A DNA stretch of 64,000 bases from Bacillota bacterium (GTDB lineage Bacteria > Bacillota > Negativicutes > CTSoil-072): assembly GCA_017889545.1 (NCBI GenBank), contig JAGFZV010000014.1, forward strand, positions 1 through 64,000, read 5' to 3'. Both the position numbers and the translations under genes were made by a program. The notes under the pieces were generated by a model that searched no databases, was not told where the DNA came from, and saw nothing but the letters and a program-made list of their open reading frames with translations. Below are positions 1 through 64,000 of this stretch, in pieces. Every line of letters begins with the position of its first letter. Position 1 is the first letter of the stretch.

Positions 1-12
1 TATAAAGAAAAG

Positions 13-231
13 ATGCGCCAGGTTGGTTTGAATATTAGCTATTACCGCAAATACAGGAAGATGACTCAACTGCAGTTGTCGGAAAAAGTGAATATCAGCA
101 CATGCTATGTTTCCCAGATCGAAAGAGGGTTAGTCAAAAACGCAGTTTCCTTGCCTGTACTTATGGGGATTGCAGATGCCTTGCAAATTGACATAAAGCA
201 ACTTTTTAGTTTTAGGGATTTGAAAAAATGA
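13..231 (+). CDS. XRE-family helix-turn-helix regulator, possibly 5'-truncated
   Basis: A 72-residue Cro/C1-type DNA-binding protein. The HTH runs over about residues 7-60, with the typical order: a basic first helix, then TQLQLSEKVNIS, the recognition segment YVSQIERG, and a closing helix ending in IDIKQLF. Such proteins repress or switch genes of mobile elements. The reading frame is open to base 1, so the true start may lie outside the window and no ribosome binding site is visible. It precedes two small membrane-type genes on the same strand with gaps of about 14 bases, which suggests one transcript. Confidence 0.75.
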   Translation: MRQVGLNISYYRKYRKMTQLQLSEKVNISTCYVSQIERGLVKNAVSLPVLMGIADALQIDIKQLFSFRDLKK

Positions 232-245
232 AGGAGGCATGATGT

Positions 246-446
246 ATGGTAAAGGGCATTATGATGCTTATTATTGCTGGTGGGAGCGGTTATTTTATTT
301 ACAAGTCTTTATCCGAAAAAGCAACCGGACCATTTACGAAACAGGTGCAACTGTTTTGGTCAGGCGAAGATTGTGGCATATTCGGAAAAGCAATAGTTAT
401 TGCAGTGCCTTTGGGTTTACTGGGATTGATTAATAAAATTCTGTAA
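246..446 (+). CDS. Small hydrophobic protein
   Basis: A 66-residue protein with hydrophobic stretches at about residues 5-20 and 47-65, probably two membrane helices. The start is set by AAGGAGG eight bases upstream of ATG 246. An overlapping reading in another frame from base 239 has a worse start and no family character. I do not recognise the family. Its position between the XRE regulator and another membrane protein suggests a mobile-element accessory or conjugation-type operon. Confidence 0.6.
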   Translation: MVKGIMMLIIAGGSGYFIYKSLSEKATGPFTKQVQLFWSGEDCGIFGKAIVIAVPLGLLGLINKIL

Positions 447-459
447 AGGGGTTGATCAA

Positions 460-771
460 ATGGAATGGCTTTTCTATATTGGGTGGCTGATTGCGGGCAC
501 TGTATTGTACGCAGTAGTATGCAAAGCGTTTAATGTTGTGCATTTTGGGGTCTCCGCAATGTTTAGCTTTTGGTTTGGCTGCATGCTTGCGGTAGGGGTG
601 ATTGGTGCTTTGTTGGGTGGCCTTGTTTTGTCAATTATCTCAATGGTTGTAGGCTTTGTTACAGCGTATTATAAATGGATTATTGGAGCGATAGTAGCTC
701 TTATTATTCTAGGGATATATATTAATAAAACGAATGAGAATACGGGACAAAGTACCGAACAGGAAAAATAG
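460..771 (+). CDS. Small membrane protein, three hydrophobic helices
   Basis: A 103-residue protein with hydrophobic segments at about residues 3-22, 30-58 and 65-88, followed by a polar tail rich in N, T, Q and E. An AAAGGGG ribosome binding site precedes the ATG, 13 bases after the previous stop. No family is recognised. The topology resembles small membrane proteins of conjugative elements, but this is inference from composition only. Confidence 0.6.
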   Translation: MEWLFYIGWLIAGTVLYAVVCKAFNVVHFGVSAMFSFWFGCMLAVGVIGALLGGLVLSIISMVVGFVTAYYKWIIGAIVALIILGIYINKTNENTGQSTEQEK

Positions 772-855
772 GCTTGCGTGCTATTGGATTTTGGCATTTT
801 ATTTAAATTAAATTTAATTGAGTAGAAAGAGCTTGAAAATGAAGGACGACACGGA

Positions 856-888
856 AACAGCCACTGACCTCAAAAGTCAGTGGCTGTT
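856..888 (+). terminator. Perfect hairpin, probable terminator
   Basis: Arms AACAGCCACTGAC and GTCAGTGGCTGTT pair over 13 bp around a 7-base loop, 85 bases after the stop of the small membrane gene. The following tract is only moderately T-rich, so termination is likely but not certain. Confidence 0.6.
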
Positions 889-1076
889 GTCTTAGTGCTC
901 TTTTGCTGTGGGACGTTAAAAGATGATAAGAAAAATGTCGGAAGCGATTTTTAGGTTTAGATTGTAGTTGCAAACAAAATTGACCACAAATGCAGGGCTA
1001 AAATTCTTACTATTGCTAAGACCATTACTCCGGAAAATGCATGCACGACTTTGCTAATACAACAGGATAGATAAAA

Positions 1077-1107
1077 TTCCCCACCCACACAGGTGGGGAA
1101 AAAGTTT
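1077..1107 (+). terminator. Stem-loop with downstream T-run
   Basis: TTCCCCACC pairs with GGTGGGGAA around a 6-base loop, followed by AAAG and a run of five T. It lies in the gene-poor stretch and could be a remnant terminator. Confidence 0.45.
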
Positions 1108-2053
1108 TTCAATAGAAATGCTTTTTTCTTGCAAAAAGAGTTGCTTTAATGCTACATTCTACGACGTCTCACTCTGGATATCTTGTAGTGCAGTGCATAA
1201 AACTTGGGAAACATCACAAAATTTAAAGGTAATGGATGCAAAATGTCGTATGAGTAGTTGTATGACATTTTAGCCTCCTTGTAGCTAAACAAATCCAACT
1301 GATGGGGACCTAACTCCTGATCGTTTTCTTTATCTCACAAAGAAAATTTCGGTATTTATGCTACATACGCTTATACCGCATTTAGTATTAAACCTGAATT
1401 ATTCATGGCGATTTTAAAACGCCGCATCGGTATATAACTTGCCTTGTTAACAACTAAAAAACAGAAATCCACTTCATATCTACTTAAAAATAGGTATGCG
1501 AAGCCTGTCGATCCTAAAATTTGTTTTTTAATTATCAAAGAACAAGCGTTCGCTGTTCTGGCTTCGGGGTCAGTCGCCCAATATTTGCGAGTGTTTCATA
1601 AAACTCATGATATACGGGCAACTGCTGCAAAACTTAAACGTAATGGATCTAGCCGATTTTACTAGTTTTCCTGCAATCTTTAAGAGCTTCAGCCGAATGG
1701 TATCTGCACGGAACTTTTTCATTTTGCCTGGCAAACATAAAAAGGATGGAACCCTTTGGTTTCAGTTGTTGTGATGATGCAGAGAGAATTACAACCAATA
1801 AAGCCGGGAATGCTCGTTATCCGCCACAAAAGATACTATGGGGCGGGAAGTCAGTTAAATCTGGTTTAAGCATAATATTGATGCAGAGAGAGTCGTCACC
1901 CGTAAAATACCTAACAGCGAAACTTTTGCTACCCTATGTAAAAATATAGCAGGATATATTATTTCGGATAAAGAAGAATAGCCATAACGTACTGAAAAAG
2001 TAAATTATGGCTATTTTTACATAGGGCTTCTAAGCAATATTGAGGTCAGTTTG

Positions 2054-2089
2054 CTCCTTTCAAGTTAGAATGAACTTGAAAGGAGTTTT
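2054..2089. terminator. 13-bp hairpin upstream of the two-gene island module
   Basis: CTCCTTTCAAGTT and AACTTGAAAGGAG form a perfect 13-bp stem with a 6-base loop, followed by TTTT. It sits about 140 bases before the start of the NdpA-like gene. It could insulate that gene from upstream transcription or be part of its leader. Confidence 0.5.
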
Positions 2090-2222
2090 GGATCGGCTAC
2101 ACCAAAATGGACAGAACGATTAAGGTTACGAAGGGCGATGAGGGCAGCTTCATCAAAGTTTAATGAAGAGTGAGCGAGGGTTTTCTTGGAGTATTGAGGT
2201 ATATCAAGAGGAGGATAATACC

Positions 2223-3257
2223 ATGCAAATCGCACAAAAATCCATCAGGATAATCGACTATGAACAGCAGAGAATTTTGACAAGAGAGACACCTGCGGCA
2301 TTTGATGCATACGTTGCTGAGTTGATAACCCATATCAGCAACAATGATTCTGTTCGCGAGTATAAAACTCGATCAAACGCAACAGAGGTCATCGGAAGTA
2401 TTTTGAATTTGTGCGCGAATCAAGCCGATACATCGGGTATCTCTTCCAAAATGGATAATGTGGCCAACAGGCTATTACTGAAGGAAGTTGCAGCACAAGA
2501 ACGCATTGCGCGTACAAGAACGAACGTGCAAAAAGGCAGCTTGATTCAGGCGCTACTTTCCGATACAGAAAACAACAACTACATTTACCTGTTGGCCAAG
2601 ATTGAACACTCTGAGTGGGTTGATGATGCCGACTTCACATTTAAAACAGGGTTTTCAAAAGATAAAAAAACAATATGGAAGTCGTGTCTGTTTGATTTGC
2701 CTGACCTGACTGCCACTGAATTTTCTGTAAAAATATACTCCAATACTGTTGCCAAGTATTGGAGCGATGACTTCTTGGAATTAGATGAAATGACCAGCGA
2801 CGAATCCAACACTACTCGAGCATTCAAAGCCATTGATGCCACGCTTAATCAAAACTTTCGGGGCATGTCCAGTCCGGACCATACAATCATCAGAAATGGT
2901 TTTATTTCATATCTTAAGAATAACGACCATATTGATTTTCCGACAATGGTTGATGCCGTCTTGGAAAGTTATGCTCCTGTCGATCCAGATATTAAGCCTG
3001 AAAAAATACAGGACATCAGAACAAAGCTATTGGAGCAACCGAGAAAGAGAGGTTTTGATAGTCAATTTAGACCCGTCAATAGTGCAATCAATGTTCGAAT
3101 AAGAAAAGTCTACAATATCAGCGATGGAATTGATTTGAAGGTTACCAGAGATATAGAAAATTTGTCCGCAACGATACAGGCCATCGAAGACAATGGCATT
3201 AGATATATAAGGGTAAGAACCAGTAACGACGCTACATTTAACAAGTTTCATTATTAA
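2223..3257 (+). CDS. Possible nucleoid-associated (NdpA/YejK, NA37-like) protein
   Basis: A 344-residue soluble protein. The start is ATG 2223 because AGAGGAGG lies just upstream; the frame is open further upstream without a better signal. Layout and spacing recall the NdpA/YejK (NA37) family: a short N-terminal beta segment beginning MQIAQKSIRIIDYEQQ, a central strand region with GSLIQALLSD and YIYLLAKIEH, then a long segment (KIYSNTVAKYWSDDFLELDEM) leading into a helical C-terminal part. The resemblance is by eye and weak. The known family binds DNA; some relatives occur in defence contexts. It is followed 38 bases later by a membrane-anchored protein in the same orientation, and both are more AT-rich than the chromosome core, which suggests a transferred two-gene module. 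Confidence 0.55.
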   Translation: MQIAQKSIRIIDYEQQRILTRETPAAFDAYVAELITHISNNDSVREYKTRSNATEVIGSILNLCANQADTSGISSKMDNVANRLLLKEVAAQERIARTRTNVQKGSLIQALLSDTENNNYIYLLAKIEHSEWVDDADFTFKTGFSKDKKTIWKSCLFDLPDLTATEFSVKIYSNTVAKYWSDDFLELDEMTSDESNTTRAFKAIDATLNQNFRGMSSPDHTIIRNGFISYLKNNDHIDFPTMVDAVLESYAPVDPDIKPEKIQDIRTKLLEQPRKRGFDSQFRPVNSAINVRIRKVYNISDGIDLKVTRDIENLSATIQAIEDNGIRYIRVRTSNDATFNKFHY

Positions 3258-3295
3258 GTATTCCCGATAATCGACTCAGGGAAAGGAGATGCAAC

Positions 3296-4777
3296 ATGAA
3301 ACTGTTTTCTGAAATTAAGCGGATATTTCAATGTGAAGAACTTTGCATCTCTGAGCGAAGGAGTACGGTTGAGGCTTCATTGACAACAACAATTCAGAGA
3401 CTTCCTGATATATCCAATATTGAGTTAATTTGCAGTCTTGTTCCTTTGCGAGATACTTTGACGATGTCCTTCAAAAATGATAGCAATGACATATTAAGTG
3501 TTTCGAATAAATTGATGATTATGCCTGATTTCGCAAGACTGACTGAAGGAATGACACAGAATGACAACATCGAAATAAGAATTCAAATTGACAAGACTGT
3601 TTCGGCAAATAAATTCTCTATATACAATTTTGATACATTTTCTGAAGATTTATTGCGTATTCCTATGGTCGATATTTTGAAATGGTTTTCTGAACTTTTC
3701 TCATCTTATGAATACTTGGTGTTTGAAGTGTTTGACTCAAATATCTCGTTTTCATCAGAAACGATGGCATTCGTGTCTAACGAAAGTTCGGTGTTTTCAC
3801 CGAGCTTTACAAGAAGTCAACGGTTGCGCGTTTGTAAAGAAACAGCGTATTTTTATAACATGAATACCTTCGAGGTAATCCCGGAAGACTTCGTCATTGA
3901 GGGAATAGAGCAAAACGATAATTGTTTTAGACCGCTCTTTGAAAAATTGGCAACAATACTTTCATTAATTTATGTGGCATCGTCTGCTTCTATTGTGGAA
4001 ACAGCTCTTAACATCCAAATTAATGGACAAAGAGCTATAACTCACTCATTTGACCTAGAAAGCATTCGCAAAAACCCAAAGTGGTTATCCATTTATTATT
4101 GGATTTATACGGATGGAAACCCAACCGACAAGGCGCTCATTGCTCACAATGTTATTAGCCTTCATTGCAAATATGCCGATTTGTTGGACATAGACGAAAA
4201 AGTTTATGATTCCATCAAGTCAAACTATAATCTATACTTAAGAAATAATGTTGTTCATTACCTCGAGTTAAAAAAAGACATCTCAAAGTTTATTCGAGAT
4301 GTTGTAGCTCAGGTTGGGGATTATGTAGTATCAACCCTAAATAAATTCAAAACTAACTTGATTGCAATATTTGGTTTTCTTTTTACGGTCGTTTTAACAA
4401 AAGTCGGAGCGACTCAGAGGTGGGACAACATTTTTTCAAGAGATGCCATTTACATTATTGAGTTAGTAATTATAGGTTCATTGGTATATTTGGTGATTTG
4501 TTTTTTCGAGGTACGTTACAAACTGAAGAAAACGGAACAGGCATACAATGCGCTCAAGAACAACTACGAAGATATTCTTTCTGAGGCAGAAATTAAGGAA
4601 GCGTTTGGAAAAGACAAGCTCTTTGTAGATGCAGAAAAATCCACGAGAAAGGGGATTTTTTTGTGGTCAGCTATTTGGGGAGTATTATTAATTGCAACAA
4701 TTATTATTATTGAGTTCATTACATCAAATAGAGGTGTATTTTCGTGGTTACTTCAAAAAATATTTGTCGTTAATTAG
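3296..4777 (+). CDS. Unrecognised protein with C-terminal membrane helices
   Basis: A 493-residue protein preceded by GGAAAGGAG. The first ~355 residues are polar with no motif I recognise. Three hydrophobic segments follow, at about residues 358-375 (NLIAIFGFLFTVVLTKVG), 390-410 (IIELVIIGSLVYLVICFF) and 455-475. Between the second and third is a charged helical stretch (KKTEQAYNALKNNYEDILSEAE) that may form a coiled coil. A large cytoplasmic sensor region coupled to a few C-terminal helices is a common layout for membrane-disrupting effectors of phage-defence systems. Pairing with the preceding NdpA-like gene supports a shared function, but this remains inference. Confidence 0.6.
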   Translation: MKLFSEIKRIFQCEELCISERRSTVEASLTTTIQRLPDISNIELICSLVPLRDTLTMSFKNDSNDILSVSNKLMIMPDFARLTEGMTQNDNIEIRIQIDKTVSANKFSIYNFDTFSEDLLRIPMVDILKWFSELFSSYEYLVFEVFDSNISFSSETMAFVSNESSVFSPSFTRSQRLRVCKETAYFYNMNTFEVIPEDFVIEGIEQNDNCFRPLFEKLATILSLIYVASSASIVETALNIQINGQRAITHSFDLESIRKNPKWLSIYYWIYTDGNPTDKALIAHNVISLHCKYADLLDIDEKVYDSIKSNYNLYLRNNVVHYLELKKDISKFIRDVVAQVGDYVVSTLNKFKTNLIAIFGFLFTVVLTKVGATQRWDNIFSRDAIYIIELVIIGSLVYLVICFFEVRYKLKKTEQAYNALKNNYEDILSEAEIKEAFGKDKLFVDAEKSTRKGIFLWSAIWGVLLIATIIIIEFITSNRGVFSWLLQKIFVVN

Positions 4778-5233
4778 CGCAATCTGCAAAAACAATGCTT
4801 AAAAAGAAGGAACATTGTAAGACGAATGTCATATCGCGAATTGCTATCGGCGGTTTATGTGCATCTATTTTGTCGACATTAAACAAGTAAATCCGAAAAA
4901 GTCGAAATCTAGAAAGCGCATTGGGGGGACAGTTATTTTGATGCGTTTTTAAAGTGGTGCTTTGCAGTGGCACGGATCAGCGAAGCGGACCCCTGTCCGA
5001 AAAAATTATTAACTGATATTTGGGAAGACAAGGGGATGCTTAAAAAACTGCTTATCCACTGCTTGTTTTCTTAATACTGATAGAAAATGAAAGAAAATAA
5101 GAACAAATAATGTGAAATTTAGATAGTTCACTACAATTTGCTGGCAAAATAAAAATGGCTATAAACCCTTATGGAATAGGGGTTTAACAGATGGGACTTT
5201 AAAATAAAAATACCAGGAATTATGCTGGTTTCC
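4778..5233. other. Non-coding island end next to the tRNA fragment
   Basis: No supported gene. Broken open stretches around 4830-5040 look like decayed coding DNA. An inverted repeat at 5162-5186 (TAAACCC ... GGGTTTA) lies about 50 bases before the tRNA-Gly fragment and could be a terminator or a recombination arm site. Confidence 0.45.
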
Positions 5234-5281
5234 GGCTTCCCAAGCCGCGGGCCGCTGGTTCGAATCCCTTTGCCCGCTCCA
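5234..5281 (+). repeat. 3' fragment of tRNA-Gly(CCC), attachment-site scar (copy A)
   Basis: The fragment starts in the anticodon arm with loop TTCCCAA (anticodon CCC) and continues through the T loop TTCGAAT to an acceptor end TGCCCGC plus TCCA. No D arm or 5' acceptor strand lies upstream. The T stem is damaged (GCTGG opposite CCCTT), so this is not a working gene. A 3' tRNA fragment of this kind is what site-specific integration into a tRNA 3' end leaves at the far side of an element. The element would lie to the left, bases 1-5233. Confidence 0.75.
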
Positions 5282-5289
5282 GCAAATTC

Positions 5290-5322
5290 AAGCCTTCCGA
5301 CGATTTTTCGGAAGGCTTTTTT
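5290..5322 (+). terminator. Terminator after the tRNA-Gly fragment
   Basis: AAGCCTTCCGA pairs with TCGGAAGGCTT (11 bp) and is followed by a T run. It would have been the original terminator of the tRNA-Gly transcript and so marks native chromosome to the right of the scar. Confidence 0.8.
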
Positions 5323-5637
5323 GATATTAGAGAAAGCATACGTTTTTTGAGGCTGTGAGATGAGAAAAGACTCGACTTTGTCGAAGATCAGGCAATGCAG
5401 AAAAATATTGTATGGCATATATATTTTGATCAGTCTGGAAATCTGGCATTGACGTTTTATGTCTTGAAATGTCGCACTTGACCTGACAATTCACATATAC
5501 AAAAACTTACAGAGCAAATTCCTATATACATCTCAATCAATATGATTCTTAAGGCGCAAAATAAGGCGCAAAAGTTAAAATATACAATAAAAAAAACAAA
5601 AAAAAGGCTCCAAGATGCTTGGAAACCTTGATTTCAC
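5323..5637. other. Non-coding spacer with a 12-bp tandem repeat
   Basis: No gene is supported. AAGGCGCAAAAT and AAGGCGCAAAAG stand directly adjacent at 5551-5574. Short direct repeats like this serve as integrase arm sites near tRNA genes, and the tRNA-Thr 3' end is about 65 bases away. No integrase is adjacent, so it may be a scar. Confidence 0.4.
5598..5627 (-). terminator. Terminator of tRNA-Thr
   Basis: On the minus strand GGTTTCCAAG pairs with CTTGGAGCC around a short loop and is followed by a run of T (A on the plus strand, about 5598-5605). It lies 11 bases beyond the tRNA-Thr 3' end. Confidence 0.75.
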
Positions 5638-5713
5638 TGGAGCCGATAATAGGATTCGAACCTACGACCCTCTCATTACGAATGAGATGCTCTACCAGCT
5701 GAGCTATACCGGC
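5638..5713 (-). tRNA. tRNA-Thr (anticodon CGT)
   Basis: A 76-base gene with encoded CCA. The acceptor strands GCCGGTA and TATCGGC pair. The D arm contains TAGCTCAGCTGGTAGAGC, the anticodon stem CTCAT/ATGAG encloses TTCGTAA (anticodon CGT, Thr codon ACG), and the T loop is TTCGAAT. All arms are intact, so this is a functional tRNA, transcribed on the minus strand and followed by its terminator. Confidence 0.95.
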
Positions 5714-5784
5714 GCTGACTCGCTATTTATTTTACCTGCTATATCAGAAAATGTCAAGGCGAGCTCACATTTCTTTACTTCTTC

Positions 5785-7212
5785 CTATAGTCCGCACCAT
5801 TTCCAATACGGATAAGCGATAAGCACGAGGAATATTCCGGTAACGAACATACGGGGAAGCATCACTCTGATTATGGAGTTTAAAGACATATAGCCGAAGG
5901 AATACACGTACAGCAGTACGGCATATTCATAGGGGAATAAATACTGGTCTACGCCATATTTGAAAACATAGACGAGCAAATACGGATGAATACCTAATTG
6001 GAGGGCAATCTCAGCAATAGTCGTGGTAAACATCGCCACTGCCGCCAACGGTGTTAAGAAAAACTTCAAAACAACGCCGAAGAAATACACACACATATAG
6101 GTATACAGCGAACTTCCTTGAAGCATCGGAATTAACGTATTGGCCGCCAATTTAACAATGCCCGTCTGTCCGGCAATTGGTCCGATTGACATTGCGCCAG
6201 CCACGAAAAACACCATTGCAAAATTGGTCTTGTTTAAATCCTGCACCTTCAGCACGCCTACCCCAGGGATAAATGCAGCGGCGGCAACCATCATCAGCAC
6301 CCAGCCGACATCAACTTTGTGAAGAAAATCGGTCACCATTAAAAGCAATGCAAGTCCAAGAAAAACAGCAGCTTTCTTTTCTTGCCCTGACATAGGACCC
6401 AATTCCTGATAACGCGTTTTAATCACGTCGATTGAATCAAATTCCTTGTCAGGCTTAATCGTCAAAAATAAAACGAACAAGGCAAGAAAGCTATAGATAA
6501 CACCAATAATCGCATTATGAAGAGCAAATTCACCCCAGGTAATCATCGTGCCTGTTACTTTTGCTACTAGGCCCATTGCCAGTGGTCCATCGCCTGCTCC
6601 GGTAAGATAGCTGAGCTTTGGTCCGGCCACAGCCAGAAATGCGCCCAGCATGATCCCCGATGCGGTTTTCGATTGCGGTTCCAGATTTAAAGCCTGGCAA
6701 ATTGAAACCCCAATAATGGCAAACAGGGCTGCCTTCCCAATAATGGAAGGGATCAAGGGAGCAACCACAAGACCGCCTAGCATCAAGCCAATTATGGTCC
6801 GTTTATACGATCCGCCGGTAATAAGAATGGCTTTGTATGCTACCCTTGACGCCAAGCCGGTCGTCATCATCATGGCGGTGAGAATTAAGCCGCCAAATGA
6901 GATCCACGGAACATTCGTCAGCCATGGCGAAAACGCATCCTTGGCCGTTGCTACGCCGACAACAATATACAGCACGGGCAAGATAAAACCGACGACAACT
7001 TCAGGGATAATTCCAAACACCCATGACGCCACTGCCCATGACGTTATCGCTAAAAATTTCAAGATAGGTTTCGTTAACACCGGAGTTGCGGGCATCAAAA
7101 AAAAGATCAGAGGAACACCAAATGCAATGATCCATTGTAAATATAATTTCGTTTTAGATTTGGGTTTTGCTTCGAGTTTGGGGGAACTTGGGGGTTTTTG
7201 TGTAGTACTCAT
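5785..7212 (-). CDS. DASS/SLC13-type anion permease
   Basis: A 475-residue inner-membrane protein of the divalent anion:Na+ symporter type. It has a short polar N terminus rich in P, S and K, then a dozen or so hydrophobic segments. Family-like stretches include the region around residues 95-120 (PWLTNVPWISFGGLILTA) and a late segment with MFTTTIAEIALQLG. Substrates in the family are di- and tricarboxylates or sulfate; which applies here cannot be read from sequence. The start is ATG 7212, preceded by AAGGAGG; the frame stays open 17 codons upstream without such a site. Arylsulfotransferase 1 lies upstream on the same strand, so uptake of an anionic substrate or export of sulfate for that pathway is a reasonable guess. 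Confidence 0.85.
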   Translation of the reverse strand: MSTTQKPPSSPKLEAKPKSKTKLYLQWIIAFGVPLIFFLMPATPVLTKPILKFLAITSWAVASWVFGIIPEVVVGFILPVLYIVVGVATAKDAFSPWLTNVPWISFGGLILTAMMMTTGLASRVAYKAILITGGSYKRTIIGLMLGGLVVAPLIPSIIGKAALFAIIGVSICQALNLEPQSKTASGIMLGAFLAVAGPKLSYLTGAGDGPLAMGLVAKVTGTMITWGEFALHNAIIGVIYSFLALFVLFLTIKPDKEFDSIDVIKTRYQELGPMSGQEKKAAVFLGLALLLMVTDFLHKVDVGWVLMMVAAAAFIPGVGVLKVQDLNKTNFAMVFFVAGAMSIGPIAGQTGIVKLAANTLIPMLQGSSLYTYMCVYFFGVVLKFFLTPLAAVAMFTTTIAEIALQLGIHPYLLVYVFKYGVDQYLFPYEYAVLLYVYSFGYMSLNSIIRVMLPRMFVTGIFLVLIAYPYWKWCGL

Positions 7213-7320
7213 GTTATCCTCCTTAATTCTAAATAGTTCCAGAAACATTCCTTTTTTACACAATACCGATTTGAAAAATCTTCATTGTTGTTTGTATGAT
7301 CTTTCACTTATCCGGTCACA

Positions 7321-7359
7321 AGCTAATCCAGACGGGGACAAAATCCGCCTGGATTAGCT
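7321..7359. terminator. Stem-loop between arylsulfotransferase 1 and the permease
   Basis: AGCTAATCCAG and CTGGATTAGCT form an 11-bp stem. Neither side has a strong T tract, so it may be an RNA processing or attenuation element rather than a full terminator. Confidence 0.5.
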
Positions 7360-7402
7360 GTAATCTTTGTCTTAAAAAGTATTCGTTCCCCGGTTTTTAC
7401 TT

Positions 7403-8845
7403 TTATTCCTCAACTTCTTCCGCTGCGGCTACGCACAGTGCGGTAGAACCATGATAGGCTCCCACACCGGCAACAACGGTCTCTTTTTTGCGGCCCAGCG
7501 GCGCAGCTCCCGGAACACGGAACGTTTTCGGATCGATTGGAACGATCGGAACCTGTTGCGGAGTCTCCAGTTGCGGAACCCATTCATATGGCGCCCGGTA
7601 TGCCCGGTAAACCATATTGGTTTTCATATGCTGTCCCCAATAAGGGCTGATGTATTCCCAGACAATTTCGTGCTCGGCAGTTACTTCGATGACACGGCCG
7701 CCGGATCCTTCCGTGATCAAGGTGTTGCCGTTCGGCAAACGCTGTGCGCCGCTGATGAACGGGCTATAGAAACGGTTGCTGTCAACCGGATGAACCCAGC
7801 CAGCTTCCAGCGGAGTGTATTGCCAAACAATTTTCAGCGTAATCGGATCGAACTCCAATATACGGGAATAATCACGCAGTGCATTTTTTGCACCAATGGG
7901 AGCACCCGGGTTCGGCGCACCATAGCCAGCCCAGCCGCCATTGTCGAATACCAGAATATTTCCTTCGCCAGGCAGTCCGCGCGGAATCATGTGGACATGA
8001 TGCTGTCCGATAATCCAGCCTAATTTTTTCAATTCCGGACTGCTATCGTAGTACGGTCCCACTTTCCAAACAACTTTACCGGTTTTCTTGTCAATAATCG
8101 CCAGAATATTCGTTTCCCTGCCATCCCAGATAATATTATCCGGGTGGAAGCGCTCATCGCCCGCATCATACCACTTGTTTGGTCCTAAAACCGACATGGA
8201 GTTGATATGCATCCAGTCGCCCATTCCACCGCCGGCGGTACGCATGTTAGGATCTCTGTACAAAACATTTTTAGCTGCTTCGTCAAAGCCATACTCATCA
8301 AAATGGTCGCTGCAAGTCCATTCCCAAACAATGTCGCCGTCCCAGGTTACTTCAATAATCGTATCATCCAGTAGATTTTTTTCGGATATCTTCGTGTTCT
8401 TCAGATTCTTGTGGCACAAAATCAAGGTATTCCCTTTATCCACAAGCGGATCCATTCCCGGAACATAGTAGCCGACTGGGTTCCCCTGACGTTGATAATC
8501 ATGATGCTGCCGGGCCATCCACTGCGCCTTTTCGCCCGGATCTTCAATATATTCATATTGGTCAAATTTCCAAACAATATTTCCATCCCAGTCCACTTGA
8601 ACCAGATCTGTCTGGTCCTGCATCCCGAATGCCGGGTTCCGCAAACCAAGATGTCCAACCACATGACCGCCCGGCAGCAGCTTATTGGGAAAGCCGTGCA
8701 ATCCTTTCCAAAGGTTTAATTCGGTTCCGTTCATGTCCAGAAGCAGCGCGCCTACTTCTTTGGCCTGAAAAATTGTGTACCCGTTCCAGCATTTATCTGG
8801 ATTATACACTGTTACTCCGGTTGGATATACGCTAGGATACGTCAT
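7403..8845 (-). CDS. Arylsulfotransferase-family beta-propeller protein (copy 1)
   Basis: A 480-residue protein of the ASST/Arylsulfotran family, whose characterised members transfer sulfuryl groups between phenols through a catalytic histidine. Propeller blade motifs repeat along the chain (DGNIVWKF, DGDIVWEW, TGKVVWKV, LKIVWQY, HEIVWEY). Conserved histidine clusters lie in ARQHHDYQ, DWMHINSMS and GQHHVHMIPRG. There is no signal peptide, unlike the periplasmic E. coli enzyme, so a cytoplasmic location is likely. The start is ATG 8845 with AAAGGAGAG upstream; the frame is open 17 codons further without a better site. Copy 2 at 12002-13435 is a close paralogue. The C terminus (GAAPxG ... VAGV ... 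TALCVAA) is shared by the two and is not part of a blade. Actual chemistry is inferred from family only. Confidence 0.8.
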   Translation of the reverse strand: MTYPSVYPTGVTVYNPDKCWNGYTIFQAKEVGALLLDMNGTELNLWKGLHGFPNKLLPGGHVVGHLGLRNPAFGMQDQTDLVQVDWDGNIVWKFDQYEYIEDPGEKAQWMARQHHDYQRQGNPVGYYVPGMDPLVDKGNTLILCHKNLKNTKISEKNLLDDTIIEVTWDGDIVWEWTCSDHFDEYGFDEAAKNVLYRDPNMRTAGGGMGDWMHINSMSVLGPNKWYDAGDERFHPDNIIWDGRETNILAIIDKKTGKVVWKVGPYYDSSPELKKLGWIIGQHHVHMIPRGLPGEGNILVFDNGGWAGYGAPNPGAPIGAKNALRDYSRILEFDPITLKIVWQYTPLEAGWVHPVDSNRFYSPFISGAQRLPNGNTLITEGSGGRVIEVTAEHEIVWEYISPYWGQHMKTNMVYRAYRAPYEWVPQLETPQQVPIVPIDPKTFRVPGAAPLGRKKETVVAGVGAYHGSTALCVAAAEEVEE

Positions 8846-8901
8846 AATAATCTCTCCTTTATTTTTATCCCCTTGATGCCGGTAGCAAGGCAGCATAGGA
8901 T

Positions 8902-8937
8902 ATAATAGCGTTAATCTCTTTGTTCTAATAGTAACAA
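8902..8937 (-). promoter_or_regulatory. Candidate Crp/Fnr-type operator upstream of arylsulfotransferase 1
   Basis: TTGTT-N8-AACAA at 8920-8937 is an 18-base perfect dyad, with a possible -10 (TATTAT) at 8902-8907 on the minus strand. The half-site spacing suits a Crp/Fnr dimer. The Crp-type gene 9063-9758 lies directly upstream. A second dyad of the same geometry (TTGTA-N8-TACAA) is found at 16292-16309. Confidence 0.5.
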
Positions 8938-9006
8938 GGTTAGCCCTATAAAATCAGTAATATTTTTTACATTTTTCTTATTATTTAATTTTCTTGTTTT
9001 TTCCAA

Positions 9007-9037
9007 TAAAAAAAGAACCAGGCATGCACCCAGTTCT
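9007..9037 (-). terminator. Terminator of the Crp/Fnr regulator gene
   Basis: On the minus strand AGAACTGGG and CCTGGTTCT pair (with wobbles) around a 6-base loop and are followed by a run of seven T. It is placed 26 bases after the regulator's stop. Confidence 0.75.
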
Positions 9038-9062
9038 CTTCTATACGATCTGTTGTTTCGCC

Positions 9063-9758
9063 TTATTCGGATTTCCGAGCTAACTCCAGCAAAGCTGGAT
9101 AATCGTTAATCACAAGTGATTTCTTGCTGATGGTCTCAAGCACACCGTCTTTTTTCAATTGCGCGATTACCGTGTTTAATGTCACTCGATGAATTCCCAG
9201 CAATGAAGCCAATTCCTGCTGGCAAATGCCTTTTTGACAAGCCACCTTAACGCTGCCCTTAACATTTTTTCCTTCCCGTTCTGATAAATAAACCAGCATT
9301 TTGCAAACCCGGCTTTGCAGGCAGTCCAAATCACTGGAATGCATGACGACCACTCGAAGCTTGTGCGCCAGGCTTTCTACCAAATTCATGACTAATTCAG
9401 GATTTTTAGGCAGTATTTCTTCATAAATACACTGACGGGAAAAGGAATAAACAATACAATCTTCAATGACTAGAAACATATTCCAACAAGGTCTGCGATC
9501 GATAAACGGCACTTCACCAATGATATTTCCTTTATCAAAATGCCATACTGTTTTTTCATCGCCATTCGGTCCGATATTTGTCAGTTTTATTTTCCCTTCA
9601 TAGAGATACAGCAGTCGGTCAATCGTTTCCCCATTTCCAGTTACCAGACTGCCTTTCGGATAGCAAATTTTTTGTCCGAGATGAAGAACCTTTTCCCACG
9701 CAACATTCATCGGTCCAATCCAGGGAGAGCACAGCCTGGAAGCTTCAAGGTCTTTCAT
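9063..9758 (-). CDS. Crp/Fnr-family transcription regulator
   Basis: A 231-residue protein with an N-terminal cyclic-nucleotide-binding-type beta barrel (about 25-125; YPKGSLVTGNGE, GNIIGEVPF), a dimer helix (about 130-155) and a C-terminal winged HTH (about 165-225; CQQELASLLGIHRVTLNTVIAQL). There is no N-terminal cysteine cluster of the Fnr type, so an oxygen-sensing iron-sulfur role is unlikely; CprK-like aromatic-binding regulators share this layout. The start ATG 9758 has AAGGAGG upstream. Position between DedA and arylsulfotransferase 1, with a dyad upstream of the latter, suggests it controls the sulfotransferase genes in response to a small molecule. Confidence 0.85.
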   Translation of the reverse strand: MKDLEASRLCSPWIGPMNVAWEKVLHLGQKICYPKGSLVTGNGETIDRLLYLYEGKIKLTNIGPNGDEKTVWHFDKGNIIGEVPFIDRRPCWNMFLVIEDCIVYSFSRQCIYEEILPKNPELVMNLVESLAHKLRVVVMHSSDLDCLQSRVCKMLVYLSEREGKNVKGSVKVACQKGICQQELASLLGIHRVTLNTVIAQLKKDGVLETISKKSLVINDYPALLELARKSE

Positions 9759-9822
9759 AGTACCATCCTCCTTGCAAAAAATGACAAAAATAAACTGGCA
9801 TCGTCACATCCATCTAAAATAA

Positions 9823-10422
9823 TTATGCTCCTCTTTGCTTATCTTTTCTTAGCCAAACAAACAGACCGGCAATCACAACAATTGCAACTGCCACCCCTAT
9901 ATCATGGCCGATGGCATTCATGACCTGCCACCGTTCCCCCAATATCATCCCTATATACACAATGGCAATCGTCCATGGAATTGACCCCAGCAACGTATAG
10001 AGAATAAATTTGTGAAAATCAACTTTGGCAAAACCAGCTGGAAGCGAAATAAAAGTTCGGATAAACGGCAGCAGCCGCCCGAAAAAAGTCGCCGCCAGTC
10101 CATACCGGTCAAACCAAAGCTGCGCCATAGCTAATTTCGCTTCCGATAAAAGTACATATTTCCCATACTTGGCAATAAAAGTGCGCCCCTTATAATAGCC
10201 AAGCAAATACGATAAAACGGATCCAAACAGACCCCCAAGAACACCGGCAACGACTACCCAAAAAAAGCCCAAATGTCCTAAATAGACAAGGTAGCCGGCA
10301 AACCCGAAAATCAGCTCACTGGGAATGGGGATGTTCGCACTCTCCAATGCCATCCCAATAAAAATAGCCGGGTAGCCCCAGCTTTCAATCGAACCGGTAA
10401 CCCATTGCCACAGCTGGTTCAT
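9823..10422 (-). CDS. DedA-family membrane protein
   Basis: A 199-residue polytopic protein of the DedA/VTT family, which acts in membrane lipid (undecaprenyl-phosphate or phosphatidylethanolamine) translocation in studied bacteria. Visible family features are the early ESANIPIPSELIFGFAGY segment, the re-entrant region with GLFGSVLSYLLGY, and the conserved FFGRLLPFIRTFISLPAG stretch at about residues 112-129 with its essential arginines. An own promoter fits upstream (TTGACA ... TATGCT). No functional link to its neighbours is evident. Confidence 0.88.
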   Translation of the reverse strand: MNQLWQWVTGSIESWGYPAIFIGMALESANIPIPSELIFGFAGYLVYLGHLGFFWVVVAGVLGGLFGSVLSYLLGYYKGRTFIAKYGKYVLLSEAKLAMAQLWFDRYGLAATFFGRLLPFIRTFISLPAGFAKVDFHKFILYTLLGSIPWTIAIVYIGMILGERWQVMNAIGHDIGVAVAIVVIAGLFVWLRKDKQRGA

Positions 10423-10467
10423 ACTGTCACTCCCTACGAAGATATTGCGTAAACATCCTCATGCTTA

Positions 10468-10497
10468 AGCATACACACAGGCACTATACTTTGTCAA
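10468..10497 (-). promoter_or_regulatory. Promoter of the DedA gene
   Basis: On the minus strand TTGACA (10492-10497) and TATGCT (10468-10473) are 18 bases apart. The perfect 12-base palindrome ATGCTTAAGCAT at 10461-10472 overlaps the -10 and could be an operator. Confidence 0.5.
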
Positions 10498-10504
10498 TAT
10501 GGGC

Positions 10505-10553
10505 AAAAAGCATCGGCATCTGCGCAATCTAAATGCGGATGCCGATGCTTTTT
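10505..10553 (-). terminator. Terminator of the LivJ-type lipoprotein gene
   Basis: AAAAAGCATCGGCATC pairs with GATGCCGATGCTTTTT (16 bp), so both strands end in T runs. It lies 11 bases after the stop of the lipoprotein gene. Confidence 0.85.
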
Positions 10554-10563
10554 CATTTAATCC

Positions 10564-11730
10564 TTATGGTTTTACAGTTTCTTTATACACTTGCTTCCCA
10601 TTTTTAATTTCGATAATAACCGCACTCTTCACGGCATCATGTGTAGTGTTCATCGTCAAATCACCGGTAACGCCTTTATAGTCTTTTGTTGCCGCGATCG
10701 CCTCGCGGATTTTATCCGGCTCCGCGCTATTGGCACGTTTAATCGCGTCAACCATTACATACATCGCATCATAGCCAAGCACTGCCATTGCATCAGGAAC
10801 TTGGCCGTATTCTTTTTTATAGGCATCGACAAATGTTTTGGAAGCCGGGCTTGTATCTTCAACAGAATAGTGGTTGGTAAAGTATGTATTGTTCATTGCC
10901 TCGCCGCCAATCTCTATGAGTTTCGGCGAATCCCAACCATCACCGCCTAAGATCGGTACCGTAATCCCCAGTTCACGTGCTTGTTTGGCAATCTTGCCAA
11001 CTTCTTCATAATATCCCGGTACATAGATCATTTCCGGGTTCAACGCTTTTATTTTTGTCAGAACGGTTTTGAAATCCTGGTCTTTCTGCAAATAGGCTTC
11101 TTCGGCCAGAATCTTGCCGCCGCCTTTGGTGAATGCATCAGTAAAAAACTTAGCCAATCCTTTACTGTAATCGCTGCTGTTATCAATCATGACCGCCACT
11201 TGTTTTACTTTCAAGCTGTTCAGCGCAAAGTTGGCGCCAACAGTCCCTTGGAATGGATCGATGAAGCAAACCCGGAAGGTATACTCTTTCACTTTTCCGC
11301 TCTTCTCATCAACGGTTACTTTCGGATTGGTCGCTGCTGCTGTGATGAAAGGAATTTTGCTGGCTTCCGATACCGACGATCCGGCAATCGCATTGGAACT
11401 CGTTGTAAATCCGGTAACTGCTACTACTTTGTCCTGCGTAATAACTTTTGTCATCGCATTGGCCGATTCCGACGGTTCACTTTTATTATCCGCGCTGACA
11501 AGCTGAATCTGCTTGCCAAGAACACCGCCTTTGGCATTGATTTCTTTCACTGCCAATTTTGCGCCATTAGAAGCTGCGGAGCCGAACGTTGCGGTTCCAC
11601 CGGTCAATTCATACACCAAGCCGATTTTGATGTCTTTGCTTGCACTGCTGCCGCAGCCGGCTGCCATACTCGCAATCATGACCAGCATTAATAGGAAAAT
11701 ACCAAGCTTGCTAAATTTTTTATACCCCAA
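10564..11730 (-). CDS. Orphan LivJ-type ABC substrate-binding lipoprotein
   Basis: A 388-residue type I periplasmic-binding protein of the branched-chain amino acid (LivJ) family. A lipoprotein signal peptide ends in the lipobox MAAGC at about residue 25, so the mature protein is anchored by a lipidated cysteine. The binding domain begins DIKIGLVYELTGGTATFG and contains LVSADNKSEPSESAN and FTTSSNAIAGSSVSEAS. I chose the TTG at 11730 because AGGGGG lies nine bases upstream and the signal peptide starts directly after it; the frame is open to 11841 but that extension makes no sense as a signal peptide. No LivHMGF permease or ATPase genes are present, so it must use a distant transporter or act as a sensor. 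In this family aromatic acids are also ligands. Confidence 0.85.
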   Translation of the reverse strand: MGYKKFSKLGIFLLMLVMIASMAAGCGSSASKDIKIGLVYELTGGTATFGSAASNGAKLAVKEINAKGGVLGKQIQLVSADNKSEPSESANAMTKVITQDKVVAVTGFTTSSNAIAGSSVSEASKIPFITAAATNPKVTVDEKSGKVKEYTFRVCFIDPFQGTVGANFALNSLKVKQVAVMIDNSSDYSKGLAKFFTDAFTKGGGKILAEEAYLQKDQDFKTVLTKIKALNPEMIYVPGYYEEVGKIAKQARELGITVPILGGDGWDSPKLIEIGGEAMNNTYFTNHYSVEDTSPASKTFVDAYKKEYGQVPDAMAVLGYDAMYVMVDAIKRANSAEPDKIREAIAATKDYKGVTGDLTMNTTHDAVKSAVIIEIKNGKQVYKETVKP

Positions 11731-11863
11731 AACATGTCGCCCCCTTTGTTTTTTACGGTCAAATGAGAATGCCAACTGTGTAGATTTTCCACCTCCTGCT
11801 GGAAATGCAACTGGAAACCATGAAGCCAATCCCATTTCCATATAAGTGCTATAACGATAAATG

Positions 11864-11909
11864 AAAAAAATCGCTTTTGGACGACTTCAAGGAAATCATC
11901 CAAAAGCGA
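11864..11909 (-). terminator. Strong terminator ending the gcvH-lpd-grx-ASST2 operon
   Basis: TCGCTTTTGGA and TCCAAAAGCGA pair over 11 bp, and on the minus strand the stem is followed by seven T. It separates arylsulfotransferase 2 from the lipoprotein gene, so the latter needs its own promoter. Confidence 0.85.
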
Positions 11910-11934
11910 CATTGCTTTCGCACACTATTGTTTT

Positions 11935-11953
11935 CTATGATTATACATCATAG
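11935..11953. promoter_or_regulatory. 19-base dyad downstream of arylsulfotransferase 2
   Basis: CTATGAT and ATCATAG flank a 5-base centre, a perfect inverted repeat. It lies between the stop of arylsulfotransferase 2 and the terminator. It could be an operator for a promoter of the lipoprotein gene or a small RNA hairpin. Confidence 0.35.
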
Positions 11954-12001
11954 TACAGGTTTCTAAAAAAATCAAGCACCTTGTACAAATTTTCTTAACT
12001 G

Positions 12002-13435
12002 TTATTCGCTGGCTTCCTCCCCCGCGGCAACGCACAAGGCGGTGTCTCCCTGATAACCTCTCACTCCAGCCACCGTCGTTTCACGTAAATGGCCGGCAGG
12101 CGCAGCGCCAGGCATGCGAAAAGTTTTTACGTTAACGCGTTTTACCGGCACTTCTGTCGGAGTCGGCAATTGCGGAACCCACTCATACGGCAGGCGGTAG
12201 GCGCGATATACCATGTTCAGGTTCAGTTTTTCACCCCAATATGGGCTGATGTATTCCCAAACCAATTCATGTTTGGCCGTAACTTCGATGACTCGTCCGC
12301 CTGAGCCTTCGGTAATTAAGGTATTGCCATTCGGCAGGCGTTGAGCGCCGCTGATAAACGGGCTGTAGAAACGGTTCGAATCGACCGGATGAAGATATCC
12401 GGCTTCATTAGGTGTATACTGCCACACAATCTTCAGTGTAGTCGGATCAAATTCAAGTACCCGCGAATAATCACGCAGGGCGTTTTTCGCACCGGTAGGC
12501 GAACCAGGGTTCGGCGCTCCATAACCGGCCCAACCACCATTATCAAAGACCAGAATATTTCCTTCACCGGGCAGTCCGCGCGGGATCATATGGGCATGAT
12601 GCTGACCAATAATCCAGCCTAACGCCTTCAATTCCGGGCTGCTGTCATAATATGGTCCGACTTTCCAAGCAATTTTACCGGTTTTTTTATCGATAATCGC
12701 AATAATATTCGTTTCCCGGCCATCCCAAATAATATTATCCGGATGGAACCGTTCATCGCCGGCATCATACCATTTATTTGGCCCTAATACCGACATGGAG
12801 TTGATGTGCATCCAGTCGCCGCCGGTCGGCCTCATGTTGGGATCGCGGCTCATGATGTTTTTGGCTGCTTCATCAAAGCCGTATTCGTCAAAATGATCGC
12901 TGCAGGTCCATTCCCAAACAATGTCGCCATTCCAAGTCGTTTCAATGATGACATCATCAATCAGCACTTTGTCGGAAATTTTGGGGTTTTTAACATTTTT
13001 ATGGCACAGGATCAATGTGTTTCCTTTGTCAACTTGCGGGTCCATCCCGGGAACATAATAGCCCACGGGGTTTCCTGCCCGCTGGTAATCATGGTGCTGT
13101 CTGGCCATCCACTGCGGTTCCTCGCCCGGATCTTCAATATACTCTAACTGATTGAATTTCCAGACGATATTTCCGTCAAAATCAACCTGGATCAAATCAG
13201 TTTGATCCTGCATACCAAAAGCATTGTTTCTTTCGCCGGAATGACCGAGCACATAACCGCCCGGCAGCATTTTGTTGGGAAATCCATGCAAGCCTTTCCA
13301 TAGCTGAACTTCCGCTCCGTTCATGTCGATCAACAGGGCGCCTTTTTCCCGTGCCTGATAAATCGTGTAACCGCTCCAGCATTTTTCAGGGTTGTACACA
13401 GTGACTCCAGTTGGATACACGCTTGGATATGTCAT
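12002..13435 (-). CDS. Arylsulfotransferase-family beta-propeller protein (copy 2)
   Basis: A 477-residue paralogue of copy 1; over the first ~146 aligned residues I count about 23 differences. Blade motifs DGNIVWKF (87-94), NGDIVWEW (169-176), TGKIAWKV (252-259), LKIVWQY and HELVWEY are visible, with histidines at 114-115, 210, 279, 280 and 282 in the same contexts as copy 1. No signal peptide. The start has AAGGGAGGGG upstream. It is the last gene of an operon reading GcvH, Lpd, Grx-like, ASST2, with 33-63 base gaps. That links a sulfuryl-transfer type fold to a lipoyl carrier and its reductase, a combination I do not know from a described pathway. Sulfotransferase activity itself is inferred from family. 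Confidence 0.8.
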   Translation of the reverse strand: MTYPSVYPTGVTVYNPEKCWSGYTIYQAREKGALLIDMNGAEVQLWKGLHGFPNKMLPGGYVLGHSGERNNAFGMQDQTDLIQVDFDGNIVWKFNQLEYIEDPGEEPQWMARQHHDYQRAGNPVGYYVPGMDPQVDKGNTLILCHKNVKNPKISDKVLIDDVIIETTWNGDIVWEWTCSDHFDEYGFDEAAKNIMSRDPNMRPTGGDWMHINSMSVLGPNKWYDAGDERFHPDNIIWDGRETNIIAIIDKKTGKIAWKVGPYYDSSPELKALGWIIGQHHAHMIPRGLPGEGNILVFDNGGWAGYGAPNPGSPTGAKNALRDYSRVLEFDPTTLKIVWQYTPNEAGYLHPVDSNRFYSPFISGAQRLPNGNTLITEGSGGRVIEVTAKHELVWEYISPYWGEKLNLNMVYRAYRLPYEWVPQLPTPTEVPVKRVNVKTFRMPGAAPAGHLRETTVAGVRGYQGDTALCVAAGEEASE

Positions 13436-13468
13436 GCAATCCCCTCCCTTTACTAGTGGCGTTCTTCC

Positions 13469-14308
13469 TTATGCTTTCTCAATGTCAACGAGTACCTGAT
13501 GGTTCCGGGCTGCTGTCCGGTACCGGAATAACATGTCCGCTGTCATTGCCTCTGCCAATTTTAGCCGCTCATCCTGCAGTTCCGCCGGTTTGGCAAGAGC
13601 GATAAAATAAGGTAGTTTTTTGTTTCCGGTGACTTGATCCAGCCATTTTGCCGTTGCGGCAACTTCCTCCGGTTGGAGGTAACTGATGGAACCATCCTCA
13701 CGAAACACCGGAACAATACTGGTCCGGAAACGATAGGCCGGCGCCGTGATGACAAGCGCCATACTTTTTTCAATGTCTGCCGCATCTACTGCTTCGCCCA
13801 CGATTTGACCGTACAAAGCGCCTGGCCCTTTGATATTCATGATCACTACATCAGCCAGTTTCTCAAGTAAGATTTTCTCCAAAATCGCCGGGTTTCTGCC
13901 GTCCGTGTCCATTTGCAGTTTCATATTGTTTGTCTTTAAATATCTGAGCACATTTAAAAATTCTTCGGCATACTCTGGATTTCCGCCAGAAATATGAATC
14001 CCGTCCACCCATTCTTTATGCAAGGAACCCACCGAAAAAAATCCATTCAATTTTTCCTGATAGTTCAGGTGCGCCAATACCGGGCCAATTCCCTGCCGGA
14101 TGACTATTCCATCGCTGAAGATCGGAAACTCCACACCATCGGCGCCGCGATAAATGGCTTTGCGATTTGCTGCGTAAAATTTTTGAAAAGCTTCTTTGCC
14201 TTCCGCTTTCATATCCTGTTCTTCATAGGCAATGCCAAGCTCGGACATGCACCGTTTGGCGATTTTACAGCGGGTACAGCCGGTTGCTGAATAAATTGTG
14301 TTGCTCAT
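13469..14308 (-). CDS. Glutaredoxin domain fused to a half PFL-activase-like barrel without the radical-SAM cluster
   Basis: A 279-residue protein in two parts. Residues 1-80 are glutaredoxin/NrdH-like, with redox pair C11-T-R-C14 and a further C20, followed by YEEQDM and the cis-proline-type region VEFPIFSDG. Residues 95-260 resemble the second half of pyruvate formate-lyase activating enzyme: ISGGNP (106-111, compare SGGEP), QMDTDGRNP and VVIMNIKGP. The CxxxCxxC motif that binds the radical-SAM iron-sulfur cluster is absent and the N-terminal half barrel is replaced by the glutaredoxin. It is therefore not a radical-SAM enzyme by sequence, but a thiol-redox protein that may bind a glycyl-radical-type partner or nucleotide. 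It lies between Lpd and arylsulfotransferase 2 in one operon, so a disulfide relay with the lipoyl carrier is plausible. Confidence 0.7.
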   Translation of the reverse strand: MSNTIYSATGCTRCKIAKRCMSELGIAYEEQDMKAEGKEAFQKFYAANRKAIYRGADGVEFPIFSDGIVIRQGIGPVLAHLNYQEKLNGFFSVGSLHKEWVDGIHISGGNPEYAEEFLNVLRYLKTNNMKLQMDTDGRNPAILEKILLEKLADVVIMNIKGPGALYGQIVGEAVDAADIEKSMALVITAPAYRFRTSIVPVFREDGSISYLQPEEVAATAKWLDQVTGNKKLPYFIALAKPAELQDERLKLAEAMTADMLFRYRTAARNHQVLVDIEKA

Positions 14309-14341
14309 TCTTTTCTCTCCTTTAAAACGGGGTTTTCGTTT

Positions 14342-15724
14342 TTACAAATGTACGCCATGGCCGGCAAGAACATGAAGTCCTTCCACAACCGCTTCGCTTA
14401 AGGTAGGGTGCGGGTAAACCACCTGAGACAATTGAGCGGTAGTCGCTCCCAATGCGATCATGGTTGCCGGACCGGCAATCAATTCCGTAACATGCGGTCC
14501 AATCATGTGCGCCCCCAACAGTTTGTCGGTTTGCGCGTCAGCGATCAGTTTCACAAAGCCGGCATTTTCATTCATGGCCAATGCTTTTCCATTGGGCACA
14601 AAAGGGCTTTGAACCGTTTTAATTTCGTACCCGCGTTCTTTTGCTTGTTTTTCCGTGAGTCCGACAGAAGCAACTTCGACTGTTGAAAAAATGCAGCGGG
14701 GAATATTTTCATATACCAGGGTCTGGGTTTGTTTGTTTGCTATGGCCTCAGCGGCAATCATTCCTTGAGCGGAAGCGACATGCGCCAAACCCATTTTCCC
14801 ATTGGTATCGCCAATCGCATAGATATTGGCCACGCTCGTACGCATCTGTTCATCAATTTCGATCCGTCCGCGGTTGGTCGCTACACCGATTGCTTCGAGA
14901 CCGAGCTGCGCAATTTGCGGCGCAAAACCGGTAGCCACCAAGACTTTTTCCACGACGATCTTCTCTTGAACTTCTCCATCCAGAACCGTTACTTCTACTC
15001 CTGCCGGCGTTTTGACAACACTGGAAACTTTCACGCCGGTTTTTACCTGAATCCCGGCTTTGGCAAATTGCGCCGCCGCTTCCCGGCATACATCTTCATC
15101 CTCGGACGGAAGCACGTACGGCATCATTTCTACCGCCGTGACTTTGGCGCCGTAACGGTTCCAAAGGGTCGCAATTTCCATCCCGATCGGGCCAGCGCCG
15201 ACAATCAGCACGGATGCCGGAACTTTGTCCAACGCTAGGGCTTCCCGCGCGGTAATAATGGTTTCGCCATCGAGGTCTATCCCCGGAACCGATCGCGGTT
15301 TGGCGCCGGTCGCAATAATAATATTTTTCGCCGATACGGTCTCGCCGGAAGGCTGCAATTCGATCGTCGTTTGGTCGATGAAGCGGGCTTCCCCTTTTAA
15401 TACCGTTACGTTGCGGTTTTTGAGCAGAATTTCCACGCGTTTTCCTTGCCGTTTGGCAACTTGCCGGCTGCGCTGAAAGGCGGAAGCATAGTCTACGGAA
15501 ACGGTTCCGCATTGGAAACCAAAGCTTCGTTCCTGAGAAAGCAAATGAACCACTTCCGAATTGCGAAGCAAGGACTTCGTCGGAATACAGCCCCAGTTTA
15601 CACAGGTTCCACCCAATTGGTCTTTTTCGATCAGAGCTGTTTTGAAGCCCAGCTGACTGGCACGGACCGCTGCCACATAGCCGCCTGGCCCGCCGCCAAT
15701 TACAACAACATCATATTGAACCAT
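14342..15724 (-). CDS. lpdA: Dihydrolipoamide dehydrogenase
   Basis: A 460-residue flavoprotein disulfide reductase that reoxidises a dihydrolipoyl group with NAD+. The FAD-binding GGGPGGYVAA (10-19) is followed by the redox disulfide C41VNWGC46. A second Rossmann motif (VGAGPIGMEIA) binds NAD, and the C-terminal dimer region carries the catalytic HPTLSEAV histidine. The length fits the family. The usual partners (E1/E2 of a 2-oxoacid dehydrogenase, or glycine cleavage P and T proteins) are absent; instead the gene is flanked by a GcvH-like carrier and a glutaredoxin-like protein, so its substrate is most likely that carrier. Confidence 0.93.
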   Translation of the reverse strand: MVQYDVVVIGGGPGGYVAAVRASQLGFKTALIEKDQLGGTCVNWGCIPTKSLLRNSEVVHLLSQERSFGFQCGTVSVDYASAFQRSRQVAKRQGKRVEILLKNRNVTVLKGEARFIDQTTIELQPSGETVSAKNIIIATGAKPRSVPGIDLDGETIITAREALALDKVPASVLIVGAGPIGMEIATLWNRYGAKVTAVEMMPYVLPSEDEDVCREAAAQFAKAGIQVKTGVKVSSVVKTPAGVEVTVLDGEVQEKIVVEKVLVATGFAPQIAQLGLEAIGVATNRGRIEIDEQMRTSVANIYAIGDTNGKMGLAHVASAQGMIAAEAIANKQTQTLVYENIPRCIFSTVEVASVGLTEKQAKERGYEIKTVQSPFVPNGKALAMNENAGFVKLIADAQTDKLLGAHMIGPHVTELIAGPATMIALGATTAQLSQVVYPHPTLSEAVVEGLHVLAGHGVHL

Positions 15725-15787
15725 TCATCTACGTCTCCTTACTCTTACTTGTATCGTTTTACCGTTTACAATATAACACCGCTATGA

Positions 15788-16192
15788 TTACAGCTGACCG
15801 CTGTATTGTTCGTTCGTTAACAACCCATCCAGTTCTTTCACGTCATCCGGTTGAATAACAATCATCCAGCCGGCGCCATATGGATCTTGATTGACTAATT
15901 CCGGTGAATCTTCAATCTCCGAGTTCACCGCTACAATTTTGCCGCCTACCGGCATAAAGAGCGCCGATACCGATTTGGCTGATTCCGCGCTGCCAAATTC
16001 CTTGCCCTGCAAAAAAGCATCCCCGACTTGCGGCAGTTCAATGTAGATAATATCGCCCAACTGATCCTGGGCAAAATCGCTGATTCCTACTTTGATCTGA
16101 CCATCCTCCAGTTTCGCCCATGTATGTTCCTTGTGATAGCGAAGTTCTGCCGGAAAATTTAAATCCCCTACGTTTTTTTTGTCTTCTGCCAT
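15788..16192 (-). CDS. GcvH-like lipoyl carrier protein
   Basis: A 134-residue protein of the glycine cleavage H family. The lipoylated lysine is K73 in ESAKSVSALFMP, preceded by LGDIIYIELPQVGD and followed by NPELVNQDPYG-type sequence (here SPELVNQDPYGAGW). The start has AAGGGAAGGG upstream. It heads an operon with Lpd, a glutaredoxin-like protein and arylsulfotransferase 2. No glycine dehydrogenase or aminomethyltransferase is near. In sulfur-oxidising bacteria GcvH-like LbpA proteins carry sulfur rather than an aminomethyl group; a comparable carrier role is possible here but is inference. Region 16193-16544 holds candidate operators. Confidence 0.88.
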   Translation of the reverse strand: MAEDKKNVGDLNFPAELRYHKEHTWAKLEDGQIKVGISDFAQDQLGDIIYIELPQVGDAFLQGKEFGSAESAKSVSALFMPVGGKIVAVNSEIEDSPELVNQDPYGAGWMIVIQPDDVKELDGLLTNEQYSGQL

Positions 16193-16291
16193 GCTATCCC
16201 TTCCCTTCTGATATTTACGTCTTGGAAATTTGTCAACTGACGCAATATTCTTGTGTTTAAGATAATCATATCACGCCGATGAAAAAGAGAC

Positions 16292-16373
16292 TTGTAAACC
16301 AGACTACAAAACGATAAAAAAATCACGTAATAAATCATAATTTCAATAAATATTTTGCGTTGCGCAAATATTT
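16292..16373. promoter_or_regulatory. Two dyads in the divergent gcvH / MFS intergenic region
   Basis: The 352-base gap between the divergent genes contains TTGTA-N8-TACAA at 16292-16309, the same geometry as the dyad before arylsulfotransferase 1. At 16348-16373 AAATATTT arms enclose TTTGCG-N3-CGCAAA. Two Crp/Fnr regulators are encoded nearby (9063-9758 and 18032-18742), so these are candidate operators. The rest of the gap is AT-rich, with a possible -10 TATACT at 16429-16434 for the MFS gene. Confidence 0.45.
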
Positions 16374-16544
16374 TTATTTTTTCTTTACAATGTAATGCAG
16401 ACTACCGACTGTTACATGTTTCACTTGCTATACTATAGAAAAGGTTGGCCTACAGGCCAAGAGGAGCGGACGTATTGGGAAAGGAGGCCGGAAGCTTTTA
16501 ATCATTCGTTTTTTATTCCAGCGAAGCAATAAGGAGGCAAAAAA

Positions 16545-17885
16545 ATGCAGACGGATTCTAAACCTTTGGGCAGAATTAACAATTATTTCGATGGGTTGCC
16601 GGTTTCTACCGTTCACAAAATTTTGTTCTTTATTATTATGATGTCTTATTTTTTCGAACAAATGGACAACTGGAATTTTGGTTTTATCGCGCCTGTCCTA
16701 ATGAAAAACTGGGGACTTACTATGGCGGACATTGGCAAAGTGAACTTTTACTATTTTTTAGCCATGACTTTGGGCGGTCTGACTGGCGGCGTCATTTCCG
16801 ACTTCATTGGCCGCCGGAAAACTTTCTTGGGCGCGATTGTGGTATTTTCGGTCGGATCGATTATCTCCGGATTTGCCACTGATTTGTTTACCATCATTTG
16901 GAGCCGGGCAATGACCGGCTTTGGTGTTTTTTGTCTAATGGTCTGTTCGCAAGCTTATCTGGCCGAAATTTCTCCAGCGGAAACCCGCGGCAAATGGCAG
17001 GGGTTGGTCGCTGCCGTTGGCTTTACAGCCGCCCCGCTGGTTGGCGGACTTTGCCGCTGGATCATTCCGATGTCACCGGAAGCCTGGCGATATATTTTCT
17101 TCTTCGGCGGGCTAGGATTAGTCGGTTTTCTCGTTGGCCTTAGGTATTTAAAAGAATCACCGCGTTGGCTGGTAGCGCAAAAACGCGTTACAGAAGCGGA
17201 GCAAGTGATTGAAGATCTTTCCGGCATCCGCGTGGACTTGAGCGAAGTTGCCGCCAAAGTGGAAGTCCGCCACAGTCCGGTTGAGGTTTTCACCGGCATG
17301 TTCTCTGCGAAATATCTGAAGCGGACACTGGTATTGCTCATCTGGGTGGCCTTTACCGTTCCAGCCACTTTTATTGTCACTGTTTGGACGCCAACTCTTC
17401 TGAACAAACACGGATTAAGCGTAGAAGATAGTTTAATGGCTTCCTTTATTTTGATGATCGGCGTACCGGTTGGCTGTTACATCGCCTCTCTCATTTCTGA
17501 CAAGGGCGGCCGCAAAATACCGCTTTGCGCTACTGCCGTCGCCATAACGATCTTTGGTCTCATTTTCAGCCAGTTGACTTCCTTCTGGCCGCTGACCATC
17601 GCCGGTTTTTGTCTCATCTCCTCAGTCATGGCGAATGGGTTTATCACGTTCAGCTATATCGCCGAATCGTACCCTACTAAAATGCGCAACACGGCAACTG
17701 GCATTCAAATGTCGGCCGGCCGCCTGGCAACCTCTTTTATGCAGCCTGTCGTTCCCATCGTTTTTGCCGGGTATGGTTTTTTCGGTGTGTACGGGTTGGT
17801 CGCATCCCTCTGTGTTTTACCGCTTCTTGTCGTTTTAGTCTGGGGTATTCGAACAGGCGGCAAATCTTTGGAAGAGATCAGTTAA
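16545..17885 (+). CDS. MFS transporter, aromatic-acid/sugar-porter type
   Basis: A 446-residue major facilitator with twelve predicted helices. Signature loops are GGVISDFIGRRKT (between helices 2 and 3, about residues 80-95) and SLISDKGGRK in the second half, with ESPRWL after helix 6, typical of the sugar-porter/aromatic-acid:H+ symporter families. A charged central loop lies at about 205-255. The start ATG 16545 follows AAGGAGG. It is divergent from the GcvH operon and shares its control region, so it may import or export the substrate or product of that pathway. The substrate is not deducible. Confidence 0.85.
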   Translation: MQTDSKPLGRINNYFDGLPVSTVHKILFFIIMMSYFFEQMDNWNFGFIAPVLMKNWGLTMADIGKVNFYYFLAMTLGGLTGGVISDFIGRRKTFLGAIVVFSVGSIISGFATDLFTIIWSRAMTGFGVFCLMVCSQAYLAEISPAETRGKWQGLVAAVGFTAAPLVGGLCRWIIPMSPEAWRYIFFFGGLGLVGFLVGLRYLKESPRWLVAQKRVTEAEQVIEDLSGIRVDLSEVAAKVEVRHSPVEVFTGMFSAKYLKRTLVLLIWVAFTVPATFIVTVWTPTLLNKHGLSVEDSLMASFILMIGVPVGCYIASLISDKGGRKIPLCATAVAITIFGLIFSQLTSFWPLTIAGFCLISSVMANGFITFSYIAESYPTKMRNTATGIQMSAGRLATSFMQPVVPIVFAGYGFFGVYGLVASLCVLPLLVVLVWGIRTGGKSLEEIS

Positions 17886-17904
17886 GCGAAATCGATCACA
17901 TTAT

Positions 17905-17951
17905 AAAACAGCGAGAACTTCTCCCTATACGGACGAAGTTCTCGCTGTTTT
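17905..17951 (+). terminator. Terminator of the MFS gene
   Basis: AAAACAGCGAGAACTTC pairs perfectly with GAAGTTCTCGCTGTTTT (17 bp) around a 13-base loop, 20 bases after the stop. Confidence 0.88.
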
Positions 17952-18031
17952 GGCATACAATGAATGACCATGATATACTAAGATTGCAATCGAATATTAT
18001 GCGAGCATGATGCTTGAAAGAGGGATCAGTT

Positions 18032-18742
18032 ATGGGCGAAAACAACAACAACGAACTATTGTCCACTTCTCCCTGGTTCACTGCCGGTCAGCAATATGGA
18101 TCCAATCCGGCAATTACAGCAGAAGATCTTAGCTTTCTCCGTTCTCTTGGAACGACAAAGACGTTTCCAAAGGGATCCTTAATTGCAACAAACGGTACCT
18201 GCATCTGTAATCTGTTCTACATGCTCAGCGGTCTGGTCCAATATGTTACGACCAGCGCCGACGGCACAGAAAAAATCATCATGTATGCTACACCGGGCTG
18301 TTTTTTTGCTGAAGAAGCGTTTTTTCATCAGCAGCCGATCATTTTTAATCTTGAGGTCCTGATGCCGGCGGAAGTGATCGTGATTGATCCGCAAAAAGTG
18401 GATGAAATGATGTCCCGCCCCGCTATTGCACTTTTTTTACTGCGTTCCGTCAGTATGAAAACCAGAATTCTCGCCTACCAAATAGAAGATCTGGCCTTTC
18501 GCACGACAGAGCAGAAAATCTGCCGCATCTTATATTGCCTTTTCGCCCAGCAAGACAGTAAAGGGAAAATACACTTCACCCACCAGGATTTAGCAGATTT
18601 AACCGGCACCCACAGGGTCACCGTTACGAATGCTCTTGCCTTTTTGAGGAAAGCCGGAATTATTACCATAAAGCCAGGTGGCGTAATTGAGATTGCAGAC
18701 CACGAGCGACTTAAACAAAAAGGTTTTTCCAATCACATGTGA
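18032..18742 (+). CDS. Crp/Fnr-family transcription regulator (second)
   Basis: A 236-residue regulator: beta-barrel sensor domain (about 45-145; FPKGSLIATNG, GCFFAEEAFF), dimer helix and C-terminal HTH (about 185-230; THQDLADLTGTHRVTVTNALAFL). The start ATG 18032 follows AGAGGG; an in-frame TTG at 18014 is less likely. Two cysteines in TNGTCICN (about residues 57-59) lie inside the sensor barrel and could respond to redox, as in CprK-like proteins. It follows the MFS gene but has its own promoter region after a strong terminator. A palindrome GATTGCAATC at 17982-17991 may be its autoregulatory site. Confidence 0.85.
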   Translation: MGENNNNELLSTSPWFTAGQQYGSNPAITAEDLSFLRSLGTTKTFPKGSLIATNGTCICNLFYMLSGLVQYVTTSADGTEKIIMYATPGCFFAEEAFFHQQPIIFNLEVLMPAEVIVIDPQKVDEMMSRPAIALFLLRSVSMKTRILAYQIEDLAFRTTEQKICRILYCLFAQQDSKGKIHFTHQDLADLTGTHRVTVTNALAFLRKAGIITIKPGGVIEIADHERLKQKGFSNHM

Positions 18743-18763
18743 TTTCGCCCTCAGGATAACCGC

Positions 18764-21280
18764 TTACCATCCATAACGTTTGAAAAACCACCGTTTTGTA
18801 TATTCGACCAAGATAAGATACACAATTACCAACGCTGTAATTGTGATGAAGTATACCCCCGAAAGCGGTGTGAACCCGAAAAAACTGCCTAAAGATGTAT
18901 ATGCGACCATGATACCAGCAACAACACTGAATATCGTAGTCATGATCAGCCATTTACTCGGCCGGCTTTGAAAAATGCTGCGCCGGGAACGGATAATATA
19001 AATAACCAGAACTTGCGTTGCCAGCGATTCAATAAACCAGGCTGTCTGAAACAGAGACTCTGTTGCCTGAAAAACATAAATTAACAGTAAAAACAGCAAA
19101 ATATCAAATACAGAACTGACTGTCCCGAACACAATCATAAAGTGACGGATAAAAGTCATGTCCCACCGTTTCGGTCTCCTAACCGCTTCTTTATCGACCA
19201 AATCGGTCGGAATAGCGATTTGCGACATATCATAGAGGAAATTATTCAACAGAACTTGCACCGGCAGCATCGGCAAAAATGGCACTAAAAGCGCAGCCAC
19301 CGACATGCTGAACATATTTCCGAAATTAGAGCTTGTTCCCATCATAATATATTTCATTGTATTGGCAAAGGTGCGGCGGCCCTCGATCACGCCATCTTTC
19401 AATGCGTCAAGGTTCTTATCCATTAAGATCAGAGAAGCGGACGCCTTGGCAACGTCTACTGCATTATTAACAGAGATCCCCACATCAGCCGCCCGCAACG
19501 AAGGCGCGTCATTAATGCCGTCACCGAGGTAGCCGACAACATGTCCGTTCCGCCGCAAAAGATGTATAATCCGGTCTTTTTGGCTAGGAGTCAAGCGGGC
19601 AAATACAGAGATTTCATCAACGTTTCGAGCCAACGCATCATTGCTGATCCGATCCATTTCAGACCCCAATAGGATACGGGCGACAGGCAAACCCACCTCC
19701 TCACACACCTTCTGGGTAATCAGTTCATTGTCCCCCGTTAAAATTTTGATCGTAACACCTAATTGTTTTATTTCCCGTATCGTTTCTGCAACGGAACTTT
19801 TCGGCGGATCAAAAAAGCTCAGCATACCGGCAAAAATCAAATCCTGTTCATCTTGCGTGTCGAAACTGGTTTGCTCTGGCGATACCGGTTTATAAGCGAT
19901 GGCAATCACTTTATAGCCTTGGGCGCTTTGCGCTTCAAAATGGTTCCTCACTTTTTCCATGATTTCATCAACCAGGGGATAAACTGCCCCGTCTTGATCA
20001 TATTGCGTGCACTGAACGAAAATGCTTTCCGGCGCGCCTTTAACAATAAGAAGCCGTTCTGACTCTCTGCCAACAATAACAGAGAGCATGCGACGCACAA
20101 AATCAAACGGGATCTCGTCAATTTTTTGATACGAATCAGCTTCGTCCGGTTTACCCCCGGCAACAATCGCCAAATCAAGCGGATTCTTCATTCCGCCCTG
20201 CAAGGCGCTATTCAGGTAAGCAAATAAAATGAGCTGCTCATTAGGCCTTCCTGCCGAATCTTGATGGCCGACCAATTCCAACTCTCCTTCAGTCAAAGTC
20301 CCTGTTTTATCTGAACAGAGAATATCCATGCTACCGAAATTTTGGATCGATGCCAGCCATTTCACAATGACACCCTTACGGGCCATGGCAACTGCGCCAT
20401 TAGCCAAGTTTATCGTCATAATCATCGGCAGAAGCTCAGGGGTCAATCCGACCGAAATTGCCACCGCAAATAGAAACGACTCGAAAAAGCCTTTGTGCAT
20501 CAACGCATTAATCAAAAAAATCACTGATACCAATATGAAAATGATCCGCACCAGCAGAATGCTGAAGTCTTTGATCCCATGCTCAAAATCCGTTAATGGC
20601 GGTTTAGCGATTAGAGCATGGGCAATTTTGCCGATTTCAGTATCTTTACCAGTGGAAACTACCAAAGCCTGTCCCATTCCGCTGGTAACACTGGATCCCA
20701 TAAAGAGCGCATAATCCATTTCTGTGAGCAGCGCAGCCGTTTGAGGCCCGGATGCAGCCTTCTTATCCACTGGAAAAGACTCCCCTGTTAGGCTTGACTG
20801 ATTTACGTAGAGACTGTTTGCCATAATGAGACGGGAATCACCGGGAATAATGTCGCCGGCCGAAAGGAACACTACGTCACCGGGAACGATTCGGCCAATT
20901 TCCACCTCCTGTTTAACGCCATCCCTAAGCACGGTGGCATGAACCGCTACCTGACGACTCAATTCGGCAGCCGCTTTCATTGAACGCCGTTCATGGTAAA
21001 ATTGCAGGCTCACGCTCAGCAGCACCATAACCGCAATGATTACAGCGCCGCTGCTTTCTCCCAGAAAATAGGACAGGAAGGCAGAAATCAATAAAACAAG
21101 CACCAATGGATTTAAAAATTGGCGTAAAAAAGCCTCTACATCAGACATGGCGCGATTTTGTTCTAATGCATTGATCCCATAACGACGCAGGCGCTTCTCC
21201 GCTTCTTGTTCACTAAGACCGGCGGAGCTGGTTTCCAGCTCTTGAAACATGTCTTGAACATCTGCATTTAGCGACGGCAA
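18764..21280 (-). CDS. MgtA-type magnesium-importing P-type ATPase
   Basis: An 838-residue P-type ATPase. TGES (165-168) is the dephosphorylation loop, DKTGT (324-328) carries the phosphorylated aspartate, and TGDNE and GDGINDAPSLR form the hinge. The C-terminal membrane region contains NFGNMFSM, LPFLPMLPVQ-like sequence (VPFLPMLPVQVLLNNFLYD) and SQIAIPTDLVD, which are characteristic of MgtA/MgtB rather than calcium pumps. The start is a TTG at 21280 with GAGGGGG seven bases upstream. No M-box riboswitch is visible in the 82-base gap upstream, so magnesium regulation, if any, is by other means. Confidence 0.88.
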   Translation of the reverse strand: MPSLNADVQDMFQELETSSAGLSEQEAEKRLRRYGINALEQNRAMSDVEAFLRQFLNPLVLVLLISAFLSYFLGESSGAVIIAVMVLLSVSLQFYHERRSMKAAAELSRQVAVHATVLRDGVKQEVEIGRIVPGDVVFLSAGDIIPGDSRLIMANSLYVNQSSLTGESFPVDKKAASGPQTAALLTEMDYALFMGSSVTSGMGQALVVSTGKDTEIGKIAHALIAKPPLTDFEHGIKDFSILLVRIIFILVSVIFLINALMHKGFFESFLFAVAISVGLTPELLPMIMTINLANGAVAMARKGVIVKWLASIQNFGSMDILCSDKTGTLTEGELELVGHQDSAGRPNEQLILFAYLNSALQGGMKNPLDLAIVAGGKPDEADSYQKIDEIPFDFVRRMLSVIVGRESERLLIVKGAPESIFVQCTQYDQDGAVYPLVDEIMEKVRNHFEAQSAQGYKVIAIAYKPVSPEQTSFDTQDEQDLIFAGMLSFFDPPKSSVAETIREIKQLGVTIKILTGDNELITQKVCEEVGLPVARILLGSEMDRISNDALARNVDEISVFARLTPSQKDRIIHLLRRNGHVVGYLGDGINDAPSLRAADVGISVNNAVDVAKASASLILMDKNLDALKDGVIEGRRTFANTMKYIMMGTSSNFGNMFSMSVAALLVPFLPMLPVQVLLNNFLYDMSQIAIPTDLVDKEAVRRPKRWDMTFIRHFMIVFGTVSSVFDILLFLLLIYVFQATESLFQTAWFIESLATQVLVIYIIRSRRSIFQSRPSKWLIMTTIFSVVAGIMVAYTSLGSFFGFTPLSGVYFITITALVIVYLILVEYTKRWFFKRYGW

Positions 21281-21362
21281 GCGATCGCCCCCTCATCACT
21301 AGATATTCCCTGCAATTTGTCCTTACAACCATTGTTTCTGCGCTATGGAAATCTTCTTTATC

Positions 21363-21965
21363 TTATTTGCCCTGTACAATAGTGATCTTGTTAATAATCA
21401 CCTTTTCTACTGGTTTATCTTGCGCGTCTACCTTGACTTTGCCAATCGCCTTCACTATATCCATCCCCTCAATCACCCTGCCAAATATCGCGTGCTTGTT
21501 GTCCAGGTGCGGTGTCGGAGCCAACGTGATGAAAAACTGCGATCCCCCAGTATTGGGCCCGGCATTCGCCATGGACAAGATTCCTTCTCCAGAATGGCGC
21601 AGGTCGCGATGAAACTCATCCGCAATCTTGTACCCGGGGCCGCCCGTACCGTTTCCTTTGGGGTCTCCGCCCTGGATCATAAAGCCATCAATTACCCGGT
21701 GAAAAATTAAGCCGTCATAAAACTGTTTGTTTACCAATGCAATAAAATTCTTTGCGGTATTCGGCGCTTTATCTTCGAAAAGCTCGATGCGAAATATTCC
21801 TTTTGAAGTTTCAAAAACCGCCGTGCTGTTGTGCGGATTCACAGCGATTGCTGTTTGCGGCTGGCTGGCAGGCTGACTCGGTGTTTTGCCGGTATTCGTA
21901 GCAGAACAGCCGGCAAACAATAACATGCTGCAGCATAAAAAAATCATACCCCACGTATTCTTCAT
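21363..21965 (-). CDS. Peptidyl-prolyl cis-trans isomerase, lipoprotein cyclophilin
   Basis: A 200-residue cyclophilin. A lipoprotein signal peptide ends at LFAGC (C19), followed by a Ser/Gln/Pro linker (about 20-40) and the catalytic domain. [15 protein letters not shown] carries the catalytic Arg, followed by [11 protein letters not shown] and [15 protein letters not shown]. It assists folding of exported proteins at the outer face of the cytoplasmic membrane. The gene stands between the MgtA-type ATPase and a TSUP permease without a clear functional link. Confidence 0.92.
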
Positions 21966-22024
21966 TCACTAACTCCTCTCTAAATTTACGCTAAAATTTT
22001 ACCCTTTTTTTGGAAAATTCGCTT

Positions 22025-22810
22025 TTATAGCGTGTTGATCAGCAAATACCCGGCTGTATATAAAAGGATCCCGTTAACAATAAGTTGAAACCATTTTTGA
22101 TTCATTTTAGGAAACATCCAATAACCGCACACCACGCCGAGCGCCGCTGCGGGAAGTAAAGCCAGGGAGGAACGGACGACACTCCCGCTAATTTCCACAG
22201 TGACTGCCTGGGCAATAATACTAATGCTATACACCACGATAAAAAAAGCCAACGTGGTACTGCGGATCACTTCTTTCTTACTGTTCGAAACATTAAAATA
22301 TAACGCCAGGGGAACTCCCGGCATCCCAACACTTGTCGTAAGAGCCCCGGCACACATTCCCACCAGCAATTGCTGCCGTTTAGCCGAATTTACATCTTCT
22401 TGCCGTAATGCAAAATTGTCTGCAACGGGAACAGGCACCTCGTTCGGGCTGTTCCGGGAGGCATACCATTTAACAAGCGAAACTAAAGAAATCACCAAAA
22501 TCACTGTGCCGATACTAATTTTTAAGATGTCCAGACTGATATACGCAAAAAACGCTACACCGATCGGAACCCCAATTATACTGCCAACAATAAGTTTATG
22601 AAGAAGGTCATATTGGATGCCGCGCCATATTTTGGGTATTAAAACAATCGCAATGAAAAACGACAGCAGTATGCTCATTTGGATGCAATCCCGGGAATGA
22701 AACACCAAAAGGAGAAAAGGAGTCGCCATAATAGCAAAACCAAATCCCGTGGCTGCTTGTAAAACGGAAGCAAAGAAAACAATCCCATTAGCAAGAATCA
22801 ATTCGTACAT
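22025..22810 (-). CDS. TSUP (TauE/SafE) family permease
   Basis: A 261-residue membrane protein of the TSUP family, which moves sulfur-containing anions or organic acids. Two homologous halves are visible: the first with the motif region SVLQAATGFGFAIMATP, the second with GALTTSVGMPGVPLALYF. Seven or eight hydrophobic segments. The start is ATG 22810 with GGGAGAA upstream; the frame is open to 22912, but that extension overlaps the upstream aminotransferase and lacks a start signal. It lies 53 bases after that aminotransferase, so co-transcription and export of a sulfur product of a C-S lyase reaction are possible. Confidence 0.85.
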   Translation of the reverse strand: MYELILANGIVFFASVLQAATGFGFAIMATPFLLLVFHSRDCIQMSILLSFFIAIVLIPKIWRGIQYDLLHKLIVGSIIGVPIGVAFFAYISLDILKISIGTVILVISLVSLVKWYASRNSPNEVPVPVADNFALRQEDVNSAKRQQLLVGMCAGALTTSVGMPGVPLALYFNVSNSKKEVIRSTTLAFFIVVYSISIIAQAVTVEISGSVVRSSLALLPAAALGVVCGYWMFPKMNQKWFQLIVNGILLYTAGYLLINTL

Positions 22811-22863
22811 GATTTCTCCCAGTTTATCATTATTATTGCAAGACGGGACAATCGTGCTGATGC

Positions 22864-24042
22864 CTATCTCCTGCTTTTTACTGCATTCGCAATTCGTTCC
22901 AGGCCATCGCACAAGGTTTCCCGCGGGCAGCCGAAATTGAGCCGCATAAATCCTTCCCCCTGTTTGCCGAAAGCAAGCCCGTCATTCAGTCCAACCCTTG
23001 CTTTCTGAACGAAAAAATCCCGAAGTTCCGTTTGGCTTAGTCCCAACGCGCGGCAATCCAGCCAAGCCAGATAAGTTCCTTCCGGCTTGATCATGCGGAT
23101 GTCTGGAATATTATTTTTAATGAACTGCGCCAAAAAATTCGAATTTTCTTCCAGATAAGTTTGCAAAGCGTCCAGCCAGTCTCCGCCGTGGCGGTAAGCG
23201 GCTTCCAAAGCGGCGATTCCGAATATGTTGCCATCCGAAATATGCACCGCCTCCAACGCATCACGGAAGAGTTCACGCAGTTTTCGATTGGAAATGATTG
23301 TTGCCGCAGTCTTTAACCCGGCAATATTAAAACTTTTGCTGGGCGCGATGCAAGTGATTGTTGACCGCGCAATTTCCGGACTCATAGAACGCATAGGAAT
23401 ATAACGATGGCCCTTGAAAACGAAATCGCCATGGATCTCGTCCGATAAAATTAACACATTATACCGCAAACACAAATTGGCCAAAGTTTGCAGTTCCTCT
23501 TTTGTCCAGATCCTGCCTACCGGGTTATGAGGACTTGCCAGGATGATCATTTTGATACCCAACTGCATCTTCTTTTCCAGATCACGAAAATCCATCACAT
23601 ACCGGCCATCCTCAACCACTAGAGGATTTTCGACCACTTGGCGCCGGTTTTTCACAATGGACGAATAAAACGGCGGATAGACGGGAGGCTGAATGACTAT
23701 TTTATCGCAGGGACGTGTAAAAGCCTGGATCGCCAGATTGATTGCCGGAACAACTCCAGGAGTATCCAATATCCATTCGCGTTCAACCGGACAGCCATAG
23801 CGCTGCTCCATCCAATTCATAATGGCGCTATAATAGGCATCCGACTGCAGCGGATAACCGTAAACTCCGTGCGCTGCGCATTTTTTCAGTGCCTCAATCA
23901 CAGCCGGCGGTGATTGAAAGTCCATATCTGCAATCCACATCGGCAGCACATCATCTGTACCAAAAACGTTCTTCCGGCCGTCCCATTTCCGGCAACCACT
24001 CTGTTCCCGGTTCACAATCGTATCGAATGACCAATTCTTCAT
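22864..24042 (-). CDS. PatB/MalY-type aminotransferase or cystathionine beta-lyase
   Basis: A 392-residue PLP enzyme of fold type I, subgroup MalY/PatB. Family marks are WIADMDF (37-43), SPHNPVGRIW (170-179), SDEIHGDF (200-207, PLP-binding Asp201) and the Schiff-base lysine K236 in APSKSFNIAGL. The C-terminal FMRLNFGCPRETL holds the carboxylate-binding arginine. Members cleave C-S bonds of cystathionine or cysteine conjugates, releasing a thiol. Followed by a TSUP permease. Separated from the upstream 4-hydroxybutyryl-CoA dehydratase gene by a 15-bp hairpin at 24137-24172. Confidence 0.9.
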   Translation of the reverse strand: MKNWSFDTIVNREQSGCRKWDGRKNVFGTDDVLPMWIADMDFQSPPAVIEALKKCAAHGVYGYPLQSDAYYSAIMNWMEQRYGCPVEREWILDTPGVVPAINLAIQAFTRPCDKIVIQPPVYPPFYSSIVKNRRQVVENPLVVEDGRYVMDFRDLEKKMQLGIKMIILASPHNPVGRIWTKEELQTLANLCLRYNVLILSDEIHGDFVFKGHRYIPMRSMSPEIARSTITCIAPSKSFNIAGLKTAATIISNRKLRELFRDALEAVHISDGNIFGIAALEAAYRHGGDWLDALQTYLEENSNFLAQFIKNNIPDIRMIKPEGTYLAWLDCRALGLSQTELRDFFVQKARVGLNDGLAFGKQGEGFMRLNFGCPRETLCDGLERIANAVKSRR

Positions 24043-24136
24043 GACCTATTTTCTCCTTCCCGTCAACCTCATTCCTGTAAATTATTCCTCTTCGCAGACC
24101 AAATACCCTTTTTCCTATCTCTTCCTGTCCGAATGC

Positions 24137-24172
24137 GGGAAAGCCCCCCGTATTTTTACGGAGGGCTTTCCC
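24137..24172 (-). terminator. Hairpin between the dehydratase and the aminotransferase genes
   Basis: GGGAAAGCCCCCCGT and ACGGAGGGCTTTCCC form a 15-bp stem with one mismatch, 43 bases after the dehydratase stop. No long T tract follows, so read-through into the aminotransferase gene is possible. Confidence 0.6.
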
Positions 24173-24214
24173 ACAAGACTGACTAGAGGCATCGCTCTAA
24201 TCTTGCCGCTTCCA

Positions 24215-25663
24215 TTACTTACTCGGAATACCGGCAATGGCTTTGGCCAATTCCTTCTTTTGTTCCAAATTGCCCTGACGGGAAATCATGATGCGCTGCG
24301 CTTGCGGCGATCCTGCACCGTGCATGGATTCAGTGCGGTAACCAACAGCCGCCGTTCCCAGTGTGATATTCTCAATTAAACGCAGAATGCGCATCCGGTA
24401 CTCGGTTGGCACCGAAGCGATGCCCTTGAAATATTTTTCCACCACTTTCCCAATCACAGGGTGGCGCAAATCTTTCTCCGACGGCATCGTTACCATCAAC
24501 CCGCCGGCAATGTCTTCCGCCAAGCGAGCAATTTCATACGGGAACCGGGTAACATTTTGTTTACAGACGTTCGCCAGCAGCAAATCAATAAGATACGTTC
24601 CTGAAGCAGTCTTGTGTCCTTCTGCTGAGCAGGCAATACCACAGGAGTACAAAGTTTCATTCAGATGAATCATTTCGATCAGTTTATCTTTAAGATGAGA
24701 TGCTTTCGCTGCGCCGTTGTAATCGGCCGCCAACGCCACCGCACCAATCAGCACATCACCGACGCCGACCTTGCAGCCGCCATAGCTTTGACGATGATAA
24801 CCGGCAAACCGTTCTACCAGGGTACCGCTGAATTCATATTCTCCGCACATAAACACGTTTTCCCACGGAATAAACACATGATCAAAAACCATCAATGCTT
24901 CATGTCCGCCAAATTGTTTATTGCCGACATCAATGTCGCCGCCCTCCAGTTTGCGGGTATCGCAGGATTGACGCCCATAGATGTAAAAAATACCTTCCGC
25001 ATCCGCCGGGGCGCAGAAAGAAACCGCATAGTCCGCGTCTTCTTTGCCCATGGAAATCGTCGGCATAACCAAAATCCAGTGGGAATTAATCGCGCCTGTT
25101 TGGTGAGCCTTCGCGCCACAGATCACAATTCCATCTTCCCGTTTTTCCACAACACGGACAAAGAGGTCTGGATCTTCTTGTTTGCTGGGAGCAAGACCCC
25201 GGTCACCTTTCGGGTCTGTCATCGCTCCGTCGACAGTCCAGTCTTCTTCTTGCATCCGAGTTAAAAACTGGATAAATCGCTTGTGATAATCGGTCCCCAG
25301 TTTTTGGTCCATTTCAAAGGTGGTGCTGTCAACCGCATTGATCGCATCCATACCCACACAACGTTGGAAGCAGGCGGCCGTTTTTTGTCCTAATAACCGC
25401 TGCATTTTTACTTTTTTCACTAAATCTTCAGCACTTTGATGCAGATGGCAAAAGCGGTTAATTTTTTCTCCGGAAAGATGGGAGGTTGCGGTCATCAAAT
25501 CCGCATATTGCGGATCTTCCGCTAATTCATAAGTTGCCTTGACGGAATTCATTGATGGCCGAATAATCGGATGATCCACTGGGTTTTCCACCAATTCGCC
25601 CTGCAAATACACTTTAAAGTTGAGTTTACGCAGGCTTTCTTCATATTGTTGCGCTGTTTTCAT
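24215..25663 (-). CDS. abfD: 4-hydroxybutyryl-CoA dehydratase / vinylacetyl-CoA isomerase family
   Basis: A 482-residue flavin and [4Fe-4S] enzyme of the AbfD family, which dehydrates 4-hydroxybutyryl-CoA to crotonyl-CoA. All four expected cluster ligands are visible: C98 and C102 in CFQRC, H290 and C297 in HRQSYGGC, matching C99, C103, H292 and C299 of the clostridial enzyme. The start ATG 25663 follows GAGGGGG; the frame is open 13 codons further up. Paralogues acting on other substrates share the fold (4-hydroxyphenylacetate hydroxylase group), but full ligand conservation favours the dehydratase. Transcription is predicted from a sigma-54 promoter controlled by the adjacent enhancer-binding protein. 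No CoA transferase or 4-hydroxybutyrate dehydrogenase gene is adjacent. Confidence 0.88.
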   Translation of the reverse strand: MKTAQQYEESLRKLNFKVYLQGELVENPVDHPIIRPSMNSVKATYELAEDPQYADLMTATSHLSGEKINRFCHLHQSAEDLVKKVKMQRLLGQKTAACFQRCVGMDAINAVDSTTFEMDQKLGTDYHKRFIQFLTRMQEEDWTVDGAMTDPKGDRGLAPSKQEDPDLFVRVVEKREDGIVICGAKAHQTGAINSHWILVMPTISMGKEDADYAVSFCAPADAEGIFYIYGRQSCDTRKLEGGDIDVGNKQFGGHEALMVFDHVFIPWENVFMCGEYEFSGTLVERFAGYHRQSYGGCKVGVGDVLIGAVALAADYNGAAKASHLKDKLIEMIHLNETLYSCGIACSAEGHKTASGTYLIDLLLANVCKQNVTRFPYEIARLAEDIAGGLMVTMPSEKDLRHPVIGKVVEKYFKGIASVPTEYRMRILRLIENITLGTAAVGYRTESMHGAGSPQAQRIMISRQGNLEQKKELAKAIAGIPSK

Positions 25664-25710
25664 TCCATTTGTCCCCCTCATACAATTTGGTTCATATAGC
25701 AATATTACTA

Positions 25711-25726
25711 TGCAAGCTTTGTGCCA
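25711..25726 (-). promoter_or_regulatory. Sigma-54 promoter of the 4-hydroxybutyryl-CoA dehydratase gene
   Basis: On the minus strand TGGCACAAAGCTTGCA matches the -24/-12 consensus (TGGCACG-N4-TTGCA) at all but one base. The predicted transcript start is near 25701, about 38 bases before the ATG. Confidence 0.88.
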
Positions 25727-25780
25727 AAGATAAACGCCTTGAAACTATTCACTTGGAAGCATCAGGCAAACTAGAATATA

Positions 25781-25871
25781 TCGCGATTTTGCGACAAAAT
25801 GTCTAGAAATAAGCTACCCATCCAGCACCAGCAACCAGTCGCACTTTTGCGATATAGAAGCGATATTGCGA
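25781..25871. promoter_or_regulatory. Three TCGC/GCGA dyads, upstream activator sites for the enhancer-binding protein
   Basis: TCGCGATTTTGCGA (25781-25794), TCGCACTTTTGCGA (25839-25852) and GCGATATTGCGA (25860-25871) are near-identical dyads. They lie about 55-145 bases upstream of the -24 element, the usual distance for sigma-54 enhancers. The last ends right at the stop of the activator gene. Confidence 0.65.
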
Positions 25872-27278
25872 TCATTTTTTACATAGTCCATATTTTCGCG
25901 CCTTTCGGTAAGCAGTGGCCCGATCGATTCCCAATTCCACTGCTACCCGGTCCCACGAAAGGTATTCCTGATAGGCATCGGCAAGCAAATTTGCTTCCGC
26001 TTGCGCCAACATCTCTTTCATTTTCATATTTTTCGTCGGACTATACGTTTTTTTTCGTATATACTCAGGCAAATGTTCCACTGAAAGTTCATCATCGCTC
26101 GACGTAACGACCATTCGTTCAATAATATTTTCCATTTCCCGCACATTGCCCTTCCACTCATACTCCGTCAATTTATCGATAGCGGCGGCAGAAAATAATT
26201 TATTGTAAGAAAACTTCTTATTGTACTTGTCCAGAAAATGCCAAATCAACATGGGGATATCTTCTCTGCGGCTCCGCAGCGGCGGCAAATGAATTGGCAC
26301 AACCATGAGCCGGTAATACAGATCGTCCCGAAAGGCGCCGGCGTCCACCATCTTGGTAAGGTCACGATGCGTAGCGGCAATAATTCTGACTTTTACGCTG
26401 ACCGGTTTGGTTCCGCCAACCCGCATAATTTCTCTTTCCTGCAGCGCTCTGAGTATCTTGACCTGCAAAGCCGGCGTCATATCACCTATTTCGTCAAGAA
26501 ATAACGTTCCGTTGTGGGCCAGTTCAAACAGGCCGGGTTTTCCTTCTTTTCCAGCACCGGTAAACGCCCCCTTTTCATAGCCAAATAGTTCGGATTCCAA
26601 TAATTGTTCCGGAAGAGCGGCGCAATTAATTTTGATAAACGGCTGTTTTACGCCCTTGCCGGCTCCGTGTATCAACTTGGCGATCAACTCTTTTCCGGTC
26701 CCCGATTCGCCGGTAATCAGCACAGTGGAATCCACATTGGCTACTTTTCGCGCCGTTGCCAACACCTTTTCCATTGACTGACTGCGAAAAATGATATCCT
26801 TCGTATCCATCTGCATCGAGCGCAAATGCGAAAGCTCTGTCTGATACTGCAACGTCCGCTCTTTGGTTTTTTTGATCTGCTCTTGAAGCCGGGCCAGTTC
26901 AGTAATATCGCGGACATTTGTGACAACCCGGAACAGTTGTCCTTTGCCATCAAAAATGGGGTTCCCGGTCACCAGATATTCGTGGCTCCCTCTAATATTT
27001 TGCGTAATCGTGATCCGTTCTTTTTTTTCCATGACCAGCAATGTCACCGACTGGTCATAATATCCAACATCGATTAAATCCTTCATGTTTTTACCGACCA
27101 CTTCATCCGCCTTGATTCCCGTAAGCCGCTCATAAGCCGCATTCATGCGCAGGACCACTCCATTGCCGTCGGTGATAAACAGGCCGTCATAGGAAGAGGC
27201 AATAATCGCTTCCAATTCCCGCATAACAGTCTTCGCTTCATTGAGTTCCGAAATATGCTCTCCGGTTGCTTTCTTCAT
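25872..27278 (-). CDS. Sigma-54-dependent enhancer-binding regulator (PAS-AAA-Fis)
   Basis: A 468-residue activator. A PAS sensor domain covers about residues 20-130 (DGLFITDGNGVVLRMNAAYERLTG), then a coiled linker, then the AAA+ domain with Walker A GESGTGKE (190-197), the sigma-54-contacting GAFTGA (237-242) and Walker B GTLFLDEIGD (257-266). A Fis-type HTH ends the protein (about 440-466; WDRVAVELGIDRATAYRKARKYG). It activates sigma-54 promoters from upstream sites. The next gene on the strand has just such a promoter and dyads, so the two form a regulator-target pair. The PAS ligand is unknown. Confidence 0.93.
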   Translation of the reverse strand: MKKATGEHISELNEAKTVMRELEAIIASSYDGLFITDGNGVVLRMNAAYERLTGIKADEVVGKNMKDLIDVGYYDQSVTLLVMEKKERITITQNIRGSHEYLVTGNPIFDGKGQLFRVVTNVRDITELARLQEQIKKTKERTLQYQTELSHLRSMQMDTKDIIFRSQSMEKVLATARKVANVDSTVLITGESGTGKELIAKLIHGAGKGVKQPFIKINCAALPEQLLESELFGYEKGAFTGAGKEGKPGLFELAHNGTLFLDEIGDMTPALQVKILRALQEREIMRVGGTKPVSVKVRIIAATHRDLTKMVDAGAFRDDLYYRLMVVPIHLPPLRSRREDIPMLIWHFLDKYNKKFSYNKLFSAAAIDKLTEYEWKGNVREMENIIERMVVTSSDDELSVEHLPEYIRKKTYSPTKNMKMKEMLAQAEANLLADAYQEYLSWDRVAVELGIDRATAYRKARKYGLCKK

Positions 27279-27507
27279 CCATTTCCTCCATGCACGACTT
27301 CTTCTATGGATGTATCTCTTTGCTTCAGAAATTCTGCTGTTGTTTCCAATAATATCTTAGCACATTCACTCTCTTCTACTGCAGAGGGTTTATTTCCTGT
27401 TATAATTATTCTTATTTTCTGTTATTTGCATTAAAGGAATTCCAGAAAGTTTTGTGGAAAGGTTTTCAATCAATAGCAGAAATACTACTGCAAATGAAGG
27501 TGATAAA

Positions 27508-28902
27508 GTGCGAGAAACTCATTTACGCCAATCCCGCCAAACAGTAAAGCTGGGCTTAATTAAAGTTGTAAATGACTTATTTCCGGGCGAGACATTAAAA
27601 ACTGCTTATTCTATTCAGGAAGGGGTATTCTGCAATCTTGCCGGTTCGGTTCTTTCCGAAAGAGAAGTAAAACAAATCAACATCAAACTGCAAGAGTGGG
27701 TGGATAAAGTCAGTCCGATCGAATTCCTTTTTAAAAAAGCTGGTTATTACCACTACAAAGTGGAAAATACCATTGTTAAAAGCATTTACCCTGCAAACAC
27801 GCAAACTGCCTTGGTAGAGCCTTTCCGGATGATCCCTTTTTCTTCCGGTTTCATTATCGACTTCTTCGATAGTGAAGAGGGAGAAGAAAAACCGTTTATT
27901 CTTCCTGAAAAGCTGTCCGCGACCTATGAAAAATCGCAGCGGTGGCTCAAAAACGTCAACCTTGAGCTAGTCTCTGATGTAAATGCCTACATTACTTCGG
28001 GCCAAAGCTCCGAATTGCTCAGCATCGCAGAAGCCTTGCAGGAAAAAGAAATCTCCGACATCGCGGATGCAATCCTTCAACAGCGCCGCGCCGTACGCGT
28101 GATCCTTATTTCCGGTCCTTCGTCTTCCGGTAAAACGACTTTTTCCGCAAGACTTTCCACACAGCTGCGAGTCAACGGATTAAAGCCAATCCCGCTTTCG
28201 CTGGACGATTATTTCCTAAATCGGGACCAGACACCGCTCGATAGTGAAGGAAACTATAACTTCGAAGCTTTCGAAGCTCTTGATATTCAACTTTTACAAC
28301 AACATCTCAAACAATTGATCGATGGAGAAACCATTGAAACACCCCGCTTTGATTTTGTATCCGGCTCCCGCATGGACAAAACAAGAACGATGCATTTGGG
28401 GCCTGCCGAAATTCTTGTCATTGAAGGGATGCATGCGTTGAATCCCCTTCTGATATCGAACGTAAATCGGAGTACTTTTTTTAAAGTTTATATCGGCGCC
28501 CTATTCGAACTCAATATCGACTTAATGAACAGAGTCCCCACTACAGAGGTCCGACTCATTCGCAGAATGGTCAGGGATGACCGTTTCAGGGGAACAACAC
28601 CTGAAGGAACCTTCAACCGCTGGGCCAGCGTGCGCAAGGGCGAGTATGACTACGTATTTAAATTCCACGAAGAAGCCGATGTCATGTTTAATTCCAGCTT
28701 GCTGTATGAAATGAACGCACTACGTCATTTTGCCGAAGCTTGTCTGCAAAAAGTCCAGGAGGACAGTCCGCATTACGCTACAAAGGAGCGTCTATTGAAT
28801 CTGTTATCATTTTTTGAGCCCCTGGATATTGATAAAGTTCCTTTTAATTCGATCCTAAGAGAATTTATCGGTGAAAGCATTTATGCCCATTGCAAATTCT
28901 AG
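27508..28902 (+). CDS. Uridine kinase-like nucleoside kinase with N-terminal extension
   Basis: A 464-residue protein with start GTG 27508 (GAAGGTGA upstream); an in-frame GTG at 27454 is an alternative with a weaker site. The C-terminal half is a phosphoribulokinase/uridine kinase P-loop domain: Walker A GPSSSGKT at 203-210, SLDDYFLNR, and VIEGMHALNP. The N-terminal ~180 residues resemble the threonyl-tRNA-synthetase-like second additional domain region (YYHYKVENTIVKSIYP region), as in clostridial nucleoside kinases of this length. Probable reaction: phosphorylation of uridine or a similar nucleoside with ATP. Convergent with the diguanylate cyclase gene across a shared terminator. Confidence 0.8.
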   Translation: MRETHLRQSRQTVKLGLIKVVNDLFPGETLKTAYSIQEGVFCNLAGSVLSEREVKQINIKLQEWVDKVSPIEFLFKKAGYYHYKVENTIVKSIYPANTQTALVEPFRMIPFSSGFIIDFFDSEEGEEKPFILPEKLSATYEKSQRWLKNVNLELVSDVNAYITSGQSSELLSIAEALQEKEISDIADAILQQRRAVRVILISGPSSSGKTTFSARLSTQLRVNGLKPIPLSLDDYFLNRDQTPLDSEGNYNFEAFEALDIQLLQQHLKQLIDGETIETPRFDFVSGSRMDKTRTMHLGPAEILVIEGMHALNPLLISNVNRSTFFKVYIGALFELNIDLMNRVPTTEVRLIRRMVRDDRFRGTTPEGTFNRWASVRKGEYDYVFKFHEEADVMFNSSLLYEMNALRHFAEACLQKVQEDSPHYATKERLLNLLSFFEPLDIDKVPFNSILREFIGESIYAHCKF

Positions 28903-28924
28903 CCAGCGCCTTTAAACAATCGTG

Positions 28925-28990
28925 ATCTACGAAAGACCTCAATCCATACACCGGCCAGCGGTATGGACTGAGGTCTTTCGTAGATTTTTG
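28925..28990. terminator. Bidirectional terminator between convergent genes
   Basis: Arms 28925-28949 and 28961-28985 pair over 25 bp with one mismatch (core GAAAGACCTCA / TGAGGTCTTTC), followed by TTTTT on the plus side. It serves the nucleoside kinase and probably also the diguanylate cyclase gene. Confidence 0.88.
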
Positions 28991-28994
28991 CGGA

Positions 28995-29900
28995 TCATTC
29001 ATCCAAACAGCACACTCGATTACGACCTGCCCGTTTCGCCGCATATAAAGCATCATCAGCGCGCTGCACTACTTGCTCAAAATTCTTGTCATTCGCCCGC
29101 AGCTGCGCAACGCCGATACTTAATGTAAACCGGACAACGCGTGCGTCTTCCAGCTCAATTTCTGCACTTCTGCACTGCTCCATAACCCGTTGTGCAACCA
29201 TTTGAGCCCGTTTCGCGTCTTCTTCTGGCAAAATTACAGAAAACTCTTCACCTCCGATGCGCCCAACCACATCAGTCGATCGAAAAGAAGTGCGAAAAAT
29301 CTCCGCTACAGACCGCAATACCTGATCTCCTCCGTGATGTCCAAAAGTATCGTTGATTTTCTTGAAATGGTCCAGGTCAAGAACAAAGACAGACATGGGC
29401 ATTTCATAACGCCTGGATTGCTCGATGCACCGCTGCCCTTTATCAAAAAAAGAACGCCGGTTTTCCAACTTTGTTAAAGGATCGGTAGTGGCTAATTCTT
29501 CCAAATCAGCTTGAGTTTTTGCCAATGCCTCAACCATTGAATTAAAAGAATCCGAAAAATCACCCATAAAATCTACTCTCTGGATCAGATCTCCTTGAGC
29601 AATACGCTTTGTCTGCCAAGTTAAATGCCGCAAATTACTTTGCAGTGCTTTTAAATGGGCAACAACAAAGCCTTTACCATTCAATTTTGTGCTTAAATCG
29701 CCACGAGACAATGTTAACGCAAATTCTCTGATCACAGCAAGAGATTGATACAGCTCCCGGAAATCAGTCTTAGCCATCAATTCCGGAGAAATTTCTTTTA
29801 TTCCTGCTGGATTATTCAACAAATCCGCCAGCGGCGTCAAGATCTCCCGCATCTGCGCTTCCGACAAAGCACTCCTGCTTTCATTTTGCTGGTTGTTCAT
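28995..29900 (-). CDS. Diguanylate cyclase (GGEEF) with HAMP-like segment
   Basis: A 301-residue soluble diguanylate cyclase that makes c-di-GMP from two GTP. Residues about 75-130 resemble a HAMP-type linker (LTWQTKRIAQGDLIQRVDFMGDFSDSF); the GGDEF domain runs from about 140. The active-site signature is GGEEF, preceded five residues earlier by RSTD, the RxxD inhibitory site, so product feedback is expected. No membrane helix. The gene starts inside the last codons of the upstream V4R gene (ATGA overlap), so the two are translationally coupled and the V4R protein is the likely input. Confidence 0.92.
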   Translation of the reverse strand: MNNQQNESRSALSEAQMREILTPLADLLNNPAGIKEISPELMAKTDFRELYQSLAVIREFALTLSRGDLSTKLNGKGFVVAHLKALQSNLRHLTWQTKRIAQGDLIQRVDFMGDFSDSFNSMVEALAKTQADLEELATTDPLTKLENRRSFFDKGQRCIEQSRRYEMPMSVFVLDLDHFKKINDTFGHHGGDQVLRSVAEIFRTSFRSTDVVGRIGGEEFSVILPEEDAKRAQMVAQRVMEQCRSAEIELEDARVVRFTLSIGVAQLRANDKNFEQVVQRADDALYAAKRAGRNRVCCLDE

Positions 29901-30424
29901 AACGCCTGAGCTTCAAATCGGCAAGTCCGGTCGCCCGTACACCAGCAATCGATTTCCTTCACCCGAAACTCTTTTCCGGTAAAGCTTTCCATCAATGCGG
30001 AAATAAAACCCTCATCATAGGTGCAGATTTCAAATCCGGTTTCTGGCAAACCCGAACAATCCAGGTCTTCCGATATCGTAATGACAAACTTCCCTGTTTC
30101 CATATCCGCCTCTTCTACCCGCAAAATGCCAATCCCCAATTCTTTTAATATATCCTGCAGGCAAAGAACAAATTCATCCAGATTCTTTTGTTCACCAATC
30201 AGATTGCGGTAAAATTCCTGGCCGGACAACTTTCCGGCTTCATAGAAAATTTCATCCGCGGCTTCGGTCCCAAACCGCTTTTCCAGCACATCGCGAAATG
30301 TATATTGCATTAAACGATATACTTCCAAACGGGTATTTTGGCCTAAATTAGGCCGACCGAGTTCAATATTCCCCAGCAAGTCCCATGAAAATTTATATTG
30401 TCGTTCCTTTTTGTCCAAACCCAC
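29897..30424 (-). CDS. V4R (4-vinyl reductase-type) small-molecule sensor protein
   Basis: A 175-residue protein with a V4R domain, found in sensors that bind hydrophobic or aromatic ligands. Family features: FGTEAADEIFYEAGKLSGQEF in the first half, and the terminal CWCTGDRTCRFEA cysteine motif, which may bind zinc. I chose GTG 30424 because AAAGGAGAG lies eight bases upstream; ATG 30457 and the frame to 30586 lack such a site. It overlaps the diguanylate cyclase gene by four bases. The pair probably couples detection of a small molecule to c-di-GMP production. Confidence 0.82.
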   Translation of the reverse strand: MGLDKKERQYKFSWDLLGNIELGRPNLGQNTRLEVYRLMQYTFRDVLEKRFGTEAADEIFYEAGKLSGQEFYRNLIGEQKNLDEFVLCLQDILKELGIGILRVEEADMETGKFVITISEDLDCSGLPETGFEICTYDEGFISALMESFTGKEFRVKEIDCWCTGDRTCRFEAQAL

Positions 30425-30541
30425 TCTCTTACTCTCCTTTAATGTATTATCCAACATCGCTGATTCAACAAAGCTATAATTCCCTTCATTTCCTATAATC
30501 CCTGCTGATATATTAAAATCATTAAACAGATATAAAAAAAC

Positions 30542-30592
30542 TTGACATTTACTATAATGTATTCTAGAATTAGTTCTAGAATACATTATAGT
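30542..30592 (+). promoter_or_regulatory. Consensus promoter overlapped by a 42-base perfect palindrome
   Basis: TTGACA (30542-30547) and TAGAAT (30565-30570) are 17 bases apart, a near-consensus sigma-A promoter. A perfect inverted repeat with 19-base arms (ACTATAATGTATTCTAGAA, 30551-30569 and 30574-30592) covers the spacer and -10. A repressor dimer or tetramer bound here would block the promoter. The palindrome lies between the V4R gene and a 48-codon reading frame. Confidence 0.72.
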
Positions 30593-30660
30593 TTTAACGA
30601 TTTCTTTACCGCGAAATTTGGTACATCAATTACAATCCATTTAGAAAGGAGGCCTCTTCC

Positions 30661-30807
30661 ATGGTAAAACTTACAGGTGACGTAGGCGTTCTCAAGTGCC
30701 AATATGGCAGTTCTCAAAACCACGTAGATGCGTTAACGCTTGTAGCTGCTGCAGATATTCTTGGGATGATAAGTATTTTTTACATAGTAAGTCGGTTTTG
30801 CGCCTAA
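30661..30807 (+). CDS. 48-residue small protein with hydrophobic C-terminal half
   Basis: A short gene preceded by AAAGGAGG at ideal spacing, with a strong promoter/operator about 70 bases upstream and a terminator 26 bases downstream. The protein has a polar first half (MVKLTGDVGVLKCQYGSS) and a hydrophobic second half (about residues 25-44) that may insert in the membrane. Two cysteines. No family recognised. The complete transcription unit around it argues that it is real. Confidence 0.65.
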   Translation: MVKLTGDVGVLKCQYGSSQNHVDALTLVAAADILGMISIFYIVSRFCA

Positions 30808-30832
30808 TAATATAAACACTGTTGTATGTATT

Positions 30833-30882
30833 AAAAAAGTGCATGCTTTCTCCTTTTTAAGGCGAAAAGCGTGCACTTTTTT
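30833..30882 (+). terminator. Terminator of the 48-codon gene
   Basis: AAAAAGTGCATGCTTT pairs with AAAGCGTGCACTTTTT with one wobble around a 15-base loop, ending in six T. Confidence 0.82.
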
Positions 30883-31023
30883 AACTGCGAAAGTACAATC
30901 GATCTGCAATAAAAGTCTCAGCCCGAAAATTAAAGGAATTATTAGATAATTGCAGAAATTTCATTATAGAAAGTTATGTTATTATGAAGAATTTACAATA
31001 TATTTTGGAAGGAGTGAGTTAAA

Positions 31024-31368
31024 ATGCCTGCACTCAGAATCTCTCCGGAAGATTTAATGGAACGCCTGAAATCCGAAACTATACTGATTGTCGATGTCAG
31101 GCAAGACGAACCCTACGAAAACAGCAAACTGAAAATTTCCGGCAGTGTAAGATTGCTCCCCAATGACGATGAAGTGATCAATGGTTTCATGCAATCTACT
31201 GAGAAAACGCAACCGATCGTAACCTATTGTACTTGACACAAGGAATACACAAGCGCCCGTGTGGCGAACATACTTACAAAAAACGGGTTTTCTGATGTGC
31301 GTGCTTTGCTCGGCGGCTTTGATGCCTGGAAACAAGCCGGCTATCCAACAGAACCAAAAGTGGATTGA
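31024..31368 (+). CDS. Rhodanese-like protein with in-frame UGA, candidate selenoprotein
   Basis: Read through the UGA at 31234-31236, the frame gives a complete 114-residue rhodanese domain: LIVDVRQDEPYENSKLKISGS at the front, IVTYCT-UGA-HKEYTSARVA at the active loop, and LLGGFDAWKQAGYP at the end. The catalytic Cys (C69) is retained; UGA (codon 71) sits where related sulfurtransferases have the second Cys of a CxC motif (YCTCPNE type). Just downstream the RNA can form CGCC-CGTGT-GGCG, loop 21-25 bases after UGA with G in its second position, which meets minimal bacterial SECIS rules. Start ATG 31024 has GGAAGGAG upstream. Alternatives: a nonsense mutation or a sequencing error. No selenocysteine machinery lies in the window. 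Confidence 0.68.
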
Positions 31369-31422
31369 TCATGCGCGTGATATAATGCTGAACGTTAAAA
31401 ATTATGAAAATGGGGTGTGTTC

Positions 31423-32613
31423 ATGAACAGTTTTTTGAAAAAATTTTTAATGGCTGCATTCGGCATCGCTTTCTTTGCCCTTTCATTCCTGCCCTGCGTA
31501 TTTGCCCAACAAGCTGTAAATGTAAGTCTGCCTGCCTTTAAGATCACTATGAACGATGTTGTTATCAATAATAACGAAAGGCTCTATCCGATTATTGTTT
31601 ACCGGGATATCACCTATGTGCCCATGACTTACAATGACAGCCGCTTCTTGGGACTGGAAACGAAGTGGAGTTCTGACAGCGGCTTACAAGTAAATAAAAC
31701 GAGCGTACAACTTTCCTATAACCCTGAAAAAGGGTATGGTTATCCCTCCCTGGAAAGTGCTTTTCTTCCTGAATTCAGAATTCGTGTGAACGGGAAGGAT
31801 ATTGATAACAAAAATGAGCCTTACCCCTTATTGGTATTCCGCGATGTCACCTATTTTCCGTTAACTTGGCGGTATATGGTTAACGAATTCGGTTGGACTT
31901 CTAGTTTTGACCCCTATAACGGGTTAATCATTAATTCCAAAGCCAGCAGCACAACCACAACAACCAGCACCGTCGGCAGCAAAGTATTTTCCCAGGACTT
32001 CGGCAGCATCACAGTTATTTTTGACCGCTCTACAAACTCACAACCGGGCAATCTGTACATAAAAGAAAATAATGCGATCAAAAAAATCGGTAATCCGAAT
32101 TATATCTACGGCGTAGGTTATCTCCAAGCAGGAACGTATGGGGAATATACTGCAGTAGACAAAGTAGAATATGCCAATCGCTGGGTCTATACTTTGGCGG
32201 TGGATCCTTCTGTTTCTCCGATAACGAGCAAAAACGTCAGAATCAATATTGATACGAATGAAGTGCAGGCAACCGATGGCAGCACGATAAGTGATACGAA
32301 CAAAATTAGCACTCAAGTTTATTCTAAAGATTTTGGCAGTGTCACAGTTCTTCTTGACCGCGCTTCCGATAAACAACCCGGCAACTTGTATATAAAGGAA
32401 AATAATATAACGAGAAAAATCGGCAACCCCAATTACATTTACGGCGTATCGTATTTCAAGCTCGGGCCATTTGAGACCTACAATCCGGATAATAATATAA
32501 GTTTTGTAGATCGCTGGGTCTATACTTTAGCTATCAATCCTTCTGCCTCGCCATTAACCAGCAAGAAGGTACGAGTGAACATCGACACGAATGAAGTACA
32601 ACTTGTTCGGTAG
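31423..32613 (+). CDS. Secreted protein with stalk-type N-terminal repeats and two C-terminal ~100-residue repeats
   Basis: A 396-residue exported protein with start ATG 31423 (GGGGTG upstream). The signal peptide covers about 1-28 and ends near FAQQ. Residues 30-175 contain two copper-amine-oxidase-N-like stalk repeats (ITYVPMTYNDSRFLGLETKW; VTYFPLTWRYMVNEFGW). After a Thr/Ser linker (about 175-185) two tandem repeats follow, each beginning with SxDFGSxTVxxDR and containing QPGNLYIKENN, KIGNPNYIYGV and RWVYTLA. Function unknown; the layout suggests a cell-envelope protein. Confidence 0.8.
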   Translation: MNSFLKKFLMAAFGIAFFALSFLPCVFAQQAVNVSLPAFKITMNDVVINNNERLYPIIVYRDITYVPMTYNDSRFLGLETKWSSDSGLQVNKTSVQLSYNPEKGYGYPSLESAFLPEFRIRVNGKDIDNKNEPYPLLVFRDVTYFPLTWRYMVNEFGWTSSFDPYNGLIINSKASSTTTTTSTVGSKVFSQDFGSITVIFDRSTNSQPGNLYIKENNAIKKIGNPNYIYGVGYLQAGTYGEYTAVDKVEYANRWVYTLAVDPSVSPITSKNVRINIDTNEVQATDGSTISDTNKISTQVYSKDFGSVTVLLDRASDKQPGNLYIKENNITRKIGNPNYIYGVSYFKLGPFETYNPDNNISFVDRWVYTLAINPSASPLTSKKVRVNIDTNEVQLVR

Positions 32614-32634
32614 AAAACTCTTCTGTGACAGAGA

Positions 32635-32673
32635 CATCGTAAGACCCCGCTGGTTCAGAGGGGTCTTACGATG
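32635..32673 (+). terminator. Terminator of the secreted repeat protein gene
   Basis: CATCGTAAGACCCC and GGGGTCTTACGATG pair over 14 bp, 22 bases after the stop. The T tract is weak, but the stem is perfect. Confidence 0.75.
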
Positions 32674-32771
32674 CTTAACTTTAATTAAGTGCGACCCAAT
32701 CCATCGGGGCACGGACAACTTCACCAGAAGCAAGTCGTACTTTAGCTTTTACTATGGATAGTTGCCGCCGC

Positions 32772-35552
32772 CTAAAATCGCCGGAATAAAAATCTGCGAG
32801 CCTCCTCTAGTGTTATTAGGATCACTGGGCAGCAGAATAAGTAAATCAAATCAGACAGCCCCAATGGCTGTGTCATGAAAATTGCGGCAAAAAACGGCAA
32901 ATAGATTAATGCCACTGTTATTAGCAATTCTGAGATAATGCCAACCTGGATCAAAAAATTACTTTTTAAAGAAAACTGCCAAAATGGCAACAGTTCCGAT
33001 CGGCAGACGAAAACATTACCCATCTGGCAAGCAATGATAGCGACCATTGCCATGGTCGTCGCTTGCCGATAGACTTCTCGCACGGAAACATCTGCTGTAT
33101 CGGCATAAATTTGTGGCGCGAACTGTTGGATATCTGTCAATGAATATCCATAATTGCTCCAAACGATAAAGAAGCCCCCCATTGACATCGCAGCCTCAAT
33201 TATGCCGAGAAACCCGTAGGAACGAAGCAAAAGAGACCTGTCGAGCAAATTACGAGAATATCTTGCTGGGCTGTGATGCAAAATACCCTTCTCTGGGTGT
33301 TCTGCGCCTAAGGCCAAGGCCGGTACCATATCCGTGCCAATATCAATAGCTAATATTTGCAATATGTTTAAGGCCGGAGGAATTTTTAAAAAAATCATCG
33401 CAATAAATGGAATAATTTCAGGAATATTCGATGCAAAAATATAAGTCATGAACTTGCGGATATTATCGTAAATGGCCCTTCCCTGCTCAATAGCTTTTAC
33501 GATGGTGGCGAAGTTATCATCAAGCAACACTATATCAGCGACCTCACGGGCCACGTCGGTACCGCCCCGCCCCATGGCAATCCCGATGTCTGCGGCTTTT
33601 AGCGCCGGAGCATCATTAACCCCGTCACCAGTGACTGCTACAATATGGCCGCATGCTTTATACGCCTCAACTATTTTCAGCTTATGCGCAGGAGTTGCCC
33701 GAGCAAAAATAATTGGCTGATCTTGACGCAATAAGTTTTTTAATGACTCTCCATCCATACTCTCAAGTTCAGTCCCTGTAACAATGGTACCCTTATCTTT
33801 AACCAGCCCAATATGCCTTCCGACAGCCTCCGCGGTTAACCCATAGTCACCAGTAATCATCGTTACACGGATGCCTGCCTGTTGACATTGTTTAACCGCT
33901 TCGGCCACCTCTGGACGAGGAGGGTCAATCATGGCCGCCAAGCCTACGAATACCAAATCATATTCACTCGACTCCGAAGCCATAAGCCCTTCGCTGTAAG
34001 CTAAAGCCAAGACACGATGCCCTTCTCTGGCTAACCGGTCATTGACCCCAATGATTTTTTGCCTTTCTGCCTCCGAAATTTCAACAATTTCATTTTTATT
34101 CTTAATGTACCGGCAACTCCGCAACGTTTCGATTGGCGCCCCTTTAACAAATTTCACATTCACACCTTGTTTGAATAACCTATTGCGATTGTTGACCCCA
34201 AAAGTACTCATCATTTTATGTACAGAATTAAATTGCTTGGTTATTTGCCCAGAAAAATCAGCCCTAACGGCAGCAATGTCCTGGCCACCCTTTGCCGCCG
34301 CAACTAATAGAGCGCCTTCGGTCGGATCACCAATAATCTGCCAGAGTTTATCGTTTTTATAGTCGGTCTCAATGATTGCTTCGGAACAGACGACCCCTAT
34401 CGTCAGTAATAATTCTATTTGATTTTCTATTGCACTGCTGGGAATAGCCAGCGCTCCCTCTTTTTCGTATCCGTCCCCGGAAACCTCCACCTCAAACTCT
34501 GGTACCCAGATTCGCTTGACGGTCACCTCGTTCATCGTGATCGTTCCCGTTTTATCAGTACAAATAACGCTCGTAGCGCATAGCGCTTCTACCGAGGATA
34601 ACTTGCGAACCAAGGCGTTTTGCGAAGCCATTCGCCTAACTCCCACCGCCAAAGACAAGCTGACCGCCGGCAACAATCCCTCCGGAACATTGGCAACAAT
34701 AATCCCTATACAAAAAATGAAACAGGCACGCAGGTCAATGCCCAGCCACCAATATGCAAGGGCAAAAACAATTGCCCCCATAGATAAGGCTAGTGTGGTT
34801 ATCAGTCGTACGATCCGCTGCACTTGTAATTCTAATGAGCTCTTTTCACGAACCACTTCCGTTGTCATTTTGGTAACTTTGCCCAATTCAGTCTGCTTGC
34901 CTGCAGCGTATACTACCGCAATGCCCCGTCCAGATGTTGCCGTTGTCCCAGCGAACAAAAGATTAGGGGTTCGACTTGCAGGTTTTCCTGTATCAGCCAT
35001 CGAAACAGCATTACACGCCACGGGCAGCGATTCGCCCGTCAATAACGACAAGTCTACCATTAAATTCTCAGCCTCAACCAGTCTGGCATCAGCCGAAATA
35101 TGGTCGCCAGCCTCAATTACAAGGACGTCACCAATGACAATTTCTTCCGATAACACTTGTTCGATCCTGCCATTGCGATAAACTTTTACTTTGCGCGGAA
35201 GCATGGCGGATAATGCGAGCAATGCCTTATCCGCACGATATTCTTGCCAAAAACTAAAAAGCGCATTGATAAAGACAACTGACCAGGTCGCCCAACCCAG
35301 TTCCGGCATGTTTACCAAAAAGGCCAAAATACCGGCTGCCCACAACAGCAATGCCATAAAATGCGTAAATTGTTGATATAGCAGACGCCATAGAGACAGC
35401 GTTACCGCCTTTGGCAACTGGTTCATTCCATATAATAGCAGCCGTTTTTCCGCCTCTTGATTTGTAAGGCCTTCACGGCGTGTTCCAAGTAAAGAGAAAA
35501 TGGCTTCGATCTCAGCAGTAGCCATTTTGGTAATTTCATTATTATCGCTCAT
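32772..35552 (-). CDS. P2-type cation-transporting ATPase
   Basis: A 926-residue P-type ATPase with an N-terminal cation-ATPase domain (about 10-75). TGES is at 172-175, the M4 cation site VANVPEGLLP at 287-296, the phosphorylation loop CTDKTGTITM with Asp333, and GDGVNDAPALKAADIGIAMG in the hinge. PEGLLP and the C-terminal six-helix block place it with the Na+/K+- and Ca2+-type pumps rather than heavy-metal pumps. The transported ion cannot be fixed; Ca2+ or Na+ are the likely ones. It is transcribed alone. Confidence 0.88.
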   Translation of the reverse strand: MSDNNEITKMATAEIEAIFSLLGTRREGLTNQEAEKRLLLYGMNQLPKAVTLSLWRLLYQQFTHFMALLLWAAGILAFLVNMPELGWATWSVVFINALFSFWQEYRADKALLALSAMLPRKVKVYRNGRIEQVLSEEIVIGDVLVIEAGDHISADARLVEAENLMVDLSLLTGESLPVACNAVSMADTGKPASRTPNLLFAGTTATSGRGIAVVYAAGKQTELGKVTKMTTEVVREKSSLELQVQRIVRLITTLALSMGAIVFALAYWWLGIDLRACFIFCIGIIVANVPEGLLPAVSLSLAVGVRRMASQNALVRKLSSVEALCATSVICTDKTGTITMNEVTVKRIWVPEFEVEVSGDGYEKEGALAIPSSAIENQIELLLTIGVVCSEAIIETDYKNDKLWQIIGDPTEGALLVAAAKGGQDIAAVRADFSGQITKQFNSVHKMMSTFGVNNRNRLFKQGVNVKFVKGAPIETLRSCRYIKNKNEIVEISEAERQKIIGVNDRLAREGHRVLALAYSEGLMASESSEYDLVFVGLAAMIDPPRPEVAEAVKQCQQAGIRVTMITGDYGLTAEAVGRHIGLVKDKGTIVTGTELESMDGESLKNLLRQDQPIIFARATPAHKLKIVEAYKACGHIVAVTGDGVNDAPALKAADIGIAMGRGGTDVAREVADIVLLDDNFATIVKAIEQGRAIYDNIRKFMTYIFASNIPEIIPFIAMIFLKIPPALNILQILAIDIGTDMVPALALGAEHPEKGILHHSPARYSRNLLDRSLLLRSYGFLGIIEAAMSMGGFFIVWSNYGYSLTDIQQFAPQIYADTADVSVREVYRQATTMAMVAIIACQMGNVFVCRSELLPFWQFSLKSNFLIQVGIISELLITVALIYLPFFAAIFMTQPLGLSDLIYLFCCPVILITLEEARRFLFRRF

Positions 35553-35620
35553 AAGCCCAGCCTCCTCGATGCAGGCGAAACTTATTATGAATGATCCTCG
35601 CTTCTTACTACCAACCCGAA

Positions 35621-36583
35621 TTAAAATCGGCCGTCAATTTTCTTAACGTTCACTTTTTTTTCCGTGTTCACGATCAATTGAAACACATCCGGACGGGCAT
35701 AGTGACCGGTAACATCAAAATCAAATCTGCTTTGCGGAATTAAGTCCAGATCCAAATCCGCAATGAGGATTTCTTCTTTGCCATAAACAGGACCGGCGAC
35801 ATACTCGCCCATCGGGCTGATAATGGCACTCCCGCCCCGACACATAATTTCCGGTGCGCTCTCTAATTCGGCATAGCAAGCCAGATCTTTCGGATACATC
35901 TCTTTGGTAACGAATTGGTTGCAAGCTAAAACAAAGCATCTTCCTTCCAACGCGATATGCTTCATCGATGCTTGCCATACATCCCGGGAATCTGCCGTAG
36001 GAGCCAAATACAAGCTTACACCATTGTCATACATAGCAGCACGAGCTAATGGCATATAGTTTTCCCAGCAAATTAAACCACCCATTTTGCCATAAGGAGT
36101 ATCAACAACGGTCAAGGTACTTCCATCGCCTTCGCCCCAAATCAATCGCTCCGACGCAGTGGGTTTCAGTTTGCGGTGCTTGCCTAATAATGCGCCGTCG
36201 GGACCAAAATAGATCACTGTGCAGTATAGCGTACTTTGGCTTCCTTCCGACTCTCTTTCAATGATCCCCACTGCTAAGTAAACCGCAGCTTGGCGAGCGG
36301 TTTCACTTAAAGCATCGGTCGTGGAGCTGGGAACCAATACAGAATTTTTCCAATATCTAGCCCAGTCTTGTCTTCCCTCTTGCGACCTGGAACCAACATT
36401 TGTTCCAAAAGTCATTCCGCGAGGATACGCTGGTATAAAAGCCTCCGGAAATACAACGATCTTGGCCCCTTTCTCGGCGGCTTCCAATGCCAATGATCGC
36501 GTTTTTTCCACAGTTAACTCGCGATCCATGATGACCGGAGCTGCTTGAATAACAGCAACACGAACCATTTTATTTTGCGGCAT
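35621..36583 (-). CDS. Nitrilase
   Basis: A 320-residue member of the nitrilase branch of the carbon-nitrogen hydrolase superfamily, converting a nitrile to acid and ammonia. The catalytic triad is visible as E47 (VVFPEAF), K138 (KHRKLKPT) and C172 (LICWENYMPLAR). The CWEN context is typical of true nitrilases and cyanide-degrading enzymes rather than amidases. Start has AAGGGGTGA upstream. Followed downstream by the P-type ATPase gene (gap 68) with no obvious link; a VOC-family protein lies just upstream on the same strand. Confidence 0.9.
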   Translation of the reverse strand: MPQNKMVRVAVIQAAPVIMDRELTVEKTRSLALEAAEKGAKIVVFPEAFIPAYPRGMTFGTNVGSRSQEGRQDWARYWKNSVLVPSSTTDALSETARQAAVYLAVGIIERESEGSQSTLYCTVIYFGPDGALLGKHRKLKPTASERLIWGEGDGSTLTVVDTPYGKMGGLICWENYMPLARAAMYDNGVSLYLAPTADSRDVWQASMKHIALEGRCFVLACNQFVTKEMYPKDLACYAELESAPEIMCRGGSAIISPMGEYVAGPVYGKEEILIADLDLDLIPQSRFDFDVTGHYARPDVFQLIVNTEKKVNVKKIDGRF

Positions 36584-36615
36584 GCCATTTCACCCCTTAA
36601 ATTAAATATGATATG

Positions 36616-37074
36616 CTATTTTTCCCAATTTTGTATTTCAATGATATTGCCTTCCGGATCGCGTGCATATACAGCCGTTAGTATGCCGATATCACCATAA
36701 TCATTCATCACTACTTCGCCTAATTTTTCACCACCGTTCGCAAGTAAAGAATTCAATGTCGCTTCGACCGAATCGACGTGAAATGCTAAATGGCCTAAGC
36801 CTTGATGGTTAATTATTGGTTTGGTTTCATTTAAATTGCTGGGTTCATACTCAAAAATCTCCAACGTAGGCCCATTCTCATATCCCGGCAGGCTGAGATG
36901 AATTCCTCTAATTTTAACATGATCAATTGCAGTCATTTTTTCAAGCCATTCGCCGGAAAGATCGCGTTCGGGATAAATTGGCTTGCACGCAAAAACGTCG
37001 ATATAAAACCGGGCCAGCATTTTCCAATCTTTGGCTATGATATTCGTGTGAACATAGCGTATCGTATTGCTCAT
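36616..37074 (-). CDS. VOC (glyoxalase/dioxygenase fold) protein
   Basis: A 152-residue metalloenzyme of the vicinal oxygen chelate superfamily. Two beta-alpha-beta-beta-beta halves are visible: YVHTNIIAKDWKMLARFY with a metal-ligand candidate H9, and GLGHLAFHVDSVEATLNSLL with further H residues, ending in YARDPEGNIIEIQNW with the usual metal-binding Glu. Members are lyases, dioxygenases or resistance proteins. It lies 32 bases upstream of the nitrilase gene, probably in the same transcript. Specific substrate unknown. Confidence 0.85.
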   Translation of the reverse strand: MSNTIRYVHTNIIAKDWKMLARFYIDVFACKPIYPERDLSGEWLEKMTAIDHVKIRGIHLSLPGYENGPTLEIFEYEPSNLNETKPIINHQGLGHLAFHVDSVEATLNSLLANGGEKLGEVVMNDYGDIGILTAVYARDPEGNIIEIQNWEK

Positions 37075-37105
37075 TCAACCCTCTCCCTTTTATGCCCTAA
37101 CTTCT

Positions 37106-37435
37106 CTAATTGTCCTTCTTTTCGATCATTTCAGCAATTGCGTCTTCAACAATGCCTTGAACGGCTTCCTCTGGTTCTTTTCCCGCTCCTTTTTGCACGT
37201 CTGTATAGTGATGAAGTTCCTCTATCAATCTGCGCCTGATTGGAAAACCTGAAGAATTCACAGCAGGTCTTTCTTTCCGTTTGAGAAAGTCTTGCAAGTC
37301 GCTATCTCTTATGCGGTATTCCCGGCCCAGCTTTAATGCAGTAAGTTCCCGCCTGCGTATCCACGCTTGGACGCTGCGTTTCGGTACTCCAAGAATTTCG
37401 GCTATATCTTCAGTTGAATAAAATTTTCTCTCCAT
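37106..37435 (-). CDS. MerR/excisionase-type DNA-binding protein
   Basis: A 109-residue protein with an N-terminal winged-helix of the HTH_17 type: YSTEDIAEILGVPKRSVQAWIRRRELTALKLG followed by YRIRDSDLQDFL. The C-terminal half is charged and helical (GKEPEEAVQGIVEDAIAEM). I use ATG 37435 since AGGGGGG lies seven bases upstream; an in-frame ATG at 37441 overlaps the site. Such small proteins regulate neighbouring genes; the VOC and nitrilase genes follow on the same strand. Confidence 0.75.
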   Translation of the reverse strand: MERKFYSTEDIAEILGVPKRSVQAWIRRRELTALKLGREYRIRDSDLQDFLKRKERPAVNSSGFPIRRRLIEELHHYTDVQKGAGKEPEEAVQGIVEDAIAEMIEKKDN

Positions 37436-37565
37436 ATACATCCCCCCTATTTATAGTATGACTATTTTTTACCAATACGTCAAATAAAATACTAATAATT
37501 ACATAAACTGTTCAAAATATACTAATAAATGTCATTTTTTCAAAGATATAAAACCTTTATTTTTG

Positions 37566-37600
37566 AAAAAAAAGGCGTGAACGCTCATTTGCTTCACACC
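37566..37600 (-). terminator. Terminator of the MFS gene
   Basis: On the minus strand GGTGTGAA and TTCACGCC pair around an 11-base loop and are followed by eight T. About 55 bases after the MFS stop. Confidence 0.82.
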
Positions 37601-37654
37601 TGATGTCTCTGGCGCAAACAAAGCTTTGACCGTCTCTCCAAAAAACATTGCTTT

Positions 37655-39007
37655 CTATCGATCCGCCAATGGGTCGTCTACCGGTTCGTGAATAGTAAAC
37701 AGGATCGCCAAGCACAATAAGGAGCAGACGGCTAGGAAGATCCATACCGCATCCCAGCTGTAATTATCCAGCAGCATCCCCGTGATTAACGGTGCAGCGG
37801 CACCGCCGAACTGACCAGACATATTCACCAAAGAGCACCCTATTGGAAAAGTCTTTTTGGTGGTCAATCCCATGGGATACACCAAATAGGCTGAATATCC
37901 TATGTTTAGCATGACCCCGACCATGAACATCAGCGCAGCCAAGATATATGGATCATTCGGTGCATAAATCAAGGAATACATCATAAAGACCGTGGCGAAG
38001 GCCGTAAACATCATGTTCGGCTTGCGACGCTTGTTAAGAATATTATCCGAAAACCAGCCGCCAACCAAGTTCCCTACTACCGCACCCATCCATGGCGCTG
38101 CAGCCACGAACCCCATTTTGATGACAGCAAAATGTTTTACTGTCACGAGGTAAGTGGGGATCCATGTCACCAAGACTTGTACGATCGCTCCCATGAAAAA
38201 GTAACCTAGGGCTACACCCCAAAGGTCCCAAGAGCGAAAAATTTCCCCTTTGGTCGCCAACGGTGTCATTCTCTTGGCTCTGACGAATTTATCCAGCCAC
38301 ACCAGCTTGTATTCTCTTGTCTTTACACCTTTAGCAGCGGTGGTTTGGTCCACGCCAGATTCAATATACTGACGTTCCGCAACTGAACAATACTTGCTTT
38401 CAGCAGGCTGGTTTTTCACTAAGATATACCAGGCCAAGGACAATAGAACACCAGGAACGGAGAATATCAAAAAAATTTCTCGCCAGCCATAGGCAAGGAC
38501 GATCCATGCGCACAAAGGCGGAACGATGACTGGCCCGAATTTTGCTGCAGCATAAAATATTCCTGTAACGGTGCCCTTCTCCTTTGAGGGAAACCAATGG
38601 TTGATGGTGGAAGTTACACCAATTGGCAAAGGCCCCTCAGCCAAGCCCAGGAGAAATCGGTACACCTTCAACATCAATACGGATCCTGCTGTCCCAATCA
38701 GTCCTGTCACCACTGATGTGGCTACCATAGCATAGGGAAATACGCTGCGCACGCCAAACTTGCTGTAAACAAAGCCTGCTGGAACTTGGGCAAGCCCATA
38801 CGCGAGCAGGAACAGGCTCGCCAGGGCTCCAGCCTCCGTATTACTCATGACAAATTCTTTACGCATAAAAGGCAGTGCCATACCCAAGTTCGCCCGATCA
38901 GCTGCCGCCACCGTATAAACCAAGAAGATCATCAATGCGATTATCCAGCGGAACCTAGTCATTTTAACAGCCACGCCCGTTTCCGGCCCCACTTTATTAT
39001 TCATCAT
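37655..39007 (-). CDS. MFS transporter, anion:cation symporter (ACS) type
   Basis: A 450-residue twelve-helix transporter. The first helix is followed by ADRANLGMALPFM, a motif characteristic of the ACS group (tartrate, phthalate, galactonate, glucarate carriers). Second-half loop GGWFSDNILNKRRK. Start ATG 39007 with AGAAGGAA upstream; the frame is open a further 22 codons. It follows the NeuD-like acyltransferase gene by 72 bases, and both lie downstream of a c-di-GMP riboswitch. The substrate is probably an organic anion. Confidence 0.85.
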   Translation of the reverse strand: MMNNKVGPETGVAVKMTRFRWIIALMIFLVYTVAAADRANLGMALPFMRKEFVMSNTEAGALASLFLLAYGLAQVPAGFVYSKFGVRSVFPYAMVATSVVTGLIGTAGSVLMLKVYRFLLGLAEGPLPIGVTSTINHWFPSKEKGTVTGIFYAAAKFGPVIVPPLCAWIVLAYGWREIFLIFSVPGVLLSLAWYILVKNQPAESKYCSVAERQYIESGVDQTTAAKGVKTREYKLVWLDKFVRAKRMTPLATKGEIFRSWDLWGVALGYFFMGAIVQVLVTWIPTYLVTVKHFAVIKMGFVAAAPWMGAVVGNLVGGWFSDNILNKRRKPNMMFTAFATVFMMYSLIYAPNDPYILAALMFMVGVMLNIGYSAYLVYPMGLTTKKTFPIGCSLVNMSGQFGGAAAPLITGMLLDNYSWDAVWIFLAVCSLLCLAILFTIHEPVDDPLADR

Positions 39008-39079
39008 GGTTCCTTCTTTTCTGCCCACGATAGAGCTTTTATTATCTCCACGCTGCATTGTCGTCTCCTGCAATACTCT

Positions 39080-39733
39080 TTATAAGTATTTTTCATCTTC
39101 CTGGCGGCTTCTTTTCACAGTTGCCGGCGTCCCAAAAGCTACAACATTCGATGGAATATCTGAAACAACAGTCGCTCCGGCTCCTATAATGGAATGCTGA
39201 CCAATACTGACCTTATTAATTACATTTGCCCCCAAACTGATACATGAATATTCCCCGATCCGAACGTTGCCGGCAACAGTAGCTCCACCTAAAATAGAGG
39301 CATAGTCCCTCAATTCACTATGATGTCCTAAAATAGCCCCCATCGCGAGAAGTGAATGTTTCCCAATTATAGCATTGCTAGCAACAATGGCTCCTGCTAA
39401 CAATATTGAACCATCTCCTATTTTTACATCACTTCCTATACATACGGTAGGATGAATGACACTGACAAAATTAAGATTTTTGGACAACCCGGTAATTTTC
39501 TGTACCATTTCACTACGTTGCCAATTATCGCCGACTGCAATTACTGCATGATGGATATCGTTTGATATATGACTTAAATCTGAAACAGTGCCTAATACCT
39601 CGTATCTGGATATCTTACTGCCCACGGGCAGCGTATCAACAATAAAGCCCGCTATTTCATATTTTCCATTTTTCTCAATAGCATCCATCACTCCCAGTCC
39701 CACTCCACCAGCGCCAATTATCAGGATCTCCAT
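39080..39733 (-). CDS. NeuD/PglD-type sugar O- or N-acyltransferase
   Basis: A 217-residue protein: an N-terminal Rossmann-like segment (ILIIGAGGVGLGVMDAI) followed by a left-handed beta helix of hexapeptide repeats (IGDGSILLAGAIVASNAIIG ... GNVRIGEYSCISLGANV). The catalytic histidine of this family is in GHHSELRDY. Relatives acetylate sialic acid or bacillosamine precursors for surface glycans. Start ATG 39733 with GAGAGGAGG upstream. It is preceded by a 25-codon reading frame and by a c-di-GMP-I riboswitch, which suggests control of a surface-modifying step by c-di-GMP. Confidence 0.85.
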   Translation of the reverse strand: MEILIIGAGGVGLGVMDAIEKNGKYEIAGFIVDTLPVGSKISRYEVLGTVSDLSHISNDIHHAVIAVGDNWQRSEMVQKITGLSKNLNFVSVIHPTVCIGSDVKIGDGSILLAGAIVASNAIIGKHSLLAMGAILGHHSELRDYASILGGATVAGNVRIGEYSCISLGANVINKVSIGQHSIIGAGATVVSDIPSNVVAFGTPATVKRSRQEDEKYL

Positions 39734-39747
39734 AATTGTCCTCCTCT

Positions 39748-39825
39748 CTATGGGTTGATGACATCTGCTCCTGATTCTGCGAACATCACTGCCGTAGGGC
39801 CCGCAGCAACTGTTTTCTCCATCAT
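39748..39825 (-). CDS. 25-codon reading frame between riboswitch and acyltransferase gene
   Basis: ATG 39825 (or the adjacent ATG 39822) opens a frame of 25 codons beginning MMEKTVAAGPTAVMF and ending with VINP. A GGGGGAAG-like site lies upstream, and the stop TAG is 15 bases before the acyltransferase start. It could be a leader peptide, a small functional peptide or a remnant of a decayed gene. No family recognised. Confidence 0.4.
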   Translation of the reverse strand: MMEKTVAAGPTAVMFAESGADVINP

Positions 39826-39875
39826 TTCTTTTCTTCCCCCAAAAATTAAAACCACCAGAACACAACCGGATCAAT

Positions 39876-39968
39876 CCGGTGCGGCCTGGCAGTCATGAGC
39901 CTGGTAACCGAGGCTTTTAGACCCACGGCTTTGCGTCCCCGCCTTTCGGTTGGTTTGCCAATACTGCA
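39876..39968 (-). ncRNA. c-di-GMP-I (GEMM-I) riboswitch
   Basis: On the minus strand the conserved blocks appear in order: GGCAAACC, a GAAA tetraloop, GGGGACGCAAAGCC, GGGTCTAAAAGCC, GGTTACC and GACTGCCAGGCCGC. This is the GEMM-I aptamer, which binds c-di-GMP. A hairpin ACCGGA-TTGA-TCCGGT (39864-39879 region) and a T-rich tract follow, so the expression platform is probably a terminator. Downstream are a 25-codon frame, the NeuD-like acyltransferase and the MFS gene. Confidence 0.92.
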
Positions 39969-40040
39969 ATTTTTAAATTCAAATGGTGTTGTTAATTACT
40001 TATTCTTTCGCCATTTTTTAATCATGTCCTGCAGAAGTTT

Positions 40041-40054
40041 CACGCAATTGCGTG
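40041..40054. promoter_or_regulatory. 14-base perfect palindrome upstream of the riboswitch
   Basis: CACGCAATTGCGTG lies about 75 bases upstream of the aptamer, where a promoter for the riboswitch transcript is expected. It may be an operator. No regulator is assigned. Confidence 0.35.
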
Positions 40055-40084
40055 ATTATTCGGACTACATCATCCAGAATTAAC

Positions 40085-40118
40085 AAAAAAGCCCTCCGGC
40101 ATAAATGCTGGAAGGCTT
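40085..40118 (-). terminator. Terminator of the 103-codon gene
   Basis: On the minus strand AAGCCTTCCAGC and GCCGGAGGGCTT pair around ATTTAT and are followed by six T. Confidence 0.82.
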
Positions 40119-40230
40119 GAATTACCCGACCGGTCTAAGGATCTGAAACGATCAAACCAGACCTGGAGAATTAGGCCGACTGATGTCATATAGTAGCTTA
40201 GAAATTCATTTTTTCCGTCCCAATTGTCGA

Positions 40231-40542
40231 CTAGGCAGTTTCTCGCCTGTACTCCAACGATTTTTTATGCTTCAACGCTTTTTCCTCAAAAGTTGCAAAT
40301 GCCGCTATCACTTCATCTAGTTCTTCTTTACTATTAATACCAATATCACGCACCGCATATTCCATCGCAGCTTCTTTGGCGAAGCCCTCTGCCATCAAGG
40401 CAAAGATCGTAGCGCATGCTTTCATTATGCGTGCCCTTTTGGGAAGCTTTTCGTTCAACATTCTTATTCTGGCAAAAATCACCATTGCCAAACAGCATAC
40501 TATTATGAGACATGCGACAATAAGGATTATCATGGTATTCAT
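40231..40542 (-). CDS. Small membrane-anchored protein
   Basis: A 103-residue protein with one N-terminal membrane helix (about residues 3-24, IILIVACLIIVCCLAMVIFA) and a basic/charged cytoplasmic helical domain (RARIMKACATIFALMAEGFAKEAA ... EELDEVIAAFATFEEKALKHKK). Start with AAAGGAGG upstream. No family recognised. It has its own terminator and lies downstream of the structured RNA candidate. Confidence 0.7.
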   Translation of the reverse strand: MNTMIILIVACLIIVCCLAMVIFARIRMLNEKLPKRARIMKACATIFALMAEGFAKEAAMEYAVRDIGINSKEELDEVIAAFATFEEKALKHKKSLEYRRETA

Positions 40543-40675
40543 CCGTTCACCTCCTTTATTTTCTAATTTTCCACACGGCCCAATCTTTTCAAAACCCTAA
40601 ACCTTCCTTCATGTACTGTGAGATTCTTGCCTTGTCCCTTTATTAAGCAAAAGAACGTTTGGAATAGAGTGGCAT

Positions 40676-40810
40676 AAAAAAATAGCATAAATAAAATAGG
40701 CTTGGACAACCCTCATCAGCGAGTGTGTTCGCTGCAAGTAAACAGGGACTAAATGTCATGCATAAATTCCCATTATTGCAAAAAGCCTACATATGTTACG
40801 CTATATACTG
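40676..40810 (-). ncRNA. Candidate structured small RNA, 6S-like rod
   Basis: On the minus strand, ATAGCGTA (40797-40804) pairs with TATGCTAT (40682-40689), and after a 7x7 internal loop TAGGCTT (40783-40789) pairs with AAGCCTA (40697-40703), closing an ~80-base interior with further hairpins (CAGCGA ... TCGCTG). The closing stem is followed directly by a run of T. An extended -10 promoter (TG-T-TATAAT, 40823-40828) lies just upstream. Long closing stems around an open interior resemble 6S RNA, but I cannot assign a family. Confidence 0.45.
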
Positions 40811-40822
40811 CACATTTCTTTT

Positions 40823-40843
40823 ATTATAACACAATATGTTGTG
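40823..40843 (-). promoter_or_regulatory. Extended -10 promoter with overlapping dyad
   Basis: TGTTATAAT on the minus strand is a full extended -10; no good -35 is present. CACAA-TATG-TTGTG (40830-40843) immediately upstream is an inverted repeat and could be a binding site. It would start the small RNA near 40816. Confidence 0.5.
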
Positions 40844-41036
40844 CTATTTAATGAATTAATCATTTTTTTGCAAAAATTCTTTTTTTAACATAAACTAGGT
40901 CTTTGACAGTTCCATACAGATCGATGCCTCCAAAGCCTTGATAGGGCTGAAAGAGCTTCACTATGAACTGGATGATTATGTGTTGGACAAGCACCTTCCC
41001 AACGGTCATTTTTGCCTCAATTTTGCTTCGAGAATC

Positions 41037-41069
41037 AAAAAAGGCGTGACCGCGAATCCGCGTCACACC
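41037..41069 (-). terminator. Terminator following the tRNA-Gly 3' fragment (copy B)
   Basis: On the minus strand GGTGTGA ... TCACGCC with inner CGCG/CGCG pairs, followed by six T. It belongs to the original tRNA-Gly transcript and marks native chromosome. Confidence 0.78.
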
Positions 41070-41078
41070 TGAATTTAC

Positions 41079-41123
41079 TGGAGCGGGCAAAGGGATTCGA
41101 ACCCTCGACCCACGGCTTGGGAA
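41079..41123 (-). repeat. 3' fragment of tRNA-Gly(CCC), element attachment site (copy B)
   Basis: Read on the minus strand: TTCCCAAGCCG (anticodon loop and 3' anticodon stem), variable GGGTC, an intact T arm (GAGGG TTCGAAT CCCTT), the acceptor strand and TCCA. The 5' half of the tRNA is missing; upstream is element DNA. This is the boundary of an integrative element that starts here and runs to higher coordinates. The reconstituted tRNA should lie at the element's other end, outside the window. Confidence 0.85.
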
Positions 41124-41515
41124 TTCAATTTCGCCAATATTTCACAGTCCATATAGTGTTTAAGAATGTTGATAAATCTAGCTTTATGGCCATTCTTGTT
41201 CTTTATGGCATCATTAAGTCCATACAGTTTCATTACGTATTGGTCACCTAATTGGTCACCTGAAAATTGCATGTAAAATAGTAAATTCCCGGTCGCAAAC
41301 GAAAGGAGAACTGCGCTCTTTTTTAAAAAAATGCAATTGGCCTCTAGCTCTTTTCATACACAAAAAACACAATTACTGTAATTTTGCAAAATAATACGCG
41401 TTTTGTTATTGCCCAGCATAATGTCTTTAATGCCAAAATAAATCCTGTTTTTGTGTATTTTGTGCCGATTTTTTCAAGATAAAACAACTAACGCAATTTC
41501 TTATTTCGAGCAATC
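41124..41515. other. Element end: arm-site repeats and regulatory DNA
   Basis: No gene is supported in 392 bases. ATTGGTCACCTA and ATTGGTCACCTG stand in tandem at 41239-41262, about 115 bases from the attachment core, as expected for integrase arm sites. Two copies of the CACAAAA direct-repeat motif occur at 41359-41374 and 41449-41464. Confidence 0.55.
41239..41262. repeat. Tandem 12-base repeats, probable integrase arm sites
   Basis: Two adjacent copies differing at one position (ATTGGTCACCTA / ATTGGTCACCTG). Location near the attachment core and the adjacent integrase gene support an arm-binding role. Confidence 0.55.
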
Positions 41516-41929
41516 CTATAAAACAGCCTGTAGTAATAAATTTATATTGACCATAATACCAATGTCTTTGCTTACCTTCGCCTGCAAAGATTTATATTCT
41601 TCATTATTCAGTTTAGGGATTTTAACTTTGTGCCGTATTGCTGGCACTGCTTTTTCTTGGCTTGTACGGTTCTTCAACGGATTGAATAATTCGCTAATCT
41701 TTTGGGCCGCCTCAAGTTCGTGTTGCCAAACATCCAGTTCTCCATTTTCATTATAGTAAGCATATGTTAAATAAACTTTTGCAATATCGGCTACACTCGC
41801 AACTTTATCGTGATGTACAATAGAAAACCAGGGAACATGTTTGCCTGCAAGGGCGGGAAATTTTCTGGTCATATCCGCCCCTACTCTAACAGCTCGGCCA
41901 TCAATCAGCAGATAATTTTTCAGCTTCAT
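41516..41929 (-). CDS. Unrecognised 137-residue element protein
   Basis: Start chosen at ATG 41929 (MKLKNYLLIDGRAVRV). The protein begins with short beta-like segments, contains FPALAGKHVPWFSIVHHDKVASVADIAK and ends in a basic region. No motif points to a function. It lies next to the integrase at the element end, a usual place for small accessory or directionality proteins. Weak ribosome binding site. Confidence 0.55.
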   Translation of the reverse strand: MKLKNYLLIDGRAVRVGADMTRKFPALAGKHVPWFSIVHHDKVASVADIAKVYLTYAYYNENGELDVWQHELEAAQKISELFNPLKNRTSQEKAVPAIRHKVKIPKLNNEEYKSLQAKVSKDIGIMVNINLLLQAVL

Positions 41930-42063
41930 ACTGCACATCCCAACCTGTCATATCATTTCATAACATACATGACAATCAATGCCAATGGTTTTATTTTAGC
42001 ATAAACCATATAACCTTTGGTGTATATTTTAAATTTTAGCGCGGATGCGAAATGTCCATTATT

Positions 42064-42170
42064 TCCGCTATTAACAGCGGACCATTCACTTCGAACAATT
42101 AATTAACTGTAATTTATTCGGAAATGAGCAGTTATAACCACTGATCCAACATTGGCATCTGCTCATTTCC
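42064..42170 (-). terminator. Hairpins downstream of the integrase gene
   Basis: GGAAATGAGCAG (42120-42131) pairs with CTGCTCATTTCC (42159-42170), a perfect 12-bp stem 15 bases after the integrase stop. A second hairpin TCCGCT/AGCGGA lies at 42064-42081. T tracts are weak. Confidence 0.55.
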
Positions 42171-42184
42171 ATATTTTGATCCAA

Positions 42185-43417
42185 TTATTTTTCTGGCTCT
42201 TTGTGTGTCACAAATAACCCTTCCAAAGCTTTGCTTGCTGTTTCTTGCATATCCGGCAGCAAATGTGAATATGTATCCAGAGTCATAACCACGGTGCTAT
42301 GACCAAGCCGTTCCTGAACAATCTTCGGATTTACTCCCTGCAAAAGCAGCATGGTGGCGTGGGTATGCCGTAGGTCATGAAATTTAAAACTGGTATCGAT
42401 TTCAGCTTGCCGGAGCATCTTCTTAAATGTCCGAGTAGTGAAATTACTCGTATCACAAACCCCACCAAACGTATTTGGGAATACCAAATTATCATCATGA
42501 TATTTATCCCCAAGTGTTTGTTTGTATTCCTCCTGCCACTCTTTATGCAACCGAAGTTCCGCTGCAACGTCATTAGGCAAGGGTATCTGCCGACGGCTTT
42601 TGGCAGTCTTTGGCTCTTGAAACGACTCTCCATTATATCCTTTGCGTCCGGTAATCAACGCCCGCCGTACATATACAATCCCTCTGTCAATATCAACGCT
42701 ATCCCATTTCAACCCAAATACTTCACCTAACCGCATCCCTGTTGCCAGCGTCAACAATACGACCATATACGGAATTTTTCCAGTTTCTTTTGCTACTGCC
42801 GTCAGTTTTGTCGCTTGATCTTGTGTGAGCGGATGGATTTCCTCTTTGATAAGCTTCGGCGCTTCAGTTTGCTGAATTATGTTTTTGGTGAGCAAGCCGA
42901 CTTTAACCGCCTGCCCCATCGCCATACTCAAATATCGCCGCACCGCCTTGACAGTGGATGTAGATATCCCTCGCTTTTCTTCTATTTCGGTACCATCTTC
43001 CAATTTCTTTTTAAGAGGCCGTCCACCCTCCATCAGCAATTTATTGAACAATCTTTGCACATCTGGTGACTTTATTTCACCAATCGGCACTTTCCCAAGA
43101 TAAGGTATTACATAGCAGCGCAGCGTTCCGGCATACTTGTCAAACGATTTTGGCCTAACTTTTGCTTTTACATAATCAGCCAACCATCGCTCAATCCATT
43201 CCCCCAGGATCAATTTATCCGCATCAGGCAGCAAGCCATTTTTCAAATCTTTCAACCATATGCGACCCTTGCTCATTGCTTCCCTCTGGCTTTTCCCAGT
43301 AAACATACGGCGCTTTTTATCTCCAGACGCTTCATCCGCATAACTGAATCGTGCTTCCCAATATTTTTTTATTTTGTTATAACGCACGGAGCCTTCGCCG
43401 TGACCTCTTTTTGCCAT
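42185..43417 (-). CDS. int: Tyrosine recombinase, integrase of the element
   Basis: A 410-residue phage-type integrase. The N-terminal AP2-like arm-binding region (GEGSVRYNKIKKYWEARF) is followed by a SAM-like core-binding domain (about 70-180) and the catalytic domain. Catalytic residues are visible: R in TGMRLGEVFGL, the K-loop region in EPKTAKSRR, HDLRHTH, GHSTVVMT and the nucleophile Y in DTYSHLL. It lies about 1.1 kb from the tRNA-Gly attachment core and is expected to integrate and, with an excisionase, excise the element. Confidence 0.95.
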   Translation of the reverse strand: MAKRGHGEGSVRYNKIKKYWEARFSYADEASGDKKRRMFTGKSQREAMSKGRIWLKDLKNGLLPDADKLILGEWIERWLADYVKAKVRPKSFDKYAGTLRCYVIPYLGKVPIGEIKSPDVQRLFNKLLMEGGRPLKKKLEDGTEIEEKRGISTSTVKAVRRYLSMAMGQAVKVGLLTKNIIQQTEAPKLIKEEIHPLTQDQATKLTAVAKETGKIPYMVVLLTLATGMRLGEVFGLKWDSVDIDRGIVYVRRALITGRKGYNGESFQEPKTAKSRRQIPLPNDVAAELRLHKEWQEEYKQTLGDKYHDDNLVFPNTFGGVCDTSNFTTRTFKKMLRQAEIDTSFKFHDLRHTHATMLLLQGVNPKIVQERLGHSTVVMTLDTYSHLLPDMQETASKALEGLFVTHKEPEK

Positions 43418-43492
43418 GATAGCGTTCTCCTTTCTTAATAATTAGGAGAACGGCTGCACAATCCGCAACCCTTCTCCATTTCACCCGCTGGT

Positions 43493-43699
43493 TTACATGG
43501 TTTGCACCGATTGTGGACTAAGTAGGTTATCTATATACCATGATGGAATAAAAACCCTGCGCCCGACGTGGATCGACGGTATCTGCCCCTGCTTTAGCGC
43601 ATGGTAAATACCCGATCGACTTAATGGCAGCGGCCCACCATTTTGTTTCAACAGTTCTAAGGGTTCGTAAAGTTTTTTATTTGCGAAATTCATGCACAC
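43493..43699 (-). CDS. Excisionase/helix-turn-helix protein
   Basis: A 68-residue DNA-binding protein. LPLSRSGIYHALKQGQIPSIHVGRRVFIPSWYIDNLL is the typical HTH_17 excisionase layout. The frame opens at GTG 43699 (AAAGG five bases upstream); ATG 43693 is an alternative. It lies 75 bases upstream of the integrase gene on the same strand, as excisionases usually do. Confidence 0.8.
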   Translation of the reverse strand: MCMNFANKKLYEPLELLKQNGGPLPLSRSGIYHALKQGQIPSIHVGRRVFIPSWYIDNLLSPQSVQTM

Positions 43700-43805
43700 A
43701 TCATCCTTTCAATTTTTTAAGCATACTCTTGGCACTCTGCATCACTGATAACAAATAACATTGGAAATTTTCCTTTTATCCGGTTTATTTACACAGCAAG
43801 CAATT

Positions 43806-45539
43806 TTAAGCTTGCACAAGTAATTGTTCCGGATCTGGTAATGTTGAAAAAGCATTATGGTACATATCTTCAAAATTATCCGGCAAAGATGCTTCTCCAA
43901 TAGAAATTGGAGATATCACTTGTTGGATAGTGGGGGGCCGGTATTCCAAATCCTGCTCATTTATCGGTTCCGAAGATAATCTGTTGGGATTTAATAGCTC
44001 CTGATTAACTTCATACTGTTCTGAAGGTCTTCCAGGGCCTTCAGTTTCTTCCGTCTCAATAACGCGAATACAGCCTCTTTCGACAAGTAGTTCCAGCGGT
44101 TGCACCAGTACCCTTGCCTCCTTAAATATCACTCGCCCACGTAGCGCAGCGTGAATATCGCGGCGAGAAAATCTTTCAAGCCTTTTTGTTTGGATATAAT
44201 CCCAAATTTCTGTGGCCATATCAATCACTGGATTTGCCCCCATTAACTCATAGGCTGCCACAGCGTGCTGCGACAAATAATCGCCAATCGCAATAGCGTT
44301 GCCCATCGTATCCAAACTAATTTCAGGCATTTCCGCTATGCTTACGTTGCTGTGCCTCACCAGATGTAAATTGGCAGCAATGCGCAGGACGGCACCGCAC
44401 AGTTTCCCAGCCCAATCGGAAATACAGCTGAAATCACCAAATGGGCGCATCTTCGTTTCTACATCCAAGCGATATCTATTGAACCGTCTTCCCGCATCAT
44501 GAGATAATCTGACTTCTTTGCCATTTTCAGTTGTTCCGCCAGTAGTCATACTTGATGTCAACAAAGACCGAATGACAGTATCATAGTTTGCGCGTACATC
44601 GACAGGTACAGAAGGCGGGTTAATAGCTCTATAGCCAATGGATGATGCGGGCAAAGAATACAGGAACCGCGCCAATAAACCTCTGCCCCGCAATCCAGGC
44701 TTGGTAATCAATCCTTTCAGTACGTCCGGCTGAATCGCAAGACCAATTGTCAATGCAGGCTTATTGATATATTCACTGGGGCGTCCCTTACGGTCCACTC
44801 TGATCGCATCACCGCTGTGAGCTTTCAATAGCACGTCTATGTTCGGTGTCCCCTTACCATTGCTATACATTCCGCCAACAATGACATTAAACAATGTTCC
44901 CTCTGCCGATAACACGGCCATCTTACCCGCTTGTTCATGCAATAGGCTTGTAAGCATTTCGGGAGTCACATCATCTGCAATACATTTGGGTAAAACGGGC
45001 AAGTTAAATGCTGCCAACTCCTGCGTTACTGTATCCAATTCCATTTGAGTCGCAGCAGCGTCCGTTCCATTTTCACTGCGGCTAAGTTTTTTTATCAATT
45101 TCTCGATTTTTGCTTCCAATATTTTTTTTCGTATTTGCGCGGCCAAAACTATCTCTCTCATACTTGCCAATTGTTCTTGCTCGTGCCTCTGTAAAGGCTT
45201 TAAACACTCTTCAAACACACTGCTTTTTCGGTTCGCTGGCTCCATGGCAGCAGCAATATACAAATTAAGTGGTTCGGTCCAATCGTCAGAAAATCGAACA
45301 ATCCAATTCTTTGCATTCACCGCCGCGGCAGTAGCAATAATAAGCAGCGCTGGAAGGTCTACCGGCGTCTGATAAGACAATGCAAGAGCATTTGCAAAAA
45401 TCCGTAACGTTTCTGGCAATGATTCTATTGGAAAATCAGGCAATGTCTGCGACTGAAATGGCCTTGCACTGATGTTTTCTGATCCTTGAATTCCTTGTTG
45501 TTCCTGATTTTCTTCGATTTCTGATACATTATTATTCAT
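43806..45539 (-). CDS. DUF3987-type replication protein
   Basis: A 577-residue protein of the DUF3987 family found with primases in phages and integrative elements, possibly a helicase-like replication factor. Family regions include LPALLIIATAAAVNAKNW, EPANRKSSVFEECLKPL (a P-loop-like position with NRKS instead of GKS) and LSAEGTLFNVIVGGMYS. A coiled-coil stretch lies at about 150-200. Start ATG 45539 with AGGAGG upstream; it begins one base after the stop of the primase-polymerase gene, so the two are coupled. Confidence 0.8.
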   Translation of the reverse strand: MNNNVSEIEENQEQQGIQGSENISARPFQSQTLPDFPIESLPETLRIFANALALSYQTPVDLPALLIIATAAAVNAKNWIVRFSDDWTEPLNLYIAAAMEPANRKSSVFEECLKPLQRHEQEQLASMREIVLAAQIRKKILEAKIEKLIKKLSRSENGTDAAATQMELDTVTQELAAFNLPVLPKCIADDVTPEMLTSLLHEQAGKMAVLSAEGTLFNVIVGGMYSNGKGTPNIDVLLKAHSGDAIRVDRKGRPSEYINKPALTIGLAIQPDVLKGLITKPGLRGRGLLARFLYSLPASSIGYRAINPPSVPVDVRANYDTVIRSLLTSSMTTGGTTENGKEVRLSHDAGRRFNRYRLDVETKMRPFGDFSCISDWAGKLCGAVLRIAANLHLVRHSNVSIAEMPEISLDTMGNAIAIGDYLSQHAVAAYELMGANPVIDMATEIWDYIQTKRLERFSRRDIHAALRGRVIFKEARVLVQPLELLVERGCIRVIETEETEGPGRPSEQYEVNQELLNPNRLSSEPINEQDLEYRPPTIQQVISPISIGEASLPDNFEDMYHNAFSTLPDPEQLLVQA

Positions 45540-45540
45540 C

Positions 45541-46458
45541 CTATTTATCCTCCTGCATATAACAATTATCTGTATTTTCAATAGCCCATGAAATAAGGGC
45601 TGCACCATAAGTTCGGCCATCCGCATACCGTATACTATCCCACTTTTCGCGATAAAGGCCGGAAGCACGAAATATTCTATCCGTCTGCTCTGCATTCCAG
45701 CCGGTCCAGAACGCCAGCATGCAACAGAATGCGGCATCGGCTTCACTCTGCGACGGGTAATTATCCCAATCCCCGGAATAAAGGTCTTCGAAGGATTCAC
45801 CATTTGCTGCGTAAGATGCGATCTCAACTAATTCGGCGTCGTCCAATTCCATACTACGACGTCGTTTACTTTGCTGAACAAACTCGGCCTGGCCTATAGA
45901 ATATTTCTTTGGCTTTATATATTCCCGATGAATTGCTGCAACTTGTTCGTGCCGGTCACATATTTGCAGCGGACTGCCTTCGAGATGGTTTCCAGTAATG
46001 GTCAAAAAGCGGCCGGAATCATACATCTCAACGCCATTTGCTGTATTCTTTCTTCCTGCTGGCGGAAGTTCCCCGAACAGCATGATCCGGATACCGTGCC
46101 CGGATGGAGAAATTTCAGTGTAACTTGAAGCAACGTGAATAATCCTCTGTGCCAATGTTGAAATCTGCCCGTCACTAATGCAATCGTCAATGTCGATGCC
46201 AACCAGATCGTCATCAGCAGATAACGCAATCATTATGCCCGCTATCTTTTTGTGCGAACGCATACATACAAGGGCTTGGTTGTATGTTGCCCAAGTTCTG
46301 GAATCGTTGGATTTTGCCCCGCACCCTGTAATAGGGCTGATGGGAATTTTGTTAAACTTTCTTCGACTTTCATCCCAAACTTTTTTGTAACAAACCCAGC
46401 GGGTCTCATCAATGAATTGGTTGAAAACCGACGATATTTTATTGAGATTTGAATTCAT
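45541..46458 (-). CDS. Primase-polymerase, NrS-1-like
   Basis: A 305-residue protein with an archaeo-eukaryotic primase-type N-terminal domain: GIDIDDCI carries the metal-binding aspartates, SPSGHGIRIMLFG and DSGRFLTITGN complete the catalytic motifs. The C-terminal ~80 residues match the helix-bundle domain of the NrS-1 phage polymerase (AFCCMLAFWTGWNAEQTDRIFRASG region). Start ATG 46458 with GTGGAGG upstream. It forms the element's replication pair with the DUF3987 protein that follows. Confidence 0.85.
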   Translation of the reverse strand: MNSNLNKISSVFNQFIDETRWVCYKKVWDESRRKFNKIPISPITGCGAKSNDSRTWATYNQALVCMRSHKKIAGIMIALSADDDLVGIDIDDCISDGQISTLAQRIIHVASSYTEISPSGHGIRIMLFGELPPAGRKNTANGVEMYDSGRFLTITGNHLEGSPLQICDRHEQVAAIHREYIKPKKYSIGQAEFVQQSKRRRSMELDDAELVEIASYAANGESFEDLYSGDWDNYPSQSEADAAFCCMLAFWTGWNAEQTDRIFRASGLYREKWDSIRYADGRTYGAALISWAIENTDNCYMQEDK

Positions 46459-46501
46459 ATTTACCTCCACTTAAATGTTTATTTAGTTTTCATAGGAGCC
46501 G

Positions 46502-46517
46502 CACAAAAAACACAAAA
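46502..46517 (+). promoter_or_regulatory. CACAAAA direct-repeat motif in the divergent promoter region
   Basis: CACAAAAAACACAAAA, two CACAAAA half-sites with 9-base period, lies in the 298-base gap between the primase-polymerase gene and the divergent gene at 46757. One of five copies across the element. Confidence 0.45.
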
Positions 46518-46756
46518 TAGCATTACAACATTTTCCAAACACCCTTATGGTATTTGTTGCGCAAGGATCCCTTTGCAACAATTATCCGCCCACAACTCTC
46601 AGATTATTTCATTATTCACCCCTTTCTTGCCAAAAGACCTACTTCTCGGTTTATTCATGTTGATACAACCTTTGCGTTTCCAGTACAAATATATTGTAAT
46701 ATTTCCCTTGAAATCGCAGTGATGTCAGTTTATGATTACAAGAAGGAGGGATTGAA

Positions 46757-47839
46757 ATGAACTTGAAAACTAATTATCAAATTGGCGGTTCCACCGTTAC
46801 TTTTGCTGCTCTGGAGTGGTCTGTTTATGGAAATTATGAAATCATAAATGTTGTTAAATATATAGAAAGACAAAATAAACAAGCGCAACAGCGCTTATTA
46901 AATATTGAGCCGGATTTTTCTGAATTAGTGCACGAATATCTATCGGATGTGTTCGTAATTGTTCCAAATTATCAAGCTCCATCGTCCACATACAACCCGC
47001 TCAAATATAAAGCTACAATCATGTTGGCATTAATGAAATCATGTCAGACAGGCAGTTATTTATCAGCTGATGATTTTTCTGATGAACAAATCATTGCATG
47101 GGCCAGGGAATTTGGATTACCTTTTAATATTCCGTATTATCCCCACTACAATTTTGGCGGGATGGAAAACGAATTAAATGACACGGATACTTTGATTGGT
47201 GTAGCTTATCGCTTTGAAATGATTTTGTATCAAGCTTTCGAACATTATGTCATGTTTCGACAATCATTCCAGGCCTTGATGAGGGAGGCAATCAATTTAG
47301 TCAAAGGTTACACCGCTTTTTCCAGTAATAAATATGATGAAATGATTGAGGCTTTTTCTTTTTTAGCAAGTTCCAAAGATGCTGCTCCCATGTGGGATAT
47401 ATTGAATGGCGTTGCTGCCGATTTTCCTGCCGCAGAACTGAATAATTATATACGAGAAACTTTGGCCTCACTTTTATCACAGCATATTTCCGGTTATTTA
47501 AATTTTGTTTCCCCTGTTATGTTGCAAACTTCTTCCCGGACAAACTTATCAAATATAATATTTGCACCCACTTGGATGGTTCCAAATCTATGGACAGCCC
47601 TGATCGTTCAGCTTTACGAATCAATGATCAGAAACCAGCCCTTTAAAAAATGTGAATATTGCGGCACAGAATTCGAGGCTACTGATCCAAGAATGCGGTT
47701 TTGTCCTAGAACGCAAAGTGTAAACGGCAATGTAATTGTTGTAAAAAACGAACGAAGTTATTGCCAGAATATGGCCAAAGTAAAGTCATTTAGGGAAAAA
47801 AAGAGAATGGCTTCAGCTGCATCGACAACTAGCAACTGA
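46757..47839 (+). CDS. Unrecognised protein with C-terminal zinc-ribbon (CGNR-like)
   Basis: A 360-residue protein. The long N-terminal part is helical and of unknown family. Near the C terminus a Cys4-type module is visible: KKCEYCGTEFEATDPRMRFCP and then ERSYCQNMAKVKSFREKKR, the layout of CGNR-type zinc fingers that bind DNA or RNA. Start with AAGGAGGG upstream. It is the only plus-strand gene in this part of the element and is transcribed divergently from the replication genes, so a regulatory role is possible. Confidence 0.65.
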   Translation: MNLKTNYQIGGSTVTFAALEWSVYGNYEIINVVKYIERQNKQAQQRLLNIEPDFSELVHEYLSDVFVIVPNYQAPSSTYNPLKYKATIMLALMKSCQTGSYLSADDFSDEQIIAWAREFGLPFNIPYYPHYNFGGMENELNDTDTLIGVAYRFEMILYQAFEHYVMFRQSFQALMREAINLVKGYTAFSSNKYDEMIEAFSFLASSKDAAPMWDILNGVAADFPAAELNNYIRETLASLLSQHISGYLNFVSPVMLQTSSRTNLSNIIFAPTWMVPNLWTALIVQLYESMIRNQPFKKCEYCGTEFEATDPRMRFCPRTQSVNGNVIVVKNERSYCQNMAKVKSFREKKRMASAASTTSN

Positions 47840-47865
47840 TCACCTTTCTCTTTTAATCATAAAAC

Positions 47866-48066
47866 TTATTTGGTACCAACTTCCAACCACTTGCGCAAAG
47901 AATCCCGATATATTTTGTTGCTTTTCCCTATTTGGACTTTAGGAAAGCCCTCCTGATTAACCAACGCATAAGCGGTTGCCGTGCCTATCTCAAGAATTTC
48001 ACATAAATCTTTAATCGACAATATTAAAGGGATGTCTTCCCACACCACCCTGCTTTTATGCCTCAT
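47866..48066 (-). CDS. AlpA/excisionase-like DNA-binding protein
   Basis: A 66-residue HTH_17 protein: LILSIKDLCEILEIGTATAYALVNQEGFPKVQIG then YRDSLRKWL. Start ATG 48066 with GAGGACGAGG upstream; the gene overlaps the end of the ankyrin-repeat gene before it. Such proteins regulate excision or neighbouring element genes. Confidence 0.75.
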   Translation of the reverse strand: MRHKSRVVWEDIPLILSIKDLCEILEIGTATAYALVNQEGFPKVQIGKSNKIYRDSLRKWLEVGTK

Positions 48067-48370
48067 CAACCTCGTCCTCCAAATCAGCATACCGAAATAA
48101 TACTAATAAAGCCTTAATTGACGGAAGTTTTTCAGCATAATCAAAAGAATCTCTTCCCATAAAATCTTGTTTATTTGCATCGGCTTTATAATGGAGTAAT
48201 AGCCTGATCATTGGAATATCATTATTTTTGACGGCGGCCATTAGGGGGGTAATTTTTTCAGTTGCATTGTTCACACTGTCAGGATTCAATTTCTCAAGCA
48301 ACAGTTTTTTGACTTTTTGGGCATCACCGGATTCCACGGCGAGGAATAATTGTTTTTCTAACTTGCGCAT
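48056..48370 (-). CDS. Ankyrin-repeat protein, short
   Basis: A 104-residue protein of about three ankyrin repeats: LFLAVESGDAQKVKKLL, TPLMAAVKNNDIPMIRLLLHYKADAN and DSFDYAEKLPSIKALLVLF. Ankyrin repeats mediate protein binding. It overlaps the upstream ankyrin gene by 13 bases, so translation is coupled. Confidence 0.75.
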   Translation of the reverse strand: MRKLEKQLFLAVESGDAQKVKKLLLEKLNPDSVNNATEKITPLMAAVKNNDIPMIRLLLHYKADANKQDFMGRDSFDYAEKLPSIKALLVLFRYADLEDEVDEA

Positions 48371-48972
48371 TCAGCCAATACCTCTCTTATAATTTTATTG
48401 AAAATCATGCTTTTTTTTCGGTTATAACCATATGTCAGCCATGGATATCGTATGTCAAAATCAGCAAGCCGCTGATAATATCTTTCCGGCACTTTAATTT
48501 TCATTAGCTTTCCCCATTGATCCAAATCATATCGCTTTGCGATTGCTTTCAATACCACCTTTTTTATCGGGGCTCTCGGCAATTCATATCGATCATACGC
48601 GGCTAATAAATCATACTCTTTATTTATTACTATCAAATCACTAGCTGCAAACTTAGCCGCATTGGCTGCTGTACAATCAGGATTATAATGCGCCAAAAGT
48701 TCAATGGCTTCCGGGGTCACAGCACAGATCAAAGCTCGACCAACAATTTCAGGGTCATTGCCCATCCCCGATTGAAGTAATACTTCTGCGACTCCCAAAT
48801 AGTTTCTCTCCACAGCAGCATACAAAGCGTTGTAATGATCGAATTCTATATATGGGTCTGCACCCAAATCAAGAAACTTTTTCACTTCAGCTACGTTTCC
48901 ACCATCGCTTGCGCAATACAAATTATCATTAAGCTGTCTCTGTTTCGTTTTTAGCTTGTCACGATTGCTCAT
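48358..48972 (-). CDS. Ankyrin-repeat protein with C-terminal extension
   Basis: A 204-residue protein with ankyrin repeats over about residues 15-110 (NLYCASDGGNVAEVKKFLDLGADPY; NALYAAVERNYLGVAEVLLQSG) followed by an unrecognised helical C terminus. It is coupled to a shorter ankyrin gene downstream. A pair of ankyrin proteins inside a bacterial element might bind a phage or host protein; no direct evidence. Confidence 0.72.
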   Translation of the reverse strand: MSNRDKLKTKQRQLNDNLYCASDGGNVAEVKKFLDLGADPYIEFDHYNALYAAVERNYLGVAEVLLQSGMGNDPEIVGRALICAVTPEAIELLAHYNPDCTAANAAKFAASDLIVINKEYDLLAAYDRYELPRAPIKKVVLKAIAKRYDLDQWGKLMKIKVPERYYQRLADFDIRYPWLTYGYNRKKSMIFNKIIREVLAECAS

Positions 48973-49016
48973 TTAACATCTACTCCCATTACTTATTGCC
49001 GATTTTTCTCGTGCGG

Positions 49017-49604
49017 TTACTCTGTCGCCTCATACGCCTCCTCTTCCGGAAAGGCCAGTTTATTATTCAATTTCTTGACTTGTTTATAGATCAAAGATGG
49101 TCTTACCCGAAGCCTGACATCCAACTCTTCCATCGGATCATCAAAAGGAATTTTTGCCAGCGAAGCATCCACCATTTTCGTCGCCTCCACCGTCAAAACT
49201 TCGTCAATGCTCTGGGGCAAGCCAGGATTGCCTATTTTGCCATTTAAACCGACAATTTTCAGCAATTCGATGGCTGCCTTGAGATCACCAGATTCGATAG
49301 CCTGTTCCAAGACATCCACAGATTTATCTACAAGACCGCGCAACCGTTGTTTACTATTGCCCCATAACTCGGCCCGATACTTACTGATAGCCGAAACAAA
49401 ATACGGGTTTTTTTGCCAGACCCACAACTGATGTCTTGAAATTCCAGCGGTATCTGCCACTTCTTGCACTTTTTTTCCGAAAGCCAACAGCTCTGCAGCG
49501 TTCATTTGCTTTACCGTCAAGCCATTTTCCAATCGTGCATTTTGTGATTTTTGGGGATCTTTCGTTATCGTTGTATTTTCACAGTTTGTTGCCTTTTCTG
49601 CCAT
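49017..49604 (-). CDS. Terminase-small-subunit-like HTH protein
   Basis: A 195-residue protein with an N-terminal HTH (GKKVQEVADTAGISRHQLWVWQKNPYFVSAI), a central helical segment (GLVDKSVDVLEQAIESGDLKAAIELLKIVGL) and a charged tail. This layout resembles small terminase subunits and phBC6A51-type helix-turn-helix proteins. No large terminase gene is present in the window, so it may act as a DNA-binding packaging or regulatory protein of a satellite-like element. Confidence 0.65.
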   Translation of the reverse strand: MAEKATNCENTTITKDPQKSQNARLENGLTVKQMNAAELLAFGKKVQEVADTAGISRHQLWVWQKNPYFVSAISKYRAELWGNSKQRLRGLVDKSVDVLEQAIESGDLKAAIELLKIVGLNGKIGNPGLPQSIDEVLTVEATKMVDASLAKIPFDDPMEELDVRLRVRPSLIYKQVKKLNNKLAFPEEEAYEATE

Positions 49605-49765
49605 ATCCTCTCATTTCCTTGCATAATTATTCTTTTCTAATTATTATTATACCTGAATTTATCTTCTTGTTTAAAAATACTGAAAATAATTTTATTTTCT
49701 AATTTAGTAATATTAAGGCTGCGCGAATCTACTCTTCCCAGTTAAATCAGCTTTTTCTCTTTGAG

Positions 49766-49811
49766 CAAAAACAGAGTCGGTCAGGAAGTATTGTTCTTCT
49801 AAACCGGCTCT
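49766..49811 (-). terminator. Terminator of the recombination operon
   Basis: On the minus strand AGAGCCGGT and ACCGACTCT pair (one wobble) and are followed by GTTTTTG. It lies 21 bases after the stop of the ERF gene. Confidence 0.7.
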
Positions 49812-49831
49812 GCTTTCGTCATACAGCAAGA

Positions 49832-50419
49832 TTACGCTACATTTTTTCTTTGACACTGCATGCATAAAGGTCGCTTGTATTTACTGACCGATACTTTGAG
49901 CACTCCAGCACTAATCGGAGCGCCGCAATCGTTACAAATCTCATTTGCCTTCTCCGGTTGGGCTTGTTTTACTTTTTCTTCATGAGTTCCACTATTGCGC
50001 TCATCCACTCCTGCATCAGCTTCTGGATCATCGCCTGTGCTAATGTTTAGCGTCATCATCCAAGCATACTTTAATGAAGCAGTAGCCGCTTTCATCACTG
50101 CCTTATCACCAACATCCTGACCGCTGCCTATGCCGACAACAGAAACGCTTTCGCCAGATTCGCAGTCAATCAAGGTCAACGTCGTCCTGATCGTCGCTAG
50201 GTGTTCCGTATTTCCTTTAAGGTTCGTCACGTCCCGCAATTCTAGCAATTCCGGTACGGATATCACGGCTACACGGTTTTTTACAAGCGATGTGTTTACT
50301 TTTTCCAATACATCCGCCGCTGTCGCATACTTATAGCGGTGAAAATCATTATTCCCTGACTTCTGCACATAGGCGCATTCGGCCATAATGCATACCAACT
50401 TGGCAGCAATGTTCTTCAT
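49832..50419 (-). CDS. ERF-family single-strand annealing protein with zinc-ribbon tail
   Basis: A 195-residue recombinase of the ERF family. Typical segments are KSGNNDFHRYKYATAADVLEKV, HLATIRTTLTLIDCESGE and GSGQDVGDKAVMKAATASLKYA. A C-terminal CxxC pair module (CNDCGAP ... CMQCQRK) may bind zinc. ERF proteins anneal complementary strands in phage recombination. Start ATG 50419 fits AAGGAGGG spacing better than ATG 50425. It follows a RecB/Cas4-like nuclease gene, forming a synaptase-exonuclease pair. Confidence 0.88.
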   Translation of the reverse strand: MKNIAAKLVCIMAECAYVQKSGNNDFHRYKYATAADVLEKVNTSLVKNRVAVISVPELLELRDVTNLKGNTEHLATIRTTLTLIDCESGESVSVVGIGSGQDVGDKAVMKAATASLKYAWMMTLNISTGDDPEADAGVDERNSGTHEEKVKQAQPEKANEICNDCGAPISAGVLKVSVSKYKRPLCMQCQRKNVA

Positions 50420-50434
50420 GTTCATTCCCTCCTT

Positions 50435-51328
50435 CTACGCCACTTCGGTGTTGTTCTTCGAACCCAAGGTCAATGCGTGGCTGCAGGCTCCCGCAACATC
50501 GCAATATCTCTGGCATTTCCGATCCTGCCAACGCTCTTTCGCAGAACAGATGGGCGGCAGTTTCTGCTCTGACAGTGCATCTCTTAATCGCTGGGCCTTC
50601 GTATTGAAGTATCTCTTTACCCACTGATCACTGATCCGGTTGATCGGCAACAGATAGACCGATTGGTCCACATTTCGGCGTGCAGCCACTTCCAATCCCG
50701 CGTCGCGGATCATCATCTGAATGATCATCCGTTCAACCGGATAACCTGCTTGTTCCAGCAATACGCGATAGCCGTTTAACTGCAGACGCCAATCCTGAAT
50801 GCCTTTGCGCACGCCGTCTTCTTGCCATTCTTTGCGGGTTTTAGGCTGTCCCTTACGTATACCACTTTTAAAGATTTCTTTCGTTTCGACCTCGACAGCA
50901 TATTTCCCCAAGGCCAGCATGCCTTTATAAGATGACGTAACTTTGTAATCACCCAATGTAAGCATGCCATCGCCCAGAACATCGCCATACAAATCAAACA
51001 TACCGGAAATATCTTCTTCCCGCAGGCGAACTTCGGACAGCAGATCCTCCGCATTTTGTTCGAATTTCGCGTGAACTTCTGAACCGTTCAGAGCCAGCAT
51101 TCGATCCTGCGGAGCAGCGGCATATTCCACAGTCTTCTTCAAATAGGTTTCTCTGGTTCCGGCAATCAGTTCAGTAATCGTAAATCCCTCTATTTGACGG
51201 TTTTCTGAATTTGCGATTGCTCGGAGAGTCGGCAGAAACAAGCACCGCGATCCCATACGGCAGTTCTCGATGCAAGCAGAGATTTCATGGATGCTACCAT
51301 CCGGGCAAATAAACCACCTTGCTGGCAT
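50435..51328 (-). CDS. Cas4/RecB-like PD-(D/E)XK exonuclease
   Basis: A 297-residue nuclease. The core carries GMFDLYGD (acidic residue) and TLGDYKVTS (DxK) with QLNGYRVLLEQAG, the RecB/Cas4 arrangement. A C-terminal cysteine set (PPICSAKERWQDRKCQRYCDV region, then GAC) together with early cysteines could bind an iron-sulfur cluster as in Cas4/AddB. It is placed between DUF932 and ERF genes, so it most likely resects DNA for strand annealing by the ERF protein. Confidence 0.82.
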   Translation of the reverse strand: MPARWFICPDGSIHEISACIENCRMGSRCLFLPTLRAIANSENRQIEGFTITELIAGTRETYLKKTVEYAAAPQDRMLALNGSEVHAKFEQNAEDLLSEVRLREEDISGMFDLYGDVLGDGMLTLGDYKVTSSYKGMLALGKYAVEVETKEIFKSGIRKGQPKTRKEWQEDGVRKGIQDWRLQLNGYRVLLEQAGYPVERMIIQMMIRDAGLEVAARRNVDQSVYLLPINRISDQWVKRYFNTKAQRLRDALSEQKLPPICSAKERWQDRKCQRYCDVAGACSHALTLGSKNNTEVA

Positions 51329-51330
51329 GG

Positions 51331-51600
51331 TTACGCCGCCTCCTTCGATTGCTGCGCTGGCTTCGGCTGTGATACGGTAATTGAAACTTCCGCATCTTTT
51401 TGCATATCGTCCTGCGGTTCACCAAGAATTTTCAACAGATCGAGCAAGCCGACCGTCAGCCTCGCTGCCTGTTTTACGCTGAGCGTACAATTGATGCACG
51501 TTCCATTTTGTTTGTTATTTAAGGAAATATTCACCGTATCTTGCAAATTAGACAGTCTAATTTCCAGTGGTTGATACGCCATGCAATCAGTTACAAGCAC
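51331..51600 (-). CDS. Small unrecognised protein of the recombination operon
   Basis: An 89-residue protein with start GTG 51600 (AAGGAGGGA upstream). It contains a short beta-like region with a Cys pair (GTCINCTLSVKQAARL) and an acidic/Gln-rich tail. It ends two bases before the nuclease gene, so the two are translated together. Function unknown. Confidence 0.6.
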   Translation of the reverse strand: MLVTDCMAYQPLEIRLSNLQDTVNISLNNKQNGTCINCTLSVKQAARLTVGLLDLLKILGEPQDDMQKDAEVSITVSQPKPAQQSKEAA

Positions 51601-51612
51601 ATTGATCCCTCC

Positions 51613-52674
51613 TTATGCTGCTGTGGCAATTTCCTGCCATTCTTTCTTCGGCAATGCCAATATTTGACCGCCGAACCGTTCAAAATCCGTAGCCCGATTA
51701 TAATCCAAGATTTCTTGGCTGGTATGGGTTACAGCATTCAAAAGCCCGTAGGCTGACAGATCGCCACCTTGGATTAAATGTTTAATAACGCTGTCCCTTT
51801 CCAATTGATTGAACTGAAGCCGCTGACCAAGGACTTCCACTGCTCTTACCGGACTCCCTTGGATCATCTGCCCGGTTGCTTGTTTCATGCGATCGACAAT
51901 TAAAGCAAATTTCGCCTGATCAACCGCTGCACGCACAATGTCCTGCACCTTTAGGAAGAAGGCTTTATCGTCCGCTTCCAAAGTTTCATCGCGGTATAGT
52001 TCATAAACAGGGTTTTCGTTTTCAACGGTTCGCCCCACATGATATTTGCGCTGGCCGAAATCTTGCGCAATCATGCCGTTCAAACACGCCAATCGGTAAA
52101 TCAATGGTTCAACTTTTACGGAACCCAAGCCGACTTCACTGTTGCTGATGACAATGCCCGCCTGCACAATATCGCCCTTTTGCACTTCCAACTGCAACGT
52201 TTTGTTGATCACTTTGATGAACATATTGGTTTCTGTTAACTCACAGCTGATGACTTCCGCACCTTTCATTTTGGCCAAAACGGGAAAAACGGCTTCTGCT
52301 AAATCATAATTGTCCAATCTCCGGTACCGATCTGAAAGGAACGCTCTTGCCTTCCCGTCTAACGTTCGGATCAAACGACGTTCCGGTTTGGCCTGCAGCC
52401 AGGAATTCACGTTTTCATCTAATAATGCCGGATTCTCCGCTTTCATTTTGTCATAGTAGCGAAATGGAATTCCCAACCGGTCTGAAATTTGTCGATGCGT
52501 CAACTCGTTGACCACAAACCCGTTGTTCCCGTTTTCGATTGGCAAGGCCAGCCTGCTTAATCCGTCTGCAGTTTGAAAGCCAAGAGAGCGGGTATCCACC
52601 AGATAATCCCGTTTTGTCAAAGCCTGCACATTCAATTCTCTGGCTAATTCGCCTAATGTCCTACCTTGTTTCAT
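51613..52674 (-). CDS. DUF932-family phage/plasmid protein
   Basis: A 353-residue member of the DUF932 (LGT-type) family, common in phages and plasmids next to recombination genes. Family segments: FVVNELTHRQISDRLGIPFRYYDKM, RRLIRTLDGKARAFLSDRYRRLDNYDLAEAV and the second half with GIVISNSEVGLGSVKVEPLIYRLACLNG. The biochemical role is not known. Start with AAAGGAGGA upstream. First long gene of the four-gene recombination operon. Confidence 0.82.
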   Translation of the reverse strand: MKQGRTLGELARELNVQALTKRDYLVDTRSLGFQTADGLSRLALPIENGNNGFVVNELTHRQISDRLGIPFRYYDKMKAENPALLDENVNSWLQAKPERRLIRTLDGKARAFLSDRYRRLDNYDLAEAVFPVLAKMKGAEVISCELTETNMFIKVINKTLQLEVQKGDIVQAGIVISNSEVGLGSVKVEPLIYRLACLNGMIAQDFGQRKYHVGRTVENENPVYELYRDETLEADDKAFFLKVQDIVRAAVDQAKFALIVDRMKQATGQMIQGSPVRAVEVLGQRLQFNQLERDSVIKHLIQGGDLSAYGLLNAVTHTSQEILDYNRATDFERFGGQILALPKKEWQEIATAA

Positions 52675-52691
52675 CTGTTTTATTCCTCCTT

Positions 52692-52754
52692 TTATTTTTT
52701 GGATAACAAGAAATTGATGAATTCACTGAGCAGTCGCAATAACGATGCTGTCAT
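52692..52754 (-). CDS. 20-codon reading frame before DUF932, amphipathic peptide
   Basis: ATG 52752-52754 has AAAGGAGG eight bases upstream and opens a frame encoding MTASLLRLLSEFINFLLSKK. The peptide would form an amphipathic helix with a Lys-Lys end. It could be a leader peptide of the recombination operon or a small membrane-active toxin. A second ATG four bases upstream in another frame gives a shorter peptide. Confidence 0.38.
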   Translation of the reverse strand: MTASLLRLLSEFINFLLSKK

Positions 52755-52835
52755 GCATGCCGCCTCCTTTTTTTGTATGAAAGAAATGAAAAAGACACGC
52801 CATTGCTGACGTGCCCATATTGCTTATATCAATAT

Positions 52836-52851
52836 TTTTGTGTATTTTGTG
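52836..52851 (-). promoter_or_regulatory. CACAAAA direct-repeat motif upstream of the recombination operon
   Basis: On the minus strand CACAAAATACACAAAA, half-sites with 9-base period. It lies about 85 bases upstream of the 20-codon frame, in promoter position for the recombination operon. Confidence 0.45.
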
Positions 52852-52906
52852 CATAAATTTGATCGGTCCAATATCTCACTTTATATTATGATTTTGTCCC
52901 TTTTTA

Positions 52907-53073
52907 TTATGCACTAAACACGTCAAATAGAACCGTTGTAACCTGCGCTTCACCGTCTGCCTGCCGTTGGGTATCAAGAAAAGCATTGTATCCGCCTATC
53001 GTGTCTTTTCCCAACCCACCCATCAATCCGCTTCGATCCAGGATAAAGATGATTTCTGTTAGTTTTTTTTCAT
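52907..53073 (-). pseudogene. VWA-protein N-terminal fragment, frameshifted
   Basis: Reading from ATG 53073 with a shift in the run of eight A gives the start of a von Willebrand factor A protein (KKKLTEIIFILDRSG... DTIGGYNAFLDTQR ... TTVLFDVFSA) with the DxSGx metal-site beginning but with L where S is usual. The frame ends at TAA 52907-52909 after ~55 residues; the rest of the domain is absent. A GGGAGGAA site precedes the ATG. It is a relic related to the partial VWA gene at the window's end. Confidence 0.65.
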
Positions 53074-53196
53074 GCCTATTCCTCCCGCAAAAATGAAATC
53101 AAGCCCTCCTCGTTGATGTAGGGGGCTCGTTTTGCTTATACCAATGATATTGTTTTTTGACGCTTATCATTGTCTAAAGGATCGTTATCGATGCAT

Positions 53197-55713
53197 TTAC
53201 CATTTTTGTATATTAAATTTCCCAAACAAAGATTTTAAAAAGCCGCTCTCGCGTTTATGCACAAAAGTTTCTTCATAATTATTACCTGAAAATATTTTTA
53301 GGTGGCTACAAAAAACCGGATTAATAACAAACGCCATATTATTAGTTAACGCTTGGTCACGAACTCTTGCCGTAATCAAGAGTGATTTCTGAATTGAAAC
53401 AGCATATTCGACATATTGGTCAGGAAATTTCACACCAAAAAAACCAACCGAAACCATATCTGCTATCATATTTCGAATATCTTTTTCATCTGTTTTGTTA
53501 GTATTTTCACCTATATGTTTTATAAGCTCCTGCAATGTCCAGTGATCCGCTTTGCCCGCAAAAGAATTAATAACGTTTTCCAACCATGGTTGTTCCGCCT
53601 TATATTCAGCTATTATTTGCTTCAATGCAAAACCTGAATAATATTCATGTGCTATTAGCATATCTGCCTCTTCAATTTCCGAGTGCCCACGATTTATAGC
53701 CCATTCGATAGCCTTTTGAACAAAATGAATTAAATCTCTTGGACGAGGAAGTACGTTATTATAAAGCCATTCTCGTGTCTGCACTCCTTTTACCTTATGG
53801 GCAAAAAATTCAGTCCAGATATCTTCTGGTGGAGTTGTCCCATTTTTAATAGTCACTTTGCGAAACCGTTCTTCAATCACCCGCATTAACATTTCTTGAT
53901 CATTCCAAATAAGTTCAATTTGATCTGTTATTATTTTATCAGGCTCTCGCACAATCTCAAGATTAAGAATATATTCCAATATATTTCGTCGCAGAAAAAT
54001 TATCACACTAATATCTAAATCCTCTCCAAAGTCGGTTCTTAAACGCCGGTGGATACCTAATAACGAAAATACTAATTGAGCCTGTAAAGTTAAATCACTT
54101 TCTGCATGCCATGATTTATCCAAATTATCAATGAGAATGACTATTTTATTAGTAGTTTGTATGATAGGGGTTATGTATTTTTTCCCATCTTTTAACATTT
54201 TGTCATGGATTTTTTTTGAAAAACTATCCGGATTCAAGGCCACGTCTTCTAACCAATTAGAAACAATTTCAAGTTTTTGCTCAAAGGGAGCTTCAACTAA
54301 GACTGCATGTAATGTAAAAAAGCTTAAAAAATCTTCTTCCGCTCTTGTTCTTCCCGTTTCAACTGGTCTTTTTTCTATATATTTTTTTAATACTACCATT
54401 ATTTCACAATAAAGTATGAATTTCCATACATTTTCTAATACATGTTCTACAAAGCCTTCACGTTCAGCCAGTTTACTTAGCGACGTCAAAAAACGAGCCA
54501 TCTTATAGTCTGCAGGCTTAATTTCACAGACTATATTCTTTACGTGCTTGCACGTGAAGGCATCTCGCAATTGATAAAATGTTGCCGTCTTTCCTGTCCC
54601 TTTGCACCCAATTATTAAAGCCTGTCTACATTTTAACGCTTGGTTAAACTGACCGGTTTTAATAAAATAATTTGAAAGCTCCTTTTCTTCATTTTCAGCA
54701 ATAGAGTCACCTAGATTTACTTCTAGTAATATATATTCTTTCTCTTGAGATAAAAGTTTTCTTTTATCAGCATTACCTCCGAATATTGCAGGCCTCAATG
54801 TTTGTTCAGTTGTAATAGAACTTTCACTTAATTCAAAGGCTTCTCTGAGCATACATCCAATTTGATCCTCATTATTTGGTAATAAAATAATTTCCTTATA
54901 ATCAAAAGGAATTTCATACTCAGGCAACCCAATAATCTTTACTTTTTTCCCCAATCCAATTGCCATTCCACAAATAAAAGAATAGCGTGCGTTCATTGCC
55001 CGACTATTATCCCAACTCGTAGGCAAAAAGAATGCAACTATTCCTGAGGCCTGATTAATTTCCCGGACATACCAAAGCAACGTTTGTGCACTATTTTCAT
55101 TCCAATCATCAATATGAACTTCAGAATAAGTTTCCTTGAAGATTTTAAGCGAAATCAATGCAATATTATGAAGACATACACCTTGCAGAAAAAGTCCACG
55201 GTTTGGTATGAAATTTACATCCATTAATGAATATTTATCATATTCTGGAGATGCTTTATGGATAAAAGGATTTTTAGTTTCTATCAAAGTAGAAAGTTGT
55301 TTTGAGTTTTTATAACTCCCAATATCCCATCCTGCGATTATCTCAAAATTTTTCAGATCGTCGTTTCGATCTGTCGTTGAAAACCCCTGAGTAAATAATA
55401 ACGAATGTTTTCGTTTGCCAAAAGCAATTCCTGCCTCAAATAGAACATTAGGATTTAACCCGGAAATATCAGCAATAAATAAGTCATTTCGCTCAATTGA
55501 CTCCAAGATATTAGAAATTATTCTAGAACTTTTCCGTTGCATCCATTCCCAACTAGTAATCTCTAGATCATGCGATTGCAAATTTAATTCTTTAATTGCA
55601 TTTACAATTATTTCTGCCAAATGACATGGGTTACTAGGATAGGCAAAAAAGCCTTGTTTCTTTGTAACCAGTTGCTTTTTTTTGTTCTTTTGATTAGTCT
55701 TTTTCTTTGGCAT
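53197..55713 (-). CDS. Two TIR/deoxyribosyltransferase-like domains fused to a P-loop ATPase (Sll1717-like)
   Basis: An 838-residue protein. Residues ~20-110 form a TIR-like or nucleoside-deoxyribosyltransferase-like fold (GFFAYPSNPCHLAEII ... IERNDLFIADISGLNPNVLFEAGIAFGK). Residues ~165-295 repeat it (LFLQGVCLHNIALISL ... ASGIVAFFLPTSWDNSRAMN ... FICGMAIGLGKKVKIIG). The ATPase has Walker A GCKGTGKT (369-376) and Walker B IVILIDNLDKSW (524-535), a signature of the Sll1717-type P-loop family seen in defence genes. The tail (about 750-838) has no motif. ATG 55713 follows GGAGGAG. A TIR (ThsB-like) and a RipA-like gene lie upstream on the same strand. A nucleotide-sensing or NAD-degrading defence effector is likely. 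Confidence 0.75.
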   Translation of the reverse strand: MPKKKTNQKNKKKQLVTKKQGFFAYPSNPCHLAEIIVNAIKELNLQSHDLEITSWEWMQRKSSRIISNILESIERNDLFIADISGLNPNVLFEAGIAFGKRKHSLLFTQGFSTTDRNDDLKNFEIIAGWDIGSYKNSKQLSTLIETKNPFIHKASPEYDKYSLMDVNFIPNRGLFLQGVCLHNIALISLKIFKETYSEVHIDDWNENSAQTLLWYVREINQASGIVAFFLPTSWDNSRAMNARYSFICGMAIGLGKKVKIIGLPEYEIPFDYKEIILLPNNEDQIGCMLREAFELSESSITTEQTLRPAIFGGNADKRKLLSQEKEYILLEVNLGDSIAENEEKELSNYFIKTGQFNQALKCRQALIIGCKGTGKTATFYQLRDAFTCKHVKNIVCEIKPADYKMARFLTSLSKLAEREGFVEHVLENVWKFILYCEIMVVLKKYIEKRPVETGRTRAEEDFLSFFTLHAVLVEAPFEQKLEIVSNWLEDVALNPDSFSKKIHDKMLKDGKKYITPIIQTTNKIVILIDNLDKSWHAESDLTLQAQLVFSLLGIHRRLRTDFGEDLDISVIIFLRRNILEYILNLEIVREPDKIITDQIELIWNDQEMLMRVIEERFRKVTIKNGTTPPEDIWTEFFAHKVKGVQTREWLYNNVLPRPRDLIHFVQKAIEWAINRGHSEIEEADMLIAHEYYSGFALKQIIAEYKAEQPWLENVINSFAGKADHWTLQELIKHIGENTNKTDEKDIRNMIADMVSVGFFGVKFPDQYVEYAVSIQKSLLITARVRDQALTNNMAFVINPVFCSHLKIFSGNNYEETFVHKRESGFLKSLFGKFNIQKW

Positions 55714-55846
55714 AATTGCTCCTCCAGTATCTATGCACATAAATCTGACTTGTGTCCGTATTGTACGATGAAACATTGGACAATACCAATTGATCAAGTT
55801 TTTATATCAACTATTTCACTGCCATTACAATAATTAACGTTTGGAT

Positions 55847-56236
55847 TTATCTTGCCCCATTTATGAGCTTTTTTAAATTATCCCATGTCCACTTATACAC
55901 CTTATCTTTTGCCAAAGCGGCTTTTGGTTTAGCGCATGTTTTCCCGGGCCGTCCATGCAATAAAAAATAAGAGACTTCTTCCTCTTGTGCAATTTTCAAT
56001 TCGGCTGAGACCCCTGAAGCAGCATCAGTTTTTTCTCCGCACATAACAATCACAACGTCACAACTCTTAATTCTTGTGCGCGCTTTCGCTTTCCAGTTTG
56101 AATCAATTGTTTCTTTTATTGACATATCTGTTATCGCAAAAGGAGAATCCGGATTTTTTGCCTGCCCAACTAATAATATCTTAAGGTCAGAATCATTATC
56201 ATAATCAAAGCTAATAAAAGTTCTTTTTTTAACCAT
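55847..56236 (-). CDS. ThsB-type TIR domain protein
   Basis: A 129-residue stand-alone TIR protein of the Thoeris ThsB (TIR-like, DUF1863) family. Marks: RTFISFDYDNDSDLK, LLVGQAKNPDSPF, DMSIKETIDSNWKAKARTRIKSCDVVIVMCGEKT and GVSAELKIAQEE, with E79 at the position of the family's conserved glutamate. ThsB enzymes turn NAD+ into a cyclic-ADP-ribose signal on phage infection. Start ATG 56236 with GGAGGG upstream. No ThsA (SIR2-SLOG or TM-macro) gene is near; its neighbours are a RipA-like membrane protein and the TIR-like/P-loop protein. Confidence 0.88.
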   Translation of the reverse strand: MVKKRTFISFDYDNDSDLKILLVGQAKNPDSPFAITDMSIKETIDSNWKAKARTRIKSCDVVIVMCGEKTDAASGVSAELKIAQEEEVSYFLLHGRPGKTCAKPKAALAKDKVYKWTWDNLKKLINGAR

Positions 56237-56267
56237 AATTTTGTACCCTCCATTCATGTAATATTTT

Positions 56268-56744
56268 TCAACACAAAATAAACAATACAATACCCCCTGT
56301 TATGTAAAACAAACCGAATATAACTGGTATTAATTTTTCCACATGCGATATCGGCCAATAATTATTCCTATCTGTTCCATTTTCTAATAAACTCCACTCA
56401 TATGCGTACAGAGAAGCTGGCAAAGATTTTTCCAACTCATGAATTACCGCAAATTTTCCTGAATTTAATTGCCTATAGCTATTTAAAATGTAAAACCATG
56501 CTAGCGAAGTTATTAAACCCACAGCAGCAATCAAAATAAACCATTTATTAATATTATTCTTAAATAAACCCAATATTGTTAATATTATTGAATTTAGAGT
56601 TATAAAAAACGTATTTACAGTCATTCTTCGTTGACTAATTCTATCAGCCATTTCAACATAAATTTTATATTGTTCTAAGAGATGTTGCTGATAAGAATCC
56701 CCGTATTCGATTTTTGACCCGCTAAGTAAGCTAATGTCGCTCAT
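56268..56744 (-). CDS. RipA-like small membrane protein
   Basis: A 158-residue protein with three predicted membrane helices (about 46-61, 67-87 and 138-157). The start is polar (HLLEQYKIYVEMADRISQRRMTVNTFF), and a soluble segment between helices 2 and 3 carries LNSGKFAVIHELEKSLPA and YEWSLLENG. These features match the RipA-type octameric membrane protein family that often neighbours TIR genes. With AGGATAA upstream of ATG 56744. Its likely role is a membrane partner or pore-forming effector activated by the TIR product, which is inference. Confidence 0.75.
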   Translation of the reverse strand: MSDISLLSGSKIEYGDSYQQHLLEQYKIYVEMADRISQRRMTVNTFFITLNSIILTILGLFKNNINKWFILIAAVGLITSLAWFYILNSYRQLNSGKFAVIHELEKSLPASLYAYEWSLLENGTDRNNYWPISHVEKLIPVIFGLFYITGGIVLFILC

Positions 56745-56864
56745 ATTATCCTAACCACCTCTTATTTGATTAATATAACAACTTCTATGCGCGCTTATTC
56801 TGGCACATCAATCAGCCTGTGCTATGACAACTGTTACCGTATAATGATTATTTTTATTGTTAGT

Positions 56865-56895
56865 CGTGTTCTTGATCGCTACGGATCAAATCACG
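56865..56895 (-). terminator. Hairpin between RipA-like and nuclease genes
   Basis: CGTG-TTGATC and GATCAA-CACG pair around GCTACG with two internal mismatches. It lies about 95 bases after the nuclease stop and upstream of the RipA-like gene. Probable terminator or attenuation hairpin. Confidence 0.45.
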
Positions 56896-56988
56896 AGCAA
56901 TCTTTTATTATTTGTCCTTCCTAATGAGATGTTTATCTGTGTAAAAAAGCCAATTTAATTTTTTATTAATTATCTGTTAATATCATTT

Positions 56989-57498
56989 TTAAATAATCTC
57001 CAAAAACAACATATGTTGCCACAGTAAATTTTGAAAATCTTCCTTTGCAGTTAATTCTTGAGCTAATATAGAACTTCCACGACCATCATTAACGATATAC
57101 TGTCGGAAATCATATGTAAACCGGTTAAAGCGATTGATATATCCCTGTTGCAATATATCAATGCATTTATCCTCTGAGATCTTACTTTTTTCATTAATCA
57201 GATGAATTACTGTCGCTTTTCGCCGTTGATTATTACGGACCCATTCCAGAGCTTGTTGCAGATTGTCCATGGCCTGCGTTTGATGGCTCTTATGCTCAAT
57301 TTCAATTGAAAGAATACGATCGTACTTATTTAATCTATTCTTCCGTCCAATCCAAATATCAGGGCGTCCACGCCATTCACTACCGGGATTTATATCAACA
57401 TTAACGGTCAAATCATTTGCTTTAGGCCATTTCTGGAATAACTTTTCAATTTCATTAGCCAAAGAATGTTGAAATCTGTTAGTAAATTTTCCAGTCAT
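56989..57498 (-). CDS. PD-(D/E)XK-type nuclease candidate
   Basis: A 169-residue protein. GRPDIWIGRKNR (P46-D47) and LSIEIEHKSHQ (E66 or E68, K70) give the PD-x(n)-(D/E)xK arrangement, followed by a helix with QALEWVRNNQ, as in small restriction-endonuclease-fold proteins. Start ATG 57498 follows TTGGGGGA; the frame is open to 57672 but a terminator-like hairpin lies in that stretch. It stands between the TIR unit and the divergent type III restriction locus. Which of the two it serves is unknown. Confidence 0.65.
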   Translation of the reverse strand: MTGKFTNRFQHSLANEIEKLFQKWPKANDLTVNVDINPGSEWRGRPDIWIGRKNRLNKYDRILSIEIEHKSHQTQAMDNLQQALEWVRNNQRRKATVIHLINEKSKISEDKCIDILQQGYINRFNRFTYDFRQYIVNDGRGSSILAQELTAKEDFQNLLWQHMLFLEII

Positions 57499-57523
57499 AG
57501 TTATCCCCCAAAATAATTGTCCT

Positions 57524-57565
57524 CTGCAAAAAAATAAAACCACTCCAACACAATTGTGACGTGGT
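57524..57565 (-). terminator. Terminator-like attenuator in the leader of the nuclease gene
   Basis: On the minus strand AAAACCACGTC and the opposite arm GGAGTGGTTTT, with the inner palindrome CACAATTGTG, form a hairpin followed by TTTTATTTTTTT. It lies only ~25 bases before the ribosome binding site of the nuclease gene. The upstream gene is divergent, so no other minus-strand transcript needs ending here; attenuation is the likely purpose. Confidence 0.6.
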
Positions 57566-57756
57566 TTTTGTTTACTGTATATAGTCTGCATTTGCAAAAG
57601 CCATAGATCGTTAGATAATTTCCACTTAGTTAAAAATATACATTCTCCTATTATTTTGAAAATCCTGCACAATATTTATTAGCATATATAAAAGAAATCA
57701 AATGGTATGTCTATTCGCTCTAAAGGCACAGAATAGCAAGTATAATTGTTTGATAT

Positions 57757-57797
57757 TCTCAAATTTATATTGAGATTTGCTTGTGCCATGTTATACT
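57757..57797 (+). promoter_or_regulatory. Promoter and operator of the XRE / type III R-M operon
   Basis: TTGAGA (57770-57775) and TATACT (57792-57797) are 16 bases apart, with an extended -10 TG. The inverted repeat TCTCAA-ATTTATA-TTGAGA (57757-57775) covers the -35, as expected for autorepression by the XRE protein encoded next. Confidence 0.65.
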
Positions 57798-57835
57798 TTT
57801 ATTTATAGGGTCTCATTAGAATTGGAGGTCTGATT

Positions 57836-58111
57836 ATGGCGGTCAGTTACAATAGACTCTGGAAACTGTTGATTGACAGAGGCATGAACAAAACACAGCT
57901 GCTAAAAGAAGCAAAAATCAGTACAAACGCCTTAGCAAAACTCGGCAGAAATGAAAATGTCCGTGTTGATGTGCTTGTTAAAATCTGCTGCGTATTGGGT
58001 TGCACGATGGATGATATTATGGACGTTATTCACGATGCGGAGAAAAAGCAAGGATTGGCTCGAAATCAAGGCGAAGGAAAGCCGCCTACGGGTTCGAATA
58101 AGAACCAATAA
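57836..58111 (+). CDS. Cro/C1-type regulator of the restriction-modification operon
   Basis: A 91-residue XRE-family protein: WKLLIDRGMNKTQLLKEAKISTNALAKLGRNENVRVDVLVKICCVLGCTMDDIMDV is the full HTH domain, followed by a short charged tail. TTGGAGG precedes the ATG. It is the first gene of a three-gene operon with the type III methyltransferase and restriction subunits (gaps 13 and 2 bases). Controller proteins delay restriction until DNA is methylated; the dyad over the -35 supports autoregulation. Confidence 0.9.
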   Translation: MAVSYNRLWKLLIDRGMNKTQLLKEAKISTNALAKLGRNENVRVDVLVKICCVLGCTMDDIMDVIHDAEKKQGLARNQGEGKPPTGSNKNQ

Positions 58112-58124
58112 AAGGGGGGAAATT

Positions 58125-60221
58125 ATGGCTGCAATACATGACCTGATCAATCAAATAGAAAATCCAGAGTTGCGTGCCCGCATTCAGCAGAAGATAGACC
58201 AGATGAATAAGCAGAAGAAATTCGGGCTTGTGTTTGAAGAGCATCTGCCAGAATGTACGCCGCTTTATGATATTCCTGTTCGGAAAGACAGCACGGTTGC
58301 TCTCAAAGCCGGCAAGGTGAACGAAACATATGTCGTATTGAAGTTGAAAGATGACACTGCGGTATGTCTGCCAAAAGGAGGCGGGGAACTATCGGAGATC
58401 CCGGTGGCGGACTTGGTGTCCGTTGCAGAGTTCGGCGAGACAATTTATCCTTATCTGAAACCCATTGACAGCGTGTGCAACGCGCCCGATAGCGATTTGT
58501 GGCATACGCTGATCGAAGCAGACAACTACCATGCTCTGCAGCTATTGGAATATCTCTATGCCGGCAAAGTAGACTGCATCTATATTGATCCGCCCTATAA
58601 CACCGGCGCACGGGACTGGAAGTATAATAATGATTATGTGGATGGTGCTGATACATATAGGCACAGCAAGTGGCTTTCCATGATACAGAAGCGGTTGAAA
58701 ATTGCCAAGAAGCTGCTAAATTCGAATGATTCAGTAATGATCGTCACCATTGATGAAAAGGAGTATCTACATCTTGGATGCTTGCTGGAGGAGATGTTTC
58801 CGGAAGCCCGCATTCAAATGGTAAGCGTGGCTATCCATTCCGCAGGCGTTTCACGATCAGAGTTTTCGAGAACAGACGAATATTACTATTTTGTTTTTCT
58901 TGGCAAAGCGGCTCCAAAGGCAATTAGCCTTGACGAAGAGTGGAGTGCAGACGGAACTAAAAGGCAAAGTGATGTCCGCTGGGAAAGTATGCTTAGGTCA
59001 GGCAACAATGGAAGGCGCAAAGATAGACCAAACCTGTTTTTTCCGGTGCATTTTGATAAATATTCTGAGGATTTTGTTGGGTTTGGTACTCCAATTCCAT
59101 TTGGTGTAGCCGGAAAAAACTATATCCCGCCTGAAGGATGCGTTGCTGTTTTGCCCTACGCTTCTGATGGTTCAGAAGCCTGCTGGAGGATTTCTGCGCA
59201 AAAAGCAATGGAACTTAAAGAACGAGGTGCATTTGACTGGGGTGCATATAAAGGTGATAAGACAACTCTCAAATATCTGAAACCTGGTGAACTCAACAAA
59301 ATTGAGAATGGGGAGTACACAGTCACTGGATATAAAGAAAATGGTGCAATGATCATTTCCTCTAAAGACTATAAACCTAAATGGATTCCCGGTACTCAAT
59401 GGCATGTTTCTACTCATCAAGCAGGTGGCGTTGGTGGAAGTGTCTTAATTAAAACTATTTTAGGCGAAAAAAGATTTGACTTCCCCAAATCTGTTTATGC
59501 AGTAAGAGATTCATTGCGTTTTATTATGGCCGATACACCTAATGCCCTCATTGTCGACTTTTTCGCGGGCTCTGGTACCACGCTCCATGCTGTTAACCTA
59601 CTTAATGCCGAGGATGGCGGACACCGTCGTTGCATCATGGTTACCAATAACGAGGTCTCCGTTGATGAAGCAAAATCTCTTTCAAAGCAAGGCTATCAGC
59701 CCGGTGATCAAGAATGGGAAAAGCTCGGTATTGCCCGCTATGTTACCTGGCCCCGCACAGTATGCAGTATTGAGGGGCACGATGTCAACGTTAATCCGCT
59801 GAAGGGCAATTATCTTGGTTCTGATATTCCAATGGCTGACGGATTCAAGGCAAACGCAGTCTATTTCAAGCTTAGTTTTCTCAATAAGACCGATGTTGCT
59901 TTGGGCAGGCAGTTCAAAGAAATGCTGCCCACGCTGTGGATGAAAGCCGGAGCATACGGTCCTTGCCCCAAACTGGCAGGAGAAGAAACGCCCACCATGC
60001 TAGTGCTGCCGGAGAATCGGCTTGCCATACTAACAGAAGAAGCTACTTTCCCTGATTTTGAAGCAGCAGTAAATGCCCATCCGGAAATCGAAACGATATA
60101 TATCGTCACCGACTACGAGGCTGGGTACTGTGCCATGGCAAAGAATCTGAGTGCACCCAATACATATCAGCTCTATCGAGATTATCTCGATAACTTCAGA
60201 ATCAATACCGGGAGGAACTGA
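58125..60221 (+). CDS. Type III restriction-modification methyltransferase (Mod)
   Basis: A 698-residue adenine-N6 DNA methyltransferase of the beta class: DPPYNTG (155-161) precedes the AdoMet-binding FAGSGTT (about 479-485). The variable middle is the likely target-recognition region. The start ATG 58125 follows AAAAGGGGGG; the frame is open further upstream over the regulator gene. It methylates the recognition site and forms a complex with the Res subunit that follows two bases after its stop. Confidence 0.9.
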   Translation: MAAIHDLINQIENPELRARIQQKIDQMNKQKKFGLVFEEHLPECTPLYDIPVRKDSTVALKAGKVNETYVVLKLKDDTAVCLPKGGGELSEIPVADLVSVAEFGETIYPYLKPIDSVCNAPDSDLWHTLIEADNYHALQLLEYLYAGKVDCIYIDPPYNTGARDWKYNNDYVDGADTYRHSKWLSMIQKRLKIAKKLLNSNDSVMIVTIDEKEYLHLGCLLEEMFPEARIQMVSVAIHSAGVSRSEFSRTDEYYYFVFLGKAAPKAISLDEEWSADGTKRQSDVRWESMLRSGNNGRRKDRPNLFFPVHFDKYSEDFVGFGTPIPFGVAGKNYIPPEGCVAVLPYASDGSEACWRISAQKAMELKERGAFDWGAYKGDKTTLKYLKPGELNKIENGEYTVTGYKENGAMIISSKDYKPKWIPGTQWHVSTHQAGGVGGSVLIKTILGEKRFDFPKSVYAVRDSLRFIMADTPNALIVDFFAGSGTTLHAVNLLNAEDGGHRRCIMVTNNEVSVDEAKSLSKQGYQPGDQEWEKLGIARYVTWPRTVCSIEGHDVNVNPLKGNYLGSDIPMADGFKANAVYFKLSFLNKTDVALGRQFKEMLPTLWMKAGAYGPCPKLAGEETPTMLVLPENRLAILTEEATFPDFEAAVNAHPEIETIYIVTDYEAGYCAMAKNLSAPNTYQLYRDYLDNFRINTGRN

Positions 60222-60223
60222 CC

Positions 60224-63028
60224 ATGAAAGTTGAATTATTCCCGTTTCAGAAAAAGGCAGTAACCAACCTGCGTATGAAGGCAGCTGAGGCACTGGGCAG
60301 TTACCGGCGCACCCATACCCCGCAGGTAGTTTCCCTGCAGGCGCCTACTGGTGCCGGAAAAACGCTCATCATGGCCGCCCTTGTTGAAGATATCTACTTT
60401 GGTACAGACCAATATGCCGAACAGCCGGAAGCTATCTTCATCTGGCTGTCAGACTCTCCTGCGCTCAACGAGCAATCCAAGCAAAAATTCGATTTGAAGG
60501 CGGACAAGATTCGCTTTGGTCAATGTGTCACCATTGATGATAAATCCTTTGATATGGAAATACTGGAGGACGGGTACATCTATTTCCTCAATACGCAAAA
60601 GTTAGGGAAAGCTGGTAACCTTGGCAGACGTTCTGATACCCGCCAGCACACCATATGGGAAACACTGGAGAACACAGCAAGGGAGAAAGCCGACCATCTG
60701 TACTTTATTATTGATGAAGCTCATCGCGGTATGCAAGGGAAAGAGGCCGGAAAAGCGACATCCATTATGCAGCGCTTTTTGAAAGGAAGTATGGAACATC
60801 ATCTGTCCCCGATGCCGGTTGTCATCGGCATCAGCGCCACAGCTGCCCGGTTCCATAACTTGGTGGGCGATACTAATTCCACTCTGCAAAAGTGTATTGT
60901 AACAGCCAACGAAGTGCGTGCTTCCGGTCTGCTGAAAGATCGGATTGTCATCACCTATCCAGACGATCCGGAAAAGAACAACGAAATGGCTGTTCTACAG
61001 GCCGCCACGGATGAATGGAAGTTAAAATGCGACCATTGGTATCAATACTCATACGAACAACATTATGCACAGGTTAACCCGGTCTTTGTGATTCAAGTTC
61101 TCGCCGGAAGCGGTAAAAACGTTTCCGATACCAATCTGGACGATGTGATCGCCAAAATCGAGGAACGGATCGGCACCCAATTTAAAGAGAATGAGGTAGT
61201 ACATACCTTTGGCTCTACTTCCACACTGTCGATTAACGGTCTGAAGGTGCATCATGTGGGGCCGTCTGAGATTACGGATGACAAACGCATCCGTGTGGTG
61301 CTGTTCAAAGAAAATCTCTCTACAGGCTGGGATTGTCCTCGCGCAGAAACCATGATGTCCTTCCGCCATGCAGAAGACGCCACATATATTGCACAGCTTC
61401 TTGGCAGAATGGTGCGCACACCGCTGCAGTGTCATATCCTCGTGGACGATTCCCTAAATGATGTGCGTTTGTTCCTTCCCCATTTCAACATGAACACTGT
61501 CAAGAATGTGATTGATGAGCTGCAAAACACCGAAGGCGGAGAGATTCCCACTGTGATCGACGGAGAATCCATGGATCAGCCGCTCTATGTTCCATGGACA
61601 GTTCATCCTTCTCGGCACAGAAACAACCAGCCGATAGAGGGACAGATAAATTTGTTTTCGCAATCGGGAAACGCTGCTACAGAAGCTCAGCCTTCTGATT
61701 CTCAGGAGCTTAATGCTGCAAATGGTTATGCCACAACTGAAACGACAGATATCCCCCACAAACAGATCCATCCGCAAAGTGATCCGACCCCTATGTTCCT
61801 GGTCAAAAATGACAAAGAGAAGACAGACGAGTTCGTTTCGGACACCGGCGTTCAGATGAAACTTCCGAACTGCTATCTTGATAGAGAAGAAATTACGAAA
61901 TTTATCAATGATCAAGGATTGCTGACTTATTTGGTTCGTTCGGTGAGGATCAACAGCTATCTGAAGTCCCTTCTGAATCTTGCCAGCCTGCTTACACAGA
62001 CTAATATTTATCGGGACGCAACCGATGAAGTTAAAGATGATGTTACAAGCATGATTCGGTCCTATATCGATGCACTGCACACCACAGGAAAATATGATGA
62101 GCTTGCTTCGCGTGTGCTTTCCTTCAAGCTGTCTGTCCGCATCTTTGATGTGTTCGGAGAGCCCCTTGACCGCGGCATTATTCACGATTTCTTTACTGCT
62201 TCCGAAAGCGACCTCGACCGGCAGTTGCGTGCGGCCGATGCAAAGATTGGCGGTTACGGATTCCCAAATGTATACGGAAATAGGTACTGCGACAACGATG
62301 ACCCCAGCGTTTTCAAGGTCGATTGTATCTTGTTCGCGGCTGATGATGACTGTATAGCGAAGCTAAACAGGTACGCGAAAAAGAAATTCCATGGTTTGAA
62401 CGACCAATATCGGAAATATGTTGTCAATAAATCCGAAAAGTACAAAAAACAGTATAGCGATATCATTGCGGACAGCGATGTCGTCAGTAAACATAATTTC
62501 ACCCTGCCGGAAACGATCAATGTCCGAATTGAGAAAGTTGGCAAGGAGTATGATAACCACTTGTTTGCTGACGAAAAAGGCATTGCCGTCATCAAGCTCA
62601 ACGGTTGGGAAGAAGGTGTTTTGGAAGAAGAAGCAAAACGACCGGATTTTGTTTGCTGGCTTCGAAACCCGCCGCGTGAGAAATGGTCTTTGTGCATTCC
62701 ATATGAAATCAACGGAGAAATCAAATCGACCTATCCTGATTTTCTGATTGTAAGAAGCGACCCGATTCTTACCTATGTCATTGACATTCTGGAACCGCAC
62801 AATCCGGATTTCAAAGACAATCTTGGCAAGGCTAAAGGCTTTGCAAAATATGCGGAATCAGAGCCTAAGATCGGGAGGATTCAACTGATTCGTACAGGTA
62901 AAGACCCGGCAGGAAAAATACGTTTCAAACGTCTTGACCTGTCACAGGGAGCAGTGCGTGACAAAGTGCTGAAGGCACAGAATACCGACGAGCTCGACCA
63001 TATTTTCGAAACGGATGGTATTTTTTAA
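60224..63028 (+). CDS. Type III restriction enzyme, Res subunit
   Basis: A 934-residue superfamily 2 helicase-nuclease. Walker A APTGAGKT (40-47), DEAH box in FIIDEAHRG (about 160-168), GISATAARF (motif III-like), and LSTGWDCPRAETMMSF with LLGRMVRTP in the second RecA domain. The C-terminal nuclease region is at about 835-860 (YPDFLIVRSDPILTYVIDILEPHN region: PD ... D-x-E type). It translocates on DNA and cuts away from unmodified sites with the Mod subunit. Complete and in operon with Mod, so the system is probably active. Confidence 0.9.
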   Translation: MKVELFPFQKKAVTNLRMKAAEALGSYRRTHTPQVVSLQAPTGAGKTLIMAALVEDIYFGTDQYAEQPEAIFIWLSDSPALNEQSKQKFDLKADKIRFGQCVTIDDKSFDMEILEDGYIYFLNTQKLGKAGNLGRRSDTRQHTIWETLENTAREKADHLYFIIDEAHRGMQGKEAGKATSIMQRFLKGSMEHHLSPMPVVIGISATAARFHNLVGDTNSTLQKCIVTANEVRASGLLKDRIVITYPDDPEKNNEMAVLQAATDEWKLKCDHWYQYSYEQHYAQVNPVFVIQVLAGSGKNVSDTNLDDVIAKIEERIGTQFKENEVVHTFGSTSTLSINGLKVHHVGPSEITDDKRIRVVLFKENLSTGWDCPRAETMMSFRHAEDATYIAQLLGRMVRTPLQCHILVDDSLNDVRLFLPHFNMNTVKNVIDELQNTEGGEIPTVIDGESMDQPLYVPWTVHPSRHRNNQPIEGQINLFSQSGNAATEAQPSDSQELNAANGYATTETTDIPHKQIHPQSDPTPMFLVKNDKEKTDEFVSDTGVQMKLPNCYLDREEITKFINDQGLLTYLVRSVRINSYLKSLLNLASLLTQTNIYRDATDEVKDDVTSMIRSYIDALHTTGKYDELASRVLSFKLSVRIFDVFGEPLDRGIIHDFFTASESDLDRQLRAADAKIGGYGFPNVYGNRYCDNDDPSVFKVDCILFAADDDCIAKLNRYAKKKFHGLNDQYRKYVVNKSEKYKKQYSDIIADSDVVSKHNFTLPETINVRIEKVGKEYDNHLFADEKGIAVIKLNGWEEGVLEEEAKRPDFVCWLRNPPREKWSLCIPYEINGEIKSTYPDFLIVRSDPILTYVIDILEPHNPDFKDNLGKAKGFAKYAESEPKIGRIQLIRTGKDPAGKIRFKRLDLSQGAVRDKVLKAQNTDELDHIFETDGIF

Positions 63029-63167
63029 TATCGCTATCATTTCTGTCGATAATTTGTCATAACAGCGTTCGTGCAGCATTGTGTGGCATCGTGAGAAATT
63101 GTTGCCTCATATTATCGGGCATTCTGCTGTATCGAAGTCTTTTTTCGAAGAAGACATTGACACTCAG

Positions 63168-63554
63168 TCAAACTTTTTTACTCATCTGAAAATCATACAC
63201 AAAATACACAAAATGCCAACGAAGCAATCTTCCTAATGTTGCGTTGGCATTCTGTTTGTCCACAGGGATGACCGCAATGCATTTCCGATACATGGATTGT
63301 TTTCGTCCCATTTTTTTTGCAATCACATTGCATCCTTTAGAAATAAACTTCCAAATCCCCGTTGGTGGATCACAGAGTTGCGTGTAAGAATGAGCGCAAT
63401 ACCTGCATTGCCACACATATTCCACAGAATTTTCATCTACTTTATTAATTACTCGGTATGCGTCCCTTCGCTTGCAACATTTGCACTTCAACGAATCATT
63501 GAAATAATAGAGCACGAACAGGAAGGGAATCACACAGAACAGATAAAACAGCAT
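63168..63554 (-). CDS. Membrane-anchored zinc-ribbon protein
   Basis: A 128-residue protein with an N-terminal membrane helix (MLFYLFCVIPFLFVLYYF) and then a Cys4 module (KCKCCKRRDAY ... WQCRYCAHSYTQLC) likely to bind zinc, followed by a basic C terminus. Family unknown. It lies downstream of the VWA gene on the same strand and convergent to the Res gene. The CACAAAA motif at 63198-63213 lies within its 3' end. Confidence 0.6.
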   Translation of the reverse strand: MLFYLFCVIPFLFVLYYFNDSLKCKCCKRRDAYRVINKVDENSVEYVWQCRYCAHSYTQLCDPPTGIWKFISKGCNVIAKKMGRKQSMYRKCIAVIPVDKQNANATLGRLLRWHFVYFVYDFQMSKKV

Positions 63555-63587
63555 ATCATTACCACCCGCTTTTGATATCCCCCCCTG

Positions 63588-64000
63588 CTAATTAATTAAT
63601 TTGTTCTTGCTTCCTGATTTGTCAATCTCCGATTGCAAATTATCCGTAATTTTACCACAATCACGGAACTGAACTATGCTTTGCGCCACGGTATTGTACA
63701 AGTCCTGTGTTCCCATTCCCGTCGCCGCATAATTTGCTGCTCGATTTGCATTGATCCCAAGGTTTTGCGCTTCCCTCACTGCATCAATATTGGCACCAAG
63801 AAATAGAAACTCCCAGCTATATTTCTCCTGCTGATGGGTAATCATCCGCTGAATCTTTTTGTAGGAAAACTCCTTGCTCGCGTTCTCCTTACCGTCGGTG
63901 ATAATAACAACGATGACTTTTTCCGGTCTTTCGCTCTCGTCTAATCGGTTCAATCTCGCACCAACATCATTAATCGTCATTCCCACTGCATCTAATAATG
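63588..64000 (-). CDS. VWA domain protein, 5' part missing at the window edge
   Basis: The frame stays open to the end of the window (LLDAVGMTINDVG...), so at least the N-terminal third with the MIDAS DxSxS lies outside. Visible: PEKVIVVIITDGKENASKEF (with the family Asp), KIQRMITHQQEKYSWEFLFLGANIDAVREAQNLGI and a Gly/Asn-rich end. These small VWA proteins are common in clostridial elements and bind partners through a metal site. A frameshifted N-terminal fragment of the same kind lies at 52907-53073. Confidence 0.8.
   Translation of the reverse strand, partial: LLDAVGMTINDVGARLNRLDESERPEKVIVVIITDGKENASKEFSYKKIQRMITHQQEKYSWEFLFLGANIDAVREAQNLGINANRAANYAATGMGTQDLYNTVAQSIVQFRDCGKITDNLQSEIDKSGSKNKLIN

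Follow-up and report, generated by a model that had tools for sequence, protein, structure and literature searches.

The window, a 64,000-nucleotide stretch of a Bacillota genome, encodes a GcvH-like lipoyl carrier, a dihydrolipoamide dehydrogenase (Lpd), a glutaredoxin-barrel (Grx-barrel) protein and an arylsulfotransferase (ASST) in one operon, for which we favour, with somewhat more confidence than doubt, a role in the reductive desulfurylation of organic sulfate esters. The substrates are probably aryl sulfates. More tentatively, and with doubt slightly outweighing confidence, the operon could provide an ATP-independent, previously undescribed entry to sulfite respiration, in which a beta-propeller "organosulfate reductase" would pass the sulfo group to a protein thiol and sulfite would be freed by NADH electrons arriving via the lipoyl domain. 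The parts are known by family (PF05935, GcvH, Lpd and glutaredoxin); their combination is not a sulfonucleotide reductase but would work in the manner of one.

The operon, its products and its conservation

An ORF check of the window revealed four tandem minus-strand reading frames, all open, spanning 12002–16192 in the 5′ to 3′ order GcvH-like, Lpd, Grx-barrel and ASST, with gaps of about 63, 33 and 33 bp. The operon and its surroundings comprise the following features:

15788–16192, minus strand: GcvH-like lipoyl carrier, operon gene 1, 134 aa; lipoyl lysine K73 in ESAK73SVSALFMPVGG
14342–15724, minus strand: Lpd, 460 aa; redox pair C41/C46 in GGTC41VNWGC46IP
13469–14308, minus strand: glutaredoxin plus degenerate radical-SAM/NrdG-like barrel, 279 aa; C11-T-R-C14, no cluster cysteines
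12002–13435, minus strand: cytoplasmic-type ASST, 477 aa; H210, N212, R240 and H279, with C468 in the C-terminal tail
11870–11910, minus strand: strong rho-independent terminator at the operon end; 19 pairs, T-rich tail
16545–17885, plus strand: MFS transporter, aromatic acid/H+ symport-like, divergent from the operon; related MFS beside the module in L006, L024 and L026
18014–18742, plus strand: Crp/Fnr-family regulator, likewise divergent from the operon; relatives 40–44% identical beside the module in L006, L024, L025, L026 and L032
7403–8896 (likely start 8845), minus strand: second ASST, 84% identical to the first; C-terminal cysteine kept
5785–7263, minus strand: DASS-family anion transporter adjoining the second ASST, a pairing also seen in L007, L028 and L084
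9063–9758, minus strand: second Crp-family regulator (family profile), upstream of the second ASST

The type of the regulator (Crp/CprK-like) and the family of the MFS protein (aromatic-acid permease) presumably hint at aromatic ligands.

In a profile scan, the carrier matched GCV_H (1.3e-39) and TIGR00527 (148.6 bits against a cut-off of 115.85), Lpd matched TIGR01350 lipoamide_DH above cut-off (526.7 bits) and the ASST matched PF05935 Arylsulfotrans (7.8e-27, 94.7 bits against a cut-off of 24.2). The Grx-barrel protein gave a weak N-terminal glutaredoxin match and an NrdG2 match (TIGR02495) over residues 97–209 (Pfam/NCBIfam). A sequence-only reading of this DNA had described a four-gene operon at these positions closed by a single strong terminator, which the ORF and hairpin checks bear out. 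It had named the products a GcvH-like protein with a K73 lipoylation motif, an Lpd with intact C41/C46, a glutaredoxin-fused protein and an arylsulfotransferase-family protein; profiles and alignment agree on the carrier, both Lpd cysteines are present, the PF05935 match supports the last assignment and the fusion partner of the glutaredoxin domain can now be named as a radical-SAM-like barrel.

The AlphaFold2 model of the Grx-barrel protein (pLDDT 92.9) matched the PFL-activating enzyme 3cb8 (barrel) and the NrdH redoxin 1h75 in Foldseek. Alignment of its relatives left C11 and C14 (GC11TRC14) as the only invariant cysteines, and since these alone are invariant the protein should bind no radical-SAM cluster. 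The CxxxCxxC [4Fe-4S] motif is absent from the barrel part across the same alignment, and we rejected a radical SAM/NrdG activase identity on this ground despite the PFL-AE-like barrel fold. A selenoprotein/Uxx-star link of the glutaredoxin domain was also dropped, as Uxx_star scored just 23.2 bits against a cut-off of 66.

As the most specific part of the module, the Grx-barrel protein served as bait for a conservation search. Relatives 49–65% identical were found in 11 of 398 sampled Bacillota genomes, with further ones in a same-class genome (G021), in Desulforamulus aquiferis (strain Bs105, L005) and in a Desulfotomaculum MAG. Ten of the 11 genomes also encode a close ASST (72–84% identical), usually adjoining (Fisher 8.5e-13); in the exception, G313, an ASST was not found and the Grx protein aligns only in part. 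Recurrent neighbours of Grx and ASST are GcvH, Lpd, LipB-LipA, a Crp regulator and a transporter of the organic-acid type. The order is GcvH-Grx-ASST-Lpd-LipB-LipA with MFS, LysR and Crp genes in L006 and L024, GcvH-Grx-Lpd-LipB-LipA in L005 and GcvH-Lpd-Grx plus ASST and DASS in L007, while L025 combines a TRAP transporter with ASST and Grx. Four loci (L025, L027, L031 and L034) carry Grx and ASST without GcvH or Lpd, a point against the desulfurylation reading. The module thus occurs in many genera, including other Bacillota, and is not unique to this strain.

The lipoyl carrier and the arylsulfotransferase

K73, in its ESxK context, is invariant across 13 aligned GcvH proteins. In a tree without six long-branch or fused rows, the nine GcvH proteins from the operons group together with 100/100 support, apart from the remaining GcvH copies of their genomes; with all rows included they are split from most other copies at 89/98, and a single origin is then no more than compatible with the tree. 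Three further GcvH copies are present in the window genome: one in a gcvT-gcvH-gcvPA-gcvPB cluster recognised by eye from the sequence (G000:C10, L036), one accompanied by Lpd and OsmC (L037) and one as a DGC-GcvH fusion (L114). No gcvP or gcvT gene was seen among the ORFs of the operon locus. The sequence-only reading had noted the absence of glycine cleavage P and T genes, which holds near the operon and fails genome-wide. The operon carrier falls in another clade and the genome has a gcv set elsewhere, so these comparisons indicate that it is not the H protein of glycine cleavage in the window genome; we rejected a glycine cleavage role for it on the same two grounds. The LipB-LipA genes inside the operon in three relatives imply that lipoylation has its own dedicated supply in some lineages.

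Profile matches of the ASST were limited to PF05935/PF14269, with no PF01507 catalytic domain. Alignment to E. coli AssT (3elq) through the family profile paired H210 with H356, N212 with N358, R240 with R374 and H279 with H436, the sulfo-histidine of AssT; for the AssT variant chain 4p04, that alignment has N in place of H436. The catalytic His, Asn and Arg residues are also common to the related ASSTs of other loci described below. Sequence alignment gave no placement for a counterpart of AssT H252, and AssT's Cys-containing insertion (TCNENGLC) has no equivalent in the ASST. No signal peptide was recognised by eye at the N-terminus, which reads as cytoplasmic. C468 (motif xCV, near the C-terminus) is the sole cysteine invariant across 16 divergent ASSTs, one of them 25% identical, and a cysteine in the C-terminal region is retained in all 19 ASSTs of a 630-aa type that were examined. 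The AlphaFold model of the ASST (pLDDT 51) was too poor for placing C468 relative to H279; a fold search with this poor model returned the Cpz4 and AssT propellers as best matches, which supports a propeller fold and no more.

The window genome encodes five ASSTs. Judged by size and host type, D. hafniense AST, at about 70 kDa (PMC11468790), and other characterised enzymes probably belong to the 630-aa type. In vitro, characterised enzymes of this type transfer sulfo groups to phenols and alcohols, and a reductant is not mentioned in the reports consulted, which counts against the desulfurylation reading. According to a 2026 review (PMC13426309), what bacterial PAPS-independent aryl sulfotransferases do in the cell is poorly understood and their natural substrates are unidentified.

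Thiol partners and the link to sulfite

Away from the Grx-type loci, dedicated thioredoxin (Trx) and thioredoxin reductase (TrxR) genes lie beside ASST in G062, G211, G143, G091, G281 and L005, with lipB-lipA following the ASST/Trx/TrxR genes in G281. The window genome itself has the ASST-Trx-TrxR neighbourhood twice (contigs C31 and C3; L140 and L141). In L078 the ASST is fused to a C-terminal thioredoxin domain, with TrxR adjoining, a single case in 198 genomes of its order. These arrangements hint that the ASST itself is the client of a dithiol system, the L078 fusion being the strongest pointer. Five ASST genomes (f48) have an ABC transporter and no adjacent thiol partner, which counts against the desulfurylation reading.

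DsrA was present in all 11 Grx-module genomes and in 44 of 387 others (55 of 398 in total), an association with a Fisher value of 1.4e-10, or 6.7e-8 after collapsing by genus, in statistics that treat related genomes as independent. Among 14 genomes encoding an ASST of the 630-aa type, 13 also had DsrA. In the window genome, which is 96% complete, TauE-like exporters accompany dsrA, dsrB, dsrC and dsrMK-like genes (L113). ATP sulfurylase (Sat, PF01747) was not detected in this genome or in eight others, making nine of 12 module genomes; AprA exceeded its cut-off only in the three module genomes with Sat, the window genome not among them, and no PF01507 (PAPS-reductase family) protein was detected in the window genome. 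By the routes searched (ATP sulfurylase, AprA and PF01507), the organisms without Sat look like sulfite respirers that lack sulfate activation, so organosulfate-derived sulfite would be valuable to them. Sulfonates, among others, are a possible alternative source of sulfite in these genomes. In L079, an SsuA-like ABC transporter, an ASST, a Cys/Met PLP enzyme, a sulfite reductase, TusA, a thioredoxin and a ThiF protein are encoded in one run, which makes sense if the ASST yields sulfite, implying that sulfite is its product.

A reductive scheme, its rivals and known systems

From the observed genes, gene order, residue conservation and co-occurrence, we infer the following scheme. An imported ester, R-O-SO3−, would sulfurylate H279 of the cytoplasmic ASST with departure of R-OH, as the conserved catalytic residues suggest. 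The sulfo group would then pass to a thiol rather than a phenol, either C468 or a thiol of the Grx/lipoyl partner, giving a thiosulfonate, R-S-SO3−. Electrons would flow from NADH through Lpd, dihydrolipoyl-GcvH and the Grx CxxC pair to the thiosulfonate, releasing sulfite, with Trx and thioredoxin reductase taking the place of the Lpd/GcvH/Grx relay in related loci. The sulfite could serve as acceptor through DsrABC/MK, whose genes are present, or be assimilated in other hosts. The conserved C468 and the Trx/Grx partners are suggestive in this respect, as they fit an enzyme thiosulfonate reduced by Trx/Grx.

The operon ASST might instead act as a PAPS-independent sulfotransferase of the ordinary kind, or stand in for a sulfatase, and move sulfo groups between phenols for detoxification or scavenging, with Lpd, GcvH and Grx merely keeping its cysteines reduced. 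Conservation of the ASST catalytic residues, phenol-to-phenol transfer by characterised relatives and the loci that consist of an ABC transporter and ASST only all accord with such a role, whereas the association with DsrA, the sulfite-reductase operon of L079, the dedicated LipB-LipA and one invariant cysteine in two ASST types only 25% identical would be left unexplained, and we regard it as unlikely. Alternatively, GcvH, Lpd and Grx could reduce a target other than the sulfo group, such as some unrelated thiol intermediate or, by reductive dehydroxylation, the aromatic product, the ASST just unmasking the substrate. The variety of transporters (MFS, DASS, TRAP and TTT) and the DapA-, LarA- and gluconolactonase-like neighbours in one locus leave room for a role on the carbon side. 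These carbon-side neighbours are not conserved, whereas the thiol systems and DsrA are, and the direct Trx-ASST fusion marks the ASST as a redox client; this version appears improbable.

Sulfur oxidation of the sHdr-LbpA type, in which sulfane sulfur bound to the carrier would be converted to sulfite and Lpd would reoxidise dihydrolipoamide and make NADH, has precedent in the essential role of GcvH-like carriers in sHdr sulfur oxidation and in sulfur-oxidising archaea, where the hdr cluster is linked to an Lpd gene (PMC6067878). Genes for an hdr-like complex are absent from the module loci examined (no hdrC1B1A-hyp-hdrC2B2 cluster was recognised by eye among their ORFs), the maturation genes in three loci are LipB/LipA and not the LplA-like ligases of hdr-lbpA clusters, and the module co-occurs with DsrA in genomes mostly without Sat and AprA. 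We rejected sHdr-type oxidation for want of hdr genes in the module loci and consider it highly improbable. With no hdr-like genes, an Lpd present and co-occurrence with sulfite reduction, the most likely direction of the module is reductive. The sequence-only reading had suggested a lipoate-linked step of aryl-sulfate or sulfur metabolism by analogy with sHdr; the aryl-sulfate link stands, given the separate GcvH clade and the recurrent gene set, and the analogy with sHdr oxidation lacks support. That reading knew of no such pathway, and likewise we found no published account of an ASST with a lipoyl/thioredoxin/Dsr module in the open-licence literature, which is not proof of novelty.

Were reductive desulfurylation confirmed, a sulfotransferase family of unknown natural function would gain a role in producing sulfite from organosulfates, and lipoyl carriers would gain a reductive role in sulfur metabolism. 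Anaerobic sulfur cycling would acquire a source of sulfite that bypasses ATP sulfurylase and AprAB with no ATP spent, so that bacteria without sulfate activation could respire organosulfates. It would also provide a second, unrelated fold for reducing a sulfo group to sulfite in a thiol-dependent way.

The module shares features with several known systems. Its GcvH and Lpd belong to the same families as those of the glycine cleavage system (TIGR00527 and TIGR01350, both above cut-off), whereas the locus lacks P and T genes, its GcvH falls in a clade of its own and the canonical set lies at L036. The ASST shares the PF05935 family and the aligned catalytic His, Asn and Arg residues with E. coli AssT and Desulfitobacterium hafniense DhAST (cluster II). 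Unlike them it reads as cytoplasmic, lacks the TCNENGLC insertion and has dedicated dithiol-reducing partners and an invariant cysteine in the C-terminal region; at about 480 aa it is merely 25% identical to the cluster-II-like 630-aa type. The sHdr-LbpA system likewise devotes a GcvH-like lipoyl carrier to sulfur metabolism and has maturation genes close by (PMC6067878), whereas the module has no hdr-like complex, has LipB/LipA in place of an LplA-like ligase, has a carrier that scores above the GcvH equivalog cut-off and is proposed to run in the opposite, reductive direction. APS reductase forms a thiosulfonate-enzyme intermediate, which thioredoxin reduces, and the plant enzyme carries a fused C-terminal redox domain (PMC6827007), an arrangement comparable to the ASST-Trx fusion of L078. 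The proposed logic would be shared with PAPS/APS reductases (CysH and plant APR): an enzyme thiol forms a thiosulfonate from which Trx or Grx frees sulfite, and the net reaction would resemble theirs with a ready-made organosulfate in place of the ATP-activated sulfonucleotide. In contrast to these enzymes, the ASST beta-propeller is unrelated to the PF01507 fold, no nucleotide would be involved and a lipoyl carrier would act as the reductant.

ASST genes in the window genome and beyond

The window genome carries five arylsulfotransferase (ASST) genes in total. Two of these encode the 630-aa type, each with its own thioredoxin/thioredoxin reductase (loci L140 and L141; contigs C31 and C3), and another, on contig C7 (L082), encodes a protein 80% identical to the operon ASST, with a LarA-like lactate racemase nearby. 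At one locus that carries the module (L030:6754-12976), it is surrounded by genes resembling those for gluconolactonase, DapA and LarA and by genes for TTT-type transporters, neighbours that for this lineage hint at a setting of sugar acids or hydroxy acids. Genomes of 6.5–7.3 Mb in family f48 (L071, L072, L075, L077) share the gene order MarR-like, ASST, SsuABC-like sulfonate-type ABC transporter; no thiol partner adjoins ASST at these four loci.

Other window genes

Window 24215-25702: 4-hydroxyphenylacetate 3-hydroxylase (HpaB)-family protein
Window 25872-27278: PAS/sigma-54 activator, adjoining the HpaB-family gene

The host of this HpaB-family gene is an anaerobe-type genome. Two neighbouring ORFs at 2163-4777 (364 and 493 aa) have no Pfam match at E ≤ 1e-5.

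Further lipoyl-carrier loci

L037:7961-10221 (contig C18): GcvH and Lpd, together with an OsmC-like protein and a gene resembling those of sodium:solute symporters
L114:6693-10542 (contig C40): two DGC-domain proteins, DGC-GcvH fusion, small ferredoxin, unassigned 155-aa protein, Lpd

The former is the third GcvH–Lpd pair of the window genome that by appearance does not serve glycine cleavage. The latter constitutes a second, unexplained lipoyl-carrier system; nearby lie apparent genes for regulators of the ArsR type, a permease of the arsenite type and a methyltransferase resembling ArsM. GcvH fusions of 290 aa resembling its DGC-GcvH protein occur in two other genomes, G313 (L110) and G422 (L107).
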